Below are positions 1-64,000 of a stretch of DNA of 64,000 nt, one piece after another (the stretch's first letter is position 1; every line of letters starts with the position of its first letter). The stretch is taken from positions 1,846,729-1,910,728 of the forward strand of contig CP070686.1 of the NCBI GenBank assembly GCA_020353055.1. The letters run 5' to 3'. This stretch comes from Caldifarciminota bacterium (lineage in GTDB: Bacteria; Hydrothermota; Tepidihabitantia; SM23-42). The position numbers and the translations under genes were made by a program. The notes under the pieces are model-generated. The model was given only the letters and a program-made list of their open reading frames with translations. It did no database searches and was not told where the DNA came from.

Positions 1-2
1 GT

Positions 3-401
3 CCAGGGCTCAGCGCGGTAAAACAACTGGGCATAAAATCGCCATTGATAGAAGCCGGATTCGAAAAGGAAGAAATCAGGCGCGCAGCACGCAGGCGTGG
101 ATTGCCAAATTGGAGCAAACCCAGTACAGCATGCCTCGCTTCCCGCATACCATACGGCGAGTTGATAACCGCAAAGAGGCTTATGCGTATTGAAGAAGCC
201 GAAGAGTACCTTAAGCGCCTGGGATTTACCCAGGTGCGCTTGCGTGATCACTTTCCCATCGCCCGCATCGAGATCAACCCGCGTGAATTTGACAAACTGA
301 TGTCCCTTCGACAAAAGATTCTGCGTCGCCTGCGCAGGCTCAAGTACAAACATATTACCTTAGACCTGGATGGCTACCGCACGGGTAGCCTGAATCCCTG
401 A
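3..401 (+). CDS. larE: ATP-dependent sacrificial sulfur transferase LarE, C-terminal part (cut by window edge)
   Basis: The reading frame is open from base 3, so the gene starts before the window; 132 C-terminal residues are seen. The sequence shows the LarE-family block GLPNWSKPSTACLASRIPYG and the tail with AEEYLKRLGF, RLRDH and ARIEI. Family knowledge: LarE is a PP-loop enzyme that donates sulfur to build the nickel-pincer nucleotide cofactor of LarA-type racemases; some homologues have other sulfur-transfer roles. The PP-loop half lies outside the window. The Cys in ACLASR is the conserved family cysteine; whether it is the sacrificial one cannot be judged here. The stop codon overlaps the ATG of the next gene (TGATG), so the two are translationally coupled. 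Confidence 0.85.
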   Translation, partial: PGLSAVKQLGIKSPLIEAGFEKEEIRRAARRRGLPNWSKPSTACLASRIPYGELITAKRLMRIEEAEEYLKRLGFTQVRLRDHFPIARIEINPREFDKLMSLRQKILRRLRRLKYKHITLDLDGYRTGSLNP

Positions 402-1492
402 TGACAAAAAGCCTCCGGGAACTTACCAAGTCGATATTCAAAGTTGGCTTATTCGGTTTCGGTGGCGGTTTGGGTATGCTGGCCCTCCTGCGAACAGAAT
501 GCGTTAGGAAAAAGCAATTCATTACCGATGATGATCTCTGCACGGCAGTAGCGTTGGGTCAGATGCTACCCGGTCCGTTTGTGCCGAACTATTGTGAATA
601 TATCGGATACCATCTTTATGGAATACGTGGCGCAGTAGCAGCCGGCGCTGCACTGATAGTACCCTCCTTCATTCTCATGATCATCCTTTCATGGTTCTAT
701 CTAACCTATCAGACGCTTCCCGGTATCGCCCTCATATTCAAAGGCATCGGCGCGGTAATTACTTCAATTATCCTGTGGGCTTCTTTTGAAATGGGAAGAG
801 TACTCATAAAAAGTATCAAAGGGGTGCTGATATTCTTTTTTGCTCTGACACTTTTTCTACTGAAATTCGACCCGGTGCTCACAGTTATTATCAGCGGATT
901 GCTGGGAATCGCCTTCGAACATATGAGATTCACCCGAAGCGCTGTGCTCGCGGTACCGCTGTTCCTTTTTGATCTCAATCGGGCGGCAGAACTGTTCGGA
1001 ATCTTCACTAAAATTGGTGCCGTAATTTTCGGCGGCGGTTATGGAGCCATACCTTTTATTCAGAATGAAGTTTGCACCATACGGAACTGGCTAACCGCAA
1101 AGGAATTCGTCGATGCGGTTGCATTGGGTCAGATGACACCGGGACCGGTAGCAATCACCGCAACCTTCATCGGATTCAAGGTCATGGGGATACCCGGCGC
1201 GCTAGTCGCCACACTGGGTATTTTTCTACCCTCATTTCTAATGCTGCTGATACTGGTGCGTATTTATAGAAAAATATCCACCAATAAATATGTCAACTCT
1301 TTTTTCAATGGCATCAAATCAGCCGTAGTGGCCATTCTGCTCTCTACCGGTGTTTTCTTTGTATTACTCAACTGGCAGCAGCCAGCCTATGCGGTGTTTG
1401 GCATTGCTGCGTTATTCGCCCTTCTTTTTCTCAAGATCGAACCGATATTTCTCATCCTGGCCGGCGCCGTCTTCAGTTTTATAGCCCGATAG
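401..1492 (+). CDS. chrA: Chromate transporter, two-domain ChrA family
   Basis: A 363-residue polytopic membrane protein with two homologous CHR halves, the long-chain form. Half one has FGFGGG near residues 18-23 and LGQMLPGP near 52-59. Half two repeats this as FGGGYGAIPF near 208 and LGQMTPGPVA near 241. Family role: chromate efflux, probably by proton antiport, in the inner membrane. The start ATG overlaps the larE stop by one base. The pairing with larE is unusual and has no obvious functional reason; substrates other than chromate are possible for divergent members. A 1493-1576 gap separates it from the convergent GWxTD gene. Confidence 0.9.
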   Translation: MTKSLRELTKSIFKVGLFGFGGGLGMLALLRTECVRKKQFITDDDLCTAVALGQMLPGPFVPNYCEYIGYHLYGIRGAVAAGAALIVPSFILMIILSWFYLTYQTLPGIALIFKGIGAVITSIILWASFEMGRVLIKSIKGVLIFFFALTLFLLKFDPVLTVIISGLLGIAFEHMRFTRSAVLAVPLFLFDLNRAAELFGIFTKIGAVIFGGGYGAIPFIQNEVCTIRNWLTAKEFVDAVALGQMTPGPVAITATFIGFKVMGIPGALVATLGIFLPSFLMLLILVRIYRKISTNKYVNSFFNGIKSAVVAILLSTGVFFVLLNWQQPAYAVFGIAALFALLFLKIEPIFLILAGAVFSFIAR

Positions 1493-1576
1493 AAACATCT
1501 TCATTTCGCCAGGGCCAGTTCCAGACGTACCTGCCTTCGGGTATAGGTAATATCAAAACACCCCGGTATAAATGTT

Positions 1577-2875
1577 TCAATCCGTTTCAACCAACTGAAA
1601 CTCAGCGACTGCGCTCCGCTCCTTGCCGCTGACGAGGTCCTTAACCTTAAGGACGATCATATAGCTGCCGGGCAGCAGATCCATTGGATGGTATTCGGCG
1701 CCGAGGTATGCCGTATTGCCCGGTTCGATCCAATCCTTGATCATCACATCCACCACTTCCTGGCGCATTCTCTCTTTGTTGTAGACTTCGTATGTCGTCC
1801 GGACCCTGTGCATCCCATCTCTCGTCTCCAGATTATATGCCTCCGAATATAGATAAAAGGATTTGTGCACCGGTAATGTAGTATTAAGCAGTGGAATTGC
1901 CCGACCTACGGGTTTTTCGAATTTTTCATGAGTGAATGCACGATCGATCAAACGGATAGGTATCAAATCACTGATCTCCTTAACATCATTCTGATATTCG
2001 ATGAGATTTACACTGAACTCTTTTTTACCAAATCGAATGTTTTTGGTGTCGAAGAGTACTACTTCGACACGATATTCCTCCGGTTTAAGCCAGAGATTCA
2101 TTTCATCAACGAACATCCCCTTATCGCCCTGCTCAGGTATTAGTATATGCCTTGAGTGATGCACTGTGCTGTCTCTGCGATTGTAAACTGAAATTTCCCT
2201 GTACAATCTGAAATCAGTAGTATCTTCGATCTCAATAGCCGCGTATATCTCCAGACGTGTCAGATTCTTCTGTTGTCGGAAGCGACCATAAGAAAGACTA
2301 AAATCGAATGTTTCATCCATCTGCGATTCGACGCTCGTATCAGACGCGGCTTCTTTGAGATGACGTATCAGCACTCCTTCGCCAAATTCCGAATACGAAA
2401 GTAGATCGTAAGCGCGCGCGAGACGAACAAAGTCAAACATCAAACCCTCTTTCTGATAACGCCATATTTCAGCCGGATTGACGACGAGTGAAGCACTTAC
2501 TCCAATCTTTTTCTCCGGGGTAATGATTTCTCTCCTCGTTGGCTCGCCGTACTTCACATAGACCGGAATTCTATCATCACTCAATGGTGCGTTTCTGCCA
2601 AAATGCTCGAATGCATATTGACTGCGTTCTTCAAAAATCTTTCGCTCATCATCCCTGCCAGCCCAGTATTCACTGTAGAATATCCTTCGTTCGCTGACGG
2701 ATTCCAAGTCCAGATATTCCTGAGCAGCCAGCGTATCGATACCTCTTAGACCAAGATACTTCACCCTTTCACCATCGAGCAAGCGGTAGTAGCGCGCTGC
2801 GAATATATTAGTTGCACAATACACACAGAGCAAGCTGATCGCTATCAGCAGGGTCAGAAATTTGTCTTCTTTCAT
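1577..2875 (-). CDS. GWxTD domain-containing protein (second of a pair)
   Basis: A 432-residue exported protein. The start chosen is ATG at 2875, preceded by GGGAG, with a hydrophobic N-terminus (FLTLLIAISLLCVYC) that looks like a signal peptide. Longer in-frame starts would lie inside the upstream gene. The GWxTD region spans roughly residues 45-190, with YSEYWAGRDDE, a YVKYGEPTRRE strand and an EIWRYQKEG block. The rest looks beta-rich. GWxTD proteins are common in Acidobacteria, FCB groups and WOR-3-like lineages; their function is unknown. It starts 13 nt after the preceding GWxTD gene, so the two form an operon and may act together in the envelope. Confidence 0.8.
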   Translation of the reverse strand: MKEDKFLTLLIAISLLCVYCATNIFAARYYRLLDGERVKYLGLRGIDTLAAQEYLDLESVSERRIFYSEYWAGRDDERKIFEERSQYAFEHFGRNAPLSDDRIPVYVKYGEPTRREIITPEKKIGVSASLVVNPAEIWRYQKEGLMFDFVRLARAYDLLSYSEFGEGVLIRHLKEAASDTSVESQMDETFDFSLSYGRFRQQKNLTRLEIYAAIEIEDTTDFRLYREISVYNRRDSTVHHSRHILIPEQGDKGMFVDEMNLWLKPEEYRVEVVLFDTKNIRFGKKEFSVNLIEYQNDVKEISDLIPIRLIDRAFTHEKFEKPVGRAIPLLNTTLPVHKSFYLYSEAYNLETRDGMHRVRTTYEVYNKERMRQEVVDVMIKDWIEPGNTAYLGAEYHPMDLLPGSYMIVLKVKDLVSGKERSAVAEFQLVETD

Positions 2876-2888
2876 ACAATCTCCCTTC

Positions 2889-4133
2889 TCATTCAATGCT
2901 CTCGAAATCCCTGTGCCAATCATGAGTTCCCGGCGCGATGTCTGATAACCAATCCTCTTCCCGTATTCCATCCCTGAAACCGGTCTCGATTATCTGGGCA
3001 ATCTCCCCGGGTTTCAAGATTCTGATAAGCTTCGGATTATGGTCATTTCTGACATCGCAGAATAAATAGTCATTCCTCCCATAATAGTACCATACTTCAA
3101 ACGGCCTCGACCATGTCGCGATGGGGATAGTTTCGATTTCATCAGGTGCCCCCAGCAGAATGTACAAGCGGCCCCGTTCTGAATCCCTCCCCAGCATATT
3201 ACCTGCAGAGAATCTTTCATCGGCCTGTTTTATTCTTCTGACCAACAGTCCGTAGTCATGCCGAGACCAGAATTCCTTGAGGTATACTCTTCTCTTATTC
3301 CCGCTGAGACCCAGAAACTTTAGATACTCGTCGGGAGTGATGAAATACTGAACCTGTTCATAGAACTCCTGTCCGGCTTCATCGCCGCCAGTTCTTATCG
3401 CAAAAGAAGCGATGCGTGTAACACTGGATTGTGACGAAGAATCTCTAATGAAAACGGTATAGTCATATCTACCATCTACCAGTTGAGATAAAGCCACACT
3501 ATGTGTATCAATCTGAACATAGTCACGTTTGAGGACTTTCCTTTTTTGCTCGAGCACGACCTCACCTTCTTCATCAAGGATTCTGTAAGACGCCTCATAG
3601 AAAAGACTGTCCGGGACCAGACCATAGATCTCAAGGTAAGAAAATATTCTCTCCCGATCCGTGAATTCTGCTGCTATCGAAGGCAAGAATGGGAGATCGT
3701 GGAAAACGAAATCTCCATACCCGAAACGGCCGATGACGATATCACTGCATGAAAAAAAAATAGTATCCGGTGGGATATTGATAATCCCGCCTCCCTGCGC
3801 CTTACTATCTCTGGCGTTAATCTGTAATGCATATTCAAATTTGCCACTGTACAGACTGAGGGGAATATAATCAAGGATCAGTTCTCCACTATCCTCGCCG
3901 TAAGACATTACGCCCTTTTTTCCTTCAAGAATCGCGGAGTCGGTCCCGTCCACATTTTGAATATTAAATCTATACGAATAGAAGTCATAGACAGTGTCTT
4001 CAGTTGCATGAAGGCGCTGCGAATCAACAAGATATGCAACCGGCAGCTGATACCAGACTTCGATATATCCCCGGTCAAAGCGGTAGACGTTCATATCCAT
4101 CTGCTGCAGCATCATCACGATCAAAAATGCCAT
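2889..4133 (-). CDS. GWxTD domain-containing protein (first of a pair)
   Basis: A 414-residue protein with a short hydrophobic N-terminus (MAFLIVMMLQQ). The N-terminal ~240 residues look beta-rich. The GWxTD domain is at about 255-380, with YITPDEYLKFLGLSG-like spacing, FWSRHD, RLYILLGAPDEIE and FEVWYYYGRNDY. The start at 4133 follows AGAGGT and lies about 20 nt downstream of a TTGACA-16-TATAAT promoter. The downstream gene encodes a second GWxTD protein. Function is unknown; an envelope or secretion-linked role is inferred only from the signal-like N-terminus and the family. Confidence 0.78.
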   Translation of the reverse strand: MAFLIVMMLQQMDMNVYRFDRGYIEVWYQLPVAYLVDSQRLHATEDTVYDFYSYRFNIQNVDGTDSAILEGKKGVMSYGEDSGELILDYIPLSLYSGKFEYALQINARDSKAQGGGIINIPPDTIFFSCSDIVIGRFGYGDFVFHDLPFLPSIAAEFTDRERIFSYLEIYGLVPDSLFYEASYRILDEEGEVVLEQKRKVLKRDYVQIDTHSVALSQLVDGRYDYTVFIRDSSSQSSVTRIASFAIRTGGDEAGQEFYEQVQYFITPDEYLKFLGLSGNKRRVYLKEFWSRHDYGLLVRRIKQADERFSAGNMLGRDSERGRLYILLGAPDEIETIPIATWSRPFEVWYYYGRNDYLFCDVRNDHNPKLIRILKPGEIAQIIETGFRDGIREEDWLSDIAPGTHDWHRDFESIE

Positions 4134-4150
4134 CCATTACCTCTGTTTCC

Positions 4151-4178
4151 ATTATATCTTATGCACCGCGGATGTCAA
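4151..4178 (-). promoter_or_regulatory. Promoter for the GWxTD pair
   Basis: On the minus strand TTGACA (4173-4178) is followed by a 16-bp spacer and TATAAT (4151-4156). The start codon at 4133 is 17 nt further with an AGAGGT ribosome site. Confidence 0.75.
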
Positions 4179-4240
4179 CCGGCACCCGGCCAAAAATATT
4201 TGTAACAAACGGATATCCCGGCGAATCTTCCTGACAACCA

Positions 4241-4268
4241 TTGACAAAAAAACAATTTGTTGTATACT
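4241..4268 (+). promoter_or_regulatory. Promoter of tRNA-Met
   Basis: TTGACA (4241-4246), a 16-bp spacer and TATACT (4263-4268), ending 8 nt before the tRNA 5' end at 4277. This is a near-consensus sigma70 promoter. Confidence 0.8.
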
Positions 4269-4276
4269 TGCATGCT

Positions 4277-4349
4277 GGCGGCGTAGCTCAGTTGGTAGAG
4301 CAGGAGAATCATAATCTCTGTGTCGGGGGTTCGAGTCCCTTCGCCGCTA
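4277..4349 (+). tRNA. tRNA-Met (CAT)
   Basis: A 73-nt cloverleaf. Acceptor GGCGGCG (4277-4283) pairs with CGCCGCT, D stem GCTC/GAGC, anticodon loop ATCATAA with anticodon CAT at 4310-4312, and a TTCGAGT T loop. CCA is not encoded. The overall pattern (GTAGCTCAGTTGGTAGAGC) resembles elongator Met. A lysidine-modified Ile tRNA, also CAT, cannot be fully excluded. It lacks the three G-C pairs typical of initiator anticodon stems. Confidence 0.9.
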
Positions 4350-4567
4350 TTTTCGTACGGAAAAAGTAACCATGAGATCAGATAAAGATCGCACAATAAA
4401 CTCAGGGAAACTACAAATCAGCGTTTCTTCTATCTCTCTCCGATGTAAAATCAGGTCATCAGAGGTTCTTATCCCGTCTGCGTGTGGAGAATCATTCACA
4501 CTACTACCGGCAGGAGAAATTACATTCCAGGCAGTGCATTTCAACCTTATTTGGATACAGGCGCATC
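4350..4567 (+). other. Intergenic leader before the coiled-coil gene
   Basis: About 218 nt with no convincing gene. Short frames exist but lack homology or ribosome sites. No clear promoter matching the local consensus is seen upstream of 4568. Confidence 0.4.
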
Positions 4568-6439
4568 ATGGCTAAAGAAGATGTTGATCTGTTGGAAGAA
4601 TTAGAGAAGAAACTCGCCAAATTAGAGGAAGTAGAAAAAGCACTAAAAACGAAGGAGCTGGCACTCACCGAGGCGGAAAAAAAGCTTGCTGACGTCAGTT
4701 CCGCCCGGAAAGACATTGTTAATGAAGTCGAGGATCTACAACGTAAATTGAAAAATCTGAAGAATGAATCGACGCGTCTGGAGGTTAACCATGAAGAGTT
4801 TTCAAGTGCGAAAGCCATCACCGAAAAGATCAAAAAGCAGGAACAGCAGTTGAGAGACGAAGTTACAAAACTTTCCGCGACACGAGACGGCATACGGGAA
4901 GAAGTATTAGAATTAGAAGAAAGAAAGACCGGTCTAACAAATCTCGTCTCGGGGCTGGAGAGGGATCTAAATAAGAAAAAGGATGAGAAAGAGCTCGAGG
5001 AAGATAATTTCTACAAACTCACTGCCAAAAATGAGGAACTGATAAAGGAAAGCAAGATACTCGACGAACAGATGCAACAAGTGAAGGCTGACTTGAAGAC
5101 AACAGAACAAGAATTGAACAAGAACAGGAAAGAGAAGATTTCACTCGATCACGATCTCCAGACTGCGAGAAAGGATTACGAAGATCTCTCCAATAAGCTC
5201 GAGAGCGCTAAAAAAGAGGAAGCCGCACTCGCGTCGGAAATCTCGTCCATGCAGCTTGAACACGCAACCGTGGGCAAATCGCTCGAGGAAATAGAAAAAT
5301 CAAACAAGGCGGCACGCAGTGAGGAAGATTCAGTCAAAAAAACTTTTACAAAGAAAAAACAAGAATTAGACCAAATTACTAAGAGGCTTGACAAAACGCG
5401 TACCGAATTTTCCCGTCTCGAAAATCTCGTAGATGAATACAAAAACCTCGAAAAAGAGTTAAAGGATATCGAACCGGAGTACCGTAAAATAAAGGACGAT
5501 TTCGAGAAATCCAAAAGGGAAGGTAGCGAATTGGCAAAATCAATCGGCCAGGCGCGGAAGAAGCTCGACGATTTGAAATCTGAAACGAGGAGTTACGAAA
5601 AAATCGAAGCGGCATCCAAGGAAAAAAAGAAAGAATTATCCAGGGCCAGCGCGGAATTAAAGGAATATGAATCGAGGTTGAAGGAAATCGACAAGGAATA
5701 CAAGACGATTCAGAAAGAACTGCCGAGAATGAAAGAAGAACACGACGCATTGAAAAAGAATATCGAAGAAGACGAACATCTCAGACAATTGGTTGAAACG
5801 CGCAAGAAGGAACTGACAATGCTTGAAGAGAAGATCGACCAGCGTGAGTCCAAGATTTCAGAAATAACGAACACGCTGAGACTTCTCGAAGATAAAGACA
5901 AGAAGGCGATCGCCGAACTGAACAAAGAGACGCAGGAATTGGCAATGCTCCGCGAAAAATACGAAGGCGAAATACACCAATTACTCGAGAAAAAGAAGAC
6001 GGTCGAAGAGAATCTGAATGACATGAACATACAAGTATCAGAACTTACTACGAAAGCAGAAAAAGCGCGCTTGTTCGAAAATGATATGTTGGTTAGAGTT
6101 GAAAAACGCCGCGATGAACTGGTGAAACTGGACAGAGAACTTGATGAGAAGAGATCGAAAATGCAGAAAGATTCCGAAAAGCAAAGAACCTTTATTGCAG
6201 ATATGAAAAAAGAATTGACCGACCTCGAAGGAAGGAAACAGGAGTCACTCGGCACCATCGCCGAAATCGATGAGATGCAAAGGATCCTCAATGAACTGAA
6301 GGCGACCAAAGAGGAGCTCGAAAGAGGGGTAGCCGAGAAAGCCAAAGAACTGGAAAAACTTAAGATCTTCATTACACGATTGAAGGAAACGAGACCCTCA
6401 ATATCCGAAGAAGAGAAAAAAGATCAAATATCGTTCTGA
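4568..6439 (+). CDS. Large coiled-coil protein of unknown function
   Basis: A 623-residue protein that is almost entirely coiled coil: long Lys/Glu-rich heptad stretches from about residue 8 to 600, with no ATPase head, hinge or membrane segment. The start is set at 4568 (MAKEDVDLLEELE); the 28 extra residues of a longer frame do not look like coiled coil. It superficially resembles SMC arms or myosin tails, but no Walker motifs are present, so a database label of chromosome segregation protein would be misleading. The charge bias makes composition-driven matches likely. It ends 24 nt before yitT and may be cotranscribed. A structural or scaffold role is only a guess. Confidence 0.7.
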   Translation: MAKEDVDLLEELEKKLAKLEEVEKALKTKELALTEAEKKLADVSSARKDIVNEVEDLQRKLKNLKNESTRLEVNHEEFSSAKAITEKIKKQEQQLRDEVTKLSATRDGIREEVLELEERKTGLTNLVSGLERDLNKKKDEKELEEDNFYKLTAKNEELIKESKILDEQMQQVKADLKTTEQELNKNRKEKISLDHDLQTARKDYEDLSNKLESAKKEEAALASEISSMQLEHATVGKSLEEIEKSNKAARSEEDSVKKTFTKKKQELDQITKRLDKTRTEFSRLENLVDEYKNLEKELKDIEPEYRKIKDDFEKSKREGSELAKSIGQARKKLDDLKSETRSYEKIEAASKEKKKELSRASAELKEYESRLKEIDKEYKTIQKELPRMKEEHDALKKNIEEDEHLRQLVETRKKELTMLEEKIDQRESKISEITNTLRLLEDKDKKAIAELNKETQELAMLREKYEGEIHQLLEKKKTVEENLNDMNIQVSELTTKAEKARLFENDMLVRVEKRRDELVKLDRELDEKRSKMQKDSEKQRTFIADMKKELTDLEGRKQESLGTIAEIDEMQRILNELKATKEELERGVAEKAKELEKLKIFITRLKETRPSISEEEKKDQISF

Positions 6440-6463
6440 TGCATTGCTTCGAGGGATAGCAGC

Positions 6464-7303
6464 ATGAAATATGTAAAATTATTGTACATCATCTTAGGTG
6501 GAATAATTTTCGCCTTCGGCTATGCAGCATTCTTGATCCCACACAAGATAGTTCCCGGAGGAGTAAGTGGCATCGCGATGATCCTTCGCTTTCTTTACAA
6601 CACGCCGGTCGGGATTGTGGCAATCCTGCTAAATATCCCCCTGTTCATCATTGCTTTACGCATTCTGGGCATATCGTTCGGCGTGAAATCGCTCGCCGCA
6701 ATCATATACACAAACCTGCTCATCGATTTCTTCGTATACTCGGTAGGCATCAAATCACCAACCGATAACGTGGTTCTCGCCACACTGTACGGAGGAATAC
6801 TCTTGGGTTTAGGATTGGGATTAATATTTAGAGGCGACGCCAGCACCGGTGGCACCGATATCGTCGGCCAGATTTTCAGTCGTTATACTAACCTGTCCAT
6901 AGGCATGTGGATAATGATTGTCGACTTTGCAGTCATAACAATGGCTGGCATCACGACTCGATCCATAGAACTCGCTCTACTTGGCTATCTCGCCCTTTTT
7001 CTATCGTCAAAAGTAATAGATCTCATCCTTGAGGGAATCGACTACGCACGTGCCGCTTTCATCATCAGCACAAAATCCGAGAAGATAACCGATCAGATAT
7101 ATGAAAAAATGCAGCGCGGTGTGACAATTCTGGACGGACACTCACCTTATTCGCGCGAGAAAAGACCGGTCATAATGTGTGTCATAACCAAAAAAGAAAC
7201 ACCTTTTTTCAAATCCCTCGTCAAGAACGTGGATAGAGACGCCTTCGTGATCCTCACCGATGTCTTCGAAGTGCTAGGTAAAGGTTTTAGGTCGCGAGTC
7301 TAA
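6464..7303 (+). CDS. YitT family membrane protein (DUF161 + DUF2179)
   Basis: A 279-residue protein. The N-terminal ~190 residues carry five or six hydrophobic segments with YitT_membrane features (GGVSGIAMIL, FRGDASTGGTDI). The C-terminal ~80 residues are a soluble DUF2179 domain (ITDQIYEKMQRGVTILDG, CVITKKE, DVFEVLGKGF). Family members are inner-membrane proteins of uncertain transport function. A GAGGGA site lies 10-15 nt before the ATG. Its 3' end faces the convergent putP gene 7 nt away. Confidence 0.9.
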   Translation: MKYVKLLYIILGGIIFAFGYAAFLIPHKIVPGGVSGIAMILRFLYNTPVGIVAILLNIPLFIIALRILGISFGVKSLAAIIYTNLLIDFFVYSVGIKSPTDNVVLATLYGGILLGLGLGLIFRGDASTGGTDIVGQIFSRYTNLSIGMWIMIVDFAVITMAGITTRSIELALLGYLALFLSSKVIDLILEGIDYARAAFIISTKSEKITDQIYEKMQRGVTILDGHSPYSREKRPVIMCVITKKETPFFKSLVKNVDRDAFVILTDVFEVLGKGFRSRV

Positions 7304-7309
7304 ACAAAG

Positions 7310-7336
7310 ATCAAGTTACTGTATTGCTTGATTTTT
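7310..7336 (+). terminator. Possible weak terminator after yitT
   Basis: ATCAAG (7310-7315) and CTTGAT (7327-7332) form a 6-bp stem followed by T residues. It overlaps the 3' end of the convergent putP gene. The stem is short and AT-rich. Confidence 0.35.
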
Positions 7337-8759
7337 GAGTCTTCTTTTTCGTCCAGAGGCTAACGACCCAGGTTGCCAATAGAGAGAAAAAGAAACCAGG
7401 GACTAATTCGTACAGAAAATTCTTGAGAACCGGTACATTGTACCATACTACGATCGTAACAGCACCAACAATCATACCTGCGAAAACACCGAATTTTGTC
7501 GTGCCGCGCCATTTCAACGAAAGTATCACAGGTGGCCCAAAGGATGCAGCCAACCCACCCCAGGCGTAGAGGACCAACCAGTAGACAAGCCGCTCTGCCC
7601 GTAACCCGAGGAAGAATGCAATAACCGCAACAACCACTGTGAAGATACGTGCCAGACGCACAAGGTATGGCTGCGTGGCCTTTGGATTGATAATTTTTCG
7701 ATAGATATCCTCGGTGATAGCCGAGGTCGTGACCAACAATTGAGAATCAACAGTGGACATCATTGCGGCAGTTGCTGCAGCGAGAACTAATCCAACCAGC
7801 CAGCCGGGTAGTATCTTCGTGGCAAACGCCAGGGTCACATGCTCTGGATCGACTATTTCACCACGCAAATAAGGGATTGCCAGAAATCCCAGAAATATCG
7901 CCCCGGAGACCGCAAGTGTGGTCCAGGTCATTGCGATGATCATGGCTTTCTTCACTTCTTTTTCGTTACGCAAGGCCATGTAGCGCATTAGGATATGAGG
8001 CTGTCCTGCGTAACCGAACCCAATTGCTAAACCGCCCAGGATCAAACCGAGATATAAAGCAGTTCCGCTCTCACCCGCCGAGAGCATTACTGCCTTGGCA
8101 TCGATAGACCCGATGCGGGAAAAGATATTGGCGAATCCACCAAAATGCACGATGCCTATGATACACATCAGCATCAGAGCCACAACCATTATGATCCCCT
8201 GAAAAAAATCCGTCCACGATTCGGCAATGAAACCACCCATCATGGTGTAGAACAGAATAATGCTTAAACCGATGGCCATCCCGACAACGCGATCGATACC
8301 GAAGGTTACCCCCAGTATCTTACCAGCACCAACGACCTGCGCTGAGACATATAGTGTGAAGAAAAATACGATGAGAATTGAGGCAGTAATCCTGAGTAGA
8401 TGCGAATCGTCTGAAAATCTCGATTCGAAAAAGTCTGGTAATGTGAGTGCGTTGTACTTGCCGGTCAATCTACGCAGCGGGGTGGCAATGACCAACCAGT
8501 TGAATAGACTACCAACCCATACCCCGATACCAGCCCATATAGCACCGATTCCCATCTTAAACGCCTGGCCAGGTAGACCGATCAGCAGCCAGGCTGACAT
8601 ATCCGTTCCTTTCTCGGACAATGCGATAACCGGAGTCAACATCTTCTTGCCACCCAAGATAAAATCATCCAGCGATTTTGACGCCAGCTTCGCGGTCACG
8701 ATACCAGCTATTACCATGCCGACAAGATAGAGCAGAAACACAATCAGTACCATGTCCAT
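7311..8759 (-). CDS. putP: Sodium/solute symporter, PutP-like (SSS family)
   Basis: A 482-residue protein with about 13 hydrophobic helices. It matches sodium/proline symporters: FILGGKKM, SEKGTDMSAWLLIGLPG, LRRLTGKYNALTLPDF, and AAMMSTVDSQLLVTTSAI near TM8, where the Na+ site lies in this family. The start at 8759 (MDMVLIVFLLY) has GGGAGGT 4-5 nt upstream, so a 10-residue longer frame is not used. Family role: Na+-driven uptake of proline or a related substrate across the inner membrane. Specificity is inferred, not proven. It is transcribed divergently from the RlmI-like gene. Confidence 0.88.
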   Translation of the reverse strand: MDMVLIVFLLYLVGMVIAGIVTAKLASKSLDDFILGGKKMLTPVIALSEKGTDMSAWLLIGLPGQAFKMGIGAIWAGIGVWVGSLFNWLVIATPLRRLTGKYNALTLPDFFESRFSDDSHLLRITASILIVFFFTLYVSAQVVGAGKILGVTFGIDRVVGMAIGLSIILFYTMMGGFIAESWTDFFQGIIMVVALMLMCIIGIVHFGGFANIFSRIGSIDAKAVMLSAGESGTALYLGLILGGLAIGFGYAGQPHILMRYMALRNEKEVKKAMIIAMTWTTLAVSGAIFLGFLAIPYLRGEIVDPEHVTLAFATKILPGWLVGLVLAAATAAMMSTVDSQLLVTTSAITEDIYRKIINPKATQPYLVRLARIFTVVVAVIAFFLGLRAERLVYWLVLYAWGGLAASFGPPVILSLKWRGTTKFGVFAGMIVGAVTIVVWYNVPVLKNFLYELVPGFFFSLLATWVVSLWTKKKTQKSSNTVT

Positions 8760-8776
8760 TAGACCTCCCGTATTCC

Positions 8777-8805
8777 ATTTTAGCCACATCTTTTGATACT
8801 GTCAA
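8777..8805 (-). promoter_or_regulatory. Promoter of the putP-like gene
   Basis: TTGACA (8800-8805), 17-bp spacer, TAAAAT (8777-8782), with the start codon at 8759 after a strong GGGAGGT. Confidence 0.7.
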
Positions 8806-8829
8806 CCTGTCTCGGGCAGCCTAGTATGA

Positions 8830-8858
8830 TTGACTGGTGCCAAGATGTGTATTATACT
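8830..8858 (+). promoter_or_regulatory. Leaderless-type promoter of the RlmI-like gene
   Basis: TTGACT (8830-8835), 17-bp spacer, TATACT (8853-8858). The -10 ends 7 nt before ATG 8866 and there is no Shine-Dalgarno, so the transcript probably starts at or within a base or two of the start codon. Confidence 0.7.
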
Positions 8859-8865
8859 TCTGTCC

Positions 8866-10002
8866 ATGCACAACGTATATCTAAAAAAACGCCATCGTGG
8901 ACACCCCTGGATTTTCTCAAATGAAATCAGGCGCGAGGAAGAAATCCATCCAGGCGAAATCGTGAAAATATATCAAGGACGGACGTTTCTCGGTCGCGGA
9001 TTCTACAACCCCCACTCCCTGATCGCGATCAGGCGCTTCTCTATAACCGACCAGGAATTCGATCAGCAGTTTCTTGATGGTCTTATTGACAAAGCATTGG
9101 CGTATCGAAGAACCTGGAGCAAAGAAAATAGCTTCCGATTGGTCCACAGCGAAAGTGATGGATTGCCAGGGCTAATAATCGATAAATACGAAGACAATTT
9201 TGTCATTCAGATAAACTGCTATGGAATGGACCAGAAACGCGATATGATAATAAGATCGCTTGCTCGCATGGAGCCGGGATTCATATATGAAAGAAACGAC
9301 ACGCAGCTTCGGAAACTCGAGGGACTTGAACCCAGACAGGGGCTTCTTTACGGAGAGTTGAGTAACCCTGTTCTTATCAAGCAAGATGATATTCCGCTTT
9401 TCGTTGACGTAGAAAAAGGACAGAAAACCGGCTTCTTTTTCGACCTGGCAGATATAAGGAAATACGTAAAGGGCATATCCGAAGGTAGAAAAGCACTCGA
9501 TCTATTCTGTTACTCTGGTTCTTTCACGCTTTACGCTGCGCGCGGCGGCGCCCGTTCAGTGACCGGTGTAGACTCATCTCAATCTGCCATTGCGCAGGCG
9601 ATCAAGAACTGCGCATACGCAGGAATCACAGGAATGAAATTCGTCTGCGCAGATGCGTTCAATTTCCTCAGCCATGATGATAATTTCTATGACCTTATCA
9701 TTGTCGATCCACCGTCATTCACAAAATCCAGGAAATCCATAAAGATGGCCCTCCGCGGCTATCAGAACATTAACCTCCAGGCCATGAACCATTTAGAGAA
9801 CGGTGGTTTTCTGGTCACAACTACGTGCTCGTATCACATAACCGATAATGACTTTCAAGAACTGCTGCGCAAGGCAGCGCTTGAAGCGGGCATAAGACTG
9901 AACCTGAGAAACCGGGCAACACAGAGCCTTGATCACCCCATCTTACTCAACATGCCTGAAAGCCATTATCTAAAATGCTTTGTCCTGCAGCGTACCGACT
10001 GA
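8866..10002 (+). CDS. Class I SAM-dependent rRNA methyltransferase, RlmI-like (PUA + MTase)
   Basis: A 378-residue protein of the RlmI/YccW family. The N-terminal PUA domain (about 1-75) includes HPWIFSNEI and LGRGFYNP. The Rossmann methyltransferase half has DLFCYSGSFTLYAARGGA (SAM motif I), VDPPSFTKSRKS (motif IV), and TTTCSYH (motif VI) with the Cys used by m5C enzymes. Family reaction: m5C formation in 23S rRNA, position 1962 in E. coli. The start at 8866 (MHNVYLKKRHRGHPW) is preferred over two upstream ATG/TTG codons because those lie inside the promoter; the site looks leaderless. Confidence 0.9.
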   Translation: MHNVYLKKRHRGHPWIFSNEIRREEEIHPGEIVKIYQGRTFLGRGFYNPHSLIAIRRFSITDQEFDQQFLDGLIDKALAYRRTWSKENSFRLVHSESDGLPGLIIDKYEDNFVIQINCYGMDQKRDMIIRSLARMEPGFIYERNDTQLRKLEGLEPRQGLLYGELSNPVLIKQDDIPLFVDVEKGQKTGFFFDLADIRKYVKGISEGRKALDLFCYSGSFTLYAARGGARSVTGVDSSQSAIAQAIKNCAYAGITGMKFVCADAFNFLSHDDNFYDLIIVDPPSFTKSRKSIKMALRGYQNINLQAMNHLENGGFLVTTTCSYHITDNDFQELLRKAALEAGIRLNLRNRATQSLDHPILLNMPESHYLKCFVLQRTD

Positions 10003-10015
10003 ACGCGCCTGTTCC

Positions 10016-10043
10016 TTGACTTCTTGCAGCATCTGAATACAAT
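10016..10043 (+). promoter_or_regulatory. Promoter of glutamate dehydrogenase
   Basis: TTGACT (10016-10021), 16-bp spacer, TACAAT (10038-10043). An overlapping TATAAT begins at 10043. A leader of about 80 nt follows, with a strong SD before the GTG start. Confidence 0.65.
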
Positions 10044-10128
10044 ATAATCCGTAGCCAGCAATCCCAGGTTTGCTGTATCAGCTAGATACAAATTATCGGT
10101 CAGATTTCATTTTCTACAGGAGGTTTTT

Positions 10129-11403
10129 GTGAAAGAAAAGCACAAGAAAGGGGTCAGTGTTTACGAAAATGTTTGCAGGCAATTCGATAAGGCTGCCGAC
10201 CTTATCGACTTTGACCCTCAGATCCGCAAAATACTTGCCAAAACGCAGAATGAGGTGATCGTAAACTTTCCGGCCATAATGGACGACGGTCATATTGAGA
10301 TATTCACTGGTTACCGTATCCAGCACAACAATGTCCTGGGTCCGTACAAAGGTGGCTTACGATATCATCCGTCAGTTGACGTCGATGAGATCAGAGCGCT
10401 CGCGACCTGGATGACATGGAAATCGGCTATCGTAAATATCCCGTTCGGCGGCGCGAAAGGGGGTATTCAAGTTGACCCGTCCAAATATTCCCAATCCGAA
10501 CTGCAGCGCATAACGCGGCGGTTTACGTTTGCACTAGGATGTAACATCGGGCCGGAATTCGATATCCCTGCACCAGATGTAAATACCAATTCCCAAATTA
10601 TGGCCTGGATACTCGATACTTATCTATCGACCCAGCCACCACACACGCGCCAGGCAAACGTTCACATCGTAACTGGAAAACCTGTTGAATCCGGAGGCAG
10701 TCTGGGACGCGAAAAAGCAACCGGACAGGGTGTTGTTTATACCATTGAAGAGTGGGCTAAGGATAGGAAATTCGATCTCAAGGGTGCGACTTATTTTGTC
10801 CAGGGTTTCGGGAATGTGGGTTCCTGGACGAGTATTCTACTGAAACCTCATGGTGCAAAATTGGTGGCGGTGGAGGACATATGCGGTGCCTATGCAAATC
10901 CTGCCGGGATCGACCCTGACGAGCTCAATCAGTATTTCAAGCAGAATCACACTTTTGAAGGTTTCCGGAATCTGAAGAGAATCGATCACAAGCAATTCCT
11001 GGCTACGAAGGCTGACATTTTTGTTCCTGCTGCCCTTGAGAACCAGATAACGGCCGAAACGGCTCCTTTAATCAATACCAGGGTAGTTGCCGAAGGCGCC
11101 AATGGACCAACCGACCTGGACGGTGATGAAATATTAAAGGACAAAAAGATCGATATTATACCGGATATCCTGTGCAATGCAGGCGGCGTAATCGTCAGCT
11201 ATTTTGAATGGCTTCAGAACAAACGCAGTGAATTCTGGGACCTGGATGAAGTCGATCGCAAGTTGTATAAACTGATTATCGGTGGTTATGACCGTGTCCG
11301 TTCTGCAGTCAAACAACACAAAACCGATTGGCGCACTGCCGCCTACGTCGTAGCTCTATCCAGATTGGAAAAGGTTTATAAGGAACGGGGAATCTTTCCA
11401 TAA
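10129..11403 (+). CDS. Glu/Leu/Phe/Val dehydrogenase (glutamate dehydrogenase type)
   Basis: A 424-residue protein with an N-terminal ELFV dimerisation/substrate domain (YKGGLRYHPSVDVDEIRALA, PFGGAKGGI with the catalytic-site lysines) and a C-terminal NAD(P)-binding Rossmann domain (VQGFGNVG near residue 224). The length is normal for hexameric GDH. It interconverts glutamate with 2-oxoglutarate and ammonia in the cytosol, linking carbon and nitrogen metabolism. The GTG start at 10129 follows AGGAGGT. It has its own promoter and appears monocistronic. Cofactor preference (NAD or NADP) cannot be read with certainty. Confidence 0.95.
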   Translation: MKEKHKKGVSVYENVCRQFDKAADLIDFDPQIRKILAKTQNEVIVNFPAIMDDGHIEIFTGYRIQHNNVLGPYKGGLRYHPSVDVDEIRALATWMTWKSAIVNIPFGGAKGGIQVDPSKYSQSELQRITRRFTFALGCNIGPEFDIPAPDVNTNSQIMAWILDTYLSTQPPHTRQANVHIVTGKPVESGGSLGREKATGQGVVYTIEEWAKDRKFDLKGATYFVQGFGNVGSWTSILLKPHGAKLVAVEDICGAYANPAGIDPDELNQYFKQNHTFEGFRNLKRIDHKQFLATKADIFVPAALENQITAETAPLINTRVVAEGANGPTDLDGDEILKDKKIDIIPDILCNAGGVIVSYFEWLQNKRSEFWDLDEVDRKLYKLIIGGYDRVRSAVKQHKTDWRTAAYVVALSRLEKVYKERGIFP

Positions 11404-11489
11404 GAACATCAGTTCACATGCGACGATCTAATACCCGGTAATGTCTACCTCCTCCACATGAAGAAGACAACCGAACGGAGACTACATTT

Positions 11490-12233
11490 ATGAAAAAGAT
11501 TAACTGGCAGATATTCTTAGGCATTGCACTAATCATCTTTTCAGCAGCAGTGTATATCATACACTACCTCCTTTTTCGCGATGTCCATCATATTTTTATC
11601 TATCTGATCGGAGATATCGCATTCGTGTTCATCGAAGTTCTACTCGTAACTGTCGTCATCCATCGACTGCTGACCGAAAGAGAAAAACGCGCTATGCTCG
11701 AAAAAATGAACATGGTCATCGGTGCTTTCTATAGTGAAGTCGGTACAACACTGCTCAAATCATTTGCCCGTTTTGATCAAAACATAGATATGATAAAAAC
11801 CAGACTAACCGCGGCAAAAAAACTCAATGACAGAGAATTCTGCCAGTTGAGCCGGACGCTGCAATCTCATGACCCGACTCTCAAAACGAAGGCAAAGGAT
11901 ATAAAAGACCTTAAAACATTTCTCGTTGGCAAACGTGATTTCCTGATCCGCCTTCTCGAAAATCCGATATTGCTGGAGCATGCATCATTCACAAATCTGC
12001 TGTGGGCGGTTTTCCATCTTGCCGACGAACTCGGCCATCGAAAGGATACTCAGAAATTACCCGATCCCGACCACGAACACATTAACGGGGACATCAAACG
12101 AGTCTATCTATCTTTGCTCAACGGGTGGGCAAACTACATGAAGCATCTGAAAGACAACTACCCTTACCTGTTCTCGCTGGCAATACGCACGAACCCTTTT
12201 GACCCACAGGCTAAACCCGAAGTGGAAAAATAG
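11490..12233 (+). CDS. Orphan membrane-anchored protein
   Basis: A 247-residue protein not recognised as a known family. Two hydrophobic helices lie at about residues 9-28 and 36-58. A cytoplasmic helical region of about 190 residues follows, with many Lys/Asp/Glu residues, LVGKRDFLIRLLENP and NLLWAVFHLADELGHR. It ends in a polar tail. A GGAG sits 9 nt before the ATG. The 86-nt gap from gdhA shows no local-consensus promoter, so cotranscription with gdhA is possible. The His/Glu residues of the helical region could bind a ligand, but no motif is diagnostic. Confidence 0.65.
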   Translation: MKKINWQIFLGIALIIFSAAVYIIHYLLFRDVHHIFIYLIGDIAFVFIEVLLVTVVIHRLLTEREKRAMLEKMNMVIGAFYSEVGTTLLKSFARFDQNIDMIKTRLTAAKKLNDREFCQLSRTLQSHDPTLKTKAKDIKDLKTFLVGKRDFLIRLLENPILLEHASFTNLLWAVFHLADELGHRKDTQKLPDPDHEHINGDIKRVYLSLLNGWANYMKHLKDNYPYLFSLAIRTNPFDPQAKPEVEK

Positions 12234-12277
12234 ACTACTCCAGAAGGTTCTCAGTGAAATTGTTGTCTTAGAATTTT

Positions 12278-13711
12278 CTACGCTTCTGAAACTTTAGGCG
12301 CCATGCGATCGGCCTCGATCCGACTCATTAGCGCCGGAGGTATTTCAGTTGGATAAACGCCGGTAAAGCACGCAGAGCAAAAACCTTTCGAACCTGCACC
12401 CACACCACGGATCAGACCCTCCTCTGTTTGATAAACAAGTGCGTCGGCATCGATCGATCTCCGTATCTCTTCGATTGATTTGTCCTGTGCAATGAACTCC
12501 CCTCTCGTCTGCATATCGATCCCATAGACGCACGGAAACCTTAGCGGTGGTGAGTACAAGGCATAGTACACCTTTCTTGCACCCACGCTTCTAACCAGCG
12601 AGATTATCTCACGTGAAGTGTTCCCACGGACAATTGAATCGTCAACCAGCAATATATCTTTGCCCTTGATCTCCGATCTTATCGGATTGAGCTTCAGTCT
12701 GACGGCCTCGATTCTTTTTTCCTGAGTCGGCATTATGAAAGTACGGTGGATGTATCGATTCTTGATTAGCCCTTCACGATGCATCACGCCAAGGGCATCT
12801 GCGACCATCAACGCTGCACCCCTCGCTGTATCGGGGATGGGCATCACCACATCTGGCTTGATGCCACTCTCGCTGCATATCTTTCCAAGTTCCTCACCAA
12901 GTCTGAGCCTTGCCTCATACACACCGATGCCGTCAATGACCGAATCCGGCCTGGCAAAATACACGTATTCGAATATGCATGCTGCTTTTTCACTTGTCGC
13001 AACTTGAGTCGCATGACAATTGCTTTCGGTATCGATAAATATCGCCTGCCCGGGTCGAACATCGGTCACCTCATGATAACCAAGCAGGTCTAGTGCAACG
13101 CTTTCGGATGCAAAGCAAAAACTTGAGCCGTTACTGCCCATGATTAACGGTTTGATTCCCCTCGGGTCGCGAAACGCTAATAGCCCCTTGTTGGCGACTA
13201 TCGACACCACGGCATAACTGCCGATCAATCTTTTATACACCATACGCAGTGCAGTGAACAATTTTTCTGGGGTCATTTTTTTCAGATCCATTTTGCTCAA
13301 CTCAACTGATATGAGATTGAGTATGACCTCTGCGTCGCAATTGGAATTCAAATAACGCAATTCGTTCTCGACGAGGTCCTTTTTCAACTCATAGAAGTTC
13401 ACTAAATTGCCGTTGTGTGCTAAGGCAATCCCGTAAGGCGCGGTAATGATAAACGGCTGCGCATCTTCAGCTGACCCGGCGCCGACCGTAGGATAACGTA
13501 CATGACCGATGCCGGTATTTCCGTTGAGTCGTTCGATATTCTTCGCATTGAAAACGTTGAACACTAACCCGTTGCCCTTTTTCAGCTGAAAGCCGTCGTC
13601 AAAAGTTGCCGCACCAGCTGCATCCTGGCCGCGGTGTTGCAGCGCGAGCAATCCCGGGTAAATCCTATCGATTGCTCTTTCCTGACCGCTCAAACCAATT
13701 ATGCCGCACAT
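12278..13711 (-). CDS. purF: Amidophosphoribosyltransferase PurF, Fe-S type
   Basis: A 477-residue enzyme for the first committed step of purine synthesis: PRPP + glutamine to phosphoribosylamine. It starts MCGIIGLSG, so Cys2 becomes the N-terminal nucleophile with essentially no propeptide. A class II glutaminase domain spans about 1-230 and a PRTase domain about 240-450, with VDDSIVRGNTSREII as the PRPP loop. Cys in KAACIFEYVYFARPDS, FPCVYGIDM and FCSACFTG matches the four 4Fe-4S ligands of the Bacillus-type enzyme. It lies 33 nt after the HIT gene and is probably the last gene of the 17.9-12.3 kb operon. Confidence 0.96.
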   Translation of the reverse strand: MCGIIGLSGQERAIDRIYPGLLALQHRGQDAAGAATFDDGFQLKKGNGLVFNVFNAKNIERLNGNTGIGHVRYPTVGAGSAEDAQPFIITAPYGIALAHNGNLVNFYELKKDLVENELRYLNSNCDAEVILNLISVELSKMDLKKMTPEKLFTALRMVYKRLIGSYAVVSIVANKGLLAFRDPRGIKPLIMGSNGSSFCFASESVALDLLGYHEVTDVRPGQAIFIDTESNCHATQVATSEKAACIFEYVYFARPDSVIDGIGVYEARLRLGEELGKICSESGIKPDVVMPIPDTARGAALMVADALGVMHREGLIKNRYIHRTFIMPTQEKRIEAVRLKLNPIRSEIKGKDILLVDDSIVRGNTSREIISLVRSVGARKVYYALYSPPLRFPCVYGIDMQTRGEFIAQDKSIEEIRRSIDADALVYQTEEGLIRGVGAGSKGFCSACFTGVYPTEIPPALMSRIEADRMAPKVSEA

Positions 13712-13744
13712 ATCTTTTCTAATCGATAAAAAAGGGAAACTCGC

Positions 13745-14239
13745 TCATGTCTGGAGATTATCTAACTGGCTCAGACCATCCAGTATTTTATCATAAGTTT
13801 TGAAGAGCGCCTCGGAAATGACTTTGGTTTCTGATAGTATCGGCATGAAGTTAGAATCACCTTGCCATCTTGGTACCAGGTGATAATGGATATGATCAAC
13901 AACGCCGGCGCCTGCTACACGTCCCTGATTGACTCCCATATTGAATCCCTTCGGCTGCATGGCGTAATCGAGTGCTTTGACAACCCTTGCCAGGAGACGA
14001 TGAATAGACAGTATTTCATCATCGTCAAGCAGTTCGATCTGCCCGATGTGTCGCAGCGGCGCGATCATTACGTGTCCGTTATTGTAGGGATAACGGTTCA
14101 TGATGGTAAACGCCTTATCGCTGCGTTCCAGAATGAATGCCTTCCTGTCGTCTTTTTCGCGTAAACCGGCACAGAAAAAACACCCCTTGCCCGGGTTACG
14201 AATATATTCTACGCGCCAGGGTGCCCACAATTTCTCCAT
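13745..14239 (-). CDS. HIT family protein (Ap4A phosphorylase/adenylyltransferase-like)
   Basis: A 164-residue HIT protein. The catalytic HIT motif reads HIHYHLVPRW near residue 120, N-terminal CFFC is a probable zinc pair, and MNRYPYNNGHVMIAP is typical of the branch annotated as ATP adenylyltransferase or Ap4A hydrolase. The start at 14239 (MEKLWAPWRVEY) is chosen over a GTG 15 nt upstream because GTGGAGAA serves as its ribosome site. It lies 2 nt after the PP-loop gene stop. The substrate is inferred to be a dinucleoside polyphosphate or an AMP conjugate. Confidence 0.9.
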   Translation of the reverse strand: MEKLWAPWRVEYIRNPGKGCFFCAGLREKDDRKAFILERSDKAFTIMNRYPYNNGHVMIAPLRHIGQIELLDDDEILSIHRLLARVVKALDYAMQPKGFNMGVNQGRVAGAGVVDHIHYHLVPRWQGDSNFMPILSETKVISEALFKTYDKILDGLSQLDNLQT

Positions 14240-14241
14240 CG

Positions 14242-15195
14242 TCAAATTCTCCACTTTTTCAGTTCTTCATCATCAATTGGTACGACCGTTATTTTCTTGG
14301 TTTCTCCCTTGTACCTGCAGTGTACCTCAACCTTCGGATCCTTCTTCTTATCACTGTATCGGGCCGTAATGGCCGCGGCATCTTTCATCCACTTCCTGTT
14401 ACCGATCAGAATCGCGTTTGGGCTGCCCGTATCCGGAACACAAAGAAATATGTGTGAATCGTGCGCCATATCCTCGATCTTCTTATTTTCATCTTCGTTG
14501 CGGCCGACAATAAGTTTTGCATCAGGGGCAAATCTAAAATGCCTGCCTATTTTGAGAAATTCGATATCGCTGTTCCCGATCTCTTCCTGGAATCTGAGTA
14601 CATCGGCAAGTCTGCGGCAGAATCCAGGGTCGGTCAACAGGCAACCCCCACTCGGCGAGAGGAATTCCTTGATATTTCTTTTCTCCGCAATCTCTAGGGA
14701 CAGCCTGCGTGACCGTCCCTTTATCTTCAGCATGGCATTACGCTTGACTAAACCATTAATCTCGGGCATTGTCGGCGGCAGTAATGCTCCGCTCAAGGGT
14801 CTCACTACCAACCCCTCAAGACCTGCTTTTTTCTCGATTAACATTAAGGTTTCAAATCTCTGCGACATCTGACGTTGTTCAAGAACTTCACCAGTTACTA
14901 CGAAATCCGCTTTGATCTTTTCCATATACTCTTTCGCCTTCTTCAACATCAGTATTCTGCAATCGATACAGGGGTTGAGGTTCTTACCGTATCCATGTTC
15001 TGGTTTCTGTACGGTCTGGGCGAACTCTTCAGTTACATCTATGGTTTTCAAACCGGGCACAGCCGATATTTGCTGTGATGAAAGGAATTTATGTGCGATA
15101 TGTAAAGGATAGACTTTCACGCCCCAATCTTTCACGATCTCCAAAGCGAGCGACGAATCGAGCCCACCGCTGTAAAGTACTACTGCCTTTGTCAT
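14242..15195 (-). CDS. PP-loop ATPase with C-terminal NFACT-R-like domain (tRNA thiolation-type)
   Basis: A 317-residue protein. The PP-loop SGGLDSS at residues 9-15 places it with ThiI/MnmA/TtuA-type adenylating sulfur transferases. NPCIDCR near residue 75 gives the CxxC expected for sulfur handling. SPSGGCLLTDPGFCRRL near 193-210 resembles the segment seen in ThiI-like PP-loop proteins. The C-terminal ~100 residues (FLKIGRHFRFAPDAKLIVGRNEDEN onward, in short strands) resemble the NFACT RNA-binding domain found in this branch. A tRNA 2- or 4-thiouridine synthase function is inferred. ATG follows GGTGAG. It lies between DUF2723 and HIT genes in one operon. Confidence 0.8.
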   Translation of the reverse strand: MTKAVVLYSGGLDSSLALEIVKDWGVKVYPLHIAHKFLSSQQISAVPGLKTIDVTEEFAQTVQKPEHGYGKNLNPCIDCRILMLKKAKEYMEKIKADFVVTGEVLEQRQMSQRFETLMLIEKKAGLEGLVVRPLSGALLPPTMPEINGLVKRNAMLKIKGRSRRLSLEIAEKRNIKEFLSPSGGCLLTDPGFCRRLADVLRFQEEIGNSDIEFLKIGRHFRFAPDAKLIVGRNEDENKKIEDMAHDSHIFLCVPDTGSPNAILIGNRKWMKDAAAITARYSDKKKDPKVEVHCRYKGETKKITVVPIDDEELKKWRI

Positions 15196-15237
15196 TTCTT
15201 GCTCACCATCGGTTTTTCTCCGCCAGGAAAGAGTATG

Positions 15238-17925
15238 TTACTGACCTCTTAATTCATTAAGCATGTTACGTGCACTGGTGTCCCCGGGGTTTATTGAGAG
15301 CCAGTTTTCCAGCACCTTTATGGCCGAAGCCTTATCGTCCATTGTGAGGTAAGTCATGACTAATCCTGAATATGCCTGCGAGAATCGTGGATTCAGGTCA
15401 ATCGCGCGTTCGAAATATTCAATCGCCTCGTTGAATAATCCGGTATTCGCGAATACCGATCCGATCTGCGCCAACATCCCTGGATCCTGCACATCGATTT
15501 CCGACAAATATTTGTGGGCGCTATCAGGCATACCCATTTGAGCAAAAAGAACACCAAGGTTGTAGGAAAAATAAATATTCTGAAACGGTTGGAAAAGAAG
15601 AGCAAAGCGCCATGCATCCAGAGTGCCTTCAAGGTCTCCTCGGTCCCGCAAAACAACACCGAGACTGGCTAGACCTGCGGCATAATTCGTATATAGCCGC
15701 CGTGTATTTTCATCCTTGTACAATCCGTAGCCGTAGAATTCACCCTCTTCCTTTCGTCTATCAAAATCAGCCAGCACCTCCGATACGAAACCCTGCTGTT
15801 CGGGGTTGAAAATACCTGTATAGCGATAGGTTCTGAAGAAAAAATTGCTCGTCTTAGGGACATCGACCGCGAATGTTGGATCAGTACTATCACCCACGAC
15901 CCGATATACCAAACCTTCAAGCTGCAGATACGGACGGAATCCTTCGAAATTTTCCTGAGAGACCGTGGAACCGAAATAGATCGGAACCTTACCACGATAG
16001 TTTTTAAGATATTTCTCGGCAAATTCTGCTTGAGTGATCACATAGTCCTGCTCGGACAGTTTGATGCCCGCATTGGTGGCGAGTATATTCCGAATCATGA
16101 TATCCTTCACCCACACAACGCGGCGGTCTCGGGTCATGAAAGGTTCAAGCCGGTTGATTACTCTTTCCGTGAAACTGATCGGCACACCCCAATCCTTTAG
16201 CTGCCTTATGTACCAGTTGGTGTTTATTAAAGAAAGGTTGGCATTGATGACCCTACGCTTCAGACCCAATACTTCCTGCGCAAACCAGAGCGGGAAAGTA
16301 TCGTTGTCACCGTTCGTGAAAAGTACTGCACCGTTATCACACGATACGAGCATGTTGTAGGCATAATCCTTGGGAATGAAGTCACCCTTTCGATTACTCA
16401 CCCGGAAATTAGCGAGGAGTGGAATTACTGAATAAACAAGGAATGCGCCCAGACCACCAATCTCAATCCACCGTTTGTTCTTTGTACCTTTTTTCATGGC
16501 CTGGAGGAACCCAAAAAAGCCGATGCCGACAAGTATGCCAAAATAAGTGTGGCCGGTATGAAAGAAATAATCACGCTCGCGCACCTCGTGCGGCTGGTGT
16601 CGTGGATTGGAATCGCTTGGCGAAAATTTAAGATTAAGATACCCCACCATGGCGAATGACAACATGAACATGATGAGTGCCGTCAGGAAGAATATCTTGC
16701 GCTCCCTTCTGAACAACACCACCAGACCCCAGATGCCAAATATGTAAAAAAGTGCTAACACAATACTACGGAATATGTTGTTGGTAAATTCCGGGATAGG
16801 TTGCCAGGATAGGTATCTTACAAAGAGCGCCATCTGCCAGAAGTAGCCCTCGAGTACACTGAAACCGGTGGATTCCTGGGTCTGTCTTGGGATCAACTTT
16901 GCCGGACCATATTGCGCCCGGTGCAAAACATTATTGAATGCCTCAAAATTCTCCCCCGGGTCGCACTCATTGATGCGTGGAGCGATGTTTTCACCTGCAT
17001 AGTATCTCTCTGCCACGGTTTCCTGTTTGTAAAGTGTATCCAGCTCGCGCGAACGTATCGGCAGGTATAACTCTGAAGAAGCACCAATGACAACAAGGAA
17101 TATTCCGGCCCAGAAGAAACGCCAGTTTTTATACCGGACGGCATTGGTAAGTGGGAGGAAAATTCCGGCCAGGAGTATCAATGCCAGAATAACAAGCGAA
17201 GGCGTGTGCAGTGGTTTTGGCAACAGAAAAACCAGCGCGAAAAATATCATCTGGAACAGTCCTAACAGCCAGAAAAACGCATCCTTGAGATAGCGTCTTT
17301 CAACGTAGAATATAAATGCGTATATCGGGAAGAATATCAGAAACGGCGTTAGATGAATGCCGGTCGCGAGGAAAATCAAATAGAAGCAGAACAGAAGATA
17401 CTTGGTTTTCGGCTCGCCCTGTTTAACACTTTCATACCATAAGATCATGAAATAGTTGACCAGCAAGAATACGAACGTTGCCGCGGCGTAAACTTCGGTC
17501 TCAATTGCATTCCCCCATACCGTGTAATAAAATGCCGTCGCCAGAGACGTACCAAATGCAATGATGAGATAAGCGAACTGGTTGTTGTTCTTCTGCCATA
17601 ATCTGAATATCCTCAGTAATATTCGGTAGACCAGGAAAACAGAAAGCACCGTAAAGATCAAACCCAGAAGATTCATGTGCCATGCCACCTCTTTCGAGAT
17701 AGGCAGCACAGATGCCAAGGCCCCAACTACTATTAGCCAAACCCGGCCCAAGAGCACATAAAACGGCGTTCCGGGTGGATGCGGTATCGCAAGAGTATAG
17801 GCCGAAGCGATGAATTCACCGCAGTCCCAGAATGACAAAGTTGGCGAAACCGTATATAGATATACGGCCGCTACGATGAATAGCAAGATATAAAGAAGAA
17901 TATTCTCAAGTTTCTTGTAGTCCAT
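15238..17925 (-). CDS. DUF2723 multi-pass membrane protein with C-terminal TPRs
   Basis: An 895-residue protein. About 12 hydrophobic segments lie in residues 10-500, with the DUF2723 signature SPTLSFWDCGEFIASAY followed by HPPGTPFYVLLGR. A soluble region and at least three TPR-like repeats at about 780-890 follow (FNEAIEYFERAIDLNPRF, ASAIKVLENWLSINPGD). DUF2723 proteins belong to the GT-C/protein O-mannosyltransferase-like clan; the FWDCGE acidic motif fits a GT-C active site. A role in glycosylating exported proteins or lipids is inferred. The start at 17925 is supported by GGAG 7 nt upstream and a consensus promoter. It heads an operon with PP-loop, HIT and purF genes. Confidence 0.88.
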   Translation of the reverse strand: MDYKKLENILLYILLFIVAAVYLYTVSPTLSFWDCGEFIASAYTLAIPHPPGTPFYVLLGRVWLIVVGALASVLPISKEVAWHMNLLGLIFTVLSVFLVYRILLRIFRLWQKNNNQFAYLIIAFGTSLATAFYYTVWGNAIETEVYAAATFVFLLVNYFMILWYESVKQGEPKTKYLLFCFYLIFLATGIHLTPFLIFFPIYAFIFYVERRYLKDAFFWLLGLFQMIFFALVFLLPKPLHTPSLVILALILLAGIFLPLTNAVRYKNWRFFWAGIFLVVIGASSELYLPIRSRELDTLYKQETVAERYYAGENIAPRINECDPGENFEAFNNVLHRAQYGPAKLIPRQTQESTGFSVLEGYFWQMALFVRYLSWQPIPEFTNNIFRSIVLALFYIFGIWGLVVLFRRERKIFFLTALIMFMLSFAMVGYLNLKFSPSDSNPRHQPHEVRERDYFFHTGHTYFGILVGIGFFGFLQAMKKGTKNKRWIEIGGLGAFLVYSVIPLLANFRVSNRKGDFIPKDYAYNMLVSCDNGAVLFTNGDNDTFPLWFAQEVLGLKRRVINANLSLINTNWYIRQLKDWGVPISFTERVINRLEPFMTRDRRVVWVKDIMIRNILATNAGIKLSEQDYVITQAEFAEKYLKNYRGKVPIYFGSTVSQENFEGFRPYLQLEGLVYRVVGDSTDPTFAVDVPKTSNFFFRTYRYTGIFNPEQQGFVSEVLADFDRRKEEGEFYGYGLYKDENTRRLYTNYAAGLASLGVVLRDRGDLEGTLDAWRFALLFQPFQNIYFSYNLGVLFAQMGMPDSAHKYLSEIDVQDPGMLAQIGSVFANTGLFNEAIEYFERAIDLNPRFSQAYSGLVMTYLTMDDKASAIKVLENWLSINPGDTSARNMLNELRGQ

Positions 17926-17942
17926 TAGCACTCCTTCGCTCA

Positions 17943-17970
17943 ATTATAGTCAAACACTACATCATGTCAA
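17943..17970 (-). promoter_or_regulatory. Promoter of the DUF2723-PP-loop-HIT-purF operon
   Basis: TTGACA (17965-17970), 16-bp spacer, TATAAT (17943-17948), with a GGAG-led start at 17925. This is a full consensus match. Confidence 0.8.
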
Positions 17971-17988
17971 TAACGCCGGGACTGCGAT

Positions 17989-19047
17989 TCAGAGATAGAT
18001 CAGTTTTCGAAGTGCCTTCAATTTATCTCTCTCGCCTATTTTCGACTTCTTGACCGCTGATTCCAGGAAGGTAATCGATTGGTTATAGGTACTTCTGTCT
18101 ACGGGATACGGAAACCCATCCTTCCCGCCGTGGGCAAATGAGTATCTTGCAGGGTCACGGAATGAAGGACTGGCTCCGTACAACAATTCTCCTATTAGCG
18201 CCAATGCCCTGATGGTCTTCGGCCCCACGCCAGGAACGCCGAGCAGATCTTCGAAACTATACGGCGCTTGTTCATATGTCCTTAGCAAGATCTTATGTAA
18301 GTACTTCTTACTGATGTCCAACGTCAAAACCGGATGACGGCTTGGCATTCTCAATATCTTATCAGCCTGCTTCACTATTTTCTCAGGCTTATCTCGGGCA
18401 ATCTCAGTAACGCAATCGCGCGCAGCAGAACTCTCCTCCGCAACCATGTTGAGTGAATCCTGGTTCTGATCGCAGCAGACGGCAGTATGCGGTTCGCTTA
18501 CATACGATTCAAGGTCTAGAGACAACCAGTGATAACGCCGGGCATAGCGATTATCAGGATTCATGCCCTGCTGTACAACACTCCACTCGCCATCAGCCGT
18601 GAAAATGAACATATGATGGTAGAGATTGTATCCATCCTGGACACAGGCGTTGTCGACCTTTGCCGAAGTCTTCGATGCATGAACAAGTTTATCACCGTCT
18701 AGCGAAACGGCATCAGCAACTTGCTGAATTTGGAGTGGTGTTTTGCGCGACGCACCTCCCTTTCCGCCGCAGAAATACACTCCAAGTTCCCGGCTTATCT
18801 CTCTGGTACCTTCCTTCATTGCTCCGCACACGGTAGTAGTAACACCCGATGAATGCCAGTCAAATCCCAGCACCGAGCCGAATGCCTGGAACCAATACGG
18901 GTCAGACAAGCGACGCAAGAATTCATGACCTCCTTGTTCAACGACTATCGTTTCGATGATGGCACGCGCCAGTATAACCATTTTCTCAAATAGCCATCTG
19001 GGCGCACGTCCATGATGAAGTGGTAAATCGGCAACACCCGTTCGCAT
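17989..19047 (-). CDS. DUF763 domain-containing protein
   Basis: A 352-residue protein matching DUF763: N-terminus MRTGVADLPLHHGRAPRWLF, GFDWHSSGVTTTVCGAMKEG, SLDGDKLVHASKTSAKVDN and NLYHHMFIFT. A helix-hairpin-helix-like LLGVPGVGPKTIRALALI near residue 275 suggests nucleic-acid binding. The family is shared by thermophilic archaea and bacteria and has no established function; a nuclease or DNA-repair link is only speculation. The ATG at 19047 is 5 nt after a TATTAT -10 hexamer, so the mRNA looks leaderless. Confidence 0.88.
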   Translation of the reverse strand: MRTGVADLPLHHGRAPRWLFEKMVILARAIIETIVVEQGGHEFLRRLSDPYWFQAFGSVLGFDWHSSGVTTTVCGAMKEGTREISRELGVYFCGGKGGASRKTPLQIQQVADAVSLDGDKLVHASKTSAKVDNACVQDGYNLYHHMFIFTADGEWSVVQQGMNPDNRYARRYHWLSLDLESYVSEPHTAVCCDQNQDSLNMVAEESSAARDCVTEIARDKPEKIVKQADKILRMPSRHPVLTLDISKKYLHKILLRTYEQAPYSFEDLLGVPGVGPKTIRALALIGELLYGASPSFRDPARYSFAHGGKDGFPYPVDRSTYNQSITFLESAVKKSKIGERDKLKALRKLIYL

Positions 19048-19052
19048 GTAGC

Positions 19053-19081
19053 ATAATACAGTAATAGAATCACCTTGTCAA
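19053..19081 (-). promoter_or_regulatory. Leaderless-type promoter of the DUF763 gene
   Basis: TTGACA (19076-19081), 17-bp spacer, TATTAT (19053-19058), then 5 nt to ATG 19047. No Shine-Dalgarno. Confidence 0.7.
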
Positions 19082-19129
19082 TTCCCGTCGGTCAAAGCAT
19101 GTTTTTTTGGTTTAAGTCTCATAAAACAC

Positions 19130-19157
19130 TTTACAAAATTACAAATATTACTATAAT
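19130..19157 (+). promoter_or_regulatory. Leaderless-type promoter of the diguanylate cyclase
   Basis: TTTACA (19130-19135), 16-bp spacer, TATAAT (19152-19157), then 7 nt to ATG 19165. No Shine-Dalgarno. Confidence 0.65.
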
Positions 19158-19164
19158 AACTTTA

Positions 19165-20712
19165 ATGAAAAAGCAACTCATGCCGATATATGAAGCCCTT
19201 GTCATTATTCTGGGTATAGGCTTACCGCTGGCGCATGTCCTGGTCATACGCCCTGCTTTCCCTCCAATCACGGACAGCACCGTATTTATTCTCACGTCGA
19301 TCATCTGCGCACTCGTCTACATTTCTTTAAAAAACACCATCCTGTCATTCGAAGTCGTCATCTATTTCTTTATCCTGCTGGTATTCGGGAGCATAGTGGC
19401 CTCGGTCATGGCAATCATCACACTGCTGATCGTATGGAGCATGAAAAGTGTCAAATATATACTCAGAAAGGACCGGACCGAATTCTGGCTCACCATCAAA
19501 ACCGGATTCTACAATGCAGGTGTTTACGGATTAATGTACCTCTTTGCAGGCATTCTAATGGTGAACTATCCACGCAATGCACAATGGATTCTGGCGATAC
19601 CTACGGTGATAATCATCAATGAACTGTTCTTCTCACTGCATACTTTGTTGAAGGGACAATCCTACTGGACCTATCTAAGAGAAGAAGCAATCATCAGCGA
19701 CCTCATGGAAATGTTGATCTACCCGATCGGTATATCGATGACACTGCTCTATGATGAATACGGCCTTGTTTCAATAATACCACTGGCCATTAGCATTTCA
19801 GTCTTTTCGTATATTGGCTACCTCATGTCGCAATATCAGGATAAAATGAAGCAGAGAATCACGGAAGAGGAAGATCTTAATGAAATCGCCCGTAAACTGG
19901 AAGGTATTCTCGACTTCGAACAACTGATAGCAACCATATTGAGAAAAGTACGTTCGTTCATCGGTGCCGAAGAAGTGACGATCAGGCTCGAAGACCAGGA
20001 ACAGGGCATTGACGTGATGAGGAGCTACGACGGCAACCGAATCCGTAATCTTAACTTCGCCGTCCCTCCAAAATCGATCAACGCTGTCGAGCTGCCCCTG
20101 GTAACAAGAGAAAGGGAAATAGGCGTCTTAATCGTCAAACCAAAAGACCCACTCGACAAAGAAACGCTTGTCCTTCTGACGAACCTCGTGAAACACATCT
20201 CTCTCTGCCTGGCAAATGCAATGCTGTACAAGATCTCCATTGAAGACACTCTGACCGGGCTATACACAAGACGCTATTTTGAACACAAGCTGACCGAGGG
20301 TATAGCTGAGGTGCAACGCGAGAACGGGAAACTGGCAATCGTCCTCTTCGACATCGATAACCTGAAGGATGTCAATGATCAACTAGGCCACAAAATGGGC
20401 GACCAGGTGCTGAAAAATTTCTCGCAGATATTAAAGATTCATTCACGAAAGAAGGACATAATTGCGCGCTGGGGTGGAGATGAGTTCGTCGCAATAATCC
20501 CGGGCGCCACTGACGATGAAGCGCGTGTTTTTGGTGAAAGAATGAAGGAGTTGTTCTCGAACGAAACCTTCATCGCCGAGAATAAAAACATGAAGTGCAC
20601 CGTATCCTATGGGTCACTTGAGTACCACCTAAGATCGGCAATCCGCGACAGTGAGATATTTCACGAAGTGGACAAAAGACTGCTTTTGATGAAGAAGGCA
20701 GTCAACCGGTAG
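19165..20712 (+). CDS. Membrane diguanylate cyclase (TM region, GAF-like linker, GGDEF)
   Basis: A 515-residue protein. Six or seven hydrophobic helices fill about residues 5-225. A GAF-like region of about 230-350 follows (LDFEQLIATILRKVRSFIGAEE). The C-terminal GGDEF domain has an intact RWGGDEFVAIIPG active site near residue 435. RKKD sits exactly five residues before GGDEF and is the RxxD I-site for c-di-GMP product inhibition. It makes c-di-GMP from two GTP, and the membrane part probably senses a signal. No EAL or HD-GYP partner is in the window. The start at 19165 follows from the leaderless promoter; a 30-residue longer frame would start upstream of it. Confidence 0.9.
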   Translation: MKKQLMPIYEALVIILGIGLPLAHVLVIRPAFPPITDSTVFILTSIICALVYISLKNTILSFEVVIYFFILLVFGSIVASVMAIITLLIVWSMKSVKYILRKDRTEFWLTIKTGFYNAGVYGLMYLFAGILMVNYPRNAQWILAIPTVIIINELFFSLHTLLKGQSYWTYLREEAIISDLMEMLIYPIGISMTLLYDEYGLVSIIPLAISISVFSYIGYLMSQYQDKMKQRITEEEDLNEIARKLEGILDFEQLIATILRKVRSFIGAEEVTIRLEDQEQGIDVMRSYDGNRIRNLNFAVPPKSINAVELPLVTREREIGVLIVKPKDPLDKETLVLLTNLVKHISLCLANAMLYKISIEDTLTGLYTRRYFEHKLTEGIAEVQRENGKLAIVLFDIDNLKDVNDQLGHKMGDQVLKNFSQILKIHSRKKDIIARWGGDEFVAIIPGATDDEARVFGERMKELFSNETFIAENKNMKCTVSYGSLEYHLRSAIRDSEIFHEVDKRLLLMKKAVNR

Positions 20713-20838
20713 CCAAGGTCCAGCCTACTACATAAAACCCTTCACGAAAACTAAGAAAGAATCCTCTCTGTTTTTCGAAAAAGCAGTGGGAAAATCCGAA
20801 AGAAATGCGTCTGCGGTAAATAAAATACAGGATGATTT

Positions 20839-20887
20839 TTATCTAATCCGACGTTGGGTCAGTCTGACCTCTGGTGTATTGTAACGT
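20839..20887. repeat. Palindromic GGTCAG-T-CTGACC element after apt
   Basis: The region holds GGTCAG/CTGACC around 20853-20866, inside a wider GACGTT...AACGTC pair. It may be an RNA hairpin at the 3' end of apt or a remnant of a REP-like repeat. Related CTGACC words occur near 26239-26266 and 27853-27868. Confidence 0.35.
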
Positions 20888-21399
20888 CAGTACTGCACCA
20901 GGGAAAATACCTCGTATCCCTGCAGCTTTTCACAACCCTTGAGGTATGTCAAATCACTTATGAATACGCAAGCAACAACCTTGCCGCCAAGTTTCTCAAC
21001 CAACTTGCATGTCGCCTGAACCGTCCCGCCAGTCGCAAGAACATCATCAAAAACCAGCACCTTTTCCCCCCGGTCTATTGCATCTTTATGGATCTCAATG
21101 GTATTCTTCCCATACTCAAGGGTATAATCCAGAGAAACCGTCTCTGCCGGCAATTTGCCTGGCTTTCTCACCGGTACGAAACCGCAATCGAGTTTGTAGG
21201 CAAGTACGCCACCGAAAATATAACCACGTGCTTCTATCGACACTAGCTTATCCACCTTCTGGTCTTTGTACTTCTGGACTATCGTATCGATAACATATTT
21301 GAAGGGTCCGGGTTCTTTTAGTAGTGTGGTAATGTCCCGGAACATTACTCCTTTTTGAGGGAAATCCGGAATATCACGGATGTATTTTTTCAGATCCAT
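20887..21399 (-). CDS. apt: Adenine phosphoribosyltransferase
   Basis: A 170-residue type I PRTase. It has IPDFPQKGVMFRDITTLLK (adenine-binding N-terminus), SIEARGYIFGG, and the PRPP loop VLVFDDVLATGGT near residue 115. Reaction: adenine + PRPP to AMP + PPi, purine salvage in the cytosol. ATG 21399 with AAGGAGG four nt upstream is preferred over the GTG three bases before it. It is the third gene after the SLOG and acylphosphatase genes, separated by about 70 nt, and may share their transcript. Confidence 0.95.
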   Translation of the reverse strand: MDLKKYIRDIPDFPQKGVMFRDITTLLKEPGPFKYVIDTIVQKYKDQKVDKLVSIEARGYIFGGVLAYKLDCGFVPVRKPGKLPAETVSLDYTLEYGKNTIEIHKDAIDRGEKVLVFDDVLATGGTVQATCKLVEKLGGKVVACVFISDLTYLKGCEKLQGYEVFSLVQY

Positions 21400-21472
21400 C
21401 ACGCCTCCTTTCTAATCAAAAGGCTCAAAATGGTTCAGAAACGGCTGACATACGGCTATCATACTTCCATTT

Positions 21473-21742
21473 TCAATGCTGCAGCCGGAATTCGGTAAAT
21501 CCCTGCTCCTTTTCTGACCACTTGACTTTGACACCGGTCACGTGAGCCGAAACCGGACCGATGCGCAAATGGTCAATAAAATCCTTGATTATCCCCTTTT
21601 CACCTTCGGCGACAACTTCAACCGTGCCATCCGGCATGTTTCTAACGTACCCCTTTACATCATACAAACGAGCCTGGTTCAGTACAAAAAACCTGTAACC
21701 AACTCCCTGAACAACACCCTGAACAATAACCTCTGCCTTCAC
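21473..21742 (-). CDS. acyP: Acylphosphatase
   Basis: An 89-residue protein of normal family length. GVVQGVGYRFFVLNQA contains the active-site Arg, and GYVRNMPDGTVEVVAEG the catalytic Asn and substrate loop. It hydrolyses acyl phosphates in the cytosol. The GTG start overlaps the stop of the upstream gene (GTGA), so it is translationally coupled to it. Confidence 0.93.
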   Translation of the reverse strand: MKAEVIVQGVVQGVGYRFFVLNQARLYDVKGYVRNMPDGTVEVVAEGEKGIIKDFIDHLRIGPVSAHVTGVKVKWSEKEQGFTEFRLQH

Positions 21743-22197
21743 TCTGATATCGCTTCCAAAGCGCGCTCAACCGCCTCGCCTGGGTTCTTTGCATTGATGA
21801 TCGGACCTTCTATTTGCCATGTATCAATACCAATTACCGGAATGCCATACATCAAACAGTAGGCAATTTCTGTCAGCGTCCCGTACTTACCATCTATCGC
21901 AATCGCGCAGTCACAAGTACGGGCAATGATGAAGTTTCGTGCTTGGTTCATGCCAGTGACAATCGGGATATCGACATACGGGTTGGCGCTATCCTTTTCA
22001 GCAGTAGGCAGGATACCGATAACCAGACCGCCCGATTCCTTTGCACCCTTTGAAGCCGCGGTCATGATACCCCCCATGCCTCCAGTTATCAGAACTGCAC
22101 CATGCCCAGCAATAAGCGAACCAACTTCTTCAGCGATTTTGAGGTGTTCCTCAGTGGCCTCTGACCCACCGATGACAGCGATGATCTTTCGTCTCAT
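21739..22197 (-). CDS. TIGR00725-like SLOG/LOG-family protein
   Basis: A 152-residue Rossmann-like protein. It has AVIGGSEATEE at the N-terminus, ITGGMGGIMTAASKGA (phosphate loop), MNQARNFIIARTCDCAIAI, and GKYGTLTEIAYCLMYGIPV in place of the PGGxGTxxE of LOG enzymes. LOG proteins are cytokinin riboside phosphoribohydrolases; this TIGR00725 branch has no fixed function but probably binds or hydrolyses a nucleotide. Position next to apt and acylphosphatase is compatible with nucleotide metabolism. Upstream, TAAACT sits 5 nt before the ATG but no -35 is seen. Confidence 0.85.
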   Translation of the reverse strand: MRRKIIAVIGGSEATEEHLKIAEEVGSLIAGHGAVLITGGMGGIMTAASKGAKESGGLVIGILPTAEKDSANPYVDIPIVTGMNQARNFIIARTCDCAIAIDGKYGTLTEIAYCLMYGIPVIGIDTWQIEGPIINAKNPGEAVERALEAISE

Positions 22198-22315
22198 GAA
22201 TTAGTTTATCGTATTGTTCTTCCGGTTATCGAGCATCCTCGTTCCACATAGTGGAACGGGACACGACATAGATTTCATTAGTGCAACCTTTCACTATTAT
22301 GCTTACGCAAATCGA

Positions 22316-22389
22316 TCGGGGCGGTGGGATTTGAACCCACGACCTCATGGTCCCGAACCATGCGCGCTAAACCACTGCGCCACGCCCCG
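22316..22389 (-). tRNA. tRNA-Pro (CGG)
   Basis: A 74-nt cloverleaf on the minus strand. Acceptor CGGGGCG pairs with CGCCCCG, D stem GCGC/GCGC, anticodon stem CATGG/CCATG around loop TTCGGGA (anticodon CGG), and T stem GTGGG/CCCAC. CCA is not encoded. Its 5' end (22389) abuts the pcm stop codon (22390-22392) with no gap, so it must be cut from the pcm transcript or start inside pcm. Confidence 0.93.
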
Positions 22390-23043
22390 TTATTCTTTCC
22401 AACCTTGCTTACCCAGTAACGGTACAAAGGTACACTCGAATAACTCCTTACGGAATATTCTTCCCCTCTGCTTTGTCACCAGATTCAGAGTCTGAAAACT
22501 CTCACTGCCGACTGGAACAACCAATCTACCCTTCTCAGCCAACTGTTCAATCAAAGCATTAGGCACTTCAGGTGCTCCGGCAGTGACTATTATCCCATCA
22601 TAAGGAGCATACTGAGGCCAACCGAGGCTGCCGTCACCGATCATGAAAGCAATATTCTTGAAACCCAATTTGTCCAGTTTGTCGCGTGCTTTCTCTTTCA
22701 ATGCCGACAATCTCTCGATTGTGTATACCATCTTACAAAGCAACCCAAGGATCGCCGTTTGATAACCAGAACCAGTACCTATCTCAAGTACCGTATCATC
22801 AGACTTCAATTCCAGGAGTTCGGTCATCACCGCAACCATATACGGCTGCGATATCGTCTGCCCGTGACCGACCGAGAGCGGATAGTCATTATATGCTTGA
22901 TGAACGTATATCTTATCAACAAAGGAATGCCTCGGCACCCGCATCATGGCATCGATGACCCTCTGGTCTGCCACGCCGCGGGCGACAATCTGTTCTTTTA
23001 CCATTCTTTCCCGCTCGTGCCGCCATTCCTGTATCTCGATCAT
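22390..23043 (-). CDS. pcm: Protein-L-isoaspartate O-methyltransferase
   Basis: A 217-residue PCMT. N-terminus MVKEQIVARGVADQRVIDAM, PRHSFVD, GHGQTISQPYMVA and the SAM site VLEIGTGSGYQTA near residue 82 are diagnostic. It methylates isoaspartyl residues so that damaged proteins can be repaired. The ATG is about 9 nt after a TATTCT -10 hexamer, giving a very short leader without Shine-Dalgarno. The stop codon directly touches the tRNA-Pro gene. Confidence 0.95.
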   Translation of the reverse strand: MIEIQEWRHERERMVKEQIVARGVADQRVIDAMMRVPRHSFVDKIYVHQAYNDYPLSVGHGQTISQPYMVAVMTELLELKSDDTVLEIGTGSGYQTAILGLLCKMVYTIERLSALKEKARDKLDKLGFKNIAFMIGDGSLGWPQYAPYDGIIVTAGAPEVPNALIEQLAEKGRLVVPVGSESFQTLNLVTKQRGRIFRKELFECTFVPLLGKQGWKE

Positions 23044-23052
23044 CGTCCCATT

Positions 23053-23080
23053 AGAATAGCCGAAAAGCGTCAGAAGTCAA
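23053..23080 (-). promoter_or_regulatory. Promoter of pcm-tRNA-Pro
   Basis: TTGACT (23075-23080), 16-bp spacer, TATTCT (23053-23058), 9 nt before ATG 23043. Leader length would be only a few bases. Confidence 0.6.
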
Positions 23081-23105
23081 TGCCAATTTTTCCCAAATTT
23101 CACAT

Positions 23106-23324
23106 TTGGCTAAAAAATTGAGCATCCCGCAATTTGTGTGCGGGGAGCCACATTTATCCGCTTCGTCTATTTGGCTAAAAAATTGAGCATCCCGCAATTT
23201 GTGTGCGGGGAGCCACATTTATCCGCTTTGTCTGTTTGGCCGAAAAATTGAGCATCCCGCAATTTGTGTGCGGGGAGCCACATTTATCCGCTTTGTCTAT
23301 TCGGCTAAAAAATTGAGCATCCCC
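23106..23324. repeat. 65-bp tandem repeat, three full copies plus a partial fourth
   Basis: Units begin at 23106, 23171, 23236 and 23301, exactly 65 bp apart, with only a few differences. Each contains CCCGCA, 7 nt and TGCGGG (23126-23144 in unit 1) and an A6 run that reads as T6 on the minus strand, so each resembles a terminator module in the surE direction. The fourth copy diverges after GAGCATCCCC into another hairpin. The period is not a multiple of three, so no protein repeat is encoded. The whole 23044-23432 interval is otherwise non-coding. Confidence 0.9.
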
Positions 23325-23354
23325 AGTCCGCCCTTTAATCAGGCGGACGAGGGG
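23307..23354 (-). terminator. Strong hairpin behind surE (variant fourth repeat unit)
   Basis: GTCCGCC (23326-23332) pairs with GGCGGAC (23342-23348) around a 9-nt loop, extended by CCCC/GGGG with a small bulge. On the minus strand a T6 run follows 8 nt after the CCCC/GGGG base. It lies about 80 nt after the surE stop and probably terminates the glycosyltransferase-surE transcript. Confidence 0.5.
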
Positions 23355-23432
23355 AGCAAAGCGCCGGGGCACCGAGTGCGGGGTATCATCAACAAAACAA
23401 CTGTGTCGATCGGGAATAATCCAACTGCTTGC

Positions 23433-24173
23433 TTACCCGGATTTTCCTCCAATGTATTCATCCAGGTTTTGCATTACATCGTAGTCGGTTAAATCCAATT
23501 TCAAGGGTGTAATTGAGACGTAATGCTTGTCGATCGCCTTGAAATCGGTGTCATTATCGGCCCGGTATGACAGTACACCGTCAATAATTGAATATATGAC
23601 GTTTTTCTTCTCTCGATCCCTTATTACTTTATCTTTGTAAATACGTTTTCCCATCCGAGTGATTTTCTCGCCCTTGATCTTGCCATTAGGTATATTGACA
23701 TTGAGGATAATATCATCCCTCTCCGATGCGAGGACCCGGCTGATCAAATCACATGAGTATTTCACTGCGTTTTCAAAATCACAGATTGCATCAACCGCGA
23801 TCGAAATGGCCAGTGATTTTATTCCCATGCTCGCGCCCTGTAATGCTGCAGCAACGGTCCCCGAATAAAAAACATCGCTGCCCATGTTTGGACCGTGGTT
23901 TATCCCCGATACGACAAGATCGATCTTCATTCTCATCAAATCATGATACGCCAGAAGCACGCAATCAGTAGGCGTACCGCCAACAATGTAGAACCTATCA
24001 TGAAGCTTCTCTACTCTTATCGGTTTCCTCAGTGTCAATGAATGACTTGCGCCGCTCTGCTGCGCACTCGGCGCGACCACAAAGACGTCATGTTTCTCTT
24101 TTAGTTCTTTGTATAAAACCTGCAAACCTGTCGCGTCGTAACCGTCGTCATTGGTCAACAATATCAGTGCCAT
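23433..24173 (-). CDS. surE: 5'/3'-nucleotidase SurE
   Basis: A 246-residue SurE phosphatase. LTNDDGYDATG carries the metal-binding Asp-Asp; APSAQQSGASHSLTL, GGTPTDCV and SGINHGPNMGSDVFYSGTV complete the active site. It dephosphorylates nucleoside monophosphates and some polyphosphates. The start overlaps the upstream glycosyltransferase by 10 nt, showing an operon. SurE is often next to pcm; here pcm is the next gene downstream beyond the repeat array, under its own promoter. Confidence 0.95.
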   Translation of the reverse strand: MALILLTNDDGYDATGLQVLYKELKEKHDVFVVAPSAQQSGASHSLTLRKPIRVEKLHDRFYIVGGTPTDCVLLAYHDLMRMKIDLVVSGINHGPNMGSDVFYSGTVAAALQGASMGIKSLAISIAVDAICDFENAVKYSCDLISRVLASERDDIILNVNIPNGKIKGEKITRMGKRIYKDKVIRDREKKNVIYSIIDGVLSYRADNDTDFKAIDKHYVSITPLKLDLTDYDVMQNLDEYIGGKSG

Positions 24174-24838
24174 AAAAACCTCACTGCCATATTGATGAAT
24201 CTAACCGTGTCGACTAATGGATTTATATGACTCTTCTCGCTGCCATATATCGTGCTGACTGGTACAAATCCGATTTTGAATTTTTTCCTGGCTGCCTTGA
24301 TCACCATTTCCGATTCGATTTGATATCTATTTGTCTTCAGTTCAATTTCATCAAAAATCTTCAAATCTACATACCGGAAACCGCACTGAACATCTGTAGT
24401 TCGCACACCGGATAGTAACGACACAACAAGATTCACGGTCCGATTTGTCAGCAGTCGGTCCAGAGGCATACTCTTGGTTATATCCTTACGTGCCCCGATT
24501 ATGACGTCATGACGACCATTCAATTCCATGAAAGCGTCGATTTCCGATACCCTATGCTGCGCATCGGCATCGACAACAACAACCTTTTTGATATTCCTCT
24601 TTCTTGCATTCTCGAAACCATTTCTCAAGGCGGCGCCCTTGCCCAGGTTTTTTTCGTGGTTGAGCAGAATAACACCCTGTCTGTTCACAATTTCTCCGGT
24701 TCTATCTGATGAGCCATCATTAACAACGATTACGTTATCTCTTCGGAATCCGTAATCGACGAGGTCATCTATAACAGAAACAATGGTCTTTTCAGCGTTA
24801 TACGCGGGAATTACAGCACCGATATTTCTTAAATCCAC
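24164..24838 (-). CDS. Family 2 glycosyltransferase (DPM1/polyprenyl-phosphate type)
   Basis: A 224-residue GT-A enzyme. It has AVIPAYNAEKTI at the N-terminus, VNDGSSDRT, NLGKGAALRNGFE, and VVDADAQHR with the metal-binding DxD-like site near residue 92. No membrane helices are present, as in dolichol/polyprenyl phosphate sugar transferases of the soluble type. The sugar is unknown. GTG 24838 is chosen because it lies 5 nt after a TAGAAT -10 hexamer in the leaderless arrangement seen elsewhere; the TTG two codons earlier overlaps that hexamer. It is cotranscribed with surE. Confidence 0.87.
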   Translation of the reverse strand: MDLRNIGAVIPAYNAEKTIVSVIDDLVDYGFRRDNVIVVNDGSSDRTGEIVNRQGVILLNHEKNLGKGAALRNGFENARKRNIKKVVVVDADAQHRVSEIDAFMELNGRHDVIIGARKDITKSMPLDRLLTNRTVNLVVSLLSGVRTTDVQCGFRYVDLKIFDEIELKTNRYQIESEMVIKAARKKFKIGFVPVSTIYGSEKSHINPLVDTVRFINMAVRFLWH

Positions 24839-24843
24839 ACCCA

Positions 24844-24871
24844 ATTCTACTGCTGTGCGCTAGGAAGTCAA
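24844..24871 (-). promoter_or_regulatory. Leaderless-type promoter of the glycosyltransferase-surE operon
   Basis: TTGACT (24866-24871), 16-bp spacer, TAGAAT (24844-24849), then 5 nt to GTG 24838. Confidence 0.65.
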
Positions 24872-24918
24872 GCGCCTCAAGACATACAATATCATTGCAC
24901 CTGAATCATATCTACCAC

Positions 24919-24953
24919 CGTCATTGCGAGGAATGATGTGACTAAGCAATCTC
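24919..24953. repeat. Dispersed-repeat-like sequence (GTCATTGCGAG...GCAATCTC)
   Basis: The ends GTCATTGCGAGGAATG and GACTAAGCAATCTC have the form of a short palindromic repeat common in many bacterial genomes (ATTGC and GCAAT arms). It lies in the non-coding stretch between the divergent glycosyltransferase and purN promoters. Only one copy is seen in this window. Confidence 0.4.
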
Positions 24954-25056
24954 AAAAGCTCAGAGCCAACACAACATCAGCACTTTGTTATTTCATCATT
25001 GGAACCTATCTTCTCATCGTTGGGATCATCGATGCGCAACATCATGAAGTATCGTC

Positions 25057-25084
25057 TTGACTTCCCCGTGCGGTCGGATAGAAT
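25057..25084 (+). promoter_or_regulatory. Leaderless-type promoter of purN
   Basis: TTGACT (25057-25062), 16-bp spacer, TAGAAT (25079-25084), then AAGCC and ATG. The stretch TAGAATAAGCCATG nearly equals that of purC. Confidence 0.7.
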
Positions 25085-25089
25085 AAGCC

Positions 25090-25701
25090 ATGAAAAATAT
25101 TGCCGTACTGGCTTCAGGAAGGGGTTCAAATTTGGAGGCAATAATCAAAAATATCGAGAACGGCACGCTCCAAGCGAATCTCGCCTGTGTGATCAGCGAT
25201 AACAAGGATGCGCGTGCCCTGCAGATCGCCCGCGACCATGGATTCAAAGCAATATGGTTGGATCCCGGGCCGAAAAAGACCTGGTTGTTACCGGAATTCG
25301 AAGAAAATTACGTTAAGACTCTGCAGGAACATAAGGTAGATCTGATTTGCCTCGCTGGTTTCATGCGGATCATCAAGAAGCCTTTACTCGAAGCATTCAA
25401 AGGTAGGATTATCAATATACACCCGGCATTGCTGCCATCTTTTCCCGGCCTCGATGTACAGCGAAAAGCGCTTGAATACGGTGTGAAGTTTTCCGGATGT
25501 ACGGTACATTTCGTAAACGAGGATGTTGATGCCGGTGCTATCATCACGCAAGCCGCAGTACCGGTGCTCGACGAAGATACACCTGAAATACTCTCGGCGC
25601 GGATACTGAAAGAGGAACACCGGATCTACACCGAAGCCATCAACCTTATTGTTTCGGGCAAATACCGGATCGCGGGACGGAGAGTAATAAAAACTAGTTA
25701 A
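25090..25701 (+). CDS. purN: Phosphoribosylglycinamide formyltransferase PurN
   Basis: A 203-residue folate-dependent GAR transformylase. It has VLASGRGSNLEAII at the N-terminus, the catalytic NIHPALLPSF block (Asn/His) near residue 107, and VNEDVDAGAII with the catalytic Asp near 143. It transfers a formyl group from 10-formyl-THF in step three of purine synthesis. It has its own leaderless-type promoter and stands alone, away from purF and purC. Confidence 0.96.
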   Translation: MKNIAVLASGRGSNLEAIIKNIENGTLQANLACVISDNKDARALQIARDHGFKAIWLDPGPKKTWLLPEFEENYVKTLQEHKVDLICLAGFMRIIKKPLLEAFKGRIINIHPALLPSFPGLDVQRKALEYGVKFSGCTVHFVNEDVDAGAIITQAAVPVLDEDTPEILSARILKEEHRIYTEAINLIVSGKYRIAGRRVIKTS

Positions 25702-25912
25702 AGGGTTGAGGTTGAGATGCTGGTTCATTTCTGCATTTGACATCCATGCCCCGGCCATGATTGGGGCAGTTGCCCCAAATGCGTATGACATAGAAAGTAT
25801 GAAAACAATACGGGTCCCTACACGGCGGAGACTGTAATTGTTGCGATGTAAATCGCCGGGCAGGGGGATTCGAGGTCTCCAATAAGTATTGCGTTTGGCA
25901 AACTTTTTGGAG
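25702..25912. other. Non-coding stretch between purN and tRNA-Val
   Basis: About 210 nt with no convincing gene or promoter. Possible frames have no ribosome site or recognisable sequence. Confidence 0.4.
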
Positions 25913-25937
25913 ACAAGGGGGATAAAGTCCCCCTTGT
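25913..25937 (+). repeat. Perfect hairpin immediately before tRNA-Val
   Basis: ACAAGGGGG (25913-25921) pairs with CCCCCTTGT (25929-25937) around a 7-nt loop. It ends 3 nt before the tRNA. It has no T-run, so it may be a processing signal or a repeat rather than a terminator. Confidence 0.6.
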
Positions 25938-25940
25938 TAA

Positions 25941-26014
25941 GGGCGGTTAGCTCAGTTGGTTAGAGCGTCGGTCTCACATACCGAAGGTCATGTGTTCAAA
26001 TCACATACCGCCCA
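25941..26014 (+). tRNA. tRNA-Val (CAC)
   Basis: A 74-nt cloverleaf. Acceptor GGGCGGT/ACCGCCC perfectly paired, D arm GCTCAGTTGGTTAGAGC, anticodon stem TCGGT/ACCGA around CTCACAT (anticodon CAC), and T stem ATGTG/CACAT. CCA is not encoded. It marks the edge of a short orphan-gene region. Confidence 0.95.
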
Positions 26015-26051
26015 TGCGAAATACACTTGTATTTGTTGTGTAATACAAAGG

Positions 26052-26096
26052 TGGATTTCAGCATCCCGAGCGCAGCCGAGGGGTTTTTTGTGCAAA
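26052..26096. repeat. Repeat- or terminator-like GC-rich element with T6
   Basis: AGCATCCCGAGCGCAGCCGAGGGG followed by TTTTTT resembles the outer part of the 23.3-kb hairpin (GAGCATCCC...GGGGAGC). Pairing is weak (CCC/GGG only), so a terminator for tRNA-Val is possible but unproven. Confidence 0.3.
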
Positions 26097-26270
26097 TGTA
26101 GAACTGGCATATCTTTGTAAGTCTCTAAATCCTGAAAGATTTACGCTAACAATCTTTCAACCCCTTTCCGTCCATTGGTGGGAATTCCGATGAGTGGTGG
26201 CTCTTTTAGTTTGGACACCGCACAAATCCAGCACATGGGGTCAGTGGTTCAAAAGACTGCTGACCCGTAT

Positions 26271-26981
26271 CTACTCAAAATTCGTTAATGTCAATCCAAT
26301 CTTGACCTTCAAATTCTTGGACATCAAATAGCGAGTTGCATAATCATCGAATGTACCTACCTCAATATACACTCGGTTGTTTTCTGGCACTCCTCCATAA
26401 TAACCTACAACCGCACCCATTACTGGGAACGATAGTGCAGGCGCAAATACTATCCAATAATCATCAGGTATGTCAGGAGCCATGGCTGAGGTTATCCCGG
26501 CCAAAACAGCAATTCCACCTCCGACAAGAGTTCCCAATGTTGACCCCATCGCACTAGATATAAAAGAACCATCCGGTTCCATGAGGGTGTTACCGACCAA
26601 GGTTGTACCAGTTGCTGTACCCACCGTAGCACCTACACCATATCCCCACAATAAATCGTCAGTCATTTGATATGTAACATAAGCAAAGAGAAATCCGCAC
26701 CCTGCTGACGCAAGAGTTGTCGACACTATTTTGTCATAGGTAATGTCATTTTCACCTGTATGGATTTCGCCATGCATTTCGGTATCTGACATCAATGCGG
26801 GTTTTCCAGTATGTGTAAGCCTTGTTGTAATCAGTGGACAATACTGAGAATTAACCAATATTGTCTTCAAATCATGGACATAGACAGACCGCCCACCCAC
26901 AAATCCGTCACCAATTGGTTGGTTTCCAGCCCCAATCTGAAAAAGAAGTACCGTATAGAGTACGACTTGTGGCTGTATCAC
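26271..26981 (-). CDS. Orphan Gly-rich membrane-associated protein
   Basis: A 236-residue protein of no recognised family. It has a hydrophobic N-terminus and, at about residues 90-200, several Gly/Ala-rich hydrophobic stretches (GYGVGATVGTATGTTLVG, GSTLGTLVGGGIAVLAG) that resemble glycine-zipper membrane segments. The C-terminus is polar. The GTG start at 26981 has GGAGG five nt upstream and a TTGACT-16-TATAAT promoter, so it is likely expressed. It lies between imperfect direct repeats (26221-26250 and 27067-27096). Confidence 0.65.
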   Translation of the reverse strand: MIQPQVVLYTVLLFQIGAGNQPIGDGFVGGRSVYVHDLKTILVNSQYCPLITTRLTHTGKPALMSDTEMHGEIHTGENDITYDKIVSTTLASAGCGFLFAYVTYQMTDDLLWGYGVGATVGTATGTTLVGNTLMEPDGSFISSAMGSTLGTLVGGGIAVLAGITSAMAPDIPDDYWIVFAPALSFPVMGAVVGYYGGVPENNRVYIEVGTFDDYATRYLMSKNLKVKIGLTLTNFE

Positions 26982-26996
26982 ATCGCCTCCGAAATC

Positions 26997-27024
26997 ATTA
27001 TAAGAAACACCGATTGTTAGTCAA
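26997..27024 (-). promoter_or_regulatory. Promoter of the orphan Gly-rich gene
   Basis: TTGACT (27019-27024), 16-bp spacer, TATAAT (26997-27002), with a GGAGG site before GTG 26981. Confidence 0.7.
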
Positions 27025-27096
27025 CAGGTGAAACTTGGAATCTCACCAAAAAACAGTGTGCTTCTGCACAGATTTAGCACAGGGGATCAGTGGTCC

Positions 27097-27124
27097 TTGA
27101 CAATCTGCTCTTGTTTCTTACAAT
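27097..27124 (+). promoter_or_regulatory. Promoter of the orphan lipoprotein gene
   Basis: TTGACA (27097-27102), 16-bp spacer, TACAAT (27119-27124). The AGGAGG-led GTG start is at 27162. Confidence 0.7.
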
Positions 27125-27161
27125 AGTTCAACATTGTAAATGCTGTAAGAAAGGAGGAACG

Positions 27162-27677
27162 GTGAACAGAAATTTACCTATTGTATTCTCAGCAATCATA
27201 GTAATGTTGATGTACACGAGTTGTTTTGACCTTGACCTTTCTGGAGTTACTGTTGATCCAGGTGAACCCCCACCAAATACTAATCCTCTTCACATACGTA
27301 ACATGAGTACAACAAGTGGTGTCATCTATATTTGTGGACAATATCCTAATACGATGGCCTATCATGTGTATCTCGACCCGTCACCTCAATCAGGAACCCC
27401 TGTTGATACAGTCATTCCAATAGTTGATTCGATTGAATTCCCCTGGTGGGTAGAAAGAGCGATAGATAGCGTGGTGATTGATTCTGGTTATGTGTGGATG
27501 ACTTGCGAACGCTGGTTATTAATTGAAGAAGACAGTGGTGAGTGGAGTTGCACGTGGTCTGATTATGGATGGGAATATTACCAGGGGCATATAGATAAAC
27601 ATAATATCTGCGCCAGCCCTTATCCTACAACACCTCCAGAGACACATTTTTGCAAGCCCTCACCATTCGCGTTATAA
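27162..27677 (+). CDS. Orphan putative lipoprotein
   Basis: A 171-residue protein of no recognised family. The GTG start follows AAGGAGG. The N-terminus has a signal sequence (LPIVFSAIIVMLMYTSC) with a Cys at about residue 21 that could be lipidated, though the lipobox (YTSC) is not ideal. The rest is beta-like, rich in Trp, Tyr, Pro and Asp (EFPWWVERAIDS, EWSCTWSDYGWEYY), with several further Cys. It has its own promoter. The neighbouring gene is also an orphan, suggesting a lineage-specific insertion near tRNA-Val. Confidence 0.6.
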   Translation: MNRNLPIVFSAIIVMLMYTSCFDLDLSGVTVDPGEPPPNTNPLHIRNMSTTSGVIYICGQYPNTMAYHVYLDPSPQSGTPVDTVIPIVDSIEFPWWVERAIDSVVIDSGYVWMTCERWLLIEEDSGEWSCTWSDYGWEYYQGHIDKHNICASPYPTTPPETHFCKPSPFAL

Positions 27678-27960
27678 CGCACCGCAGAGACATGCCAGAG
27701 CAAATATGCAATATCTCCATATGTTACAGTCTGAGAACACGTGCGAAATACATGCTGTAAGAACACCAGCAGATAGACGACAGAACTCACAACGAAACCA
27801 CTAATTTCTTCACAAGCAATCGTAATTAGTTAATCCGCGCTTCAGAAATAGGTACTGTCTGACCTCCAATTACAGTCTCCCATATTTGGCGTCCTTAAAG
27901 ACAAAATGTCAAAAAGTTGGAGTCTACTCCGTGCTAAACAGAGGTTGTCCCCGGGGAGGG
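27678..27960. other. Non-coding stretch with a REP-like word
   Basis: No gene is seen. TACTGTCTGACCTCC near 27853-27867 shares the GTCTGACCTC word with the palindrome near 20860. Nothing else is recognisable. Confidence 0.35.
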
Positions 27961-28707
27961 TCACTCCATTCTGCTTATCACATCAGCGACTTCTTTGACA
28001 GGCAGCACCACCGGCAGAATGTCAAAGGAACCGCTGCGCATCATCATTTCAAGTGGAGCGGATTGAGCCGCGACATCCACTTTCAGCAGGACAAATCCAA
28101 CTACCATACCGTCCGTATCGAACACCGGAGAACCGAGGTCGCTCATGTCGGGTGAAATGTTCAGCACATACCAGGTACGTGGTTTTGTGATAATACCAAC
28201 TACCCTTGCCGGCACTGCGAGCGGTGTGTAGTTGGCCGAACGTCCGAGTTTCGACAGCAGAACCATTTGATCCATCATTTCCGGCATTGCGCCTTCTTCC
28301 ATCGAAATATGGACCAGGGGCTCCTCGACTTCTTCAACAGGACGCAGCACTGCCAGATCGAGGTCGGTATCACGAAGAACGATCTTTGCTGGCATTTCTG
28401 TCTTATCTGGTAGTATAACCGTCATGTCTTTGACCTGAATGTCCATGCCGTCCGGGAATAACCCAAGCACTGAAGGATCAATGCCCGCAAGGGACATGAC
28501 CATAAGGCCGGACGGATCGATCACTGTCGCCAGCCGTTCGACCGTCATCTCGGACTTACGAACCTCAAGCACGATGCGAACGCTAACCAGAGCATCTTGC
28601 GCGTCTTTAGAGATTTCTCGGGCACTCTCGGCGATTGGATCTGACCACACCGGAATGACCGCGATACAGCATATTAAGAAAATAAATATAATACTACGTC
28701 CAAACAT
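27961..28707 (-). CDS. Exported trypsin-fold protein lacking the catalytic His and Ser (HtrA pseudoprotease)
   Basis: A 248-residue protein with a signal peptide (IIFIFLICCIAVIPVWS). It follows the trypsin/HtrA fold without a PDZ: VIDPSGLMVMSLAG where HtrA has GHIVTNHHV, LRDTDLDLAVL with the Asp kept (D117), and SDLGSPVFDTDG where GNSGGP is expected. The His position is Leu/Ala (about 73-74) and the nucleophile position is Leu191. It therefore appears inactive as a protease. GGGAGGG precedes the ATG and the gene starts 13 nt after the active HtrA gene, so it may regulate or partner that protein. Confidence 0.75.
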   Translation of the reverse strand: MFGRSIIFIFLICCIAVIPVWSDPIAESAREISKDAQDALVSVRIVLEVRKSEMTVERLATVIDPSGLMVMSLAGIDPSVLGLFPDGMDIQVKDMTVILPDKTEMPAKIVLRDTDLDLAVLRPVEEVEEPLVHISMEEGAMPEMMDQMVLLSKLGRSANYTPLAVPARVVGIITKPRTWYVLNISPDMSDLGSPVFDTDGMVVGFVLLKVDVAAQSAPLEMMMRSGSFDILPVVLPVKEVADVISRME

Positions 28708-28720
28708 TATCCCTCCCCTC

Positions 28721-30790
28721 TTAGTAATCGGTGGTCCAGGACGGCACCAACTCTATGAACAAATTATGTATGCCTCTTAATACGAGGAATACGACATGCT
28801 TTCTTTCCTCGTCCGCGACTCTCTCCATAATTCTAACGAACTCATCAACATCAACGACATCCCTTCCATCAACAGACAGAATCAGATCACCAACTTCTAA
28901 ATTTGCCAGGGCTGCCCAACTACCCTCGCTTACATTTTCAACGAGCACACCTTTTTGTTCCAAATCCCATCGCTGGTCAACACGATCCTCAAACGCGATA
29001 TCGCGGGCCGTGAATTCAAAATGCTCATCAGTATACTTCTTCATTTCATCTTTAGTGGCAGGTGATGAGCCCAATTCCACTGGTAACTGCACCTCTTTCC
29101 TATCCCGGAGTATTGTCAGGATTACTTTGCTGCCGCTATCATATTTCCTTAGCATCACGGGCAATACCCCGATATCCGAAGCCGTAGACGCTTCGATCTG
29201 TTCCCCGTCAACCGCGATAATGATATCACCGACGCTGATACCTGCTTTCCTGGCTACACTGTTCTCGAAAACCTGCGTCACGCGTACGCCGCTGTACTGG
29301 TCAATTCGGAGAATATCGGAAATATCCCGGGTCAGAACCTGGGTTTCGATCCCCAACCAGGCCTTCTGCAACTCCCTGCCCTGGTCTTCCAGCGTAGCCG
29401 TGTCTAACTTCACGACTGTGATATACCGACTGTTCTTGCGTTCAAATGCAACCAGAATCGACGCCAATTCTTCATTCCCGGTAGAGAATTCCTCGGTCAA
29501 CCGCACCAGATCTCCGACGCCGTGCATCCTCTTTCCGTTTACTTCAGTTATGACATCGTTGCGAATCATAGCAGGCTCTGCTTTACCACACGGTCCTCCT
29601 GGACGAACTGACGTCACAAGTACACCGTCCTGGTTGTCCCGCTTCAATTCTTTTGCCGCCATCAAAGAAATATCGCGTGCAGTAATACCCCACCGCTTGA
29701 TCTCAATCGGTCTGGGCCAGATATACTCGCGCTCCTTGGGGATCACCGTCAATTCTGTTCTCCTGCCATGCCTGAGCACTACTGCCTTCACCCTACCGCC
29801 GATTTCGCAGTTCATTAACAATTGATTGAATATCGGTAACTCTTCGTTGAACCGTACCGTCACATTCTTCCCTGCAAAGTGCACGAGTATATCACCGGAA
29901 AGAAACCCGGCATCGGCAGCCGGAGATCCGTCGATGACACCGCTAACAAGAGCACCCACCTCCCCATCATATGATTCGAGCAGCGGCTGCACTTCGATCC
30001 CGATCCAGGACCGCGTAACCTTCCCATTATCGATCAATTGTCTGACAACATTCTTTGCCAGACTCGCAGGAATAGCACCCGCGATACCGAAACTTATTTC
30101 ATTAATTCCCACTACTTCACCGTTGAGATTGACGAGCGGTCCGCCTGAATTCCCCGGGTAGATCGGAGCGTCGTGTCCGATCCAGCGGACAATAGAACCT
30201 ACATCTTCACCTTCCAGGGTAAGTTTGAATCGTCTGAACACGTCAGGCAATACCATTTCTGTATTGCTTACAATACCCATGGTCACAGATTGTGAAAGGG
30301 CAAGCGGGCTCCCCATCGCCAGTACGTATTCACCCACCGACAGCAAATCAGAATTGCCGAATTGTGCAAAAGGGAAGTTGCGCTTTTCCTGATTGCGCAG
30401 TTTGATCACGCAAATGTCAGATAGCGGATCAGTACCAACGACATCGGCCTCGATCTCCTCCTTGCTGAAAAGCGTACATCTTAACCTGATCGCCCTACCA
30501 GCAACATGATGATTGGTAACGATGTGTCCGTCTCGATCTATGATAACACCACTACCAGAAGATTCGCGCTTGATCTCACGTCCCTGGCGGTCGAATACCG
30601 ACACCGCATGTATCCTTACCAGAGCCGGTTTCACAATTGATATCGCCTCTTCAACCATCTCATTGAAAACAGGACTCCCAGTCTCGGTGTCAACAATATC
30701 CTGTGGTGTTTGACCCTGTCCATGCATCCGCGCTGTCCAAAGCGACAAAATAAATATGCCAGCAATAATTAATATTGGTTTTGTGCCCAC
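28721..30790 (-). CDS. Periplasmic HtrA/DegP-type serine protease with multiple PDZ domains
   Basis: A 689-residue exported protease. It has a signal peptide (about 1-24), then a trypsin-like domain with an intact triad: His95 in GHIVTNHHVA, Asp125 in DPLSDICVI and Ser215 in PGNSGGPLV. About four PDZ domains follow, near 250-340, 365-460, 480-570 and 595-685; each has a recognisable ligand-groove loop such as SWIGIEVQPL, KAWLGIETQVL or GDLILSVDG. DegP normally has two PDZ domains, so this is an extended form. The GTG start follows GGAGGAT. Role inferred: envelope protein quality control. The inactive homologue is encoded directly downstream. Confidence 0.92.
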   Translation of the reverse strand: MGTKPILIIAGIFILSLWTARMHGQGQTPQDIVDTETGSPVFNEMVEEAISIVKPALVRIHAVSVFDRQGREIKRESSGSGVIIDRDGHIVTNHHVAGRAIRLRCTLFSKEEIEADVVGTDPLSDICVIKLRNQEKRNFPFAQFGNSDLLSVGEYVLAMGSPLALSQSVTMGIVSNTEMVLPDVFRRFKLTLEGEDVGSIVRWIGHDAPIYPGNSGGPLVNLNGEVVGINEISFGIAGAIPASLAKNVVRQLIDNGKVTRSWIGIEVQPLLESYDGEVGALVSGVIDGSPAADAGFLSGDILVHFAGKNVTVRFNEELPIFNQLLMNCEIGGRVKAVVLRHGRRTELTVIPKEREYIWPRPIEIKRWGITARDISLMAAKELKRDNQDGVLVTSVRPGGPCGKAEPAMIRNDVITEVNGKRMHGVGDLVRLTEEFSTGNEELASILVAFERKNSRYITVVKLDTATLEDQGRELQKAWLGIETQVLTRDISDILRIDQYSGVRVTQVFENSVARKAGISVGDIIIAVDGEQIEASTASDIGVLPVMLRKYDSGSKVILTILRDRKEVQLPVELGSSPATKDEMKKYTDEHFEFTARDIAFEDRVDQRWDLEQKGVLVENVSEGSWAALANLEVGDLILSVDGRDVVDVDEFVRIMERVADEERKHVVFLVLRGIHNLFIELVPSWTTDY

Positions 30791-30874
30791 CTAATCCTCC
30801 ATCGTGCTGTGAACGAAAGAAAGTCCGCAGGTTGAAGACCGACAAGTCATCCTACACTGGTCTCCTTGTACAGA

Positions 30875-30909
30875 ATTGGTGACAGGGTGCACTGTGCCCT
30901 ATTACCAAT
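30875..30909. repeat. Hairpin at the end of the Lys-rich mini-gene
   Basis: ATTGGT (30875-30880) pairs with ACCAAT (30904-30909); inside, AGGG pairs with CCCT with a bulge. It overlaps the mini-gene stop codon (30902-30904). No T-run follows, so attenuation or transcript processing before htrA is as likely as termination. Confidence 0.45.
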
Positions 30910-31003
30910 CCGAAGTAGATTTCTGTTTCTTTTCTTTCTTCGTTTGTTTTTCTTTCTTGGTTTTTGGTTTCTTTTTCTCTTTCTTTTCGGGCTGCTTCTG
31001 CAT
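30902..31003 (-). CDS. 33-residue Lys/Glu-rich mini-protein upstream of htrA
   Basis: The ATG at 31003 has AGGGGGAT five nt upstream. The frame encodes 33 residues, about half of them Lys, beginning MQKQPEKKEKKK and ending KSTSDW, then TAA. It lies about 90 nt downstream of a consensus promoter (TTGACA-16-TATAAT at 31101-31128) and before the HtrA gene, so it would be the first gene of that transcript. It has no hydrophobic segment. It is either a small nucleic-acid-binding or ribosome-associated protein or a regulatory leader peptide; the sequence does not decide. Purine-rich composition makes chance frames possible. Confidence 0.5.
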   Translation of the reverse strand: MQKQPEKKEKKKPKTKKEKQTKKEKKQKSTSDW

Positions 31004-31100
31004 AAAATCCCCCTTAATGCAAAATTTCCATGTTATTAATCGCTCAAATAGCCCTGATCCTGTTCAACCAGTGTTTCAAGCATACGAATCACTGTGGATT

Positions 31101-31128
31101 ATTATAAATACACTGATTTATTTGTCAA
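31101..31128 (-). promoter_or_regulatory. Promoter of the mini-gene-htrA-pseudoprotease unit
   Basis: TTGACA (31123-31128), 16-bp spacer, TATAAT (31101-31106), a full consensus match. The stretch 31107-31216 holds no gene. Confidence 0.75.
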
Positions 31129-31209
31129 TAACACCACAATTACAAAATGCTCCTCTCACTTTTTCGCAAAAGCGTCGAAGTGCACATTCCACTTTTGGCG
31201 CATATAACA

Positions 31210-31245
31210 ACAATAAAAAGGGGAGCGACTGAGCCACTCCCCTTT
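31210..31245 (-). terminator. Rho-independent terminator after the Ig-like lipoprotein gene
   Basis: On the minus strand AAAGGGGAG and CTCCCCTTT form a 9-bp stem around an 11-nt loop (31217-31245). T residues follow, encoded by the A5 run at 31215-31219. Confidence 0.85.
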
Positions 31246-31266
31246 GACAACGTTCTGCGATAAAAA

Positions 31267-32100
31267 TTATTCTACGGTGCCAGACACCCAGAAGTCATCG
31301 ACCGCGCAGTGCCAGTTAGCACCACCGGATGCTTCGGCCTCGAATCTGATATAGGCATCAGATCCGTAACCGGCAACGAATGCCGTCAGGTCAGCCGATG
31401 TATTCATCGGTGTGGTCGTCGTCGAGATATTGAACTGGTCGGTCACATCCACCCAGGTGGTATCGTCGGGAGAGATAAGAACATATATCTCGGCATTTGC
31501 TTCTTCGATATACGCAAATCCGACGCTTAGACTGACGATGTTCGCCTGGGTAGTCAGATGGTACGTTGCATGGTTTTGAGAACTGACCGGAAATTCTCTA
31601 ACCATGATGTAGTTGCTGTCAAATGCGATCTCCTCCCGTATGACATTCCAATCAGTCGAAGACCAGTTGCCATTACCGTCCAGCAATGCATATATTGAGT
31701 CTTGATATACCGATGATGGATAGGAATTGAAGTCGTCGGATTCGTAGAAACCGTTGAAAACGATCACACTGATGGTCGGCGATGTTCCTTCATTATCATC
31801 GACATCATACGCCTTTGCATAGATTGTGTGGCTTGAACTATCAACAAGTCCAACCGTCGACCAAGAATGGCCATAGGGTGATGATGTATCCGCAGAAACC
31901 AGCGAGTCATCGATATAGAATTCCACGGTCACGATGTCAACATCAGCTGTAGCGTCGGCAGTTATTTCGACCGTCCCGCTCACCACTGACCCGTCGATCG
32001 GAAAGGTGATTTCAACCTGCGGGACTTCAGACTCGTCATCTCCCCCACACGCGATCCACAGCATCGCGCACATAAGGCACACCGCTAAGGATTTTTTCAC
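31267..32100 (-). CDS. Putative lipoprotein with bacterial Ig-like domain
   Basis: A 277-residue exported protein. The signal sequence MKKSLAVCLMCAMLWIAC ends in a Cys followed by GGDDE, fitting a lipoprotein. Residues of about 28-115 form a bacterial Ig-like domain (EITFPIDGSVVSGTVEITADA, VEFYIDDSLV, YDVDDNEGTSPTISV). The C-terminal part looks like a beta-sandwich (FYESDDFNSYPSSVYQ, ENANWHCAVDDFWVSGT-like end) perhaps related to MAM/jelly-roll domains. The GTG start is led by AAGGAGGA. A strong terminator follows. Surface role inferred. Confidence 0.75.
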   Translation of the reverse strand: MKKSLAVCLMCAMLWIACGGDDESEVPQVEITFPIDGSVVSGTVEITADATADVDIVTVEFYIDDSLVSADTSSPYGHSWSTVGLVDSSSHTIYAKAYDVDDNEGTSPTISVIVFNGFYESDDFNSYPSSVYQDSIYALLDGNGNWSSTDWNVIREEIAFDSNYIMVREFPVSSQNHATYHLTTQANIVSLSVGFAYIEEANAEIYVLISPDDTTWVDVTDQFNISTTTTPMNTSADLTAFVAGYGSDAYIRFEAEASGGANWHCAVDDFWVSGTVE

Positions 32101-32212
32101 TGTTCCTCCTTTGTTTGCAGGATATACCAGGCTTTATTGAGTTGGTATCATCCTCGTGCGAGTTGATTATAATAATCCTCTACCAAACGTCAAGGCACAA
32201 GTTATGGGGAAT

Positions 32213-33616
32213 TCACTCACCCGATTCAGTTATCAGATGCTTCAAATAAATGAAGACGACATGGTCCTTGATCCTCTCGTCTGGATACAAGTCGGTCTCT
32301 GTCTGTTTGTAATTATATCCAATGTCGAATCTCGTCCTGCCCGTCGCGTTGAAGCCGAAACCGCATGTGATCGTGTTCGTCTTCGAAATATCATCTTCCA
32401 TATCGACATTCGGATCAACAGTTAAATAGTTGAATCCACCTCTCAAGGCAATCTGTCTGATCGGCTTTATCTCAAGTCCGACCTTGACTCCCCAATCACT
32501 GCTTCTTATGGTTTCCTCCATTACGCGGTCATCGGTTCGTATCCTCTGCACAAAACCTTCTACGCCTATGAGTGCCGGGCCATGGGTAACACCAACACCA
32601 CCACCAAAAAGGTAATTCATATATTCTGTTTCAAAATCAACATTGCCAGTAGCATCTGTGTATACGGGTGACTGCTGATAGGCTGAACCAAAGAGCGCCG
32701 CACGGAAGGTCTTCATTGCATATAACAACTGTGTTTTTGCAGAATACCCGATTAGCTCAAGATCACCGAGATCATTACCGTCATATGAACCCACGAGATT
32801 AACCCATCTGTAATTCAATGCATTCGCCCAGGTCAGACCAGCCATTCTAAGGACCCAGCCGAGTACCGGGGAAAGAGCATGTCCGCTGAAGGATTCCTCG
32901 GTTCCGGAAGGATATTCAAAACTGAAATTCAGATAATGATATTCTGTATTGATCCCTACATCAAATTTAGCATCACTGTAACTCACCCCTGCACCGCCGC
33001 CCAGAGGTACCAGCGATGCACCGTAAGTTCCGCCGGGCGAGCTGTAACTGCCGTAGAATGCATCAAAGGCAACGCCGAAGTCAAATCGGTCAGAAAATGG
33101 CCGCGCATAGATCAAGTTGAGCGACGGGGTGCCTATCGATTCGGTCTCCTCATCGAACGTACGGCTCAATCTCGAATATCCGCCCCAGAATCCCCAGGAC
33201 TGGCGCGACAACTCACCGCCAAAGTAGTCATAACCTGCTTCGGTACGCCGTGATATATAAATTAGTTCCCAGGGAATCGTCTGAAAGGTGGGTATGAACT
33301 CATAATATCCAAGAGCCTCGATCGGCGCATATTCCTGTAATTTCTCAGGTAACGCTTGTCCAATTGCCCAGTAGACAACCGAATCCCGTTCCCATTCCTC
33401 ACGTAAGACTGACCCGCGCAACCCGGTGAATGATACGGTATCATTTCTGAAAAAACCGGACGAAATCCCCGCAAAGTCGTAAAGGTCCAATCTGTGATAA
33501 TCATCCTGGAATAGAAACGCGAGATTGCCCATACCCATGAATCGTGTGTCCGCCGCGAAGCTGCCTACTGTTATCAACAACCCTACTGCAAATACCATCA
33601 TACATCTGTACAACAT
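32213..33616 (-). CDS. Probable outer-membrane beta-barrel protein
   Basis: A 467-residue protein with a signal peptide (MMVFAVGLLITVGSFA). Alternating hydrophobic/polar strands run through the whole length and aromatic residues are frequent (FGVAFDAFYGSY, FDIGYNYKQTETD), as in porin- or PorV-like barrels. No specific family is recognised. The GAGGAGAT ribosome site and a TTGACA-16-TATAAT promoter support the start. The lipoprotein gene follows 112 nt downstream and may be cotranscribed. Confidence 0.72.
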   Translation of the reverse strand: MLYRCMMVFAVGLLITVGSFAADTRFMGMGNLAFLFQDDYHRLDLYDFAGISSGFFRNDTVSFTGLRGSVLREEWERDSVVYWAIGQALPEKLQEYAPIEALGYYEFIPTFQTIPWELIYISRRTEAGYDYFGGELSRQSWGFWGGYSRLSRTFDEETESIGTPSLNLIYARPFSDRFDFGVAFDAFYGSYSSPGGTYGASLVPLGGGAGVSYSDAKFDVGINTEYHYLNFSFEYPSGTEESFSGHALSPVLGWVLRMAGLTWANALNYRWVNLVGSYDGNDLGDLELIGYSAKTQLLYAMKTFRAALFGSAYQQSPVYTDATGNVDFETEYMNYLFGGGVGVTHGPALIGVEGFVQRIRTDDRVMEETIRSSDWGVKVGLEIKPIRQIALRGGFNYLTVDPNVDMEDDISKTNTITCGFGFNATGRTRFDIGYNYKQTETDLYPDERIKDHVVFIYLKHLITESGE

Positions 33617-33634
33617 ATCTCCTCCTGTTTTCCA

Positions 33635-33662
33635 ATTATAGATTTGATGTCAATGATGTCAA
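33635..33662 (-). promoter_or_regulatory. Promoter of the beta-barrel gene
   Basis: TTGACA (33657-33662), 16-bp spacer, TATAAT (33635-33640), with GGAGGAG before ATG 33616. Confidence 0.75.
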
Positions 33663-33766
33663 CAACAAAGTGATATGAAGTAATGAATTAGCCGCTCCGA
33701 TATATAAATATGAGAGTGAACCATCAAACAGAAATAATGTTAATCGTGAATGTATTCATCACAAAC

Positions 33767-33794
33767 TTGACCCGCAGTAACCGATCGCTATAAT
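33767..33794 (+). promoter_or_regulatory. Promoter of the M14 carboxypeptidase gene
   Basis: TTGACC (33767-33772), 16-bp spacer, TATAAT (33789-33794). A leader of about 75 nt ends in GGGAGG before ATG 33875. Confidence 0.7.
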
Positions 33795-33874
33795 TACCAA
33801 TATCCAAAAGTAAAGCCTATGGTGTCATCAGGCGAAAATTCTGTTTTAATGATTTAACTACCGAGGGAGGAAAG

Positions 33875-35581
33875 ATGATGGTGAAAACATGTTTCGTTGT
33901 GTTGTTGCTGTGGATCAGCATGCTACCGGCTCGTGAGCCGCTGGTGCTTGCGAGAATTCAATTAAGTAGTCCGGAAGATATAGTGCTTCTCGAAGATATG
34001 CATCTGGACCGCGCGTCGTTGGCGGTAACAGATCACATAGATGTTGTAGTATCGCACGATGAACTATTGGAAATACAGCGCCGGGGATTCAGTACAAGAA
34101 TACTACAACGTGAAGAGGATGTATTGATCCCGACTGAGTACCATACTGTCGTTGAAACCTGGGAAGTGCTCGACTCGCTCCATCAACAGTATCCTGCCAT
34201 TACCGAACTCGATACTTGCGGGTATTCGCAGCGCTTTGGTATGCCAATCCCCCTTTTCACAATTTCAAATAATATTGGCGTGCGTGAGGATGAACCGGCT
34301 GCACTGCTTGATGCCATGCACCATGCTCGCGAGCCGATCGGCAATGAGATATGCATTTACACGATCAAATGGATCCTTGACAATTACCCTGACAGCGCAG
34401 ACGCCCAGAAATGGGTCGACTCGATGGAACTGCAATTCGTGCCTATCGTCAACCCCGAAGGCTGGCAATACATACTCGACAATTCCCTCAACTACCCGTG
34501 GTGGCGGAAGAATTTGCGAGACAATGGAAACAACGGTGGACCAGTAATTCCTGACTCGGATGGCGTTGATCTTAACCGAAACTACGACTGGCGGTGGGAA
34601 GTAGGGGGCAGCTCTGACCCTACAAGCTGGGTTTATCGTGGGCCATCCCCAAATTCCGAAAGCGAAGTTCAAGCACTGGTGGCTCTGGCCAATGAAAGAA
34701 AATACTTGGTTGGTTTGACCTACCATAGTTACGGTTACGACGTTCTCTATCCGGGCCGTTACCAGGGAACTTACACACCAGATGCCACCACGCTTATTGA
34801 TATCGCCCAGAATATGTGTTTTCACATGAACGGATACGTTCCCGGATATCTCGACAGCTACAGTATGAGTGCTGTATGGTTTTACGGACAAACCGGCACA
34901 TATGATCTTCTCATTGAGACCGCGTTAAGTTTCATTCCCCACCCAGATACCATTCCCATCGAGTGCGAAAAGAATTTTGCCGGGATCAGATATTTGTTCA
35001 ATCGCACTTTCTATTCGGGTGTCACGGGTCACGTGCTTGATTCCCTTACGCTGCTACCTCTCGAGGCAACCCTCGAAGTTACTGGACTCTCGGGTGATAC
35101 CATTACCCCGCGCACAAGCGATAGTCTGTTCGGACGTTTCTATCGTTTATTGACCGACGGCAATTACTCGATAAGGTTCTCTAAACCAGGTTATGTGACA
35201 AAGACAATTTCTGACATACCCGTGACATCGGATTCACTGACGAAACTGGAGGTGTTACTGGTGCCGGCAATGGGTACCACAGAAGGAAAAGTGACGAATC
35301 TCGGGGACACTGAGTTCCAGGCCTGGCCGAATCCCTTCACCCACGTGACCGATATCACCTACGGGATTATTGATCATGAACACATCACCCTGAAAATCTA
35401 TGATATTACAGGTCAATTAGTGAGGGATTTATCCGGTCAAGTATCTGCCATCGATCGCCAAATGTCAGTCCAGTGGGATGGCACTGATGAGGCGGGCAGG
35501 AAATTGCCGGCAGGAATATATTTTTGCCGCTTACAGGACAATGCAGGCAGCCACTTCGGCAAACTGCTAATGATGCGATAA
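33875..35581 (+). CDS. Secreted M14 zinc carboxypeptidase with C-terminal sorting-type domain
   Basis: A 568-residue exported enzyme. A signal peptide is followed by an M14 catalytic domain of about 90-400. Zinc ligands are His and Glu in MHHAREPIGNE and His in LTYHSYGYDVLYPG. DGVDLNRNYDWRW is the substrate-binding Asn-Arg, and DLLIETAL holds the catalytic Glu. A carboxypeptidase-regulatory-like beta domain follows (HVLDSLTLLPLEATLEV, about 395-470). The last ~85 residues (WPNPFTHVTDITYGI, KIYDITGQLVRDL, AGIYFCRLQ) are a T9SS type A/FlgD-like domain. It resembles carboxypeptidase T and probably works outside the cell on peptides. Confidence 0.9.
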   Translation: MMVKTCFVVLLLWISMLPAREPLVLARIQLSSPEDIVLLEDMHLDRASLAVTDHIDVVVSHDELLEIQRRGFSTRILQREEDVLIPTEYHTVVETWEVLDSLHQQYPAITELDTCGYSQRFGMPIPLFTISNNIGVREDEPAALLDAMHHAREPIGNEICIYTIKWILDNYPDSADAQKWVDSMELQFVPIVNPEGWQYILDNSLNYPWWRKNLRDNGNNGGPVIPDSDGVDLNRNYDWRWEVGGSSDPTSWVYRGPSPNSESEVQALVALANERKYLVGLTYHSYGYDVLYPGRYQGTYTPDATTLIDIAQNMCFHMNGYVPGYLDSYSMSAVWFYGQTGTYDLLIETALSFIPHPDTIPIECEKNFAGIRYLFNRTFYSGVTGHVLDSLTLLPLEATLEVTGLSGDTITPRTSDSLFGRFYRLLTDGNYSIRFSKPGYVTKTISDIPVTSDSLTKLEVLLVPAMGTTEGKVTNLGDTEFQAWPNPFTHVTDITYGIIDHEHITLKIYDITGQLVRDLSGQVSAIDRQMSVQWDGTDEAGRKLPAGIYFCRLQDNAGSHFGKLLMMR

Positions 35582-35660
35582 TTGCCATTTGCATCAAAAA
35601 TCACGGCGAGCAATTCCTTCTTCTATTTGGAACGAAAGGGAAGTACGATGATCTGATTAC

Positions 35661-37121
35661 CTACCGTAACAAAACAATCTTCGCCGTTTCCGAATATTTA
35701 CCAACCTTGAGTTTTAAAAAATAAACGCCGCCCGGCAGCTGCTTACCATTACTGTCAGTCCCGTACCACTTCATTGATGACGGATAACCGATGTCGGACA
35801 AGTGCCCAAAATCATTCACTATCCTCCCACCTACGTCATAAATCTTGAGTGTCGGGTTCTTAACCAAGCATCCAGTATCGAGGACCAAGTATCTAATGCT
35901 TACGATATCGCTGAACGGATTGGGATGAATTTGTAGTATGCTCATCGATTGTGATTGTAGCAAATGCTCGCCAGTACCAGGCAAGGTCATCCACGGGTCA
36001 TAGTCCACATAGTCACTCACCGTATCACCCATGCCCCCCGGGTTGGTCATCGGATGGTACGGTCCTGAAGCATCTCCCCACCAGTTATTCTCGGCCATAA
36101 TGAGTTCATCTGCGTCATCGTTTACCAAGGCGAGACCAACATTATCGACAATGTTGTTGTATGTGACCAACGGCGAAGAGTTGTACCCAATGTATATCCC
36201 ATCCCCGGTATTGCCTGATACGGTGTTACTGTCAATGATCGGTCTCGACGCCAGATAGCACCAGATACCACCGCCGGCAGAATCTGCAGAATTCCCTGTT
36301 ATTGTATTATCAGTAATCCTCAGCAACGGGTTGATCACATAGTAACAACCGAAGCCACCTCCAAAATTCGCGGTGTTATCGGAGATCATATTTTCCCTGA
36401 CAACGGTCATCGTGAACGGACAATCAATATAGACGCCGCCACCTGCATGCGCCGTGTTCGCTGTAATGGTGTTGTTCATTATCAAAGGCGAAATGTTCGC
36501 TGCATCGCAGAAACAGGCAACGCCGCCTCCCTGATGGGAAATGTTACCACTTATCACATTATTGATGATCACAGCGGATGACCATTCGGTATAAATACCA
36601 CCACCTTGTGGCGGCGGGCCATTTTTTGACCGTTCAGGCGAGGAACGTGTATGAGCATCTCGATATTCATAGCCCGCGCTCAAATGGCTTTTTCGCGATT
36701 GCCACTGCGAAGTATTGTCCGTAATGATATTGCCGGTTATCCTTGGCCTGCCACCGACAGAATATATGCCTCCGCCTTGCCATGCATCACCGTTTCTTAT
36801 CGTGAAGCCTTTGATTAATGTCACTGAATCCTCTGGCATCAAAGACAAGTGGATGACACCACTTTCCTTGCCGCCGTCAATTATTGTTGTATCGGCACCG
36901 AATTCGCTCAGAAGATTTATTCCCTGGACATATGGCCAGATGATGTTCTCGTAGTAGATTCCTGGCCCGGCCAGCACCGTATCATAGGCAAAGCATGAAT
37001 CCAGAGCAACCTGTATCGAATTCAGAGAAGAATCTGGGTGAACGTACAGAATTTCCGCACTGCCAATGGAAAAGAGGCACAACATGCCCAATAGGGTCAT
37101 ACGCAGCATGCATTTCTTCAT
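35661..37121 (-). CDS. Secreted right-handed beta-helix protein with C-terminal sorting-type domain
   Basis: A 486-residue exported protein. A signal peptide precedes IQVALDSCFAYDTVLAGPG, typical of pectate-lyase/NosD-like helices. PbH1 repeats follow from about 80 to 340 with the recurrent pattern GNxIxxNTAxxGGG (for example ITANTAHAGGGVYIDC). The last ~80 residues (IHPNPFSDIVSIRYLV, KIYDVGGRIVNDF, GGVYFLKLKVG) match the T9SS/FlgD-like domain also seen in the convergent M14 gene. No catalytic lyase residues are obvious. Probably a surface or carbohydrate-binding protein. GAGGGAT precedes the ATG. Confidence 0.85.
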   Translation of the reverse strand: MKKCMLRMTLLGMLCLFSIGSAEILYVHPDSSLNSIQVALDSCFAYDTVLAGPGIYYENIIWPYVQGINLLSEFGADTTIIDGGKESGVIHLSLMPEDSVTLIKGFTIRNGDAWQGGGIYSVGGRPRITGNIITDNTSQWQSRKSHLSAGYEYRDAHTRSSPERSKNGPPPQGGGIYTEWSSAVIINNVISGNISHQGGGVACFCDAANISPLIMNNTITANTAHAGGGVYIDCPFTMTVVRENMISDNTANFGGGFGCYYVINPLLRITDNTITGNSADSAGGGIWCYLASRPIIDSNTVSGNTGDGIYIGYNSSPLVTYNNIVDNVGLALVNDDADELIMAENNWWGDASGPYHPMTNPGGMGDTVSDYVDYDPWMTLPGTGEHLLQSQSMSILQIHPNPFSDIVSIRYLVLDTGCLVKNPTLKIYDVGGRIVNDFGHLSDIGYPSSMKWYGTDSNGKQLPGGVYFLKLKVGKYSETAKIVLLR

Positions 37122-37179
37122 ACTTTATCCCTCCTCTGGTATGTTTCATCCGAGCGCACAAACACACCTTCCATGACTA

Positions 37180-37207
37180 ATTATGGCAAATCATTGCAGC
37201 GTGTCAA
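37180..37207 (-). promoter_or_regulatory. Promoter of the beta-helix gene
   Basis: TTGACA (37202-37207), 16-bp spacer, CATAAT (37180-37185). It is back to back with the purC promoter. Confidence 0.65.
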
Positions 37208-37219
37208 GATACCACATGC

Positions 37220-37247
37220 TTGACATTCACTTGTGCATAAATAGAAT
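37220..37247 (+). promoter_or_regulatory. Leaderless-type promoter of purC
   Basis: TTGACA (37220-37225), 16-bp spacer, TAGAAT (37242-37247), then AAGTC and ATG 37253. No Shine-Dalgarno. Almost the same start module as purN. Confidence 0.72.
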
Positions 37248-37252
37248 AAGTC

Positions 37253-38128
37253 ATGGATAATGCAATAGAGTCCATCGACATACCGGGACTCAAAAAACTG
37301 AAATCAGGTAAAGTCCGCGAGGTGTTTGACCTGGGCGACCAATTACTCATATGCGCCACGGACCGCATTTCCGCATTCGACTATATCTTACCGACGCTGA
37401 TTCCGAAAAAAGGCGAAATACTGACCCAATTATCCATATTCTGGTTCGCGGCAACAAATCATATCATTGAGAATCATTTCATTACTGATGATGTGAACGC
37501 CTACCCAGCCGCCGTACAGGATTACAAAGACATACTGCGCGGCCGTTCGATGCTTGTCAAAAAGGCAGAATTGATCGAGATCGAATGCGTGGCACGCGGT
37601 TACATTGCCGGTTCGGCCTGGAATGAGTATGAAAAAACCGGTATTGTCGGCGGTGTGGCCTGCAGCAATTTGAAAAAGGGCGATAAATTTCCCACCCCAC
37701 TTTTCACACCGGCAACTAAATCATTCTCCGGGCACGATATAAATATCAGTTTCGAGGAAATGAAAAAGACCGTACCGGCAAAAGATGCGGAATACATCAA
37801 GAGCAAAACCATCGAACTGTACAACTACGCGCACGATTACGCGCTTGAACGCGGTATCGTCATCGCAGATACCAAGTTCGAATTCGGACGGTTGAACGAT
37901 AAGATGCTGTTAATCGATGAGATTTTCACGCCTGATTCAAGCCGCTTCTGGGATAAGGAATTGTATGATAAAGAACGTTCACTCATCGCATTTGATAAAC
38001 AATTCGTGCGCGATTATCTGCTCAGCACTGATTGGAACAGGAATTCAGAACCGCCTGAGTTGCCGCCTGATATCGTCGAAAAAACGGTCGAGCGGTATAG
38101 AGAAGCGCTGAAAAGACTGGCTCGTTAG
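37253..38128 (+). CDS. purC: Phosphoribosylaminoimidazole-succinocarboxamide synthase
   Basis: A 291-residue SAICAR synthetase of the longer, yeast-like form. It has SGKVREVFDLGDQLLICATD (nucleotide loop), RISAFDYILP, ECVARGYIAGSAWNEY, and DTKFEFGR with LIDEIFTPDSSRFW near the C-terminus. It joins aspartate to CAIR using ATP in purine synthesis. It stands alone under a leaderless-type promoter. Confidence 0.96.
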   Translation: MDNAIESIDIPGLKKLKSGKVREVFDLGDQLLICATDRISAFDYILPTLIPKKGEILTQLSIFWFAATNHIIENHFITDDVNAYPAAVQDYKDILRGRSMLVKKAELIEIECVARGYIAGSAWNEYEKTGIVGGVACSNLKKGDKFPTPLFTPATKSFSGHDINISFEEMKKTVPAKDAEYIKSKTIELYNYAHDYALERGIVIADTKFEFGRLNDKMLLIDEIFTPDSSRFWDKELYDKERSLIAFDKQFVRDYLLSTDWNRNSEPPELPPDIVEKTVERYREALKRLAR

Positions 38129-38152
38129 AAAAACGGCCCCTGAATTCGGTTT

Positions 38153-40276
38153 TCAACGGGAACGAACCGTTGACAACCCCATACCGACCAGAAAATTCAT
38201 AATACCAAAGAACACAAGAGTCTGCACAATTCCCAATATCGGTATGAACAGCATCGCGGTCGCCAAGGCACCGATGCTTGAGCCGATAAGATCGATGCCG
38301 TAAACAAAACCCGCCTTCTGTCTTTCAAGTGCCGCAACACTGAGAGGAAAATGCAAGCCGCCCATCAAACCTCCTGTAAACACTAAGACTGCAGCTATCA
38401 GATTCATGTGCGGCGATCGGAGCAGAACTACAGCAATGATAACAGCAAAATACACTGCCATGATGAATTCTATCTTTAGAAGATTTCCTATCGGATTTCC
38501 TCTTAGCCCGGGAACCTTCAAATAAATGAATGTGCCAACAGCGAGTCCCAGCATATAACAGGCGATGATCGCGCCGATCCAGCCGTAAACATATCCGTAG
38601 AATACCTGAAAGAGCACGATCAGAATGACCTCAGCCGATATCTCGCTCGCGCCCACGGCGAGCACGGAAACATAGACGATGGACCTGCGCCTGTAAAAGA
38701 AGAAAATGAGCAGCAGCGGCAATAGATAAAACACCGGAGGAATGCCAAAAAGACCAGCGAACACTTTTCGCGCGGAACTGGACAGAATGCCGCCCCATAG
38801 GTTCGAGGAGAAGTAATAACACACCGGTTTCATATCGCTGTTGAGGTAACCTTCAGACGCGGCAATACGTTCACGTACATAACCGAGTTTCTCCGCTGAC
38901 AGGTCGTATCGGAAGTAGTATTCATTGACATAGATCAAATCGAGCTCTCTTCTTTTGATCCTGGCGCTCAACGTATCGATTATGCCGTCAGTAGCCAACT
39001 CAACATTGCTGGCGATGAATGCCATTTTTGCTGCCGGCAGCACGACGATACTATTGAAAACCGTATTCAGCGTATTGTGTGCAGTCCTCAGTAATTCGCC
39101 GTAAGCTGGGCTTATGATATCTGGAGGCGCCGTTACGCGCACTGAGAGAAGCCCTCCGGGCGCGAGTATATTGTTTGCCTCCGTGAAGAATTCTTGTGTG
39201 TAGAAACGATTTATCTGTGCGTTCACCGGATCGGGCAGATTCACAATAACAACATCGTATTTTAACCCCGTATTTTTTACGTAGTATCTCCCATCGCCGA
39301 AGACGATTTTGAGTTTGTCTTTGCCGCCCAGGCTTTCACCCAGATATTTCCTGCCCATTTCAAAAAACACGGGGTCAAGTTCGACGTATGTAATATTCTC
39401 GATGCTCGGGTGCTTGAGGATCTGTGCAACACTGTTTCCAATACCTCCTCCTACAAGCAGGACATTCTTCGGTTCAGAGTGAAGTAGAAGTGCGTAGTGG
39501 ACGGACTCTTCACTCGAATATGGATCAGGATATGAAAAATCATAATGACCATTTGTATAGAAATTATGCTGATGACCTGATTTTGTAACCGAGATCACGC
39601 CATACCTTGATTCCTGCAAACCAATCAAATCGACGTTGCCCATCTGCAATTTCCGGAAATACATCTCAATCGGTTCGAGTTTGAAAAACAACATCAGAAG
39701 CAGTAGTGGCAGCCACAGTATTTTCGTCCTTTGTAGAAAATAAAGTATGGATAGTAAGAGAATGATGAGAGCAACGAACATGATACCAAAAGGTGGTAAG
39801 ATGCCTACAAGCAGGAACGAAAGGACAATACCGCCCGCGAATGCCCCCAGCCCTTCGAGCAAATAAACACGGGCCGGTTTGAGAATCTTAGAAGCGGCCG
39901 GGAAAAGCGCGCCAATCACCATACAGACAGGTGCCAGCGTTAGAATCGATATGATTATTATCCTGCCCAGATCAATGACTTCACCGATCGGTAGATTGAA
40001 TGTTCGGGGCGCAATTCTCATAAAGCACAGTGAGAAGAATTGCAGAAAACAAAGGGCGAATAACAATATTGCATAGGACTTGACCGGACTAACACGCAAA
40101 CGAATACTCGAAAAAATGATGCTGCCGAGACCGCCCCAGATCAGCCAGAAGCACAGGAGTATTCCTGACACAAGTTCATTACCGCTGAAAAGCGCAAGCG
40201 CCTCGCGTATGATAAGGGTCTGTGCCACGATCGCTGCAAAGCCCGACACAAACACTAACAGATTGACCCGCCGCAT
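38153..40276 (-). CDS. Membrane protein with fused spermidine-synthase-like domain
   Basis: A 707-residue protein. Residues of about 1-210 hold seven or so helices, a spermidine-synthase-like Rossmann domain lies at about 225-420 (VLLVGGGIGNSVAQILKHP, YVELDPVFF, FGDGRYYVKNTG, YDVVIVNLPDPVNAQ), and about 500-707 again hold helices. This layout is the common bacterial fused type called spermidine synthase or fused MFS/spermidine synthase. Whether it makes polyamines is uncertain; the acidic VNLPDP region is more like that of divergent members. ATG 40276 is 6 nt after a TAAACT -10 hexamer (leaderless-type). Confidence 0.85.
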   Translation of the reverse strand: MRRVNLLVFVSGFAAIVAQTLIIREALALFSGNELVSGILLCFWLIWGGLGSIIFSSIRLRVSPVKSYAILLFALCFLQFFSLCFMRIAPRTFNLPIGEVIDLGRIIIISILTLAPVCMVIGALFPAASKILKPARVYLLEGLGAFAGGIVLSFLLVGILPPFGIMFVALIILLLSILYFLQRTKILWLPLLLLMLFFKLEPIEMYFRKLQMGNVDLIGLQESRYGVISVTKSGHQHNFYTNGHYDFSYPDPYSSEESVHYALLLHSEPKNVLLVGGGIGNSVAQILKHPSIENITYVELDPVFFEMGRKYLGESLGGKDKLKIVFGDGRYYVKNTGLKYDVVIVNLPDPVNAQINRFYTQEFFTEANNILAPGGLLSVRVTAPPDIISPAYGELLRTAHNTLNTVFNSIVVLPAAKMAFIASNVELATDGIIDTLSARIKRRELDLIYVNEYYFRYDLSAEKLGYVRERIAASEGYLNSDMKPVCYYFSSNLWGGILSSSARKVFAGLFGIPPVFYLLPLLLIFFFYRRRSIVYVSVLAVGASEISAEVILIVLFQVFYGYVYGWIGAIIACYMLGLAVGTFIYLKVPGLRGNPIGNLLKIEFIMAVYFAVIIAVVLLRSPHMNLIAAVLVFTGGLMGGLHFPLSVAALERQKAGFVYGIDLIGSSIGALATAMLFIPILGIVQTLVFFGIMNFLVGMGLSTVRSR

Positions 40277-40282
40277 ATACTG

Positions 40283-40310
40283 AGTTTAGGCAAAAAGCCG
40301 GGAAAATCAA
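40283..40310 (-). promoter_or_regulatory. Leaderless-type promoter of the fused spermidine-synthase gene
   Basis: TTGATT (40305-40310), 16-bp spacer, TAAACT (40283-40288), then 6 nt to ATG 40276. Weaker hexamers than the others. Confidence 0.5.
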
Positions 40311-40347
40311 CCGCATGATAGTCCGCTCAGATCTCTGTCGCGTGGAC

Positions 40348-40375
40348 TTGACTTGCTCATATTTATGACTAATAT
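40348..40375 (+). promoter_or_regulatory. Promoter of the yebC-ruvCAB operon
   Basis: TTGACT (40348-40353), 16-bp spacer, TAATAT (40370-40375), with an AAGGAGAAGG site before ATG 40396. No LexA-type operator was recognised. Confidence 0.6.
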
Positions 40376-40395
40376 TAATACAAAAGGAGAAGGTT

Positions 40396-41154
40396 ATGTC
40401 TGGACATTCGAAGTGGTCCAAAATCAAGAGGAAAAAAGGTAGCGCGGATGCAGCACGCGGCAGACTCTTCTCAAAACTGATTAAAGCAATTACCATCGCT
40501 GCAAGACACGGCGGCGGAGACCCTGATTCCAATGCGAGATTACGTACTGCAGTCGACGAGGCCAAATCGAATAACATGCCATGGGATAACATAGAACGTG
40601 CCATCAAGAGAGGAACCGGCGAGATCGATGGTCAGGCACTCGAAGAGGTCACCTACGAAGCTTATGGGCCTGGTGGTGTAGCGATCCTTATCGAAATCGT
40701 GACCGATAATCGTAACCGCGCGACATCCGAGATCCGTCACGTGCTCTCGAGATTGAACGGCTCGCTCGGAACAAGCGGGTCGGTCGCATGGCAGTTTAAT
40801 GCCCAAGGTATCATATCGGTAGATGCAAAGAAATACGATGAAGATACGATAATTGCCTATGCCCTGGAGGGTGGCGCGACCGATGTCAAAACCGAAGACG
40901 AAACCTACCAGATAATCACGGCTCCTGACGCTTTTTCGAAGGTAAAGGAAGTCCTGCAGAACAACAAGATCGAAATGCTGAGCGGCGAAGTGACCAAGAT
41001 TCCACAGAACACCATTCCCCTGACTGACAAGGAAGCCGAAAAAATGCTGAAACTCTACGAAGCCCTGGATACTCTGGACGACGTGCAGCATGTCTACGCA
41101 AATTTTGACATCTCCGAAGAAGTAATGGAAAAAATCTCCTCGGAAGCAGGTTGA
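40396..41154 (+). CDS. yebC: YebC/PmpR family protein (TACO1-like)
   Basis: A 252-residue protein. The N-terminus SGHSKWSKIKRKKGSADAAR and PDSNARLRTAVDEAKSNNMP are the family signature, and YEAYGPGGVAILIE follows. Members act as transcription regulators and/or as translation factors that relieve stalling. Its position before ruvC is the classic arrangement. The ATG has a strong ribosome site and the stop overlaps the ruvC start. Confidence 0.95.
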   Translation: MSGHSKWSKIKRKKGSADAARGRLFSKLIKAITIAARHGGGDPDSNARLRTAVDEAKSNNMPWDNIERAIKRGTGEIDGQALEEVTYEAYGPGGVAILIEIVTDNRNRATSEIRHVLSRLNGSLGTSGSVAWQFNAQGIISVDAKKYDEDTIIAYALEGGATDVKTEDETYQIITAPDAFSKVKEVLQNNKIEMLSGEVTKIPQNTIPLTDKEAEKMLKLYEALDTLDDVQHVYANFDISEEVMEKISSEAG

Positions 41155-41633
41155 AGCTTATCGGTATCGACCCGGGGATCAGTGCTACCGGCTACAGTAT
41201 AATCGACGATAAGAATTGTATCACGAGTGGTACGATTCGTCCGAAACAATCCAACACATATAAAAAAATTCATGAAATTTGTACTCAAATAGAGAACATC
41301 GTCAAGGAACACAAACCCGATTACGTAGCGCTCGAAAAGGTTTTTCATCATAAGAACGTGCAAAGTTTAATTCGCTCATCTGAACTAAGAGGTGCGATCA
41401 TAATCACCATCCTGTCTTGTGGTAGAGAGATCGTGGAATACACGCCTGCGCAGATAAAGCTGACGACAACCGGCAACGGACGGGCGTCAAAAACCCAGGT
41501 AAGGTTCTTCATTGAAAAGGCGATCATGAAAGACCAGAGACACCTTTCGAGCCACGCGATCGATGCTGTTGCCATTGCCTATACAGCAACACGCAAGATA
41601 GGCATTGGTTTACGTAAACGCATTCAGAAGTAA
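41151..41633 (+). CDS. ruvC: Crossover junction endodeoxyribonuclease RuvC
   Basis: A 160-residue resolvase. It has the catalytic Asp in IGIDPGISATGYSII, Glu in VALEKVFHHKN, and the C-terminal acidic pair region in HAIDAVAIAYT. It cuts Holliday junctions moved by RuvAB. The start is TTG at 41151, overlapping the yebC stop (TTGA), which signals translational coupling. Confidence 0.95.
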   Translation: MKLIGIDPGISATGYSIIDDKNCITSGTIRPKQSNTYKKIHEICTQIENIVKEHKPDYVALEKVFHHKNVQSLIRSSELRGAIIITILSCGREIVEYTPAQIKLTTTGNGRASKTQVRFFIEKAIMKDQRHLSSHAIDAVAIAYTATRKIGIGLRKRIQK

Positions 41634-41639
41634 TATTCT

Positions 41640-42182
41640 ATGATCGGCAGCCTAAAAGGTAGGGTCATCGAGAAGAATCCGCCGTATTTCATGGTGGACG
41701 TGGCTGGCGTAGGTTTCATTGTCCAAGGTCCGCTGTCTATTTTTGACAAGATAATAGAGAATGAAGAGATCAGCATTTACACCAAATGCCTTTTTAAAGA
41801 GGAAGAAGCATTTATCTACGGGTTTCTATCCAAAGACCAACTGGACATTTTCAACACCCTCATATCCGTGCCAGGGCTGGGTCCCAAATCAGCATTGAAC
41901 CTGCTTTCTAAATTCACGCCGGAAGAGATCACCAAGGCAATCGAGACCGAATCTCTCGAAATGCTGTCATCGGTTCCGAAAATAGGCAAGAAATTGGCGA
42001 GCAAGATAATCCTGGAACTGAAGGGCAAGATCACCCTGACCGCAAAACCAACTTCGTTTGACCAGGCAATAAATGCGCTGTGTTCCCTAGGGCTTACGCG
42101 CATGGAAGCCATACGGCGCCTGAAAGACCTGCCCAACGACTTGAGCCTCGAGGAACTGGTAAAGCGTGCATTGAGGACATAA
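41640..42182 (+). CDS. ruvA: Holliday junction DNA helicase subunit RuvA
   Basis: A 180-residue protein with an N-terminal OB-fold (MIGSLKGRVIEKNPPYFMVDVAG in pieces), the helix-hairpin-helix pair VPGLGPKSALNLLSKF and VPKIGKKLASKIILELKGK, and a short C-terminal RuvB-binding domain (ALCSLGLTRMEA). It binds four-way junctions as a tetramer. It lies 6 nt after ruvC and one base before ruvB. Confidence 0.95.
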   Translation: MIGSLKGRVIEKNPPYFMVDVAGVGFIVQGPLSIFDKIIENEEISIYTKCLFKEEEAFIYGFLSKDQLDIFNTLISVPGLGPKSALNLLSKFTPEEITKAIETESLEMLSSVPKIGKKLASKIILELKGKITLTAKPTSFDQAINALCSLGLTRMEAIRRLKDLPNDLSLEELVKRALRT

Positions 42183-42183
42183 C

Positions 42184-43194
42184 ATGCCTAAAATGACCAC
42201 CAACCAATTATTAGAAGGCGAAGAAGTTTATGAGATTGCGTTAAGGCCCAAGCGCATCAGCGAGTTCGTCGGGCAGAAATCCATCATTGAAAATCTTAAG
42301 GTATTTGTCCAAGCGGCACAGAAACGCCGCGAGCCGCTTGAGCATATCCTTCTCTTCGGGCCGCCCGGGCTGGGGAAAACGACGCTGGCCCATATCATCG
42401 CGCGCGAAATGGATGCAAACATCTATCCGACCTCGGGACCGATACTGGAACGGCCATTCGACCTTGCCGGTATTTTAAGTAACCTCAACGACACAGATGT
42501 CCTTTTTATCGACGAAGTTCACCGCATAAACAAGGCTGTCGAGGAATACCTCTATCCTGCGCTGGAGAGCTTCTGCCTCGATGTAATGCAGGACAAAGGA
42601 ATCGGGGCTCAGGTATTACGATTAAAGCTCAACCGCTTCACTCTCATCGGCGCAACGACGCGCTCGGGTCTCCTGACCTCACCCCTTCGGTCGCGCTTCG
42701 GTATTACATTCCGGCTTGATTATTACCCGGCAGAGGATTTGCGGCATATTGTGCTCCGCTCGGCACAATTGCTCGCGGTCAAAATAAAAGACAATGCCGC
42801 CATGGAAATCGCGAGCCGTTCACGAGGCACGCCGCGTATCGCAAACCGTCTTCTGCGAAGGGTCAGGGACTTTGCTCAGGTGGAAGGCAAGGAAGAGATC
42901 GACATCCAGATCTGCGAGTACGCCCTGGAAAAGCTCGAGGTCGACAAGCGTGGTCTCGATGAGATGGATAAGAAGATAATCACGACGATCATAGAAAAAT
43001 TCCAGGGTGGACCGGTCGGCATTAATAGCCTTTCGGTAGCAGTAGGCGAGGATGCCCAGACGATCGAAGAAGTCTTTGAGCCATTTCTCATCATGGAGGG
43101 CTTCGTGAAGAGAACTTCAAGAGGACGCGAGGCAACACCTCTCGCTTACGAACATTTCAATATAAAACCCAACCAAGGACCGCTTTTTAAATAA
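42184..43194 (+). CDS. ruvB: Holliday junction branch migration ATPase RuvB
   Basis: A 336-residue AAA+ motor. It has Walker A GPPGLGKTTLAH near residue 62, Walker B LFIDEVHRI, sensor ATTRSGLLTSPLRSRFG, arginine finger region RGTPRIANRLLRRVRDFAQV, and a C-terminal winged helix (GREATPLAYEHF). It drives branch migration with RuvA. Last gene of yebC-ruvC-ruvA-ruvB. Confidence 0.97.
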   Translation: MPKMTTNQLLEGEEVYEIALRPKRISEFVGQKSIIENLKVFVQAAQKRREPLEHILLFGPPGLGKTTLAHIIAREMDANIYPTSGPILERPFDLAGILSNLNDTDVLFIDEVHRINKAVEEYLYPALESFCLDVMQDKGIGAQVLRLKLNRFTLIGATTRSGLLTSPLRSRFGITFRLDYYPAEDLRHIVLRSAQLLAVKIKDNAAMEIASRSRGTPRIANRLLRRVRDFAQVEGKEEIDIQICEYALEKLEVDKRGLDEMDKKIITTIIEKFQGGPVGINSLSVAVGEDAQTIEEVFEPFLIMEGFVKRTSRGREATPLAYEHFNIKPNQGPLFK

Positions 43195-43278
43195 CCGGTT
43201 GGCCTGGAGGTTTCGTCCCCCGGCTTTGCAGACATGTCCCGCTTCGTAACCCATCAACGACAAATACGTCATTCCCGC

Positions 43279-43307
43279 TTGACTGAAATGCAAAATCCGA
43301 ATATAAT
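43279..43307 (+). promoter_or_regulatory. Leaderless-type promoter of the 43.3-kb barrel gene
   Basis: TTGACT (43279-43284), 17-bp spacer, TATAAT (43302-43307), then 5 nt to ATG 43313. No Shine-Dalgarno. Confidence 0.72.
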
Positions 43308-43312
43308 CGACC

Positions 43313-44182
43313 ATGGTTAAGAAGTCATCGATGATCGTCGTCATACTGCTTCTCGCAACGCAGATTGCATCAGCTAATCACACACGTATGTCCACTTTGA
43401 TGGCGGGAGATTATATCGACGACATCATCCACATAGATATCTATCCGCATCACCTGTTTGCATACGCGAACAATCTGTATCTTGATATCGGAACAGACAC
43501 CAAAGATTTTGGCGCTATCGTGACACCAAATCAGAAATACGGAGTACTCGGAATCTGGCAGAATCCGGTAGCGCAATATGGCTTCAATATTGGCTATGCG
43601 GTGAACCTGTACGAATTCGATATCGGCATATCATTTTCGCCGAACAGAGACAACCAGAGATTTGGGATTGGTATCGGCCGAGACTTTTTCGATCAGCGCA
43701 TCGACGTCTCATTTCTCACCATTGACGGGATAGCGGAGGATCAACACACCTTCCGCGCCCACTTCTCACGGCGCATGGGTGACTTCAATATCATACCGAG
43801 GTATGCCCTCGAATACGTATCAGATCCTGCAGATCTCAAGAAGCACAGGCTCGGTATGATGATTCAAAGGATGATACTTAATGAAGGATTTGTCTATGTA
43901 GGAGCCGAGTACTACTTTGTGCGCGGTGATGTCGAACTCGACTCGACACATATTTATGCAGGCGTCGAGTTAAGACTGAATCGGTATCTGGTGCTCAGAT
44001 GTGGTGCCGCTGAGCACTTCGAAGAAGGATTCGACAATGCCACCTGGCAAGTCGAACCTGGCCTTGGACTTCGGATACGCGATTTCAGCCTCGATTTTCA
44101 CCTGAACGAAGAAAGGCTCTTTGACAAAGAACAGACTTTCTTTAAATCGTTTGGATTGGATTTTTACTTCGGAAGATTTTGA
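43313..44182 (+). CDS. Probable outer-membrane beta-barrel protein, orphan
   Basis: A 289-residue protein with a signal peptide (MIVVILLLATQIASA). Many short amphipathic strands follow (YGFNIGYAVNLYEFDIGISF, VYVGAEYYFVRGDVEL) and the chain ends in Phe (GLDFYFGRF), the usual terminal residue of outer-membrane barrels. No family is recognised. The start is 5 nt after a perfect -10, so the mRNA looks leaderless. The tRNA-Ala gene follows. Confidence 0.72.
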   Translation: MVKKSSMIVVILLLATQIASANHTRMSTLMAGDYIDDIIHIDIYPHHLFAYANNLYLDIGTDTKDFGAIVTPNQKYGVLGIWQNPVAQYGFNIGYAVNLYEFDIGISFSPNRDNQRFGIGIGRDFFDQRIDVSFLTIDGIAEDQHTFRAHFSRRMGDFNIIPRYALEYVSDPADLKKHRLGMMIQRMILNEGFVYVGAEYYFVRGDVELDSTHIYAGVELRLNRYLVLRCGAAEHFEEGFDNATWQVEPGLGLRIRDFSLDFHLNEERLFDKEQTFFKSFGLDFYFGRF

Positions 44183-44253
44183 CGGATAGTTAGTCGGTTG
44201 TAAAAAGCGTTTGGGCAGACTTTTTTGAAAAAAGGGGAAAAGAGTCCACCTTT

Positions 44254-44326
44254 GGGGGTGTAGCTCAGGCGGGAGAGCAGTGCGTTTGCAACGCACAGGC
44301 CAGCGGTTCGAGTCCGCTCACCTCCA
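44254..44326 (+). tRNA. tRNA-Ala (TGC)
   Basis: A 73-nt cloverleaf. Acceptor GGGGGTG pairs with CACCTCC with one G-T, D arm GCTCAGGCGGGAGAGC, anticodon stem GTGCG/CGCAC around TTTGCAA (anticodon TGC), and T arm AGCGG/CCGCT. CCA is not encoded. Confidence 0.95.
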
Positions 44327-44328
44327 CT

Positions 44329-44351
44329 CGGGGAGGCCCGATGCCTCCCCG
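44329..44351 (+). terminator. Nine-bp hairpin after tRNA-Ala
   Basis: CGGGGAGGC (44329-44337) pairs with GCCTCCCCG (44343-44351) around 5 nt. It begins 2 nt after the tRNA. The following bases are AAATCTTAA, so there is no clear T-run; it may act in termination or 3' processing. Confidence 0.5.
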
Positions 44352-44505
44352 AAATCTTAAAACTCAAATTCTAATTCCTGAATAATTTCAAAATAGCAAC
44401 ATCAAAAATACAAAATACATAAGCATGAAGTGTAAACCGGCGACCTGTGACTTTTGCAATTGAATACTTTATGTTAGCTCAAGAAAGAATATCAGTTTTC
44501 TCAAC

Positions 44506-45399
44506 CTACAATTTCCTGAATACTCTCAGGAAATTGCCTGAGAAGATACGTTGTATATCCGTTTTTTTGTAACCCTTTGCCAGCAGTGCTTTTTCCACAC
44601 GGGTGATTCCTCCTGGCCCGGGGATCACCGGATCATTAATGCCATCAAAATCACTGCCGACTGCAGCATGTCTGATGCCATATTTCTCACAAAGATAGTC
44701 GAGATGATCGACAACACTATATTTCCCCAGATGGTATTTTGAGAAATTCACAGCCACAACACCGCCCCGTTCGCATATCGCTTTTATGGCCGGATCTGAT
44801 ATGTTCCGTAAGAAAGAAGGATTCAATACCCTTATGCATGAATGAGATGCGATAACCGGATTTTCGCATAATCGGCAAACATCGAGTACGGTCCGCGTGG
44901 ATGCATGGGACATATCCAGTATCACATCATACTTGCGTAATCTCCTTATGTACTCCCGGCCCTTCTTTGTCAGTCCCTTCTTATCATCATCGAGTGCGGA
45001 ATGCGCAAGTCTGTTCGAATTGTTCCAGGTAATAGTAAAAACCCGCAACCCCAATCCATAAAGTGCCTCTACTTGCTCAAACACAGTATCATAGATGTGC
45101 CCGCCCTCAGCGCCTAAAACAACATTTACCCGGCCCGGCAGCATTTCGCGATACATCGTAGTCAAATGCAGTGTTTCTTTTTCTCTGACATATTCGATCG
45201 TCGAGGTGATCATCTTTACCGCATCGACAAACGGGTATTTAGCCTTCGGATATACAAAATGGGCGAACACTATGCCTTTGTAGCCCTGCCCATATAACCG
45301 TTGAGGTCTTATATGACGGATCTCCTTCTTCGCCAGAAAGTATGGAGTATCACAATGCAGATCAAAAACCGCGGACAACCTACCCCTCATTCTGCTCAT
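44506..45399 (-). CDS. Membrane dipeptidase (peptidase M19)
   Basis: A 297-residue renal-dipeptidase-like metalloenzyme. It has FDLHCDTPYF (first zinc ligands), NVVLGAEGGHIYD (bridging Glu), GLRVFTITWNNSNRLAHS, VILDMSHAS, NPVIASHSCIR (zinc His residues) and VGSDFDGIND. It cleaves dipeptides, including some with D-residues. No signal peptide is evident. The start ATGA overlaps the stop of the upstream metallophosphoesterase gene, so the two are an operon. Confidence 0.92.
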   Translation of the reverse strand: MSRMRGRLSAVFDLHCDTPYFLAKKEIRHIRPQRLYGQGYKGIVFAHFVYPKAKYPFVDAVKMITSTIEYVREKETLHLTTMYREMLPGRVNVVLGAEGGHIYDTVFEQVEALYGLGLRVFTITWNNSNRLAHSALDDDKKGLTKKGREYIRRLRKYDVILDMSHASTRTVLDVCRLCENPVIASHSCIRVLNPSFLRNISDPAIKAICERGGVVAVNFSKYHLGKYSVVDHLDYLCEKYGIRHAAVGSDFDGINDPVIPGPGGITRVEKALLAKGYKKTDIQRIFSGNFLRVFRKL

Positions 45400-46454
45400 T
45401 TCTCCATGACGAGCATGTCGAAAACCGTGCCGTCTGGCTTCATTGCCCGCATGATCAGCCGTTTGCCTTCTATTTGAACGAGGCAGAAATGATAGTCGGA
45501 TTCACCCCGAGCTAGCCAATCAACATCCTCGACCCCGTACAGAACAGCACTGCCGCCGCCGGTGATTATATAAGTGACCCCATTGATCTTCTTGGTCCGT
45601 TGATAGTTGTGATCATGCCCGGCAAACACAATATCAACCTTGTACTTCTCCAATAAAGAAGACCATGCTTCACGGATATGTTCGCGATCCACATACCGGC
45701 CAGCAGAGTATGCCGGCCGATGAAAGATGACAAATAGCCAATCTATACTCTCATCGTCGCGCACTGATCTAAGACGGTCTACGAGCCAGTCTTTCTGGAA
45801 TCCATGGATATCACCCTCTGTATTCAGAACAACAAAACTGACATTGCCGTATCTTACCGAATAATAGAATTCGGAATCAGGCAACGCGAAGAGTGTATCA
45901 TACGGCCAGTATGGTTTCTCGTGATTACCCAGCGCCGGTATAAAGTGCTTATGCTGCAAGAGTGTATCTTCGACATTGAAAAAAGTACGCCAGTTATCCG
46001 TGTCATCACCATCCAGAACCAGATCACCCGTGTGCACCAGAAACTCTATGTCGCGTGTCGCAACGCGGTCGATCACTGATTGATGTACGATCGAATCCCC
46101 GCGCGTGTCCCCAAAAACAATGAAGGAGAAGGAATCTGAATGTTCCGGGAATGTTTTGAAAGTCTTGATGTCACCTTGCGGCAGAACTCGGTAGAAGTAA
46201 CCGGTGCCTGAATCAAGGCTGTCGAGAATAACATGGTGATGATAACGAACACCAACAACCCTCACCGTATCTTCCAGTTCCGGAGTCGATCCGAATGCCA
46301 CGATCGTGGATTCTTGTTTTTCACTATTCCAGTTAATGTAGATTGAATTCGTTGGCGATGCGGTCGGTGTTAAATACGGCTTACTATCGAACGGCTTGAA
46401 ACCCGCTCCGTAGAGAAGAACCGTACCAATCGCAAACCAATATATGCTCTTCAT
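45396..46454 (-). CDS. Exported metallophosphoesterase, purple-acid-phosphatase-like
   Basis: A 352-residue protein with a signal peptide (MKSIYWFAIGTVLLYGAGF). A fibronectin-like N-terminal domain (about 25-105; SPTNSIYINWNSEKQ, GTGYFYRVLPQG) leads into the calcineurin-like domain: FGDTRGD, HTGDLVLDGDD, ALGNHEKPYW, FHRPAYSAGRY and GHDHNYQR, all metal-ligand motifs intact. This is the PAP-like order. ATG 46454 is chosen because it is 7 nt after the TATAAT hexamer, while the ATG at 46463 overlaps that hexamer. Cotranscribed with the M19 dipeptidase gene. Confidence 0.9.
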   Translation of the reverse strand: MKSIYWFAIGTVLLYGAGFKPFDSKPYLTPTASPTNSIYINWNSEKQESTIVAFGSTPELEDTVRVVGVRYHHHVILDSLDSGTGYFYRVLPQGDIKTFKTFPEHSDSFSFIVFGDTRGDSIVHQSVIDRVATRDIEFLVHTGDLVLDGDDTDNWRTFFNVEDTLLQHKHFIPALGNHEKPYWPYDTLFALPDSEFYYSVRYGNVSFVVLNTEGDIHGFQKDWLVDRLRSVRDDESIDWLFVIFHRPAYSAGRYVDREHIREAWSSLLEKYKVDIVFAGHDHNYQRTKKINGVTYIITGGGSAVLYGVEDVDWLARGESDYHFCLVQIEGKRLIMRAMKPDGTVFDMLVMEK

Positions 46455-46461
46455 GTAATGC

Positions 46462-46489
46462 ATTATAGTGATATCCTTTCATGCGTCAA
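46462..46489 (-). promoter_or_regulatory. Leaderless-type promoter of the metallophosphoesterase-dipeptidase operon
   Basis: TTGACG (46484-46489), 16-bp spacer, TATAAT (46462-46467), then 7 nt to ATG 46454. Confidence 0.68.
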
Positions 46490-46633
46490 CGACATCGTGG
46501 GGCCATGTACTACCCGGCAAACCACATTATGATATTGCGACAATCATCGTAATGGCGCAATAGTTTAACTCGATCAGACCCGATGCCATTGCACAAAAGT
46601 GCCGGTAAATTCACTATGCTATTGAGTCGATGA

Positions 46634-46786
46634 TCAACAGACGATGATCCTGTAAAGTATGATGAGTATGATGAACGTTGCAATGATCCCGATTCCCACG
46701 AAGCGAAATGGCTTCGGATACTTCTTTCTCGGAATCAGGCGTCTTACCTTGACTTCTTGCTTTCTCTTTCTAAAATCCAGTCCCAT
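46634..46786 (-). CDS. 50-residue basic membrane-anchored protein
   Basis: A small gene starting 4 nt after the dacB stop with GGGAG nine nt before the ATG. The N-terminal 27 residues are very basic (GLDFRKRKQEVKVRRLIPRKK), and residues of about 30-48 form one hydrophobic helix (VGIGIIATFIILIILY). The basic side should stay in the cytoplasm with a short outer tail. No family is recognised. It seems to be the last gene of the hslU-dacB operon. Confidence 0.62.
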   Translation of the reverse strand: MGLDFRKRKQEVKVRRLIPRKKYPKPFRFVGIGIIATFIILIILYRIIVC

Positions 46787-46790
46787 TACT

Positions 46791-48155
46791 TCATCTCCCT
46801 TCTTTAAGGAAAATCCAGAGTTCTCTAAGAAGGTCTTCCTGCGTTTTTTCGATCTGCTTGCGCGGAGATACGAAATTGTTGAACATAATCGAAAAGCAAT
46901 AATATCGTCCATCATTGCTCAGATATCCCGAAAGGCATGAAACTGCGTGCAATGTGCCGGTCTTCGCCCGCAGAGAACCCTGCAAACCGCTGAACCTTCC
47001 CGCCAGCGTGCCTTCTCCTGGACCCGGAAGCAAGTTATAGAAGGTATCGAACATATCTGAATGGTACATACGCCGCAGTACAAGCGCAATATCGTAGGGC
47101 GATATGAGGTTATGTCGCGAAAGACCAGAGCCGTCATATAATTCAACAAGACTTGTATCGACGCCACATCGCCTCAGAAATTCCTTCACGATCGAGACGC
47201 CGCCCCGGAAACTACCATCCCGCAGATAATGTGAACCTAATGTCTTGAGTATCGCCTCACCATATAGATTGATACTCTCTGAATTCAACTCTCCTATTAT
47301 TTCCAGCAAAGGCGCCGACAAGACCGAATCGACCACATCATACCCTGGATTCGTCCGATTAATCGCCAGGCCATCATTGGCTATACACCTGCCGCTGATA
47401 CGTACGTTCGAGGCCATCAACCTTTCCTTCAGGTACTCGCCGAAATACATCGTGGGGTTCTTCACCGACACTTCAATGTCGCGCCTATGTCCAAAACCGA
47501 TGCCTCCGTCCACGTAGATAATATTCGACTCGGGTCTGCGGAAGATGATAATACTGTCGTCACCTGATTTTGTAATCATCTCGCTGACCAACTCCACGTA
47601 TCCAGTCGAAGGTTCGATCATAACGTTTGCTGGTTTCCCAATTGATGTCGCCTCCATACGAACGTTCACAACATTGCGGTTGATCGAAAGCGCGGAAACC
47701 TCGGCGGCGTAGCGCGCATCGAGATAGTGCCATGCCCAACCGACTGGTAATCTCTCATCGGTAAAATATGAATCATCGAGTATGATATTACCTTCGATAT
47801 TCATGATCCCGCGCTTCTTCAGGGCACTGACGAATTGTTCGAGATCATCAAGAGAAAAACCTGGATCACCGCCGCCGGAAACGAAGACGTCACCCCGCAG
47901 CTTACCGCTCCTTAGTTGGCCGTCAATACCGAGACGTGTCTTAAACCTGAAATCCTGGCCCAGAAACATGAGGGCAGCTGCACTGGTTACGATCTTCGTG
48001 TTGGAAGCAGGCACCAGAAGTTTCTGACAATTACGCGCATAGACGACACTATCGCTATCCAGATCAAGAACGATCATCCCTACGTGAGCGTGTTCCAACC
48101 ATGGTTGGTTGAGTATGCTGTCGAACGCAAGCGATGAAAGAATGAGAAGTAACAT
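46791..48155 (-). CDS. dacB: D-Ala-D-Ala carboxypeptidase/endopeptidase, PBP4 type (S13)
   Basis: A 454-residue exported penicillin-binding protein. The N-terminus is hydrophobic. The SxxK motif is SNTK (Ser51-Lys54) in VPASNTKIVTSAAAL, the SxN motif is in YDGSGLSRHNLIS near 340, and the KTG motif is in LRAKTGTLHAVS near 400. The large insert between the first two motifs is typical of S13. It trims or cleaves peptidoglycan cross-links in the periplasm. It lies 77 nt after yceD. Confidence 0.94.
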   Translation of the reverse strand: MLLLILSSLAFDSILNQPWLEHAHVGMIVLDLDSDSVVYARNCQKLLVPASNTKIVTSAAALMFLGQDFRFKTRLGIDGQLRSGKLRGDVFVSGGGDPGFSLDDLEQFVSALKKRGIMNIEGNIILDDSYFTDERLPVGWAWHYLDARYAAEVSALSINRNVVNVRMEATSIGKPANVMIEPSTGYVELVSEMITKSGDDSIIIFRRPESNIIYVDGGIGFGHRRDIEVSVKNPTMYFGEYLKERLMASNVRISGRCIANDGLAINRTNPGYDVVDSVLSAPLLEIIGELNSESINLYGEAILKTLGSHYLRDGSFRGGVSIVKEFLRRCGVDTSLVELYDGSGLSRHNLISPYDIALVLRRMYHSDMFDTFYNLLPGPGEGTLAGRFSGLQGSLRAKTGTLHAVSCLSGYLSNDGRYYCFSIMFNNFVSPRKQIEKTQEDLLRELWIFLKEGR

Positions 48156-48232
48156 ACTACACCATAAGATGAATTTCTATCATTTATGTACCACAGTCGC
48201 TTCTGCCGTTGTTCTGATTTTCCTTCGATGCA

Positions 48233-48766
48233 TTATTTTTTTGACGAATCTGACTGCGGAGTAAAAAGACCAACACTCGTCTTCCTGCAAGCACAGCGCT
48301 TCATATTAAGGTTTACACCGCACTCCGGACATAATCCTCGACAATCCTGCTTACACACGAGGGTAATGGGTTGTGATAACACAATCGCCTCTCTAATGCC
48401 AACGCTCAAATCGATATGCGGGCCTCGATAGTACACCCTATCTGCATCGTGTCCGGTGAGCTCCACATTTTCGATACGCATGTATGGATCCTCACCTGCA
48501 ACATAGTCAAGGTGTAACATAAAATCGAAATCACTGGCAAACCATTGTAAACAGCGCATACACATAAAGTCACAGTGGAAGGTAACGTGAAAGTCTGCAC
48601 CTATGCCAATCGCAGACTTTTGCAGCTTTACGGTTGCGTTGATGTTACTTGCTTTTACCGATCTGCTGCCTTTGATATCGAGTTCGCCGGGTTTGAGGTC
48701 GTGAAATTCATAAACACTTTCTCCGCCCAGGTCTTTTGTTTGAATCAGGAATTTAGATTTGTTTAT
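48233..48766 (-). CDS. yceD: YceD family protein (DUF177) with non-canonical start
   Basis: The C-terminal part is a clear DUF177: MCMRCLQWF, SVGIREAIVLSQPITLVC, DCRGLCPECGVNLN and CACRK. The frame stays open upstream with YceD-like sequence (FLIQTKDLGGESVYEFHDLK) but has no ATG, GTG or TTG before 48565. The only start at the right place is ATA at 48766, overlapping the upstream stop as ATAA and with GGAG eight nt before it, giving 177 residues, the usual family length. Family role: linked to 23S rRNA/large-subunit accumulation, often next to rpmF, which is absent here. A mutated ATG, a real ATA start or a truncated product are the options. Confidence 0.75.
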   Translation of the reverse strand: MNKSKFLIQTKDLGGESVYEFHDLKPGELDIKGSRSVKASNINATVKLQKSAIGIGADFHVTFHCDFMCMRCLQWFASDFDFMLHLDYVAGEDPYMRIENVELTGHDADRVYYRGPHIDLSVGIREAIVLSQPITLVCKQDCRGLCPECGVNLNMKRCACRKTSVGLFTPQSDSSKK

Positions 48767-50022
48767 GTCTTCAACTCCTTCTTGCGCGCTGCAGGGAATA
48801 ACACATTATTGAGTATTAACCGGTAACCGGGTGAATTTCTGTGCAGGTTTAGCTCGGTAGGTGGATCGCCAACGAAGTGTTGATAATCTTCTGGATCATG
48901 ACCGGCAAGGTAAGTGAACGTACCCCTGCCGTAGTCACCGTGCAGATATTTCACTTCCTCTGTTCCCACAACTTCACCAAGATTCAATACGGCAACCTTT
49001 ATCGTATTCCTCCTGAATCCGGAACATTGGCCAAGAAACTCCTTGACGAGTGAAGTATGATTCTGAACCAGCATACTTGGTACGGGGTCGAATTTTGCAG
49101 AAAAATCAAATAAAGAAATGTATGTATTGGGTCCTCTCCGACTGGCCTCTTGTACAACGTCAATCGACGAATGTTCGTAAATTAACGGGTCCAGTACAAC
49201 CTGAAAATTCTCGAAGGCAAGGCATTGGGAAAAATCGAGATTATTGTTTGCCTGGCGATCGAAAGCATCACCGTCATAAATATCATGGCATATGTCCGTC
49301 TCCGCCGCGGCCAGCGCTATTTCATATGTGTCACATGCCGAACACATAGAAAAAACAAACCCGCCAGCAGCTATATATTCCTTAATTACATGCGCGACCG
49401 CCAGTTTCATCCTCGACACTTTGGCGAATCCAAGGCGGCGAGATAATTCCTCATTCATACGAACCTCGGATTGATACCAATCGGTCTGACGCTGACTGCC
49501 GTAGAACTTACCATACTGACCGGTAAAATCCTCATGGTGTAAATGAAGCCAATCATATTTCGGGAGCACCCCTTTGAGAACATCATCATCCCAGACCTGC
49601 TCATACGGTATTCCCGCATATTCAAGAGCAAGCGTGACCGCATCGTCCCACGGCTCATAATTTTCGGGTATGTAAACCGCAATTCTGGGTGCCTTTTCCA
49701 GAAGCACGGTCTCCATATTATTCTCTTCGACAGTCTGATAAATGTACAATACCTCAGACGCGGACACTACCTCCCAGCGCACACCATTCACCGCGCACTC
49801 TTTCTCCACCGTTTTGTCATATCCCAACATGAATGAACCACCTCTAAAATTAAGCAACCACTCAACATCAAGCCCTCTGTTTATCGCCCGGTATGCAATT
49901 CCATATGCACGTAAATGGTCTGACTGAGAAAGATCCATCGGAATCAGCAATTTATTTGCATGAAGCGTAATGAAGAATGTAAATGGTAGAAGAAACCTCT
50001 GCACGGAGAATTTACTCCTCAT
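48763..50022 (-). CDS. Conserved exported protein of unknown function (sometimes labelled asparagine synthetase B)
   Basis: A 419-residue protein with a signal-like N-terminus (FLLPFTFFITLHA). Notable blocks are LLIPMDLSQSDHLRAYGIAY, WLLNFRGGSFML, YDWLHLHHEDFTGQYG, and AAGGFVFSMCSACDTYEIALAA, which has a nucleophile-elbow-like Cys setting. Similar proteins in FCB-type genomes are, to my knowledge, often labelled asparagine synthetase B, but none of the AsnB hallmarks (N-terminal catalytic Cys2, SGGLDS loop) is present. A periplasmic amidotransferase- or transglutaminase-like activity is conceivable but unproven. It overlaps the EIIA gene by 11 nt and yceD by 4. Confidence 0.6.
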   Translation of the reverse strand: MRSKFSVQRFLLPFTFFITLHANKLLIPMDLSQSDHLRAYGIAYRAINRGLDVEWLLNFRGGSFMLGYDKTVEKECAVNGVRWEVVSASEVLYIYQTVEENNMETVLLEKAPRIAVYIPENYEPWDDAVTLALEYAGIPYEQVWDDDVLKGVLPKYDWLHLHHEDFTGQYGKFYGSQRQTDWYQSEVRMNEELSRRLGFAKVSRMKLAVAHVIKEYIAAGGFVFSMCSACDTYEIALAAAETDICHDIYDGDAFDRQANNNLDFSQCLAFENFQVVLDPLIYEHSSIDVVQEASRRGPNTYISLFDFSAKFDPVPSMLVQNHTSLVKEFLGQCSGFRRNTIKVAVLNLGEVVGTEEVKYLHGDYGRGTFTYLAGHDPEDYQHFVGDPPTELNLHRNSPGYRLILNNVLFPAARKKELKT

Positions 50023-50473
50023 TCTCCTTTATTATATTCATAATTTCTTTCGAATCCTTGGCATTCCGAAGCATCTCCCTTACTGGATGCTTCCGTAACA
50101 ACCTGGAGAGCTTTGCCAGGGCCATGATATACTCTGACTTCTGGTTCTCAGGCGAAGCAATCAGAAAGATAATATAGGAAGGCTTGCCGTCGATAGAGGA
50201 AAAATCTATGCCTTTCGGGGAGCGTGCAAAGGCCAGGAGTAGATCCTGTACCGCGTTTGTCCGTGCATGGGGTATCGCTATTCCATCCCCTATACCCGTA
50301 GATTCAAGATTTTCCCTTTTTGCCAACGCTTTTATAAATTCCTTGCCATCACTTACCAGCTTGTTTTTCACCATATGCGCCACAAGTTCATCTATGGCAG
50401 CAAGCTTTTCCTTTGCCTTTATCTCCATTATTATTGCCTCTGGTTTGAGATACTCAGAGATTTTTAGTTGCAT
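50012..50473 (-). CDS. PTS EIIA domain protein, fructose/mannitol (EIIA-Ntr) type
   Basis: A 153-residue single-domain PTS_EIIA_2 protein. The phospho-acceptor His lies in GDGIAIPHARTNAV near residue 66, and PKGIDFSSIDGKP and FLIASPENQ follow. No HPr, EI or EIIBC genes are nearby, so a regulatory (PtsN-like) role is more likely than sugar uptake. ATG 50473 follows AGGAGGT; the TTG just before it is out of ideal spacing. Confidence 0.88.
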   Translation of the reverse strand: MQLKISEYLKPEAIIMEIKAKEKLAAIDELVAHMVKNKLVSDGKEFIKALAKRENLESTGIGDGIAIPHARTNAVQDLLLAFARSPKGIDFSSIDGKPSYIIFLIASPENQKSEYIMALAKLSRLLRKHPVREMLRNAKDSKEIMNIIKENEE

Positions 50474-50545
50474 CAAACCTCCTCTGCTCCAATCGCATTT
50501 ACGAACTCAACAACGAAGAGAACGTGACGCTAAACATATTAACTA

Positions 50546-50941
50546 TCACAATCCAATCACCGGTATCGAGGATGAAACGAATATCTTTTTTGATTCATCT
50601 TTTCTTTTGATCAACAGTGCTTCGATCTGATAAGTATCAACGTAGCGTTTGGTTAAATCCAGTAGACTGCCCTCTTCAAGGTGGAGTGAAGTCCAGACGC
50701 CGTTTTCGACCGCCTCATCTTCCGCGAGATAAAGTAATTTCCATCCATTCTCCTCGGTCTTATCATATACCAAGTTGACCTTTTGATGGGTAAGACTGGC
50801 CAGTCGCGATACTCGATTGGGTTCGATTACGAACAGAACGAACAACTTACCGCCACAACTCTTACACAGTTGAACGGCCACCGACAGGATCGATTGATCC
50901 GTATCACCGGTTAACATTAACAGAAACCTCTTGAATTCCAT
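50546..50941 (-). CDS. Universal stress protein-like protein
   Basis: A 131-residue protein with a USP-like alternating pattern: FKRFLLMLTGDTDQSILSVAV at the N-terminus (in short pieces), GGKLFVLFVIEPN as strand 2, IEALLIKRKDE and SSSIPVIGL near the C-terminus. The ATP-binding GxxG(S/T) motif of UspA-FG types is not clear, so it may be of the non-ATP class. It lies 3 nt after hslU and before the EIIA gene, in one operon. Confidence 0.7.
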   Translation of the reverse strand: MEFKRFLLMLTGDTDQSILSVAVQLCKSCGGKLFVLFVIEPNRVSRLASLTHQKVNLVYDKTEENGWKLLYLAEDEAVENGVWTSLHLEEGSLLDLTKRYVDTYQIEALLIKRKDESKKIFVSSSIPVIGL

Positions 50942-50944
50942 CCT

Positions 50945-52309
50945 TTAAAGTATGTAGCGGGACACATCCACATTACGTACGATATCACCTAATTTGTCAT
51001 CAACGTACGCTTTGGTTATCTTTGCTTTCCTATCCGTTGCCGGTGCGTTGTACAGAAGGTCTTCAAGAAGTTTGGTCATGACCGTATGTAAGCGGCGCGC
51101 ACCTATGTTTTCTGTTGTTTCATTCACCTTACCGGCAATTTGCGCAATTGTGTCGATCGCGTCTTCTGAGAATTCAAGTTCCACTCCGTCACTTGCCAAC
51201 AGAGCAACATACTGTTTAATCAAGGAATTCTTTGGTTCTACGAGAATACGGCGAAAATCATCTTCGGATAGCGCCGACAGCTCGACACGGATGGGAAATC
51301 TTCCCTGCATCTCCGGTATCAAATCGGAGGGCTTTTTGTTGTGAAATGCGCCTGCCGCAATGAACAGTATATGGTTCGTTTTAATCATCCCGTACTTGGT
51401 CATAACGTTTGAACCCTCGACGATAGGCAATAGATCTCGTTGCACTCCTTCCCTGGACACATCAGGACCACCCGTAACTCCACCGCCAGCAATTTTATCG
51501 ATCTCATCAACAAAAATAATTCCAGAATTCTCGGCTCTTCGCCTCGCTTCATTTATGACTTCATCCATGTCAACTAACTTCTCCGCCTCCTCGTTCTGCA
51601 GGTACTTCATAGCCTCTCTGACCGGCATTTTCCTTTTCTTTTTGCGCTTCGGTAATCTACTGCCGAATGCCTCTTCGACGGCCATACCCAATTCTTCGAT
51701 TCCACCCTGACCAAAAATCTCGACAATAGGCGCAAATCCCTGACGCGAGACTTCCAGTTCCACGACGCGCTCATCGAGCTTACCAGCATGCAACATGGCA
51801 CGCATCTTCTCCCTTGTATCTGTATCAGCACTCTTCTGCGATATTACTGCAGCCTTCTCAGTATCCGGTCTTGGCGGCGGTGGTATGAGTATATCAAGAA
51901 TCCTTTCCTCGGCATAGACCTTAGCCTTCTCCTGAACCGATGCTGTCCCCTCGTGCCGCACCATATTTACCGATATCTCAACGAGATCACGCACCATTGA
52001 TTCTACATCACGGCCCACATAACCGACCTCTGTGAACCGCGACGCTTCAACCTTCATAAAAGGCGCGCGTGCCAGTCCGGCTAATCTCCGGGCGATTTCT
52101 GTCTTACCTACTCCAGTCGGGCCAATAAGTATGATATTGTTTGGATAGATCTCTTCTTTTATCTTACCTTCTACTCTCTGTCGCCGCCATCGATTTCTCA
52201 GAGCAATTGCAACCGCTTTTTTAGCTTCGGATTGACCGATGATGTAACTGTCGAGCCGGGCAACTATTTCTTCGGGAGTAGGAAAGGCGTCATATTTTAC
52301 TGCTGACAT
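50945..52309 (-). CDS. hslU: ATP-dependent protease ATPase subunit HslU
   Basis: A 454-residue AAA+ unfoldase. It has the Walker A site [14 protein letters not shown] near residue 56, [19 protein letters not shown] (pore loop GYVG), an I-domain of about 105-240, Walker [11 protein letters not shown], and sensor-2 [15 protein letters not shown] near the end. It unfolds substrates for the HslV peptidase. ATG 52309 ([15 protein letters not shown]) has GGAGGTG upstream. hslV normally precedes hslU but is not adjacent here. Confidence 0.95.
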
Positions 52310-52335
52310 CAAATCCTTCACCTCCATCAATGACA

Positions 52336-52363
52336 ATTATAGTGAATAAGACAAAACTGTCAA
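52336..52363 (-). promoter_or_regulatory. Promoter of the hslU operon
   Basis: TTGACA (52358-52363), 16-bp spacer, TATAAT (52336-52341), a full consensus match. No heat-shock CIRCE element is seen. Confidence 0.78.
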
Positions 52364-52396
52364 GATTCGGACAGATTCATGATTACCGTGGGACGG

Positions 52397-52425
52397 TTGA
52401 CAAATGCTGGAATTTTGCATACAAT
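52397..52425 (+). promoter_or_regulatory. Leaderless-type promoter of the GH13-like-uvrB-nadC-folC operon
   Basis: TTGACA (52397-52402), 17-bp spacer, TACAAT (52420-52425), then 6 nt to ATG 52432. No Shine-Dalgarno. Confidence 0.68.
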
Positions 52426-52431
52426 TTTGCC

Positions 52432-54114
52432 ATGGAACGGGGGTCAAGAATCTTGTTACTGTTACTTGTTTCACAGCAAATACTCGGAGCCATCAATCCC
52501 GATGGCATTTTTCACGACCCGGGTGATATCTTCTACGTTAATCCGCAATCCGGAGACATCCGGCTCAAGGCTGAAAGAGGCAATATCGAAAGCGCCTATG
52601 TCATCATCGGAACAGAATCGGTTATGATGAATATCGCCTACCAGGACACAGACTTTGATTATTACGCGGTTCAGCTGAATACATTTGAAACCACTTTATC
52701 GTATAGGTTTTTTCTGACACACGGTTCTGATTCACTGATGCTACCGCCCGAAGGTGCATTCCGACCTGCTTCGCCTCCTTTGATGATACCGAACTGGGCA
52801 GCCGGGAAAGTCTATTATTCAATATGTGTTGATGGTTTTTACAACGGTGACACCCTGAACGACCCCCCAGATGTAAATGAGTGGGGCGCGAAACCAAACG
52901 AGTGGCTTCCATACGGCGGCGATCTGAAAGGACTCGTTCAAAGAATCGAATATATACAATCTCTCGGGGCAGATATCATCCTGCTTTCACCTCTATTCAC
53001 GGCAACATCAAATCACAAACTAAATCCTCGCGACTATGGGAACATCGACCCGGCATACGGCGACACAAATGATCTTAAAAACGTTATCGATGCGATCCAT
53101 AACATTGGCAAAAAAGTCATCCTCAGCACAGTCTTAACTCATACAGGCAACGATTTTCCTGCCTTTACCGACATCGTTACAAAGGGAGATGCTTCACGAT
53201 ATATCGATTGGTATAGAATACAGTCACTGCCCTCAGATCCGACCGGTTTCAAATACCGTTCATGGCGCTCGGACATGCGCTTCCCGATGTTTAATCTGAG
53301 GAATCGACAACTGCAAAGTTATCTAATTGGTTTCGTTGACTACTGGGCACATTTTGGATGCGATGGATTCTACATCGGAGAAACGGAGATCGATGAAGGC
53401 TTTGCAGGCAGGTTATACGCGCAGGTGAAGGCAAAGTACCCGAATTCACTGATAATCAGCAGCGATTACCACAGCCGGAACCCCCATATCGCGGACGGTC
53501 ACTACAGACGCGAGTTCAGTCAAGTTATGATTGACTATTTTGTAAACAGCACGATCACAACTGCCGAATTCGACAGCATAATACATCATATGCTATTCTT
53601 CAATCCCGCCCAAATAAACCGCAGTAACATTATCGGCGCGGTTAGTTATAGCAAACGAATTCGGGAGATCGCCGACAATGAACTTCTCGAACTAATTTAT
53701 GCCTTCTTGCTTACTTTTTGCGGCTCACCGCTCATGCAATATGGCGACGAAGTAGGCATGACCGAATGCGCGCCGCTAAATTGGGGAAGTTTCCCGTGGA
53801 GCCCGACGCGTCAGGATCGCCAGCTCTTGGGAAAACTCCGGTCTCTCATCAGAATACGCAGAGAGAACGATGAACTGCAGAGTAGTAACTTCTTCACTCT
53901 CTATGTAGACGACGTGAGTAAGGTTTACGCTTATGATCGAGGAGGGATCATCGTTGTTTTGAATTGCAGTTCTGCGCAGTCATTTGTCGAACTCCCAGCC
54001 TGGGATGGAACGTATAGTGAATTGCCGAGCGGCAGTAAATTGACCGCTTATTCTCAGACCCTGAAACTTTCAATTGAACCAATGTCATACCGAATATTGA
54101 AGCGTGAGATTTAA
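52432..54114 (+). CDS. Exported GH13 alpha-amylase-like protein lacking catalytic residues
   Basis: A 560-residue protein with a signal peptide ([15 protein letters not shown]). A CBM34-like N-terminal domain (about 25-110) leads into a GH13 barrel: [37 protein letters not shown] and [19 protein letters not shown] are neopullulanase-like. The active-site regions are degenerate: region [10 protein letters not shown] (D and N lost), region [11 protein letters not shown] (Arg and nucleophile Asp lost), region III IISSDYH (Glu lost), region IV GAVSYSK (His-Asp lost). It is therefore probably not a glycosidase; it may bind glycans. The uvrB start overlaps its end. Confidence 0.8.
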
Positions 54115-56098
54115 ACTCGCCACAACATTTGAACCCAAAGGCGACCAACCCGGAGCGATCAGTAAACTGGTCGATGGTATCAACCGTAAAAGGAAATATC
54201 AGACGCTCCTGGGTGTAACCGGCTCTGGCAAGACCTTCACGGTTGCAAATGTCATAGAAAAAATTCAAAAGCCGACACTGATCATTTCCCACAATAAAAC
54301 TCTAGCCGCACAACTCTACGGAGAATTCAAAGCGTTTTTCCCTGAAAATGCAGTCGAGTATTTTATCTCGTATTACGATTACTATCAGCCGGAAGCATAT
54401 GTGCCGGCAAGTGATCTGTACATTGAGAAGGATGCATCGATCAACGAAGAGATCGAACGCCTGCGACTGCGTGCCACTTCATCTTTGCTGACCCGCCGTG
54501 ATGTTGTAATCGTCGCATCGGTGTCTTGTATATACAACATTGGTTCGCCTGATGAAGTAAAAGAACTTGTGCTAATGCTCGATAAAGGTAAAAGAAAAGT
54601 CCGGGAAGAAATTTTGAACACCCTCGTGTCAATTCAATATCAGAGAAATGACATTGACTTCGCACGCGGCACTTTCCGTGTCCGCGGAGATACGATTGAC
54701 ATCCATCCTGCAGACGAAGAATATGCAGTCAGGATTCAGAGCACGAATGATGTTGTCGACCGGATCCAGGTATTTGATCCCGTATCCGGCCATGCCCGGG
54801 AAGACCTGAACAATATTGTCATATTTCCGGCAAAACATTTCATAACGACGCAACCGAGGATTGAGGAAGCGTTGAAAAACATCAAAATCGAACTCGAGGA
54901 GAGACTCGATCAATTCAGGAGGGAGAACAAATTGCTCGAAGCGCAGCGTTTACAGCAACGGACGAATTTCGACATCGAAATGCTCCAGGAACTCGGCTAT
55001 TGTCCGGGTATCGAGAACTACTCAATGCATCTTTCCGGCCGTCAACCAGGGGAAAGACCCTTTTGTCTTATCGATTACTTTCCTGATGATTTCCTCGTTG
55101 TGATCGACGAATCTCATGTCACGATACCGCAAATAAACGGAATGTACGAGGGGGATCACTCACGTAAACTCACACTCGTCGAACACGGTTTCAGGCTAAA
55201 GTCGGCACTGGAGAACCGACCACTCAGATTCGACGAATTCGAATCTATGGTCAATCAGGCTATCTGTATATCGGCCACGCCTGCGGATTGGGAGATCGCA
55301 AAATCAGATCATCGCATCGTCGAACAAATCGTCCGTCCAACCGGAATAGTTGATCCGGTCGTCACGGTCAAACCTGCCGCAAATCAGGTGGATGACTTGA
55401 TGAATGAGATCCAAAAGAGGGTTGCCAACGAAGAAAGGGTCCTGGTGACAACTCTCACGAAGAGAATGGCCGAGGATCTGACCGAGTATCTTCACGAGTT
55501 GGGACTGCGGGTACGATACATGCATTCCGAGATAGATGCTCTACAGCGGGTTGAAATACTACGAGGACTTAGACTCGGTGAATTTGACATCCTCGTTGGC
55601 ATAAACCTGCTCAGAGAGGGGTTGGATTTACCCGAGGTTGCGCTGGTCGCCATACTCGATGCGGATCGCGAAGGATTCTTGCGCAGCGAACGCTCTCTGA
55701 TACAAACCGCTGGTCGCGCAGCCCGTAACGTACGCAGCGAAGTCGTCATGTATGCCGATGAAATAACCGCATCAATGCGCAATGCTATAAGAGAAATGGA
55801 AAGACGAAGGGAAAAACAGATTAAATACAACGAAGAACACAATATTACACCTACAAGCATTGTCAAAAGTCATGAAGAAATAATGAGAACAACCTCGGTA
55901 GCTGACCGCATGACGCAGGAGAAGCCCAAGGACGAAGGAGGGATTGATGAACTAGCCCGGTTGTACCGGGAAATGGAAGAAGCGGCGTCGCTCCTTGAAT
56001 TCGAACAGGCTGCGGAGATACGAGATAAGATAAAATCCATAAAACGTAAAATGGAGCAATATGAAGGAAAAAAGCGTCAAACCAAAACAGGCAGATAA
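54104..56098 (+). CDS. uvrB: Excinuclease ABC subunit B
   Basis: A 664-residue nucleotide-excision-repair helicase. It has Walker [14 protein letters not shown], the beta-hairpin region [21 protein letters not shown] (Walker B), motif [11 protein letters not shown] near 540, and a C-terminal UVR domain ([21 protein letters not shown], in parts) that binds UvrC. Length is normal. The start is GTG 54104, inside the end of the GH13-like gene. Confidence 0.97.
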
Positions 56099-56951
56099 AC
56101 AAACACGGCAATTTATGAGCATTGTCAAAAGAGCATTGCGGGAGGATATCGGTCGGGGTGATATCACAACTGATGCTATCATCTCTGAGACCGATCGGGC
56201 CCTGGGGGTGATTTTTGCAAAGGAGGAGGGAGTACTCTGCGGCGTTGACATCGCTCAGTGTGTCTTCGAGCAGATCGACGAAACGATCGATTTCCAGAAA
56301 CAGCTGAGTGATGGCAGCCATCTGTCACCCGGTGGGACGATTGCCATCCTGATTGGAAAGGCTTCCACTTGTTTGAAGGGTGAAAGAACGGCACTCAATT
56401 TTCTTCAACACCTCAGTGGTATTGCGACAGCCACACGGCAGTTCGTCGACGCAGCAAAGGGTAACGTCAAAATCCTCGATACAAGAAAAACAACACCCGG
56501 CATCCGGATTATGCAAAAATACGCGGTACGGGTCGGCGGCGGTTCCAATCATCGTTCTGGACTGTATGATATGGTAATGATTAAAGACAATCACATTCAA
56601 ATTGCCGGCGGCATTAGCGAAGCCGTGAAACGAGTCCGAAACAGGAAAAGGAAACAATTCATAGAGGTAGAAGTGCAAACCATGGAGGAATTGAAAGAAG
56701 CAATTGGGCTGGAGGTCAACCGTATAATGCTCGATAATATGCGTGAATCCCAGATTGCCAAAGCGGTCGATCTGGTCCGTAGATCCTCCTCCAACTTAGA
56801 AATCGAAATCAGTGGCGGCGTCGAACTTCAGAACATTGATGAACTCGCCGAATACGGTGCCGATTTTGTGTCTATTGGTGCGCTGACCCACTCGGCAAGA
56901 GCTATTGACATCGCCCTTAAGATGAAACCACTGGGCCCCAAAGCCATTTGA
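56061..56951 (+). CDS. nadC: Nicotinate-nucleotide diphosphorylase (carboxylating)
   Basis: A 296-residue quinolinate phosphoribosyltransferase. It has [46 protein letters not shown] (PRPP/quinolinate Arg and Lys), [22 protein letters not shown], and [11 protein letters not shown]. It makes nicotinate mononucleotide from quinolinate and PRPP in NAD synthesis. The ATG has GGAG five nt before it and lies 38 nt inside uvrB, so it is translationally linked. nadA and nadB are not in the window. Confidence 0.96.
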
Positions 56952-58222
56952 GCAGAAGAACCCTGGATTTTCTGTATTCATTGATTGATTACGAGAAAGT
57001 AGTCGGTTACGGCTATAACCTCGAAGCGTATAAGAATTTCCTCGATAATTTCAATTCACCACATGAAAACCTCAATAATGTTATTCTGATTGGTGGCACC
57101 AAAGGCAAGGGATCAACAGCGGCGATCATAAGTTCTTGTCTGCAGAGCAACGGATATCGCGTCGGTCAGTACACTTCACCACACCTCAAAGATATCAATG
57201 AACGCATCAAGCTGGATGAGCAGAGCATCAGCGATTCAGACTTCGACCGGCACCTACAGGAGATCATGCCCGTAATAACCAAGAAGCGAGGCGCAAGGAG
57301 TTTCTTTGAAGCACTGACAACCGTCGCCTTCCTATATTTTCTGGAAAAGCAAGTTGACTTTACCGTACTTGAAGTGGGACTGGGTGGCCGTCTCGATGCA
57401 ACCAACGCAGCAAACCCGCTGTTATCGGTCATAACGAGGATCGGTTATGATCATACCAACCTGCTGGGCAAAAGACTCGACCAGATCACCCGAGAGAAAG
57501 CAGGTATCATCCGCGAAGGAGGCACACTGATCACACTACACCAGAAGCCAACGGTGGAAAAGCTGTTATCCAAAATCACGAAAGAAAAAAGGAGCAAAAT
57601 TATCTTCGCCCAAGACCGGCACGCCGTGGAAATACTTACTCAATCCCTGAAAGGCATTGAGTTAAGTGTCGACGGGGAATTGGGCAATTTTGATCTTTTC
57701 CTGCCACTGGCCGGAACACATCAAATCGAAAATACTGCGATCGCCCTCGCTGTTTTAAGTGAACTCCAAAAGCTGGGATTCCGCCTCGGGACAGATTCGA
57801 TACGCCAGGGCATCAAAAACACTCGCCTCCACGGGAGATTCGACGTGATATCGACAAACCCCTTGATAATTTTCGACTGCGCCCATAACGAAGATTCATT
57901 CAGGGCACTCGAGCAGAATCTCCACAGATTTAGGGTAAGAGATTTCTATCTCGTTTTCGGGAGCAACCGTGATAAGGACATCCGCTATTGTCTAAAGAAT
58001 ATCTTTCCAAAGGCGAAAGAAGTATTCCTGGTCAAAGCAGACAACCCCCGAGCGCTTGACCCGGCGGAGATATTCACACGGGCCGCAAAATACCAGAAAA
58101 ATATAACCAAGGGGAATTCAGTGAGGCAAATCATAGACCTGCTGAAAAAGCGTAAAGAGAAACCTTTGACAATCGTCGTCGCCGGCTCTTTTTATCTCTG
58201 GCAGAAGAACTGGGTATTATAA
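56948..58222 (+). CDS. folC: Folylpolyglutamate/dihydrofolate synthase
   Basis: A 424-residue Mur-ligase-family enzyme. It has the P-loop IGGTKGKGSTAAII near residue 50, TSPHLKDINERIK, EVGLGGRLDATNA, GYDHTNLLGK, HGRFDVI and FDCAHNEDS. It adds glutamate to dihydropteroate and/or folates in the cytosol. The TTG start overlaps the nadC stop (TTGA). Last gene of the plus-strand operon, 20 nt from the convergent SHOCT gene. Confidence 0.94.
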   Translation: MSRRTLDFLYSLIDYEKVVGYGYNLEAYKNFLDNFNSPHENLNNVILIGGTKGKGSTAAIISSCLQSNGYRVGQYTSPHLKDINERIKLDEQSISDSDFDRHLQEIMPVITKKRGARSFFEALTTVAFLYFLEKQVDFTVLEVGLGGRLDATNAANPLLSVITRIGYDHTNLLGKRLDQITREKAGIIREGGTLITLHQKPTVEKLLSKITKEKRSKIIFAQDRHAVEILTQSLKGIELSVDGELGNFDLFLPLAGTHQIENTAIALAVLSELQKLGFRLGTDSIRQGIKNTRLHGRFDVISTNPLIIFDCAHNEDSFRALEQNLHRFRVRDFYLVFGSNRDKDIRYCLKNIFPKAKEVFLVKADNPRALDPAEIFTRAAKYQKNITKGNSVRQIIDLLKKRKEKPLTIVVAGSFYLWQKNWVL

Positions 58223-58242
58223 AATCGAGAGTGAGGGAACGA

Positions 58243-58536
58243 TCACTCTATTTCTTTTTTCATCTTATCGTATTCTTCTCTGGTTATTTCACCACGGGCA
58301 TAGCGTTTCTTCAAGATCTCGAGAGCAGATTCTTCACCGCCGCGTTTTATCCATTTATCGCCGCGCATGACAAAGAATATCACTACGCCAACCAGAACCA
58401 GTAATATTAACCACACAAACACACCTCCGTATCCCCATGTAGTATGGCCCCAATCGTCCATCATGTGCCCGCCTCGCCGATAATAGCACGATGATGATAT
58501 CAGAAAGAATAGCAGGGATGGAATCAATCGTCTCAT
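58243..58536 (-). CDS. Small membrane protein with SHOCT domain
   Basis: A 97-residue protein. The N-terminus resembles a lipoprotein signal (LIPSLLFFLISSSC), a transmembrane helix follows at about 38-60 (VFVWLILLVLVGVVIFFVM), and a C-terminal SHOCT motif closes it (ALEILKKRYARGEITREEYDKM). SHOCT domains are short oligomerisation modules. ATG 58536 has AGGAGG six nt upstream. It directly follows the DUF302 gene with a small overlap of the leader, so they form an operon. Confidence 0.85.
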   Translation of the reverse strand: MRRLIPSLLFFLISSSCYYRRGGHMMDDWGHTTWGYGGVFVWLILLVLVGVVIFFVMRGDKWIKRGGEESALEILKKRYARGEITREEYDKMKKEIE

Positions 58537-58546
58537 GATATCCTCC

Positions 58547-58930
58547 TTATATATTGTCAAAGACGCGCTTCAATTTCGATTCCACTTCATTTGCCAAATC
58601 CCTTAACGCATCATTCTCCACAATTGCCATCGCTTCGCTCGGTTTCATCACACCAACCCCGACCCTGCCGTCTTTTTCATAAACTATGATATTGCAGGGC
58701 AATAGAAGACCGATATCCCACTCAATAGAAATAGCCTTGTGTGCCAGCTTGGGGTTACAGGCACCCAATATCTTGTATTTAGGAAAATCAATATTCAACT
58801 TCTCCTTGAATTTCGCCTGTACATCGATCGTCGTGAGCACTTTGAATCCCTCTTTCTGTAATTCCTCTCCCACTTTTTCAAGCGCAACATCAAATGTAAG
58901 ATCGGTTTCTTTTACGTAGCCATATTTCAT
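58547..58930 (-). CDS. DUF302 domain-containing protein
   Basis: A 127-residue cytosolic protein matching DUF302: VALEKVGEELQKEGFKVLTTID, YKILGACNPKLAHKAI, LLLPCNIIVYEKDGRV and GVMKPSEAM. The family often accompanies metal or redox genes; the conserved Cys in GACNP and LPCN are typical. It has a GGGGAGGT site and its own promoter, separate from the cusBA operon upstream. Confidence 0.9.
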   Translation of the reverse strand: MKYGYVKETDLTFDVALEKVGEELQKEGFKVLTTIDVQAKFKEKLNIDFPKYKILGACNPKLAHKAISIEWDIGLLLPCNIIVYEKDGRVGVGVMKPSEAMAIVENDALRDLANEVESKLKRVFDNI

Positions 58931-58947
58931 TTATTACCTCCCCTATC

Positions 58948-58975
58948 ATTATACAATACGCCTCGGCATTGTCAA
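58948..58975 (-). promoter_or_regulatory. Promoter of the DUF302-SHOCT operon
   Basis: TTGACA (58970-58975), 16-bp spacer, TATAAT (58948-58953), with GGGGAGGT before ATG 58930. Confidence 0.78.
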
Positions 58976-59013
58976 TCAACTCGCAAATTGACAGCAAATC
59001 GCGTTAGTTCACG

Positions 59014-59307
59014 TTATGTTAAGTGTCCGTCACGAATCCTTATGGCTTCTTCGACCGGTGAAATAACAACAATTCCATCACCTTTGTAACCGGTTCGAGC
59101 ATTCTTTATGATTATATCACGTATGCTGTTTACCTGCTCATCACTGCATACTATTTCAAGCTTGACCATTGTCGTGTATGTACCCGCGTGAGCCGAAGAA
59201 ACTTCAAGATGTTGCAGATCAACCTCATCGCCCATAGCGCGGATGTCAATTGCGGTCAGACGCGGAGCACCGAAATTGCTCAAAGCATGGATGACTTTGT
59301 CAGACAT
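59014..59307 (-). CDS. PII-like nitrogen-regulator family protein, N-terminus apparently frameshifted
   Basis: The 97 residues from ATG 59307 follow the PII fold: KVIHALSNFGAPRLTAIDIRAMG, a short T-loop region, VKLEIVCSDEQVNSIRDII, and RTGYKGDGIVVISPVEEAIRIR, the PII C-terminal signature. The first beta strand is missing. Just upstream, GTG 59339 after AGGAGGT encodes MKLI in another frame; adding one A in CATAAGG near 59328 would give MKLIKAYVQTYMSDKV, a normal PII start. So the gene probably has a 1-nt deletion, real or an assembly error. It follows cusA and is likely a metal-pump-associated PII homologue. Confidence 0.75.
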   Translation of the reverse strand: MSDKVIHALSNFGAPRLTAIDIRAMGDEVDLQHLEVSSAHAGTYTTMVKLEIVCSDEQVNSIRDIIIKNARTGYKGDGIVVISPVEEAIRIRDGHLT

Positions 59308-59415
59308 ATAGGTCTGGACATAGGCCTTATGAGCTTCACTTGACCTCCTGAGCCCTAAACGTGCATCTAATAATCAACATTCTGAATGTGCCCGATCATA
59401 ACCGCAGCGGCCTTG

Positions 59416-62400
59416 TCATTTTGCCAAACGCCGCTCTTTCATCCATGAATAGAGTACGGGCACTAGGATCAGATTGGCAAAGGTTGCGCTTATGAGACCA
59501 CCTATTATCGGAGATGCCATCGGTTTGATCACCTCGGCACCGGCTGAAGTGAAAAACATAATAGGCACGAGTGCGAGAACCGTCGTGAGTACCGTCATCA
59601 TGATTGGCCTCACGCGCAATAATCCGCCACGTATGACCATCCCGCGCACTTCTTTGCTATTCATAGGTTTCTTCTCTTCAAATATGTTTCTGAAAACAGA
59701 TAATAATACAACCGCATTGTCCGTTGCGACCCCAAAAAGTGCTATGAATCCTACCCACACGGCCGTTGAGAATTTAAAGCCAAGAAGGAAAAGCGGAATT
59801 ACCCCTCCGACAAGTGCAAATGGAAGCCCTAATGCGACAATTAGAACCGAAGCCATGTCTTTGAACGCCATGTATAGCAGCAGCAGTATCACGGCCAGGC
59901 AAATCGGCAGAACGACGGCCAATCTATTTCTCGCTTCAACTTCAGACTCGAATTGTCCGCTCCAGCTAATATAGTAGCCGGCTGGAATATTGAGATCCTC
60001 ACTGGCAATCTTCTCATCGACCGCACCCTGAGCATCTCGGACAAAATCCACGAGACCGGCCACGTTTTGATCAACATTTATAAAAACCCTGAAAAACGGC
60101 ATCGTGTTTTCAGACTGTATCATTGCCGGGCCGTGAGTCTTCCTGAAATTCACAAGAAGACCCAAGGGTACCTGAGCACCACTCGGGGTCGGTATGAGAA
60201 TGTCTGCCAGGCCCTCGGGGCTGTCGCGAAAATCGCGCATGTAGCGTACGCGCACTGGATATCTCTCCCTGCCTTCGACCGTGTGCGTAATATTCATTCC
60301 ACCGATTGCCATGGCGATGATATCCTGAATTGTACCAAGGTTCACGCCGTAGCGGGCTATTTGTTCACGGTTTATCTCGATCTCAAAATAGGGACGGTTG
60401 CCAATCCTTTCCGCGTAGACGCTTGACGCACCTTTAACCTCCGAGACAATCGCTTCAAGTTCGGTGGCTATCTGTTCAATAACCTTCAGATCAGGACCAA
60501 AGACCTTAATGCCGACCGGCGTCTGAATACCGGTTGCCAGCATGTCAATCCGATTACGTATCGGTTGCGTCATAATCGGACTCACTCCGGGTATTCTCGT
60601 CTTAGACTGGATTTCGCTGATCAACTTTTCACGCGTCATGCCTCTACGCCACTGACTCTCCGGTCTGAGATGTATGATCGTCTCTATCATTGTGACCGGT
60701 GCCGGATCGGTCGCCGTCTCGGCGCGTCCGAGTTTTCCAACCACCCATTCAACCTCGTCAGAAAACTCATTTCTTATTACGATATCCTGCTTGCGCATAA
60801 TTTCCATGACCTGGGTAAGCGACGCTCCCGGCAGCAGGACCGGCATAAAAAGTAAATCACCTTCGTTCAAAGGCGGCATAAATTCTTGCTTCACGAAGAA
60901 GGAGGTAGTCAAACCAGCAGTAAGAAATATGACGAAAAACAGCATGACGATGCGTTTATGTTCAAGCGACCATTTGATGATCGGATGATAGATCTTTCTC
61001 AGGGCACGCGATACGACATTCTCGTCGGGCAACCGTAATCGGCCCCTTATCAGGTAATACGCCAGTGTCGGCAGAAGGCAGACCGCGATCAATGCCGCCC
61101 CGACCATCGCAAACGTCTTGGTGTACGCAAGGGGTCTGAAAAGCCTACCCGCCTGTCCGGTCAGCACAAACACAGGAATGAACCCGATGATCGTCGTGAG
61201 GAGTGCAAAGAAAACAGGACGCCCAACCTCCTTTGCACCATCAATACATAGCTCAAGACGCTCACTTGGATTCAGTGCACTTCGCTGTTGTCGCTCAGCG
61301 ATCTTCCTGTAGATATTCTCGACCAGTACGGAACCGGCATCCACCATGACACCGATTGCGATGGCGACCCCACCAAGTGACATGATATTCGCATCAATGC
61401 CAAAAATGCGCATTAGAATAAATGATATCAGAACACCAAGCGGCAAGACTGCAGAAATTATAATACCCCCGAAGAAGTGAAATAGGAAAATAACGATCAC
61501 AAAAACCGTGATCAGGATTTCTTGAAATAATGCATCTCGCAGTGTATTAGTTACCCTTCCGATCAGTTCGGTACGGTCATAAAAGGGCACAATGCGAACA
61601 CCGGGCGGTAAACCGACGCTCAGTTCCTTGATCTTTTCTTTGATACCATTGATAACACGCACCGGATTCTGACCATGACGCATGACCACAACACCGCCCG
61701 TGACCTCGATACCGGCTCTATCTAACGCGCCTCTTCTGAAGTCGGGTCCGATAGTCACCACACCGACATCACGGACATAAACCGGCACACCTTCGTGCGC
61801 CGAGATGGCGATACTCTCTATATCATCGAGTTCTTTGATGAAACCAACACCCCTGATAATGAATTCTACTCCTCCCGTCTCAAAAACCTTTGCTCCTACA
61901 TCGATATTCGACCTTCTGATCGCATTTATGACTTCGAGCGCAGTTATGCGGTAATGTGCCAGTCGATAAGGGTCGATATCGATCTGATACTGCTTAACAT
62001 AGCCACCGACCGAGGCAACCTCAGACACGCCATTAACCGCGTTGATGCTGTAGCGAATATACCAATCTTGAATACTACGTAATTCCCCCAAATCAAACGT
62101 GGAATTTGTTAGTTCTTTACCATCTTTGGGGCAGTGGCCAGGATGCTCGTAGGATTCCTGTGGATGTTCCGGACAATAGTAGCCGTTTTCAACGGTGTAC
62201 CAGAATATCTGGCCTACCGCAGTAACATCAGGACCAAGGGAAACCTTTGCATCAGAAGGCAGGTCAGCAGTGGCAAAATTCAATCTCTCAAGCACTCGGG
62301 CCCTTGCCCAATAGAAATCCACACCCTCTCTGAAAATTAGATTAACCAAGCCGAAACCGAACGCCGAAGATGACCTGATGGTCTTGATTCCCGGCGTGCC

Positions 62401-62622
62401 CATCAGTTTAGTAGTTAATGGATAAAGTACCTGGTCCTCGATATCTTTGGGGCTGCGTCCTGTCCACTCTGCGTAAACGATAACTTGGAGGTCACCGATA
62501 TCTGGGATCGCATCTATCGGTGTGTTGCGAAAAGATAGAATACCCCAGATAAGGATCAATATAAATGCACCGATGACGAGGAATCTGTTTTTCAGACAAA
62601 GGTCAATAATTTTTTCTATCAT
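59416..62622 (-). CDS. cusA: Heavy-metal RND efflux pump, CusA/CzcA family
   Basis: A 1068-residue inner-membrane pump. It has RND layout with TM1 at about 13-30, a periplasmic domain, TM2-6, a second periplasmic domain and TM7-12. EWTGRSPKDIEDQV, the TM4 motif GVMVDAGSVLVENI, and GIQTPVGIKVFG fit heavy-metal exporters. A 30-residue segment near 147-176 (YYCPEHP...GHCPKDG) looks like a small metal-binding insert in place of the usual short loop before LGELRSIQDWY. It exports Cu/Ag or Zn/Co/Cd with the adaptor encoded 13 nt upstream. No outer-membrane factor gene is in view. Confidence 0.94.
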   Translation of the reverse strand: MIEKIIDLCLKNRFLVIGAFILILIWGILSFRNTPIDAIPDIGDLQVIVYAEWTGRSPKDIEDQVLYPLTTKLMGTPGIKTIRSSSAFGFGLVNLIFREGVDFYWARARVLERLNFATADLPSDAKVSLGPDVTAVGQIFWYTVENGYYCPEHPQESYEHPGHCPKDGKELTNSTFDLGELRSIQDWYIRYSINAVNGVSEVASVGGYVKQYQIDIDPYRLAHYRITALEVINAIRRSNIDVGAKVFETGGVEFIIRGVGFIKELDDIESIAISAHEGVPVYVRDVGVVTIGPDFRRGALDRAGIEVTGGVVVMRHGQNPVRVINGIKEKIKELSVGLPPGVRIVPFYDRTELIGRVTNTLRDALFQEILITVFVIVIFLFHFFGGIIISAVLPLGVLISFILMRIFGIDANIMSLGGVAIAIGVMVDAGSVLVENIYRKIAERQQRSALNPSERLELCIDGAKEVGRPVFFALLTTIIGFIPVFVLTGQAGRLFRPLAYTKTFAMVGAALIAVCLLPTLAYYLIRGRLRLPDENVVSRALRKIYHPIIKWSLEHKRIVMLFFVIFLTAGLTTSFFVKQEFMPPLNEGDLLFMPVLLPGASLTQVMEIMRKQDIVIRNEFSDEVEWVVGKLGRAETATDPAPVTMIETIIHLRPESQWRRGMTREKLISEIQSKTRIPGVSPIMTQPIRNRIDMLATGIQTPVGIKVFGPDLKVIEQIATELEAIVSEVKGASSVYAERIGNRPYFEIEINREQIARYGVNLGTIQDIIAMAIGGMNITHTVEGRERYPVRVRYMRDFRDSPEGLADILIPTPSGAQVPLGLLVNFRKTHGPAMIQSENTMPFFRVFINVDQNVAGLVDFVRDAQGAVDEKIASEDLNIPAGYYISWSGQFESEVEARNRLAVVLPICLAVILLLLYMAFKDMASVLIVALGLPFALVGGVIPLFLLGFKFSTAVWVGFIALFGVATDNAVVLLSVFRNIFEEKKPMNSKEVRGMVIRGGLLRVRPIMMTVLTTVLALVPIMFFTSAGAEVIKPMASPIIGGLISATFANLILVPVLYSWMKERRLAK

Positions 62623-62635
62623 CTAAGCGTAAACC

Positions 62636-63958
62636 TCAATGCTGATGACCAACTGGCGGCTGCTCCTGCTCCTGAACACCCAGCGCGCCACCATAACCGA
62701 TCGCGGCCACACCGGTCAGTCTGCTCTCCGAGTCGATCAGGAAATTTCCGTTAAGGACAACCATCTCATTCTCTGCCAAGCCTTCGATTACCGGATAGTA
62801 CTTAGCACCAGGATCTCCCTCGCGTGCAGCTGTTTTGGGCCCCAACTTTACGATACGAGGTTGAAACTGCCCGCCACCGAGATACACCCAGACCACCTGC
62901 CGTGTCCCACTGTTCAATACGGCCTCCGTGGGTACGGCCAGCATCATTTCCATACCTTGCGCCATGTGCTTTTGGTAGGGAACAATGATTTTAGCTTCAA
63001 CGAACATACCCGGTGTCAAATTCCGTTCAATGCGATCCAATCGTATTCTAACGGTTGCGGAATGCTTCCGGGAATCGAGAACCGGCCTGACCGATTCAAC
63101 TCTGCCGACGAATTCCATACCGGGAAGTGCACTCGACTCCACGACCACCCGCTGTCCTCTTTTGATCCAGGCAATATCGGGTTCGTATGCATCGGCGTAC
63201 ACCCAACTCGTAACTTCGGGAACGACCAAAGACCTTTCAATATTCCTCGTCCTCTTTAAAATCCTTATCTCATCATCATCCATGCCGAGCAGCCGCAGTT
63301 TGTATTCAGAACTTCGAAGAAGTCGAACCGCCCTCTCCGTAGCCACCTCATCGTTCTCTGCGATCATTTCACTCATCTGGAGAGCATTAACATATTCCTC
63401 TTGAGCGGTCACCAAATCGGGGTCAAAAGCAGCAGTTCCAACAAGCAGCAATTCGCGGTAAAGGTGTTGCCTTTTCACATGAAACAAACTGACACCTGCA
63501 AGGTTCATCGCCCGATCATCCAGGTACAGCACATCGCCGGAATCGCTTCGTTCATATACTGGTATCAGATCCATGCCACAGATCGGACAGTTACCTTCTT
63601 CATCAGACTTGACCTCTGGATGCATTGTGCATGTCCAATATTTCACCTCAGTGTCGGAACGTGTTTCACTTTTCTGATCCTCTGCTTGCGTTGTGGTCGA
63701 AAGATACTTATCGGGATTCTGCATGAATTGATCATCACAACCAGGACAGCACATGTAGTATAACTTGTCCTTGTATTTAACTACTGGGGTCGACTCATTG
63801 ATAACAAACGAATCACCCGCGACTACGCAAAAAGTCTTTGTGCCAATCATGCTTTTGTCCAAATTCACTCTCTTCGCTTTTTCACCGAAAGAAAGCACAA
63901 AAATCGATGCCCCGACAAGTAGCACAAAGAGAATTAACGCGATGCTTTTCAAAGACAT
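62636..63958 (-). CDS. cusB: RND periplasmic adaptor CusB-like with YHS and heavy-metal-binding domains
   Basis: A 440-residue adaptor with an N-terminal membrane anchor/signal. A YHS-type domain of about 40-90 (VKYKDKLYYMCCPGCDDQF) is followed by a heavy-metal-binding domain at about 105-140 (YWTCTMHPEVKSDEEGNCP then ICGMDLIPVYE). The HlyD/CusB barrel-sandwich and helical hairpin region then runs to about 400 (RVESVRPVLDSRKHSATVRI, GMFVEAKIIVP). It ends with a His-bearing tail. It links the CusA pump to an outer-membrane channel. GGAG precedes the ATG; the promoter is probably beyond the window edge. Confidence 0.92.
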   Translation of the reverse strand: MSLKSIALILFVLLVGASIFVLSFGEKAKRVNLDKSMIGTKTFCVVAGDSFVINESTPVVKYKDKLYYMCCPGCDDQFMQNPDKYLSTTTQAEDQKSETRSDTEVKYWTCTMHPEVKSDEEGNCPICGMDLIPVYERSDSGDVLYLDDRAMNLAGVSLFHVKRQHLYRELLLVGTAAFDPDLVTAQEEYVNALQMSEMIAENDEVATERAVRLLRSSEYKLRLLGMDDDEIRILKRTRNIERSLVVPEVTSWVYADAYEPDIAWIKRGQRVVVESSALPGMEFVGRVESVRPVLDSRKHSATVRIRLDRIERNLTPGMFVEAKIIVPYQKHMAQGMEMMLAVPTEAVLNSGTRQVVWVYLGGGQFQPRIVKLGPKTAAREGDPGAKYYPVIEGLAENEMVVLNGNFLIDSESRLTGVAAIGYGGALGVQEQEQPPVGHQH

Positions 63959-64000
63959 AATAACTCCTTTCTCTAATCTACATACCCTATAGTCTGCTCC

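Follow-up and report, generated by a model that had tools for sequence, protein, structure and literature searches.

A dispersed two-hairpin element of a WOR-3 order and a tandem array that probably grew from one of its copies

What are the 65-bp hairpin repeats that lie between surE and pcm in the 64,000-nucleotide stretch of DNA analysed here (the window), and is their pairing kept for the sake of an RNA? The window comes from a genome of 2.69 Mb in a single contig. An initial annotation of its sequence had described a tandem 65-bp array with three near-identical units and a fourth of variant sequence that keeps the structure, and this array is real. TRF reports it as the single array in the 64-kb window (23104-23323, period 65, 3.4 copies, 94% matches), and its core 29-mer occurs three times, compared with no occurrence in 100 shuffles. 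Units 1-3 mutually differ at 1, 4 and 3 of 65 bases, and unit 4 retains the frame GAGCATCCC...GGGGAGC around a new, paired stem, GTCCGCC/GGCGGAC (hairpin B4). The span given for the feature, 23106-23354, began too far to the right. A complete bulged hairpin (TGCCAATTTTT...AATTGAGCA, hereafter hairpin A) opens the first copy and moves the start of the array to 23081 (Table 1). The 65-bp units consist of the 3' arm of hairpin A, a second hairpin (hairpin B) and a linker, and the rest of A is not repeated; since the units copy the 3' arm of A alone, the unit register originally chosen is wrong. DNA folding yields z = -3.4 for A1+B1 and z = -1.1 for the second unit, and the 5' arms in units 2-4 now pair poorly (18.5-22 bits with the hairpin model R1 described below).

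Table 1. Positions and supporting evidence of the features in the window
Feature	Position	Strand	Evidence
pcm, protein-L-isoaspartate O-methyltransferase	22390..23043	-	Pfam PF01135, 224 bits
Promoter-like site TTGACT-16-TATTCT ahead of pcm; -35 hexamer adjoins first base of hairpin A	23053..23080	-	Sequence; similar region in array-free relatives
Hairpin A, complete parent copy: foot TGC/GCA (3 bp), bulged A, 9-bp stem, short 3'-side bulge, CCAAAT/ATTTGG 6-bp stem	23081..23124	+	R1 68.1 bits, E 2.7e-15 over the window (copy is among the 23 sequences from which R1 was built); DNA fold
Repeat unit 1: A 3' arm, hairpin B1, linker GAGCCACATTTATCCGCTTCGTCT	23104..23168	+	TRF, sequence
Hairpin B1, CCCGCA...TGCGGG	23126..23144	+	DNA fold, sequence
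Repeat unit 2: differs from unit 1 at 1 base; A hairpin decayed, hairpin B at 23191-23209	23169..23233	+	TRF, fold, R1 22.0 bits at 23146-23194
Repeat unit 3: differs from unit 1 at 4 bases; hairpin B at 23256-23274	23234..23298	+	TRF, R1 18.5 bits at 23211-23259
Unit 4: A 3' arm, then the different hairpin B4 (23321-23354, CCCC-A-GTCCGCC...GGCGGAC-GA-GGGG)	23299..23363	+	Fold, sequence
surE	23433..24173	-	Pfam PF01975, 204 bits
Third element, decayed (remnant of A 3' arm and hairpin B), downstream of tRNA-Pro(cgg)	22230..22262	+	Sequence; R1 does not reach E 1 here
tRNA-Val(cac), mature 3' end adjoins second element	25941..26014	+	Rfam 73.1 bits, ARAGORN
Second element: hairpin A (26015-26063) and hairpin B (26065-26083), first base directly after tRNA-Val(cac)	26015..26083	+	R1 49.1 bits, sequence

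The initial annotation had offered two readings of the array, serial terminators or a mobile small repeat. On the minus strand a T run does follow the hairpin, but the T6 begins 8 bases past it, and unit 3 has five T. A terminator scan, which looks for a GC stem with a T run no more than 2 bases behind it, placed no terminator-like site in 23081-23363, both of its sites lying inside pcm (compared with 1.3 expected in shuffles); we therefore rejected serial terminators. The second reading survives in altered form. The 65-bp unit itself is not dispersed: a DNA search of the genome returned eight matches, of which one is the array and the other seven are scraps of 14-21 bases. The closest named surE relatives are candidate division WOR-3 MAGs, the best five with SurE proteins 83-90% identical. 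All five of the nearest surE relatives examined (L031-L035) lack the insert between surE and pcm, and the TTGACTT...TATTCT region ahead of pcm is also found in array-free relatives. What is dispersed is the hairpin element from which the units derive. Used as a DNA query, the array gave short matches in 13 of 100 genomes, the window genome included, and these share a common plan.

We built a model of hairpin A (R1) from 23 hand-picked elements, a choice that makes it lean towards well-paired copies. Up to 150 candidates per genome were scored (up to 41 in the comparison of order with phylum), and the genome counts are thus lower bounds. At E<=0.1, R1 matches at least 23 of the 27 genomes of the order. 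At E<=0.01, it matches at least 22 of the 27, compared with at least 3 of 120 genomes elsewhere in the phylum, each with 1-2 copies; the window genome alone has at least 29 matches at this threshold, two of them overlapping on opposite strands. The pattern AATTNAGCATCCC occurs 50 times in 23 searched genomes of the order (four of these in the window array), against 2 occurrences of the reversed pattern; some of the 50 fall inside genes and are chance matches. Within genus g12, one genome (G023) has at least seven matches at E<=0.1, and two others (G024, G026) have none among the candidates scored. The window carries two further elements (Table 1), and relatives have a better-kept element (R1 21.9-42.4 bits) in place of its decayed third one. 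Rfam recognises only tRNAs in the window and returns no match at E<=1 between 22900 and 23500. A phage or plasmid origin was rejected: the array has no match in 50,697 phage and 72,556 plasmid records, and 29 viral contigs that share an exact 16-mer with it, a negative control, contain no hairpin A (best 22.4 bits). The listings returned by literature searches for repeats or palindromes in WOR-3 or Stahlbacteria, and by broader searches for repeats, contain nothing on such a family, the WOR-3 items on palindromes concerning viruses.

The fetched loci yielded 184 R1 hits, and removal of 16 overlapping, truncated or duplicate ones left 168 distinct elements, of which 159 or 130 entered the analyses that need full flanks. 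From its base upwards, hairpin A has a foot of 3 bp and then stems of 9 bp and 6 bp; a bulged A separates the foot from the 9 bp, and a bulge of 2 nt separates the 9 bp from the 6 bp, both on the 3' arm. Of the 168 elements, 161 have the bulged A and 165 the 2-nt bulge. The foot is variable, with eight Watson-Crick types accounting for 147 of the 168 elements (TGC/GCA 79, CAC/GTG 29, TCC/GGA 13, CGC/GCG 12, TTC/GAA 6, TAC/GTA 5, CTC/GAG 2 and TGT/ACA 1). The initial annotation had called for a covariation test across copies; run on the parent hairpin, it finds that paired letters change together. In an alignment of 23 sequences (A1), 12 of the 18 pairs contain double changes, and the double-change cells number 64, where shuffles give 18.7 and slid pairings no more than 9. 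Hairpin B lies within 60 nt of A in 80 of 159 elements; five shuffles gave 2-8 such cases and an offset control gave 9. Only its closing CCC(G)/GGG is common, the inner sequence being free, and 79 of the 80 are distinct. The AAATTG/CAATTT and CCCGCA/TGCGGG pairings, previously described as alternatives, are indeed available in each full unit, but this looks incidental, because CAATTT is part of the hairpin B loop, and hairpin B is not conserved. The B4 subtype (GAGTCCGCC..GGCGGACGAGGG and close forms) is also present in elements of two other genomes (G003, G010). Many hairpins B (for example in L304 and L312) have a tandem GA/GA mismatch, a motif stable in DNA, beside the closing CCC/GGG (CCCGAG...CGAGGG). 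Behind tRNA-Arg(cct), five loci (L300, L275, L316, L352, L360) show a long-stem hairpin B (CACCTTTTC...GAAAAGGTG and close forms) enclosing an insert whose length varies.

It is likely, with a probability that we put at about two in three, that the array arose by tandem amplification, in place, of a single copy of this dispersed element of the WOR-3 order, and that we are dealing with a non-autonomous miniature mobile element read as folded single-stranded DNA. The protein that recognises it would respond to shape and bulges and not to sequence, like REP transposases and integron integrases. The array itself may have formed when a template switch during replication, at the hairpin A apex, led to a second round of copying of the 3' arm, hairpin B and the linker. 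The last unit carries another B subtype. Tandem arrays with a period of at least 30 within 350 nt accompany 4 of the 168 elements (L148, which is the window array, L326, L336 and L348), and in three of the four the unit begins at the hairpin A apex or next to it.

The elements have a marked relation to tRNA genes. Twenty-eight of the 168 start between -4 and +2 bases from a tRNA 3' end, always in the sense of the tRNA and behind Arg, Tyr, Val(cac) or Pro(ggg); two more overlap the last five bases of tmRNA, and three, on the strand opposite a tRNA gene, start at the 5' end of that tRNA (two at SeC, one at Pro). Behind tRNA-Arg(cct) the element abuts the tRNA in six genomes and stands 14 bases behind it in the window genome. 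Elements persist at the same tRNA in several genera, and when such elements are compared across genomes, 580 pairs are equal, 230 have changed on both sides and still pair, and 34 are mispaired. In three genomes of the genus (G000, G001, G005) an element stands ahead of an orthologous gene, and its position is identical to the base. Many copies are thus old and kept, and persistence at the same tRNA in several genera suggests a host function as much as mobility. The orientation of elements to neighbouring genes is mixed. In the flanks of elements that do not abut a tRNA, fragments of tRNA ends gave no signal (5/140 compared with 2/138). Elements placed so precisely at tRNA and tmRNA 3' ends prompt the question of what is cutting or joining DNA at these sites.

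We compared the mismatches tolerated in hairpin A with those in true RNA stems. Over the 168 elements, 2861 of 2989 pair cells (95.7%) are Watson-Crick, 37 are G.T, 46 A.C and 45 other; an earlier count on 174 elements gave 2943 of 3074 Watson-Crick, with 37 G.T and 47 A.C. In the acceptor and T stems of 42 tRNAs encoded at these loci (those of 65 distinct tRNAs that passed a pairing filter), 504 cells comprise 479 Watson-Crick, 23 G.T, 1 A.C and 1 other pair. The ratio of G.T to A.C differs between hairpin A and the tRNA stems with a Fisher p of 3e-6. As G.T is no commoner than A.C, unlike in tRNA stems, the pairing is held at the level of DNA and not in an RNA of one strand. A covariance model (Infernal) should favour G.U on the modelled strand, and any bias in the selection of elements therefore runs counter to the lack of a G.T excess. 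The preserved pairing noted in the initial annotation holds for the whole family, and the RNA function deduced from it is contradicted: this is the pattern of pairing kept in DNA. The same comparison tells DNA hairpins from RNA hairpins and could be used on other bacterial repeats.

These counts bear on the view that the hairpins work as RNA, being transcribed together with the gene beside them and serving as signals for tRNA or mRNA 3' processing, stability or termination. Such a role would fit the 28 copies transcribed in sense behind tRNAs, which stay at the same tRNA across genera and are the most tightly paired of all (488 of 498 cells Watson-Crick), as well as the window copy behind tRNA-Val, whose hairpin B is followed by six T. 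Even the tRNA-abutting copies, however, have no G.U excess (2 G.T and 4 A.C). Other copies sit on either side and either strand of genes, the copy beside the -35 box lies outside what the pcm promoter would transcribe, and the array has neither a terminator-like site nor an Rfam match. We thus regard an RNA element as unlikely.

If the element moves as folded DNA, as we favour, insertion sites and a mobiliser should be considered. In three relatives (L032 3407-3455, L033 5693-5741, L035 5692-5740) the 3' part of tRNA-Pro(cgg) is present a second time behind that tRNA and is split by an element, with at most 1 base duplicated and no target-site duplication. The same arrangement is found in G003 (L315), and the window keeps a decayed version of it (22230-22262). 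Direct repeats flank 10 of 89 elements compared with 1.75 expected in one test; in a stricter test they flank 6 of 130, and a slid control was no lower. Genes for Y1 transposases are present in 26 of the 27 genomes of the order, with or without the hairpin element. Among 50 loci, some overlapping and covering part of the Y1 matches, none had a convincing hairpin A near the Y1 gene, and one genome (G012) with at least 22 element copies has one weak Y1 match, in a 169-aa frame. A Y1/RAYT mobiliser was thus rejected, as the genes are near-universal, element-free genomes included, and no inspected gene is flanked by elements. A 166-169-aa Y1 (RAYT-like) gene beside peptidase-like and gyrB-like genes (named by eye) recurs in genomes with and without the element (L230 3632-4132, L233 2628-3128, L242 2675-3184) and looks domesticated. 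Reverse transcription was likewise rejected (PF00078 in 3 of 27 genomes, none of them the window genome). No integron integrase scored over the TIGR02249 cut-off in the 27 genomes, and the search brought up ordinary tyrosine recombinases instead. These searches found no mobiliser, which counts against our reading.

Among 20 loci around such recombinases, presumed to be non-Xer, hairpin A abuts a tRNA 3' end exactly in six. In four of these six (L375, L376, L378 and L383, in G004, G018, G023 and G025) hairpin A follows a tRNA-Arg, and the recombinase gene stops 10, 11 or 18 bases short of that tRNA or runs 24 bases into it; Pfam confirms the recombinase in three of the four. The hairpins might thus be remnants of attachment sites of tRNA-integrating elements that use ordinary tyrosine recombinases. 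Against this stand the 140 of 168 copies away from any tRNA 3' end, the recombinase loci at tRNA-Leu without an abutting hairpin A, and a foot without a conserved core sequence, and we consider such an origin quite unlikely. From the four tRNA-Arg loci one could also argue that hairpin A is a recombination site of a new class, formed by folded single-stranded DNA and read by shape alone (foot, bulged A and 2-nt bulge), for which tRNA and tmRNA 3' ends would be docking places and on which the order's own tyrosine recombinases would act, like an integron without cassettes or integron integrase. We consider this a rather improbable proposal; recombinase genes and hairpin A may both simply favour tRNA genes.

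The symmetry between strands has a further possible source. Replication template switching can repair imperfect palindromes and would place double changes on both strands alike, so that the pairing would not be under selection at all. This accounts for the strand symmetry and for tandem breakpoints at the hairpin apex, yet such correction would also erase the bulges, which are kept in nearly every element, and it leaves the dispersal and the order-limited range unaccounted for. We find this explanation very unlikely. That the array is an artefact of assembly is most improbable, for although related genomes are metagenome-assembled and the window genome probably is too, the units differ by up to 4 bases and arrays of the same plan stand beside three other elements in other genomes.

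A mobile element read as folded DNA, our preferred reading, invites comparison with systems that are recognised in this way. The rtT repeats are tandem, lie directly behind E. coli tRNA-Tyr, have longer units and occupy a single locus. They are like the A-B family in being tandem repeats behind a tRNA and, from this description, are set apart by unit length and single locus; the window array has no Rfam match. Sites of the attC type have bulges on one arm, occur in arrays and contain the boxes GTTRRRY and RYYYAAC. In our 168 elements GTTRRRY occurs three times, RYYYAAC once and the two together never. The A-B family shares the one-arm bulges and the arrays, and differs from attC in lacking this box pair, an integron integrase over the cut-off in the 27 genomes and any cassettes seen. 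Its sequence is likewise poorly conserved and it would likewise be read by structure, as attC sites are in the account compared (PMC2727003). Bacterial MITEs are put at 70-300 bp with terminal inverted repeats of 15-30 bp in the passage compared (PMC3733652). The A-B elements are like them in size (about 70-100 bp), in being non-coding and in being dispersed, but by our reading of the elements their ends, the foot of A and the foot of B, belong to independent hairpins and are not inverted repeats of each other.

The REP/REPIN-RAYT systems are also close in kind. In the descriptions compared, most REPs have GTAG or CGTC tags and those with GTAG are thought to be moved by RAYTs (PMC3733652), a bulge in the E. 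coli REP is required for cleavage and activity of TnpA-REP (PMC8266576), and REPINs show compensatory changes and ordered tandem clusters (PMC3116915). As far as these descriptions go, both families comprise many short intergenic palindromes with compensatory changes and tandem clusters; REPs act as folded single-stranded DNA in which irregularities of the stem matter, as the A-B elements probably do, and hairpin A indeed folds with irregularities on one strand. A GTAG or CGTC tag was found within 6 nt of A in 2 of 159 elements (control 6/159) and within 6 nt of B in 5 of 80. Unlike REPs and REPINs, the A-B family is thus without a tag at the hairpin foot, lies away from Y1 genes in the 50 loci inspected, combines two unlike hairpins and abuts tRNA and tmRNA 3' ends, a feature absent from the REP descriptions compared. 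The hairpin A-B family probably works like REP/REPIN and attC systems, yet by the tests made here it belongs to neither. It provides a natural experiment in which DNA is selected for shape and not for sequence, with nearly all paired positions changed and two bulges fixed.
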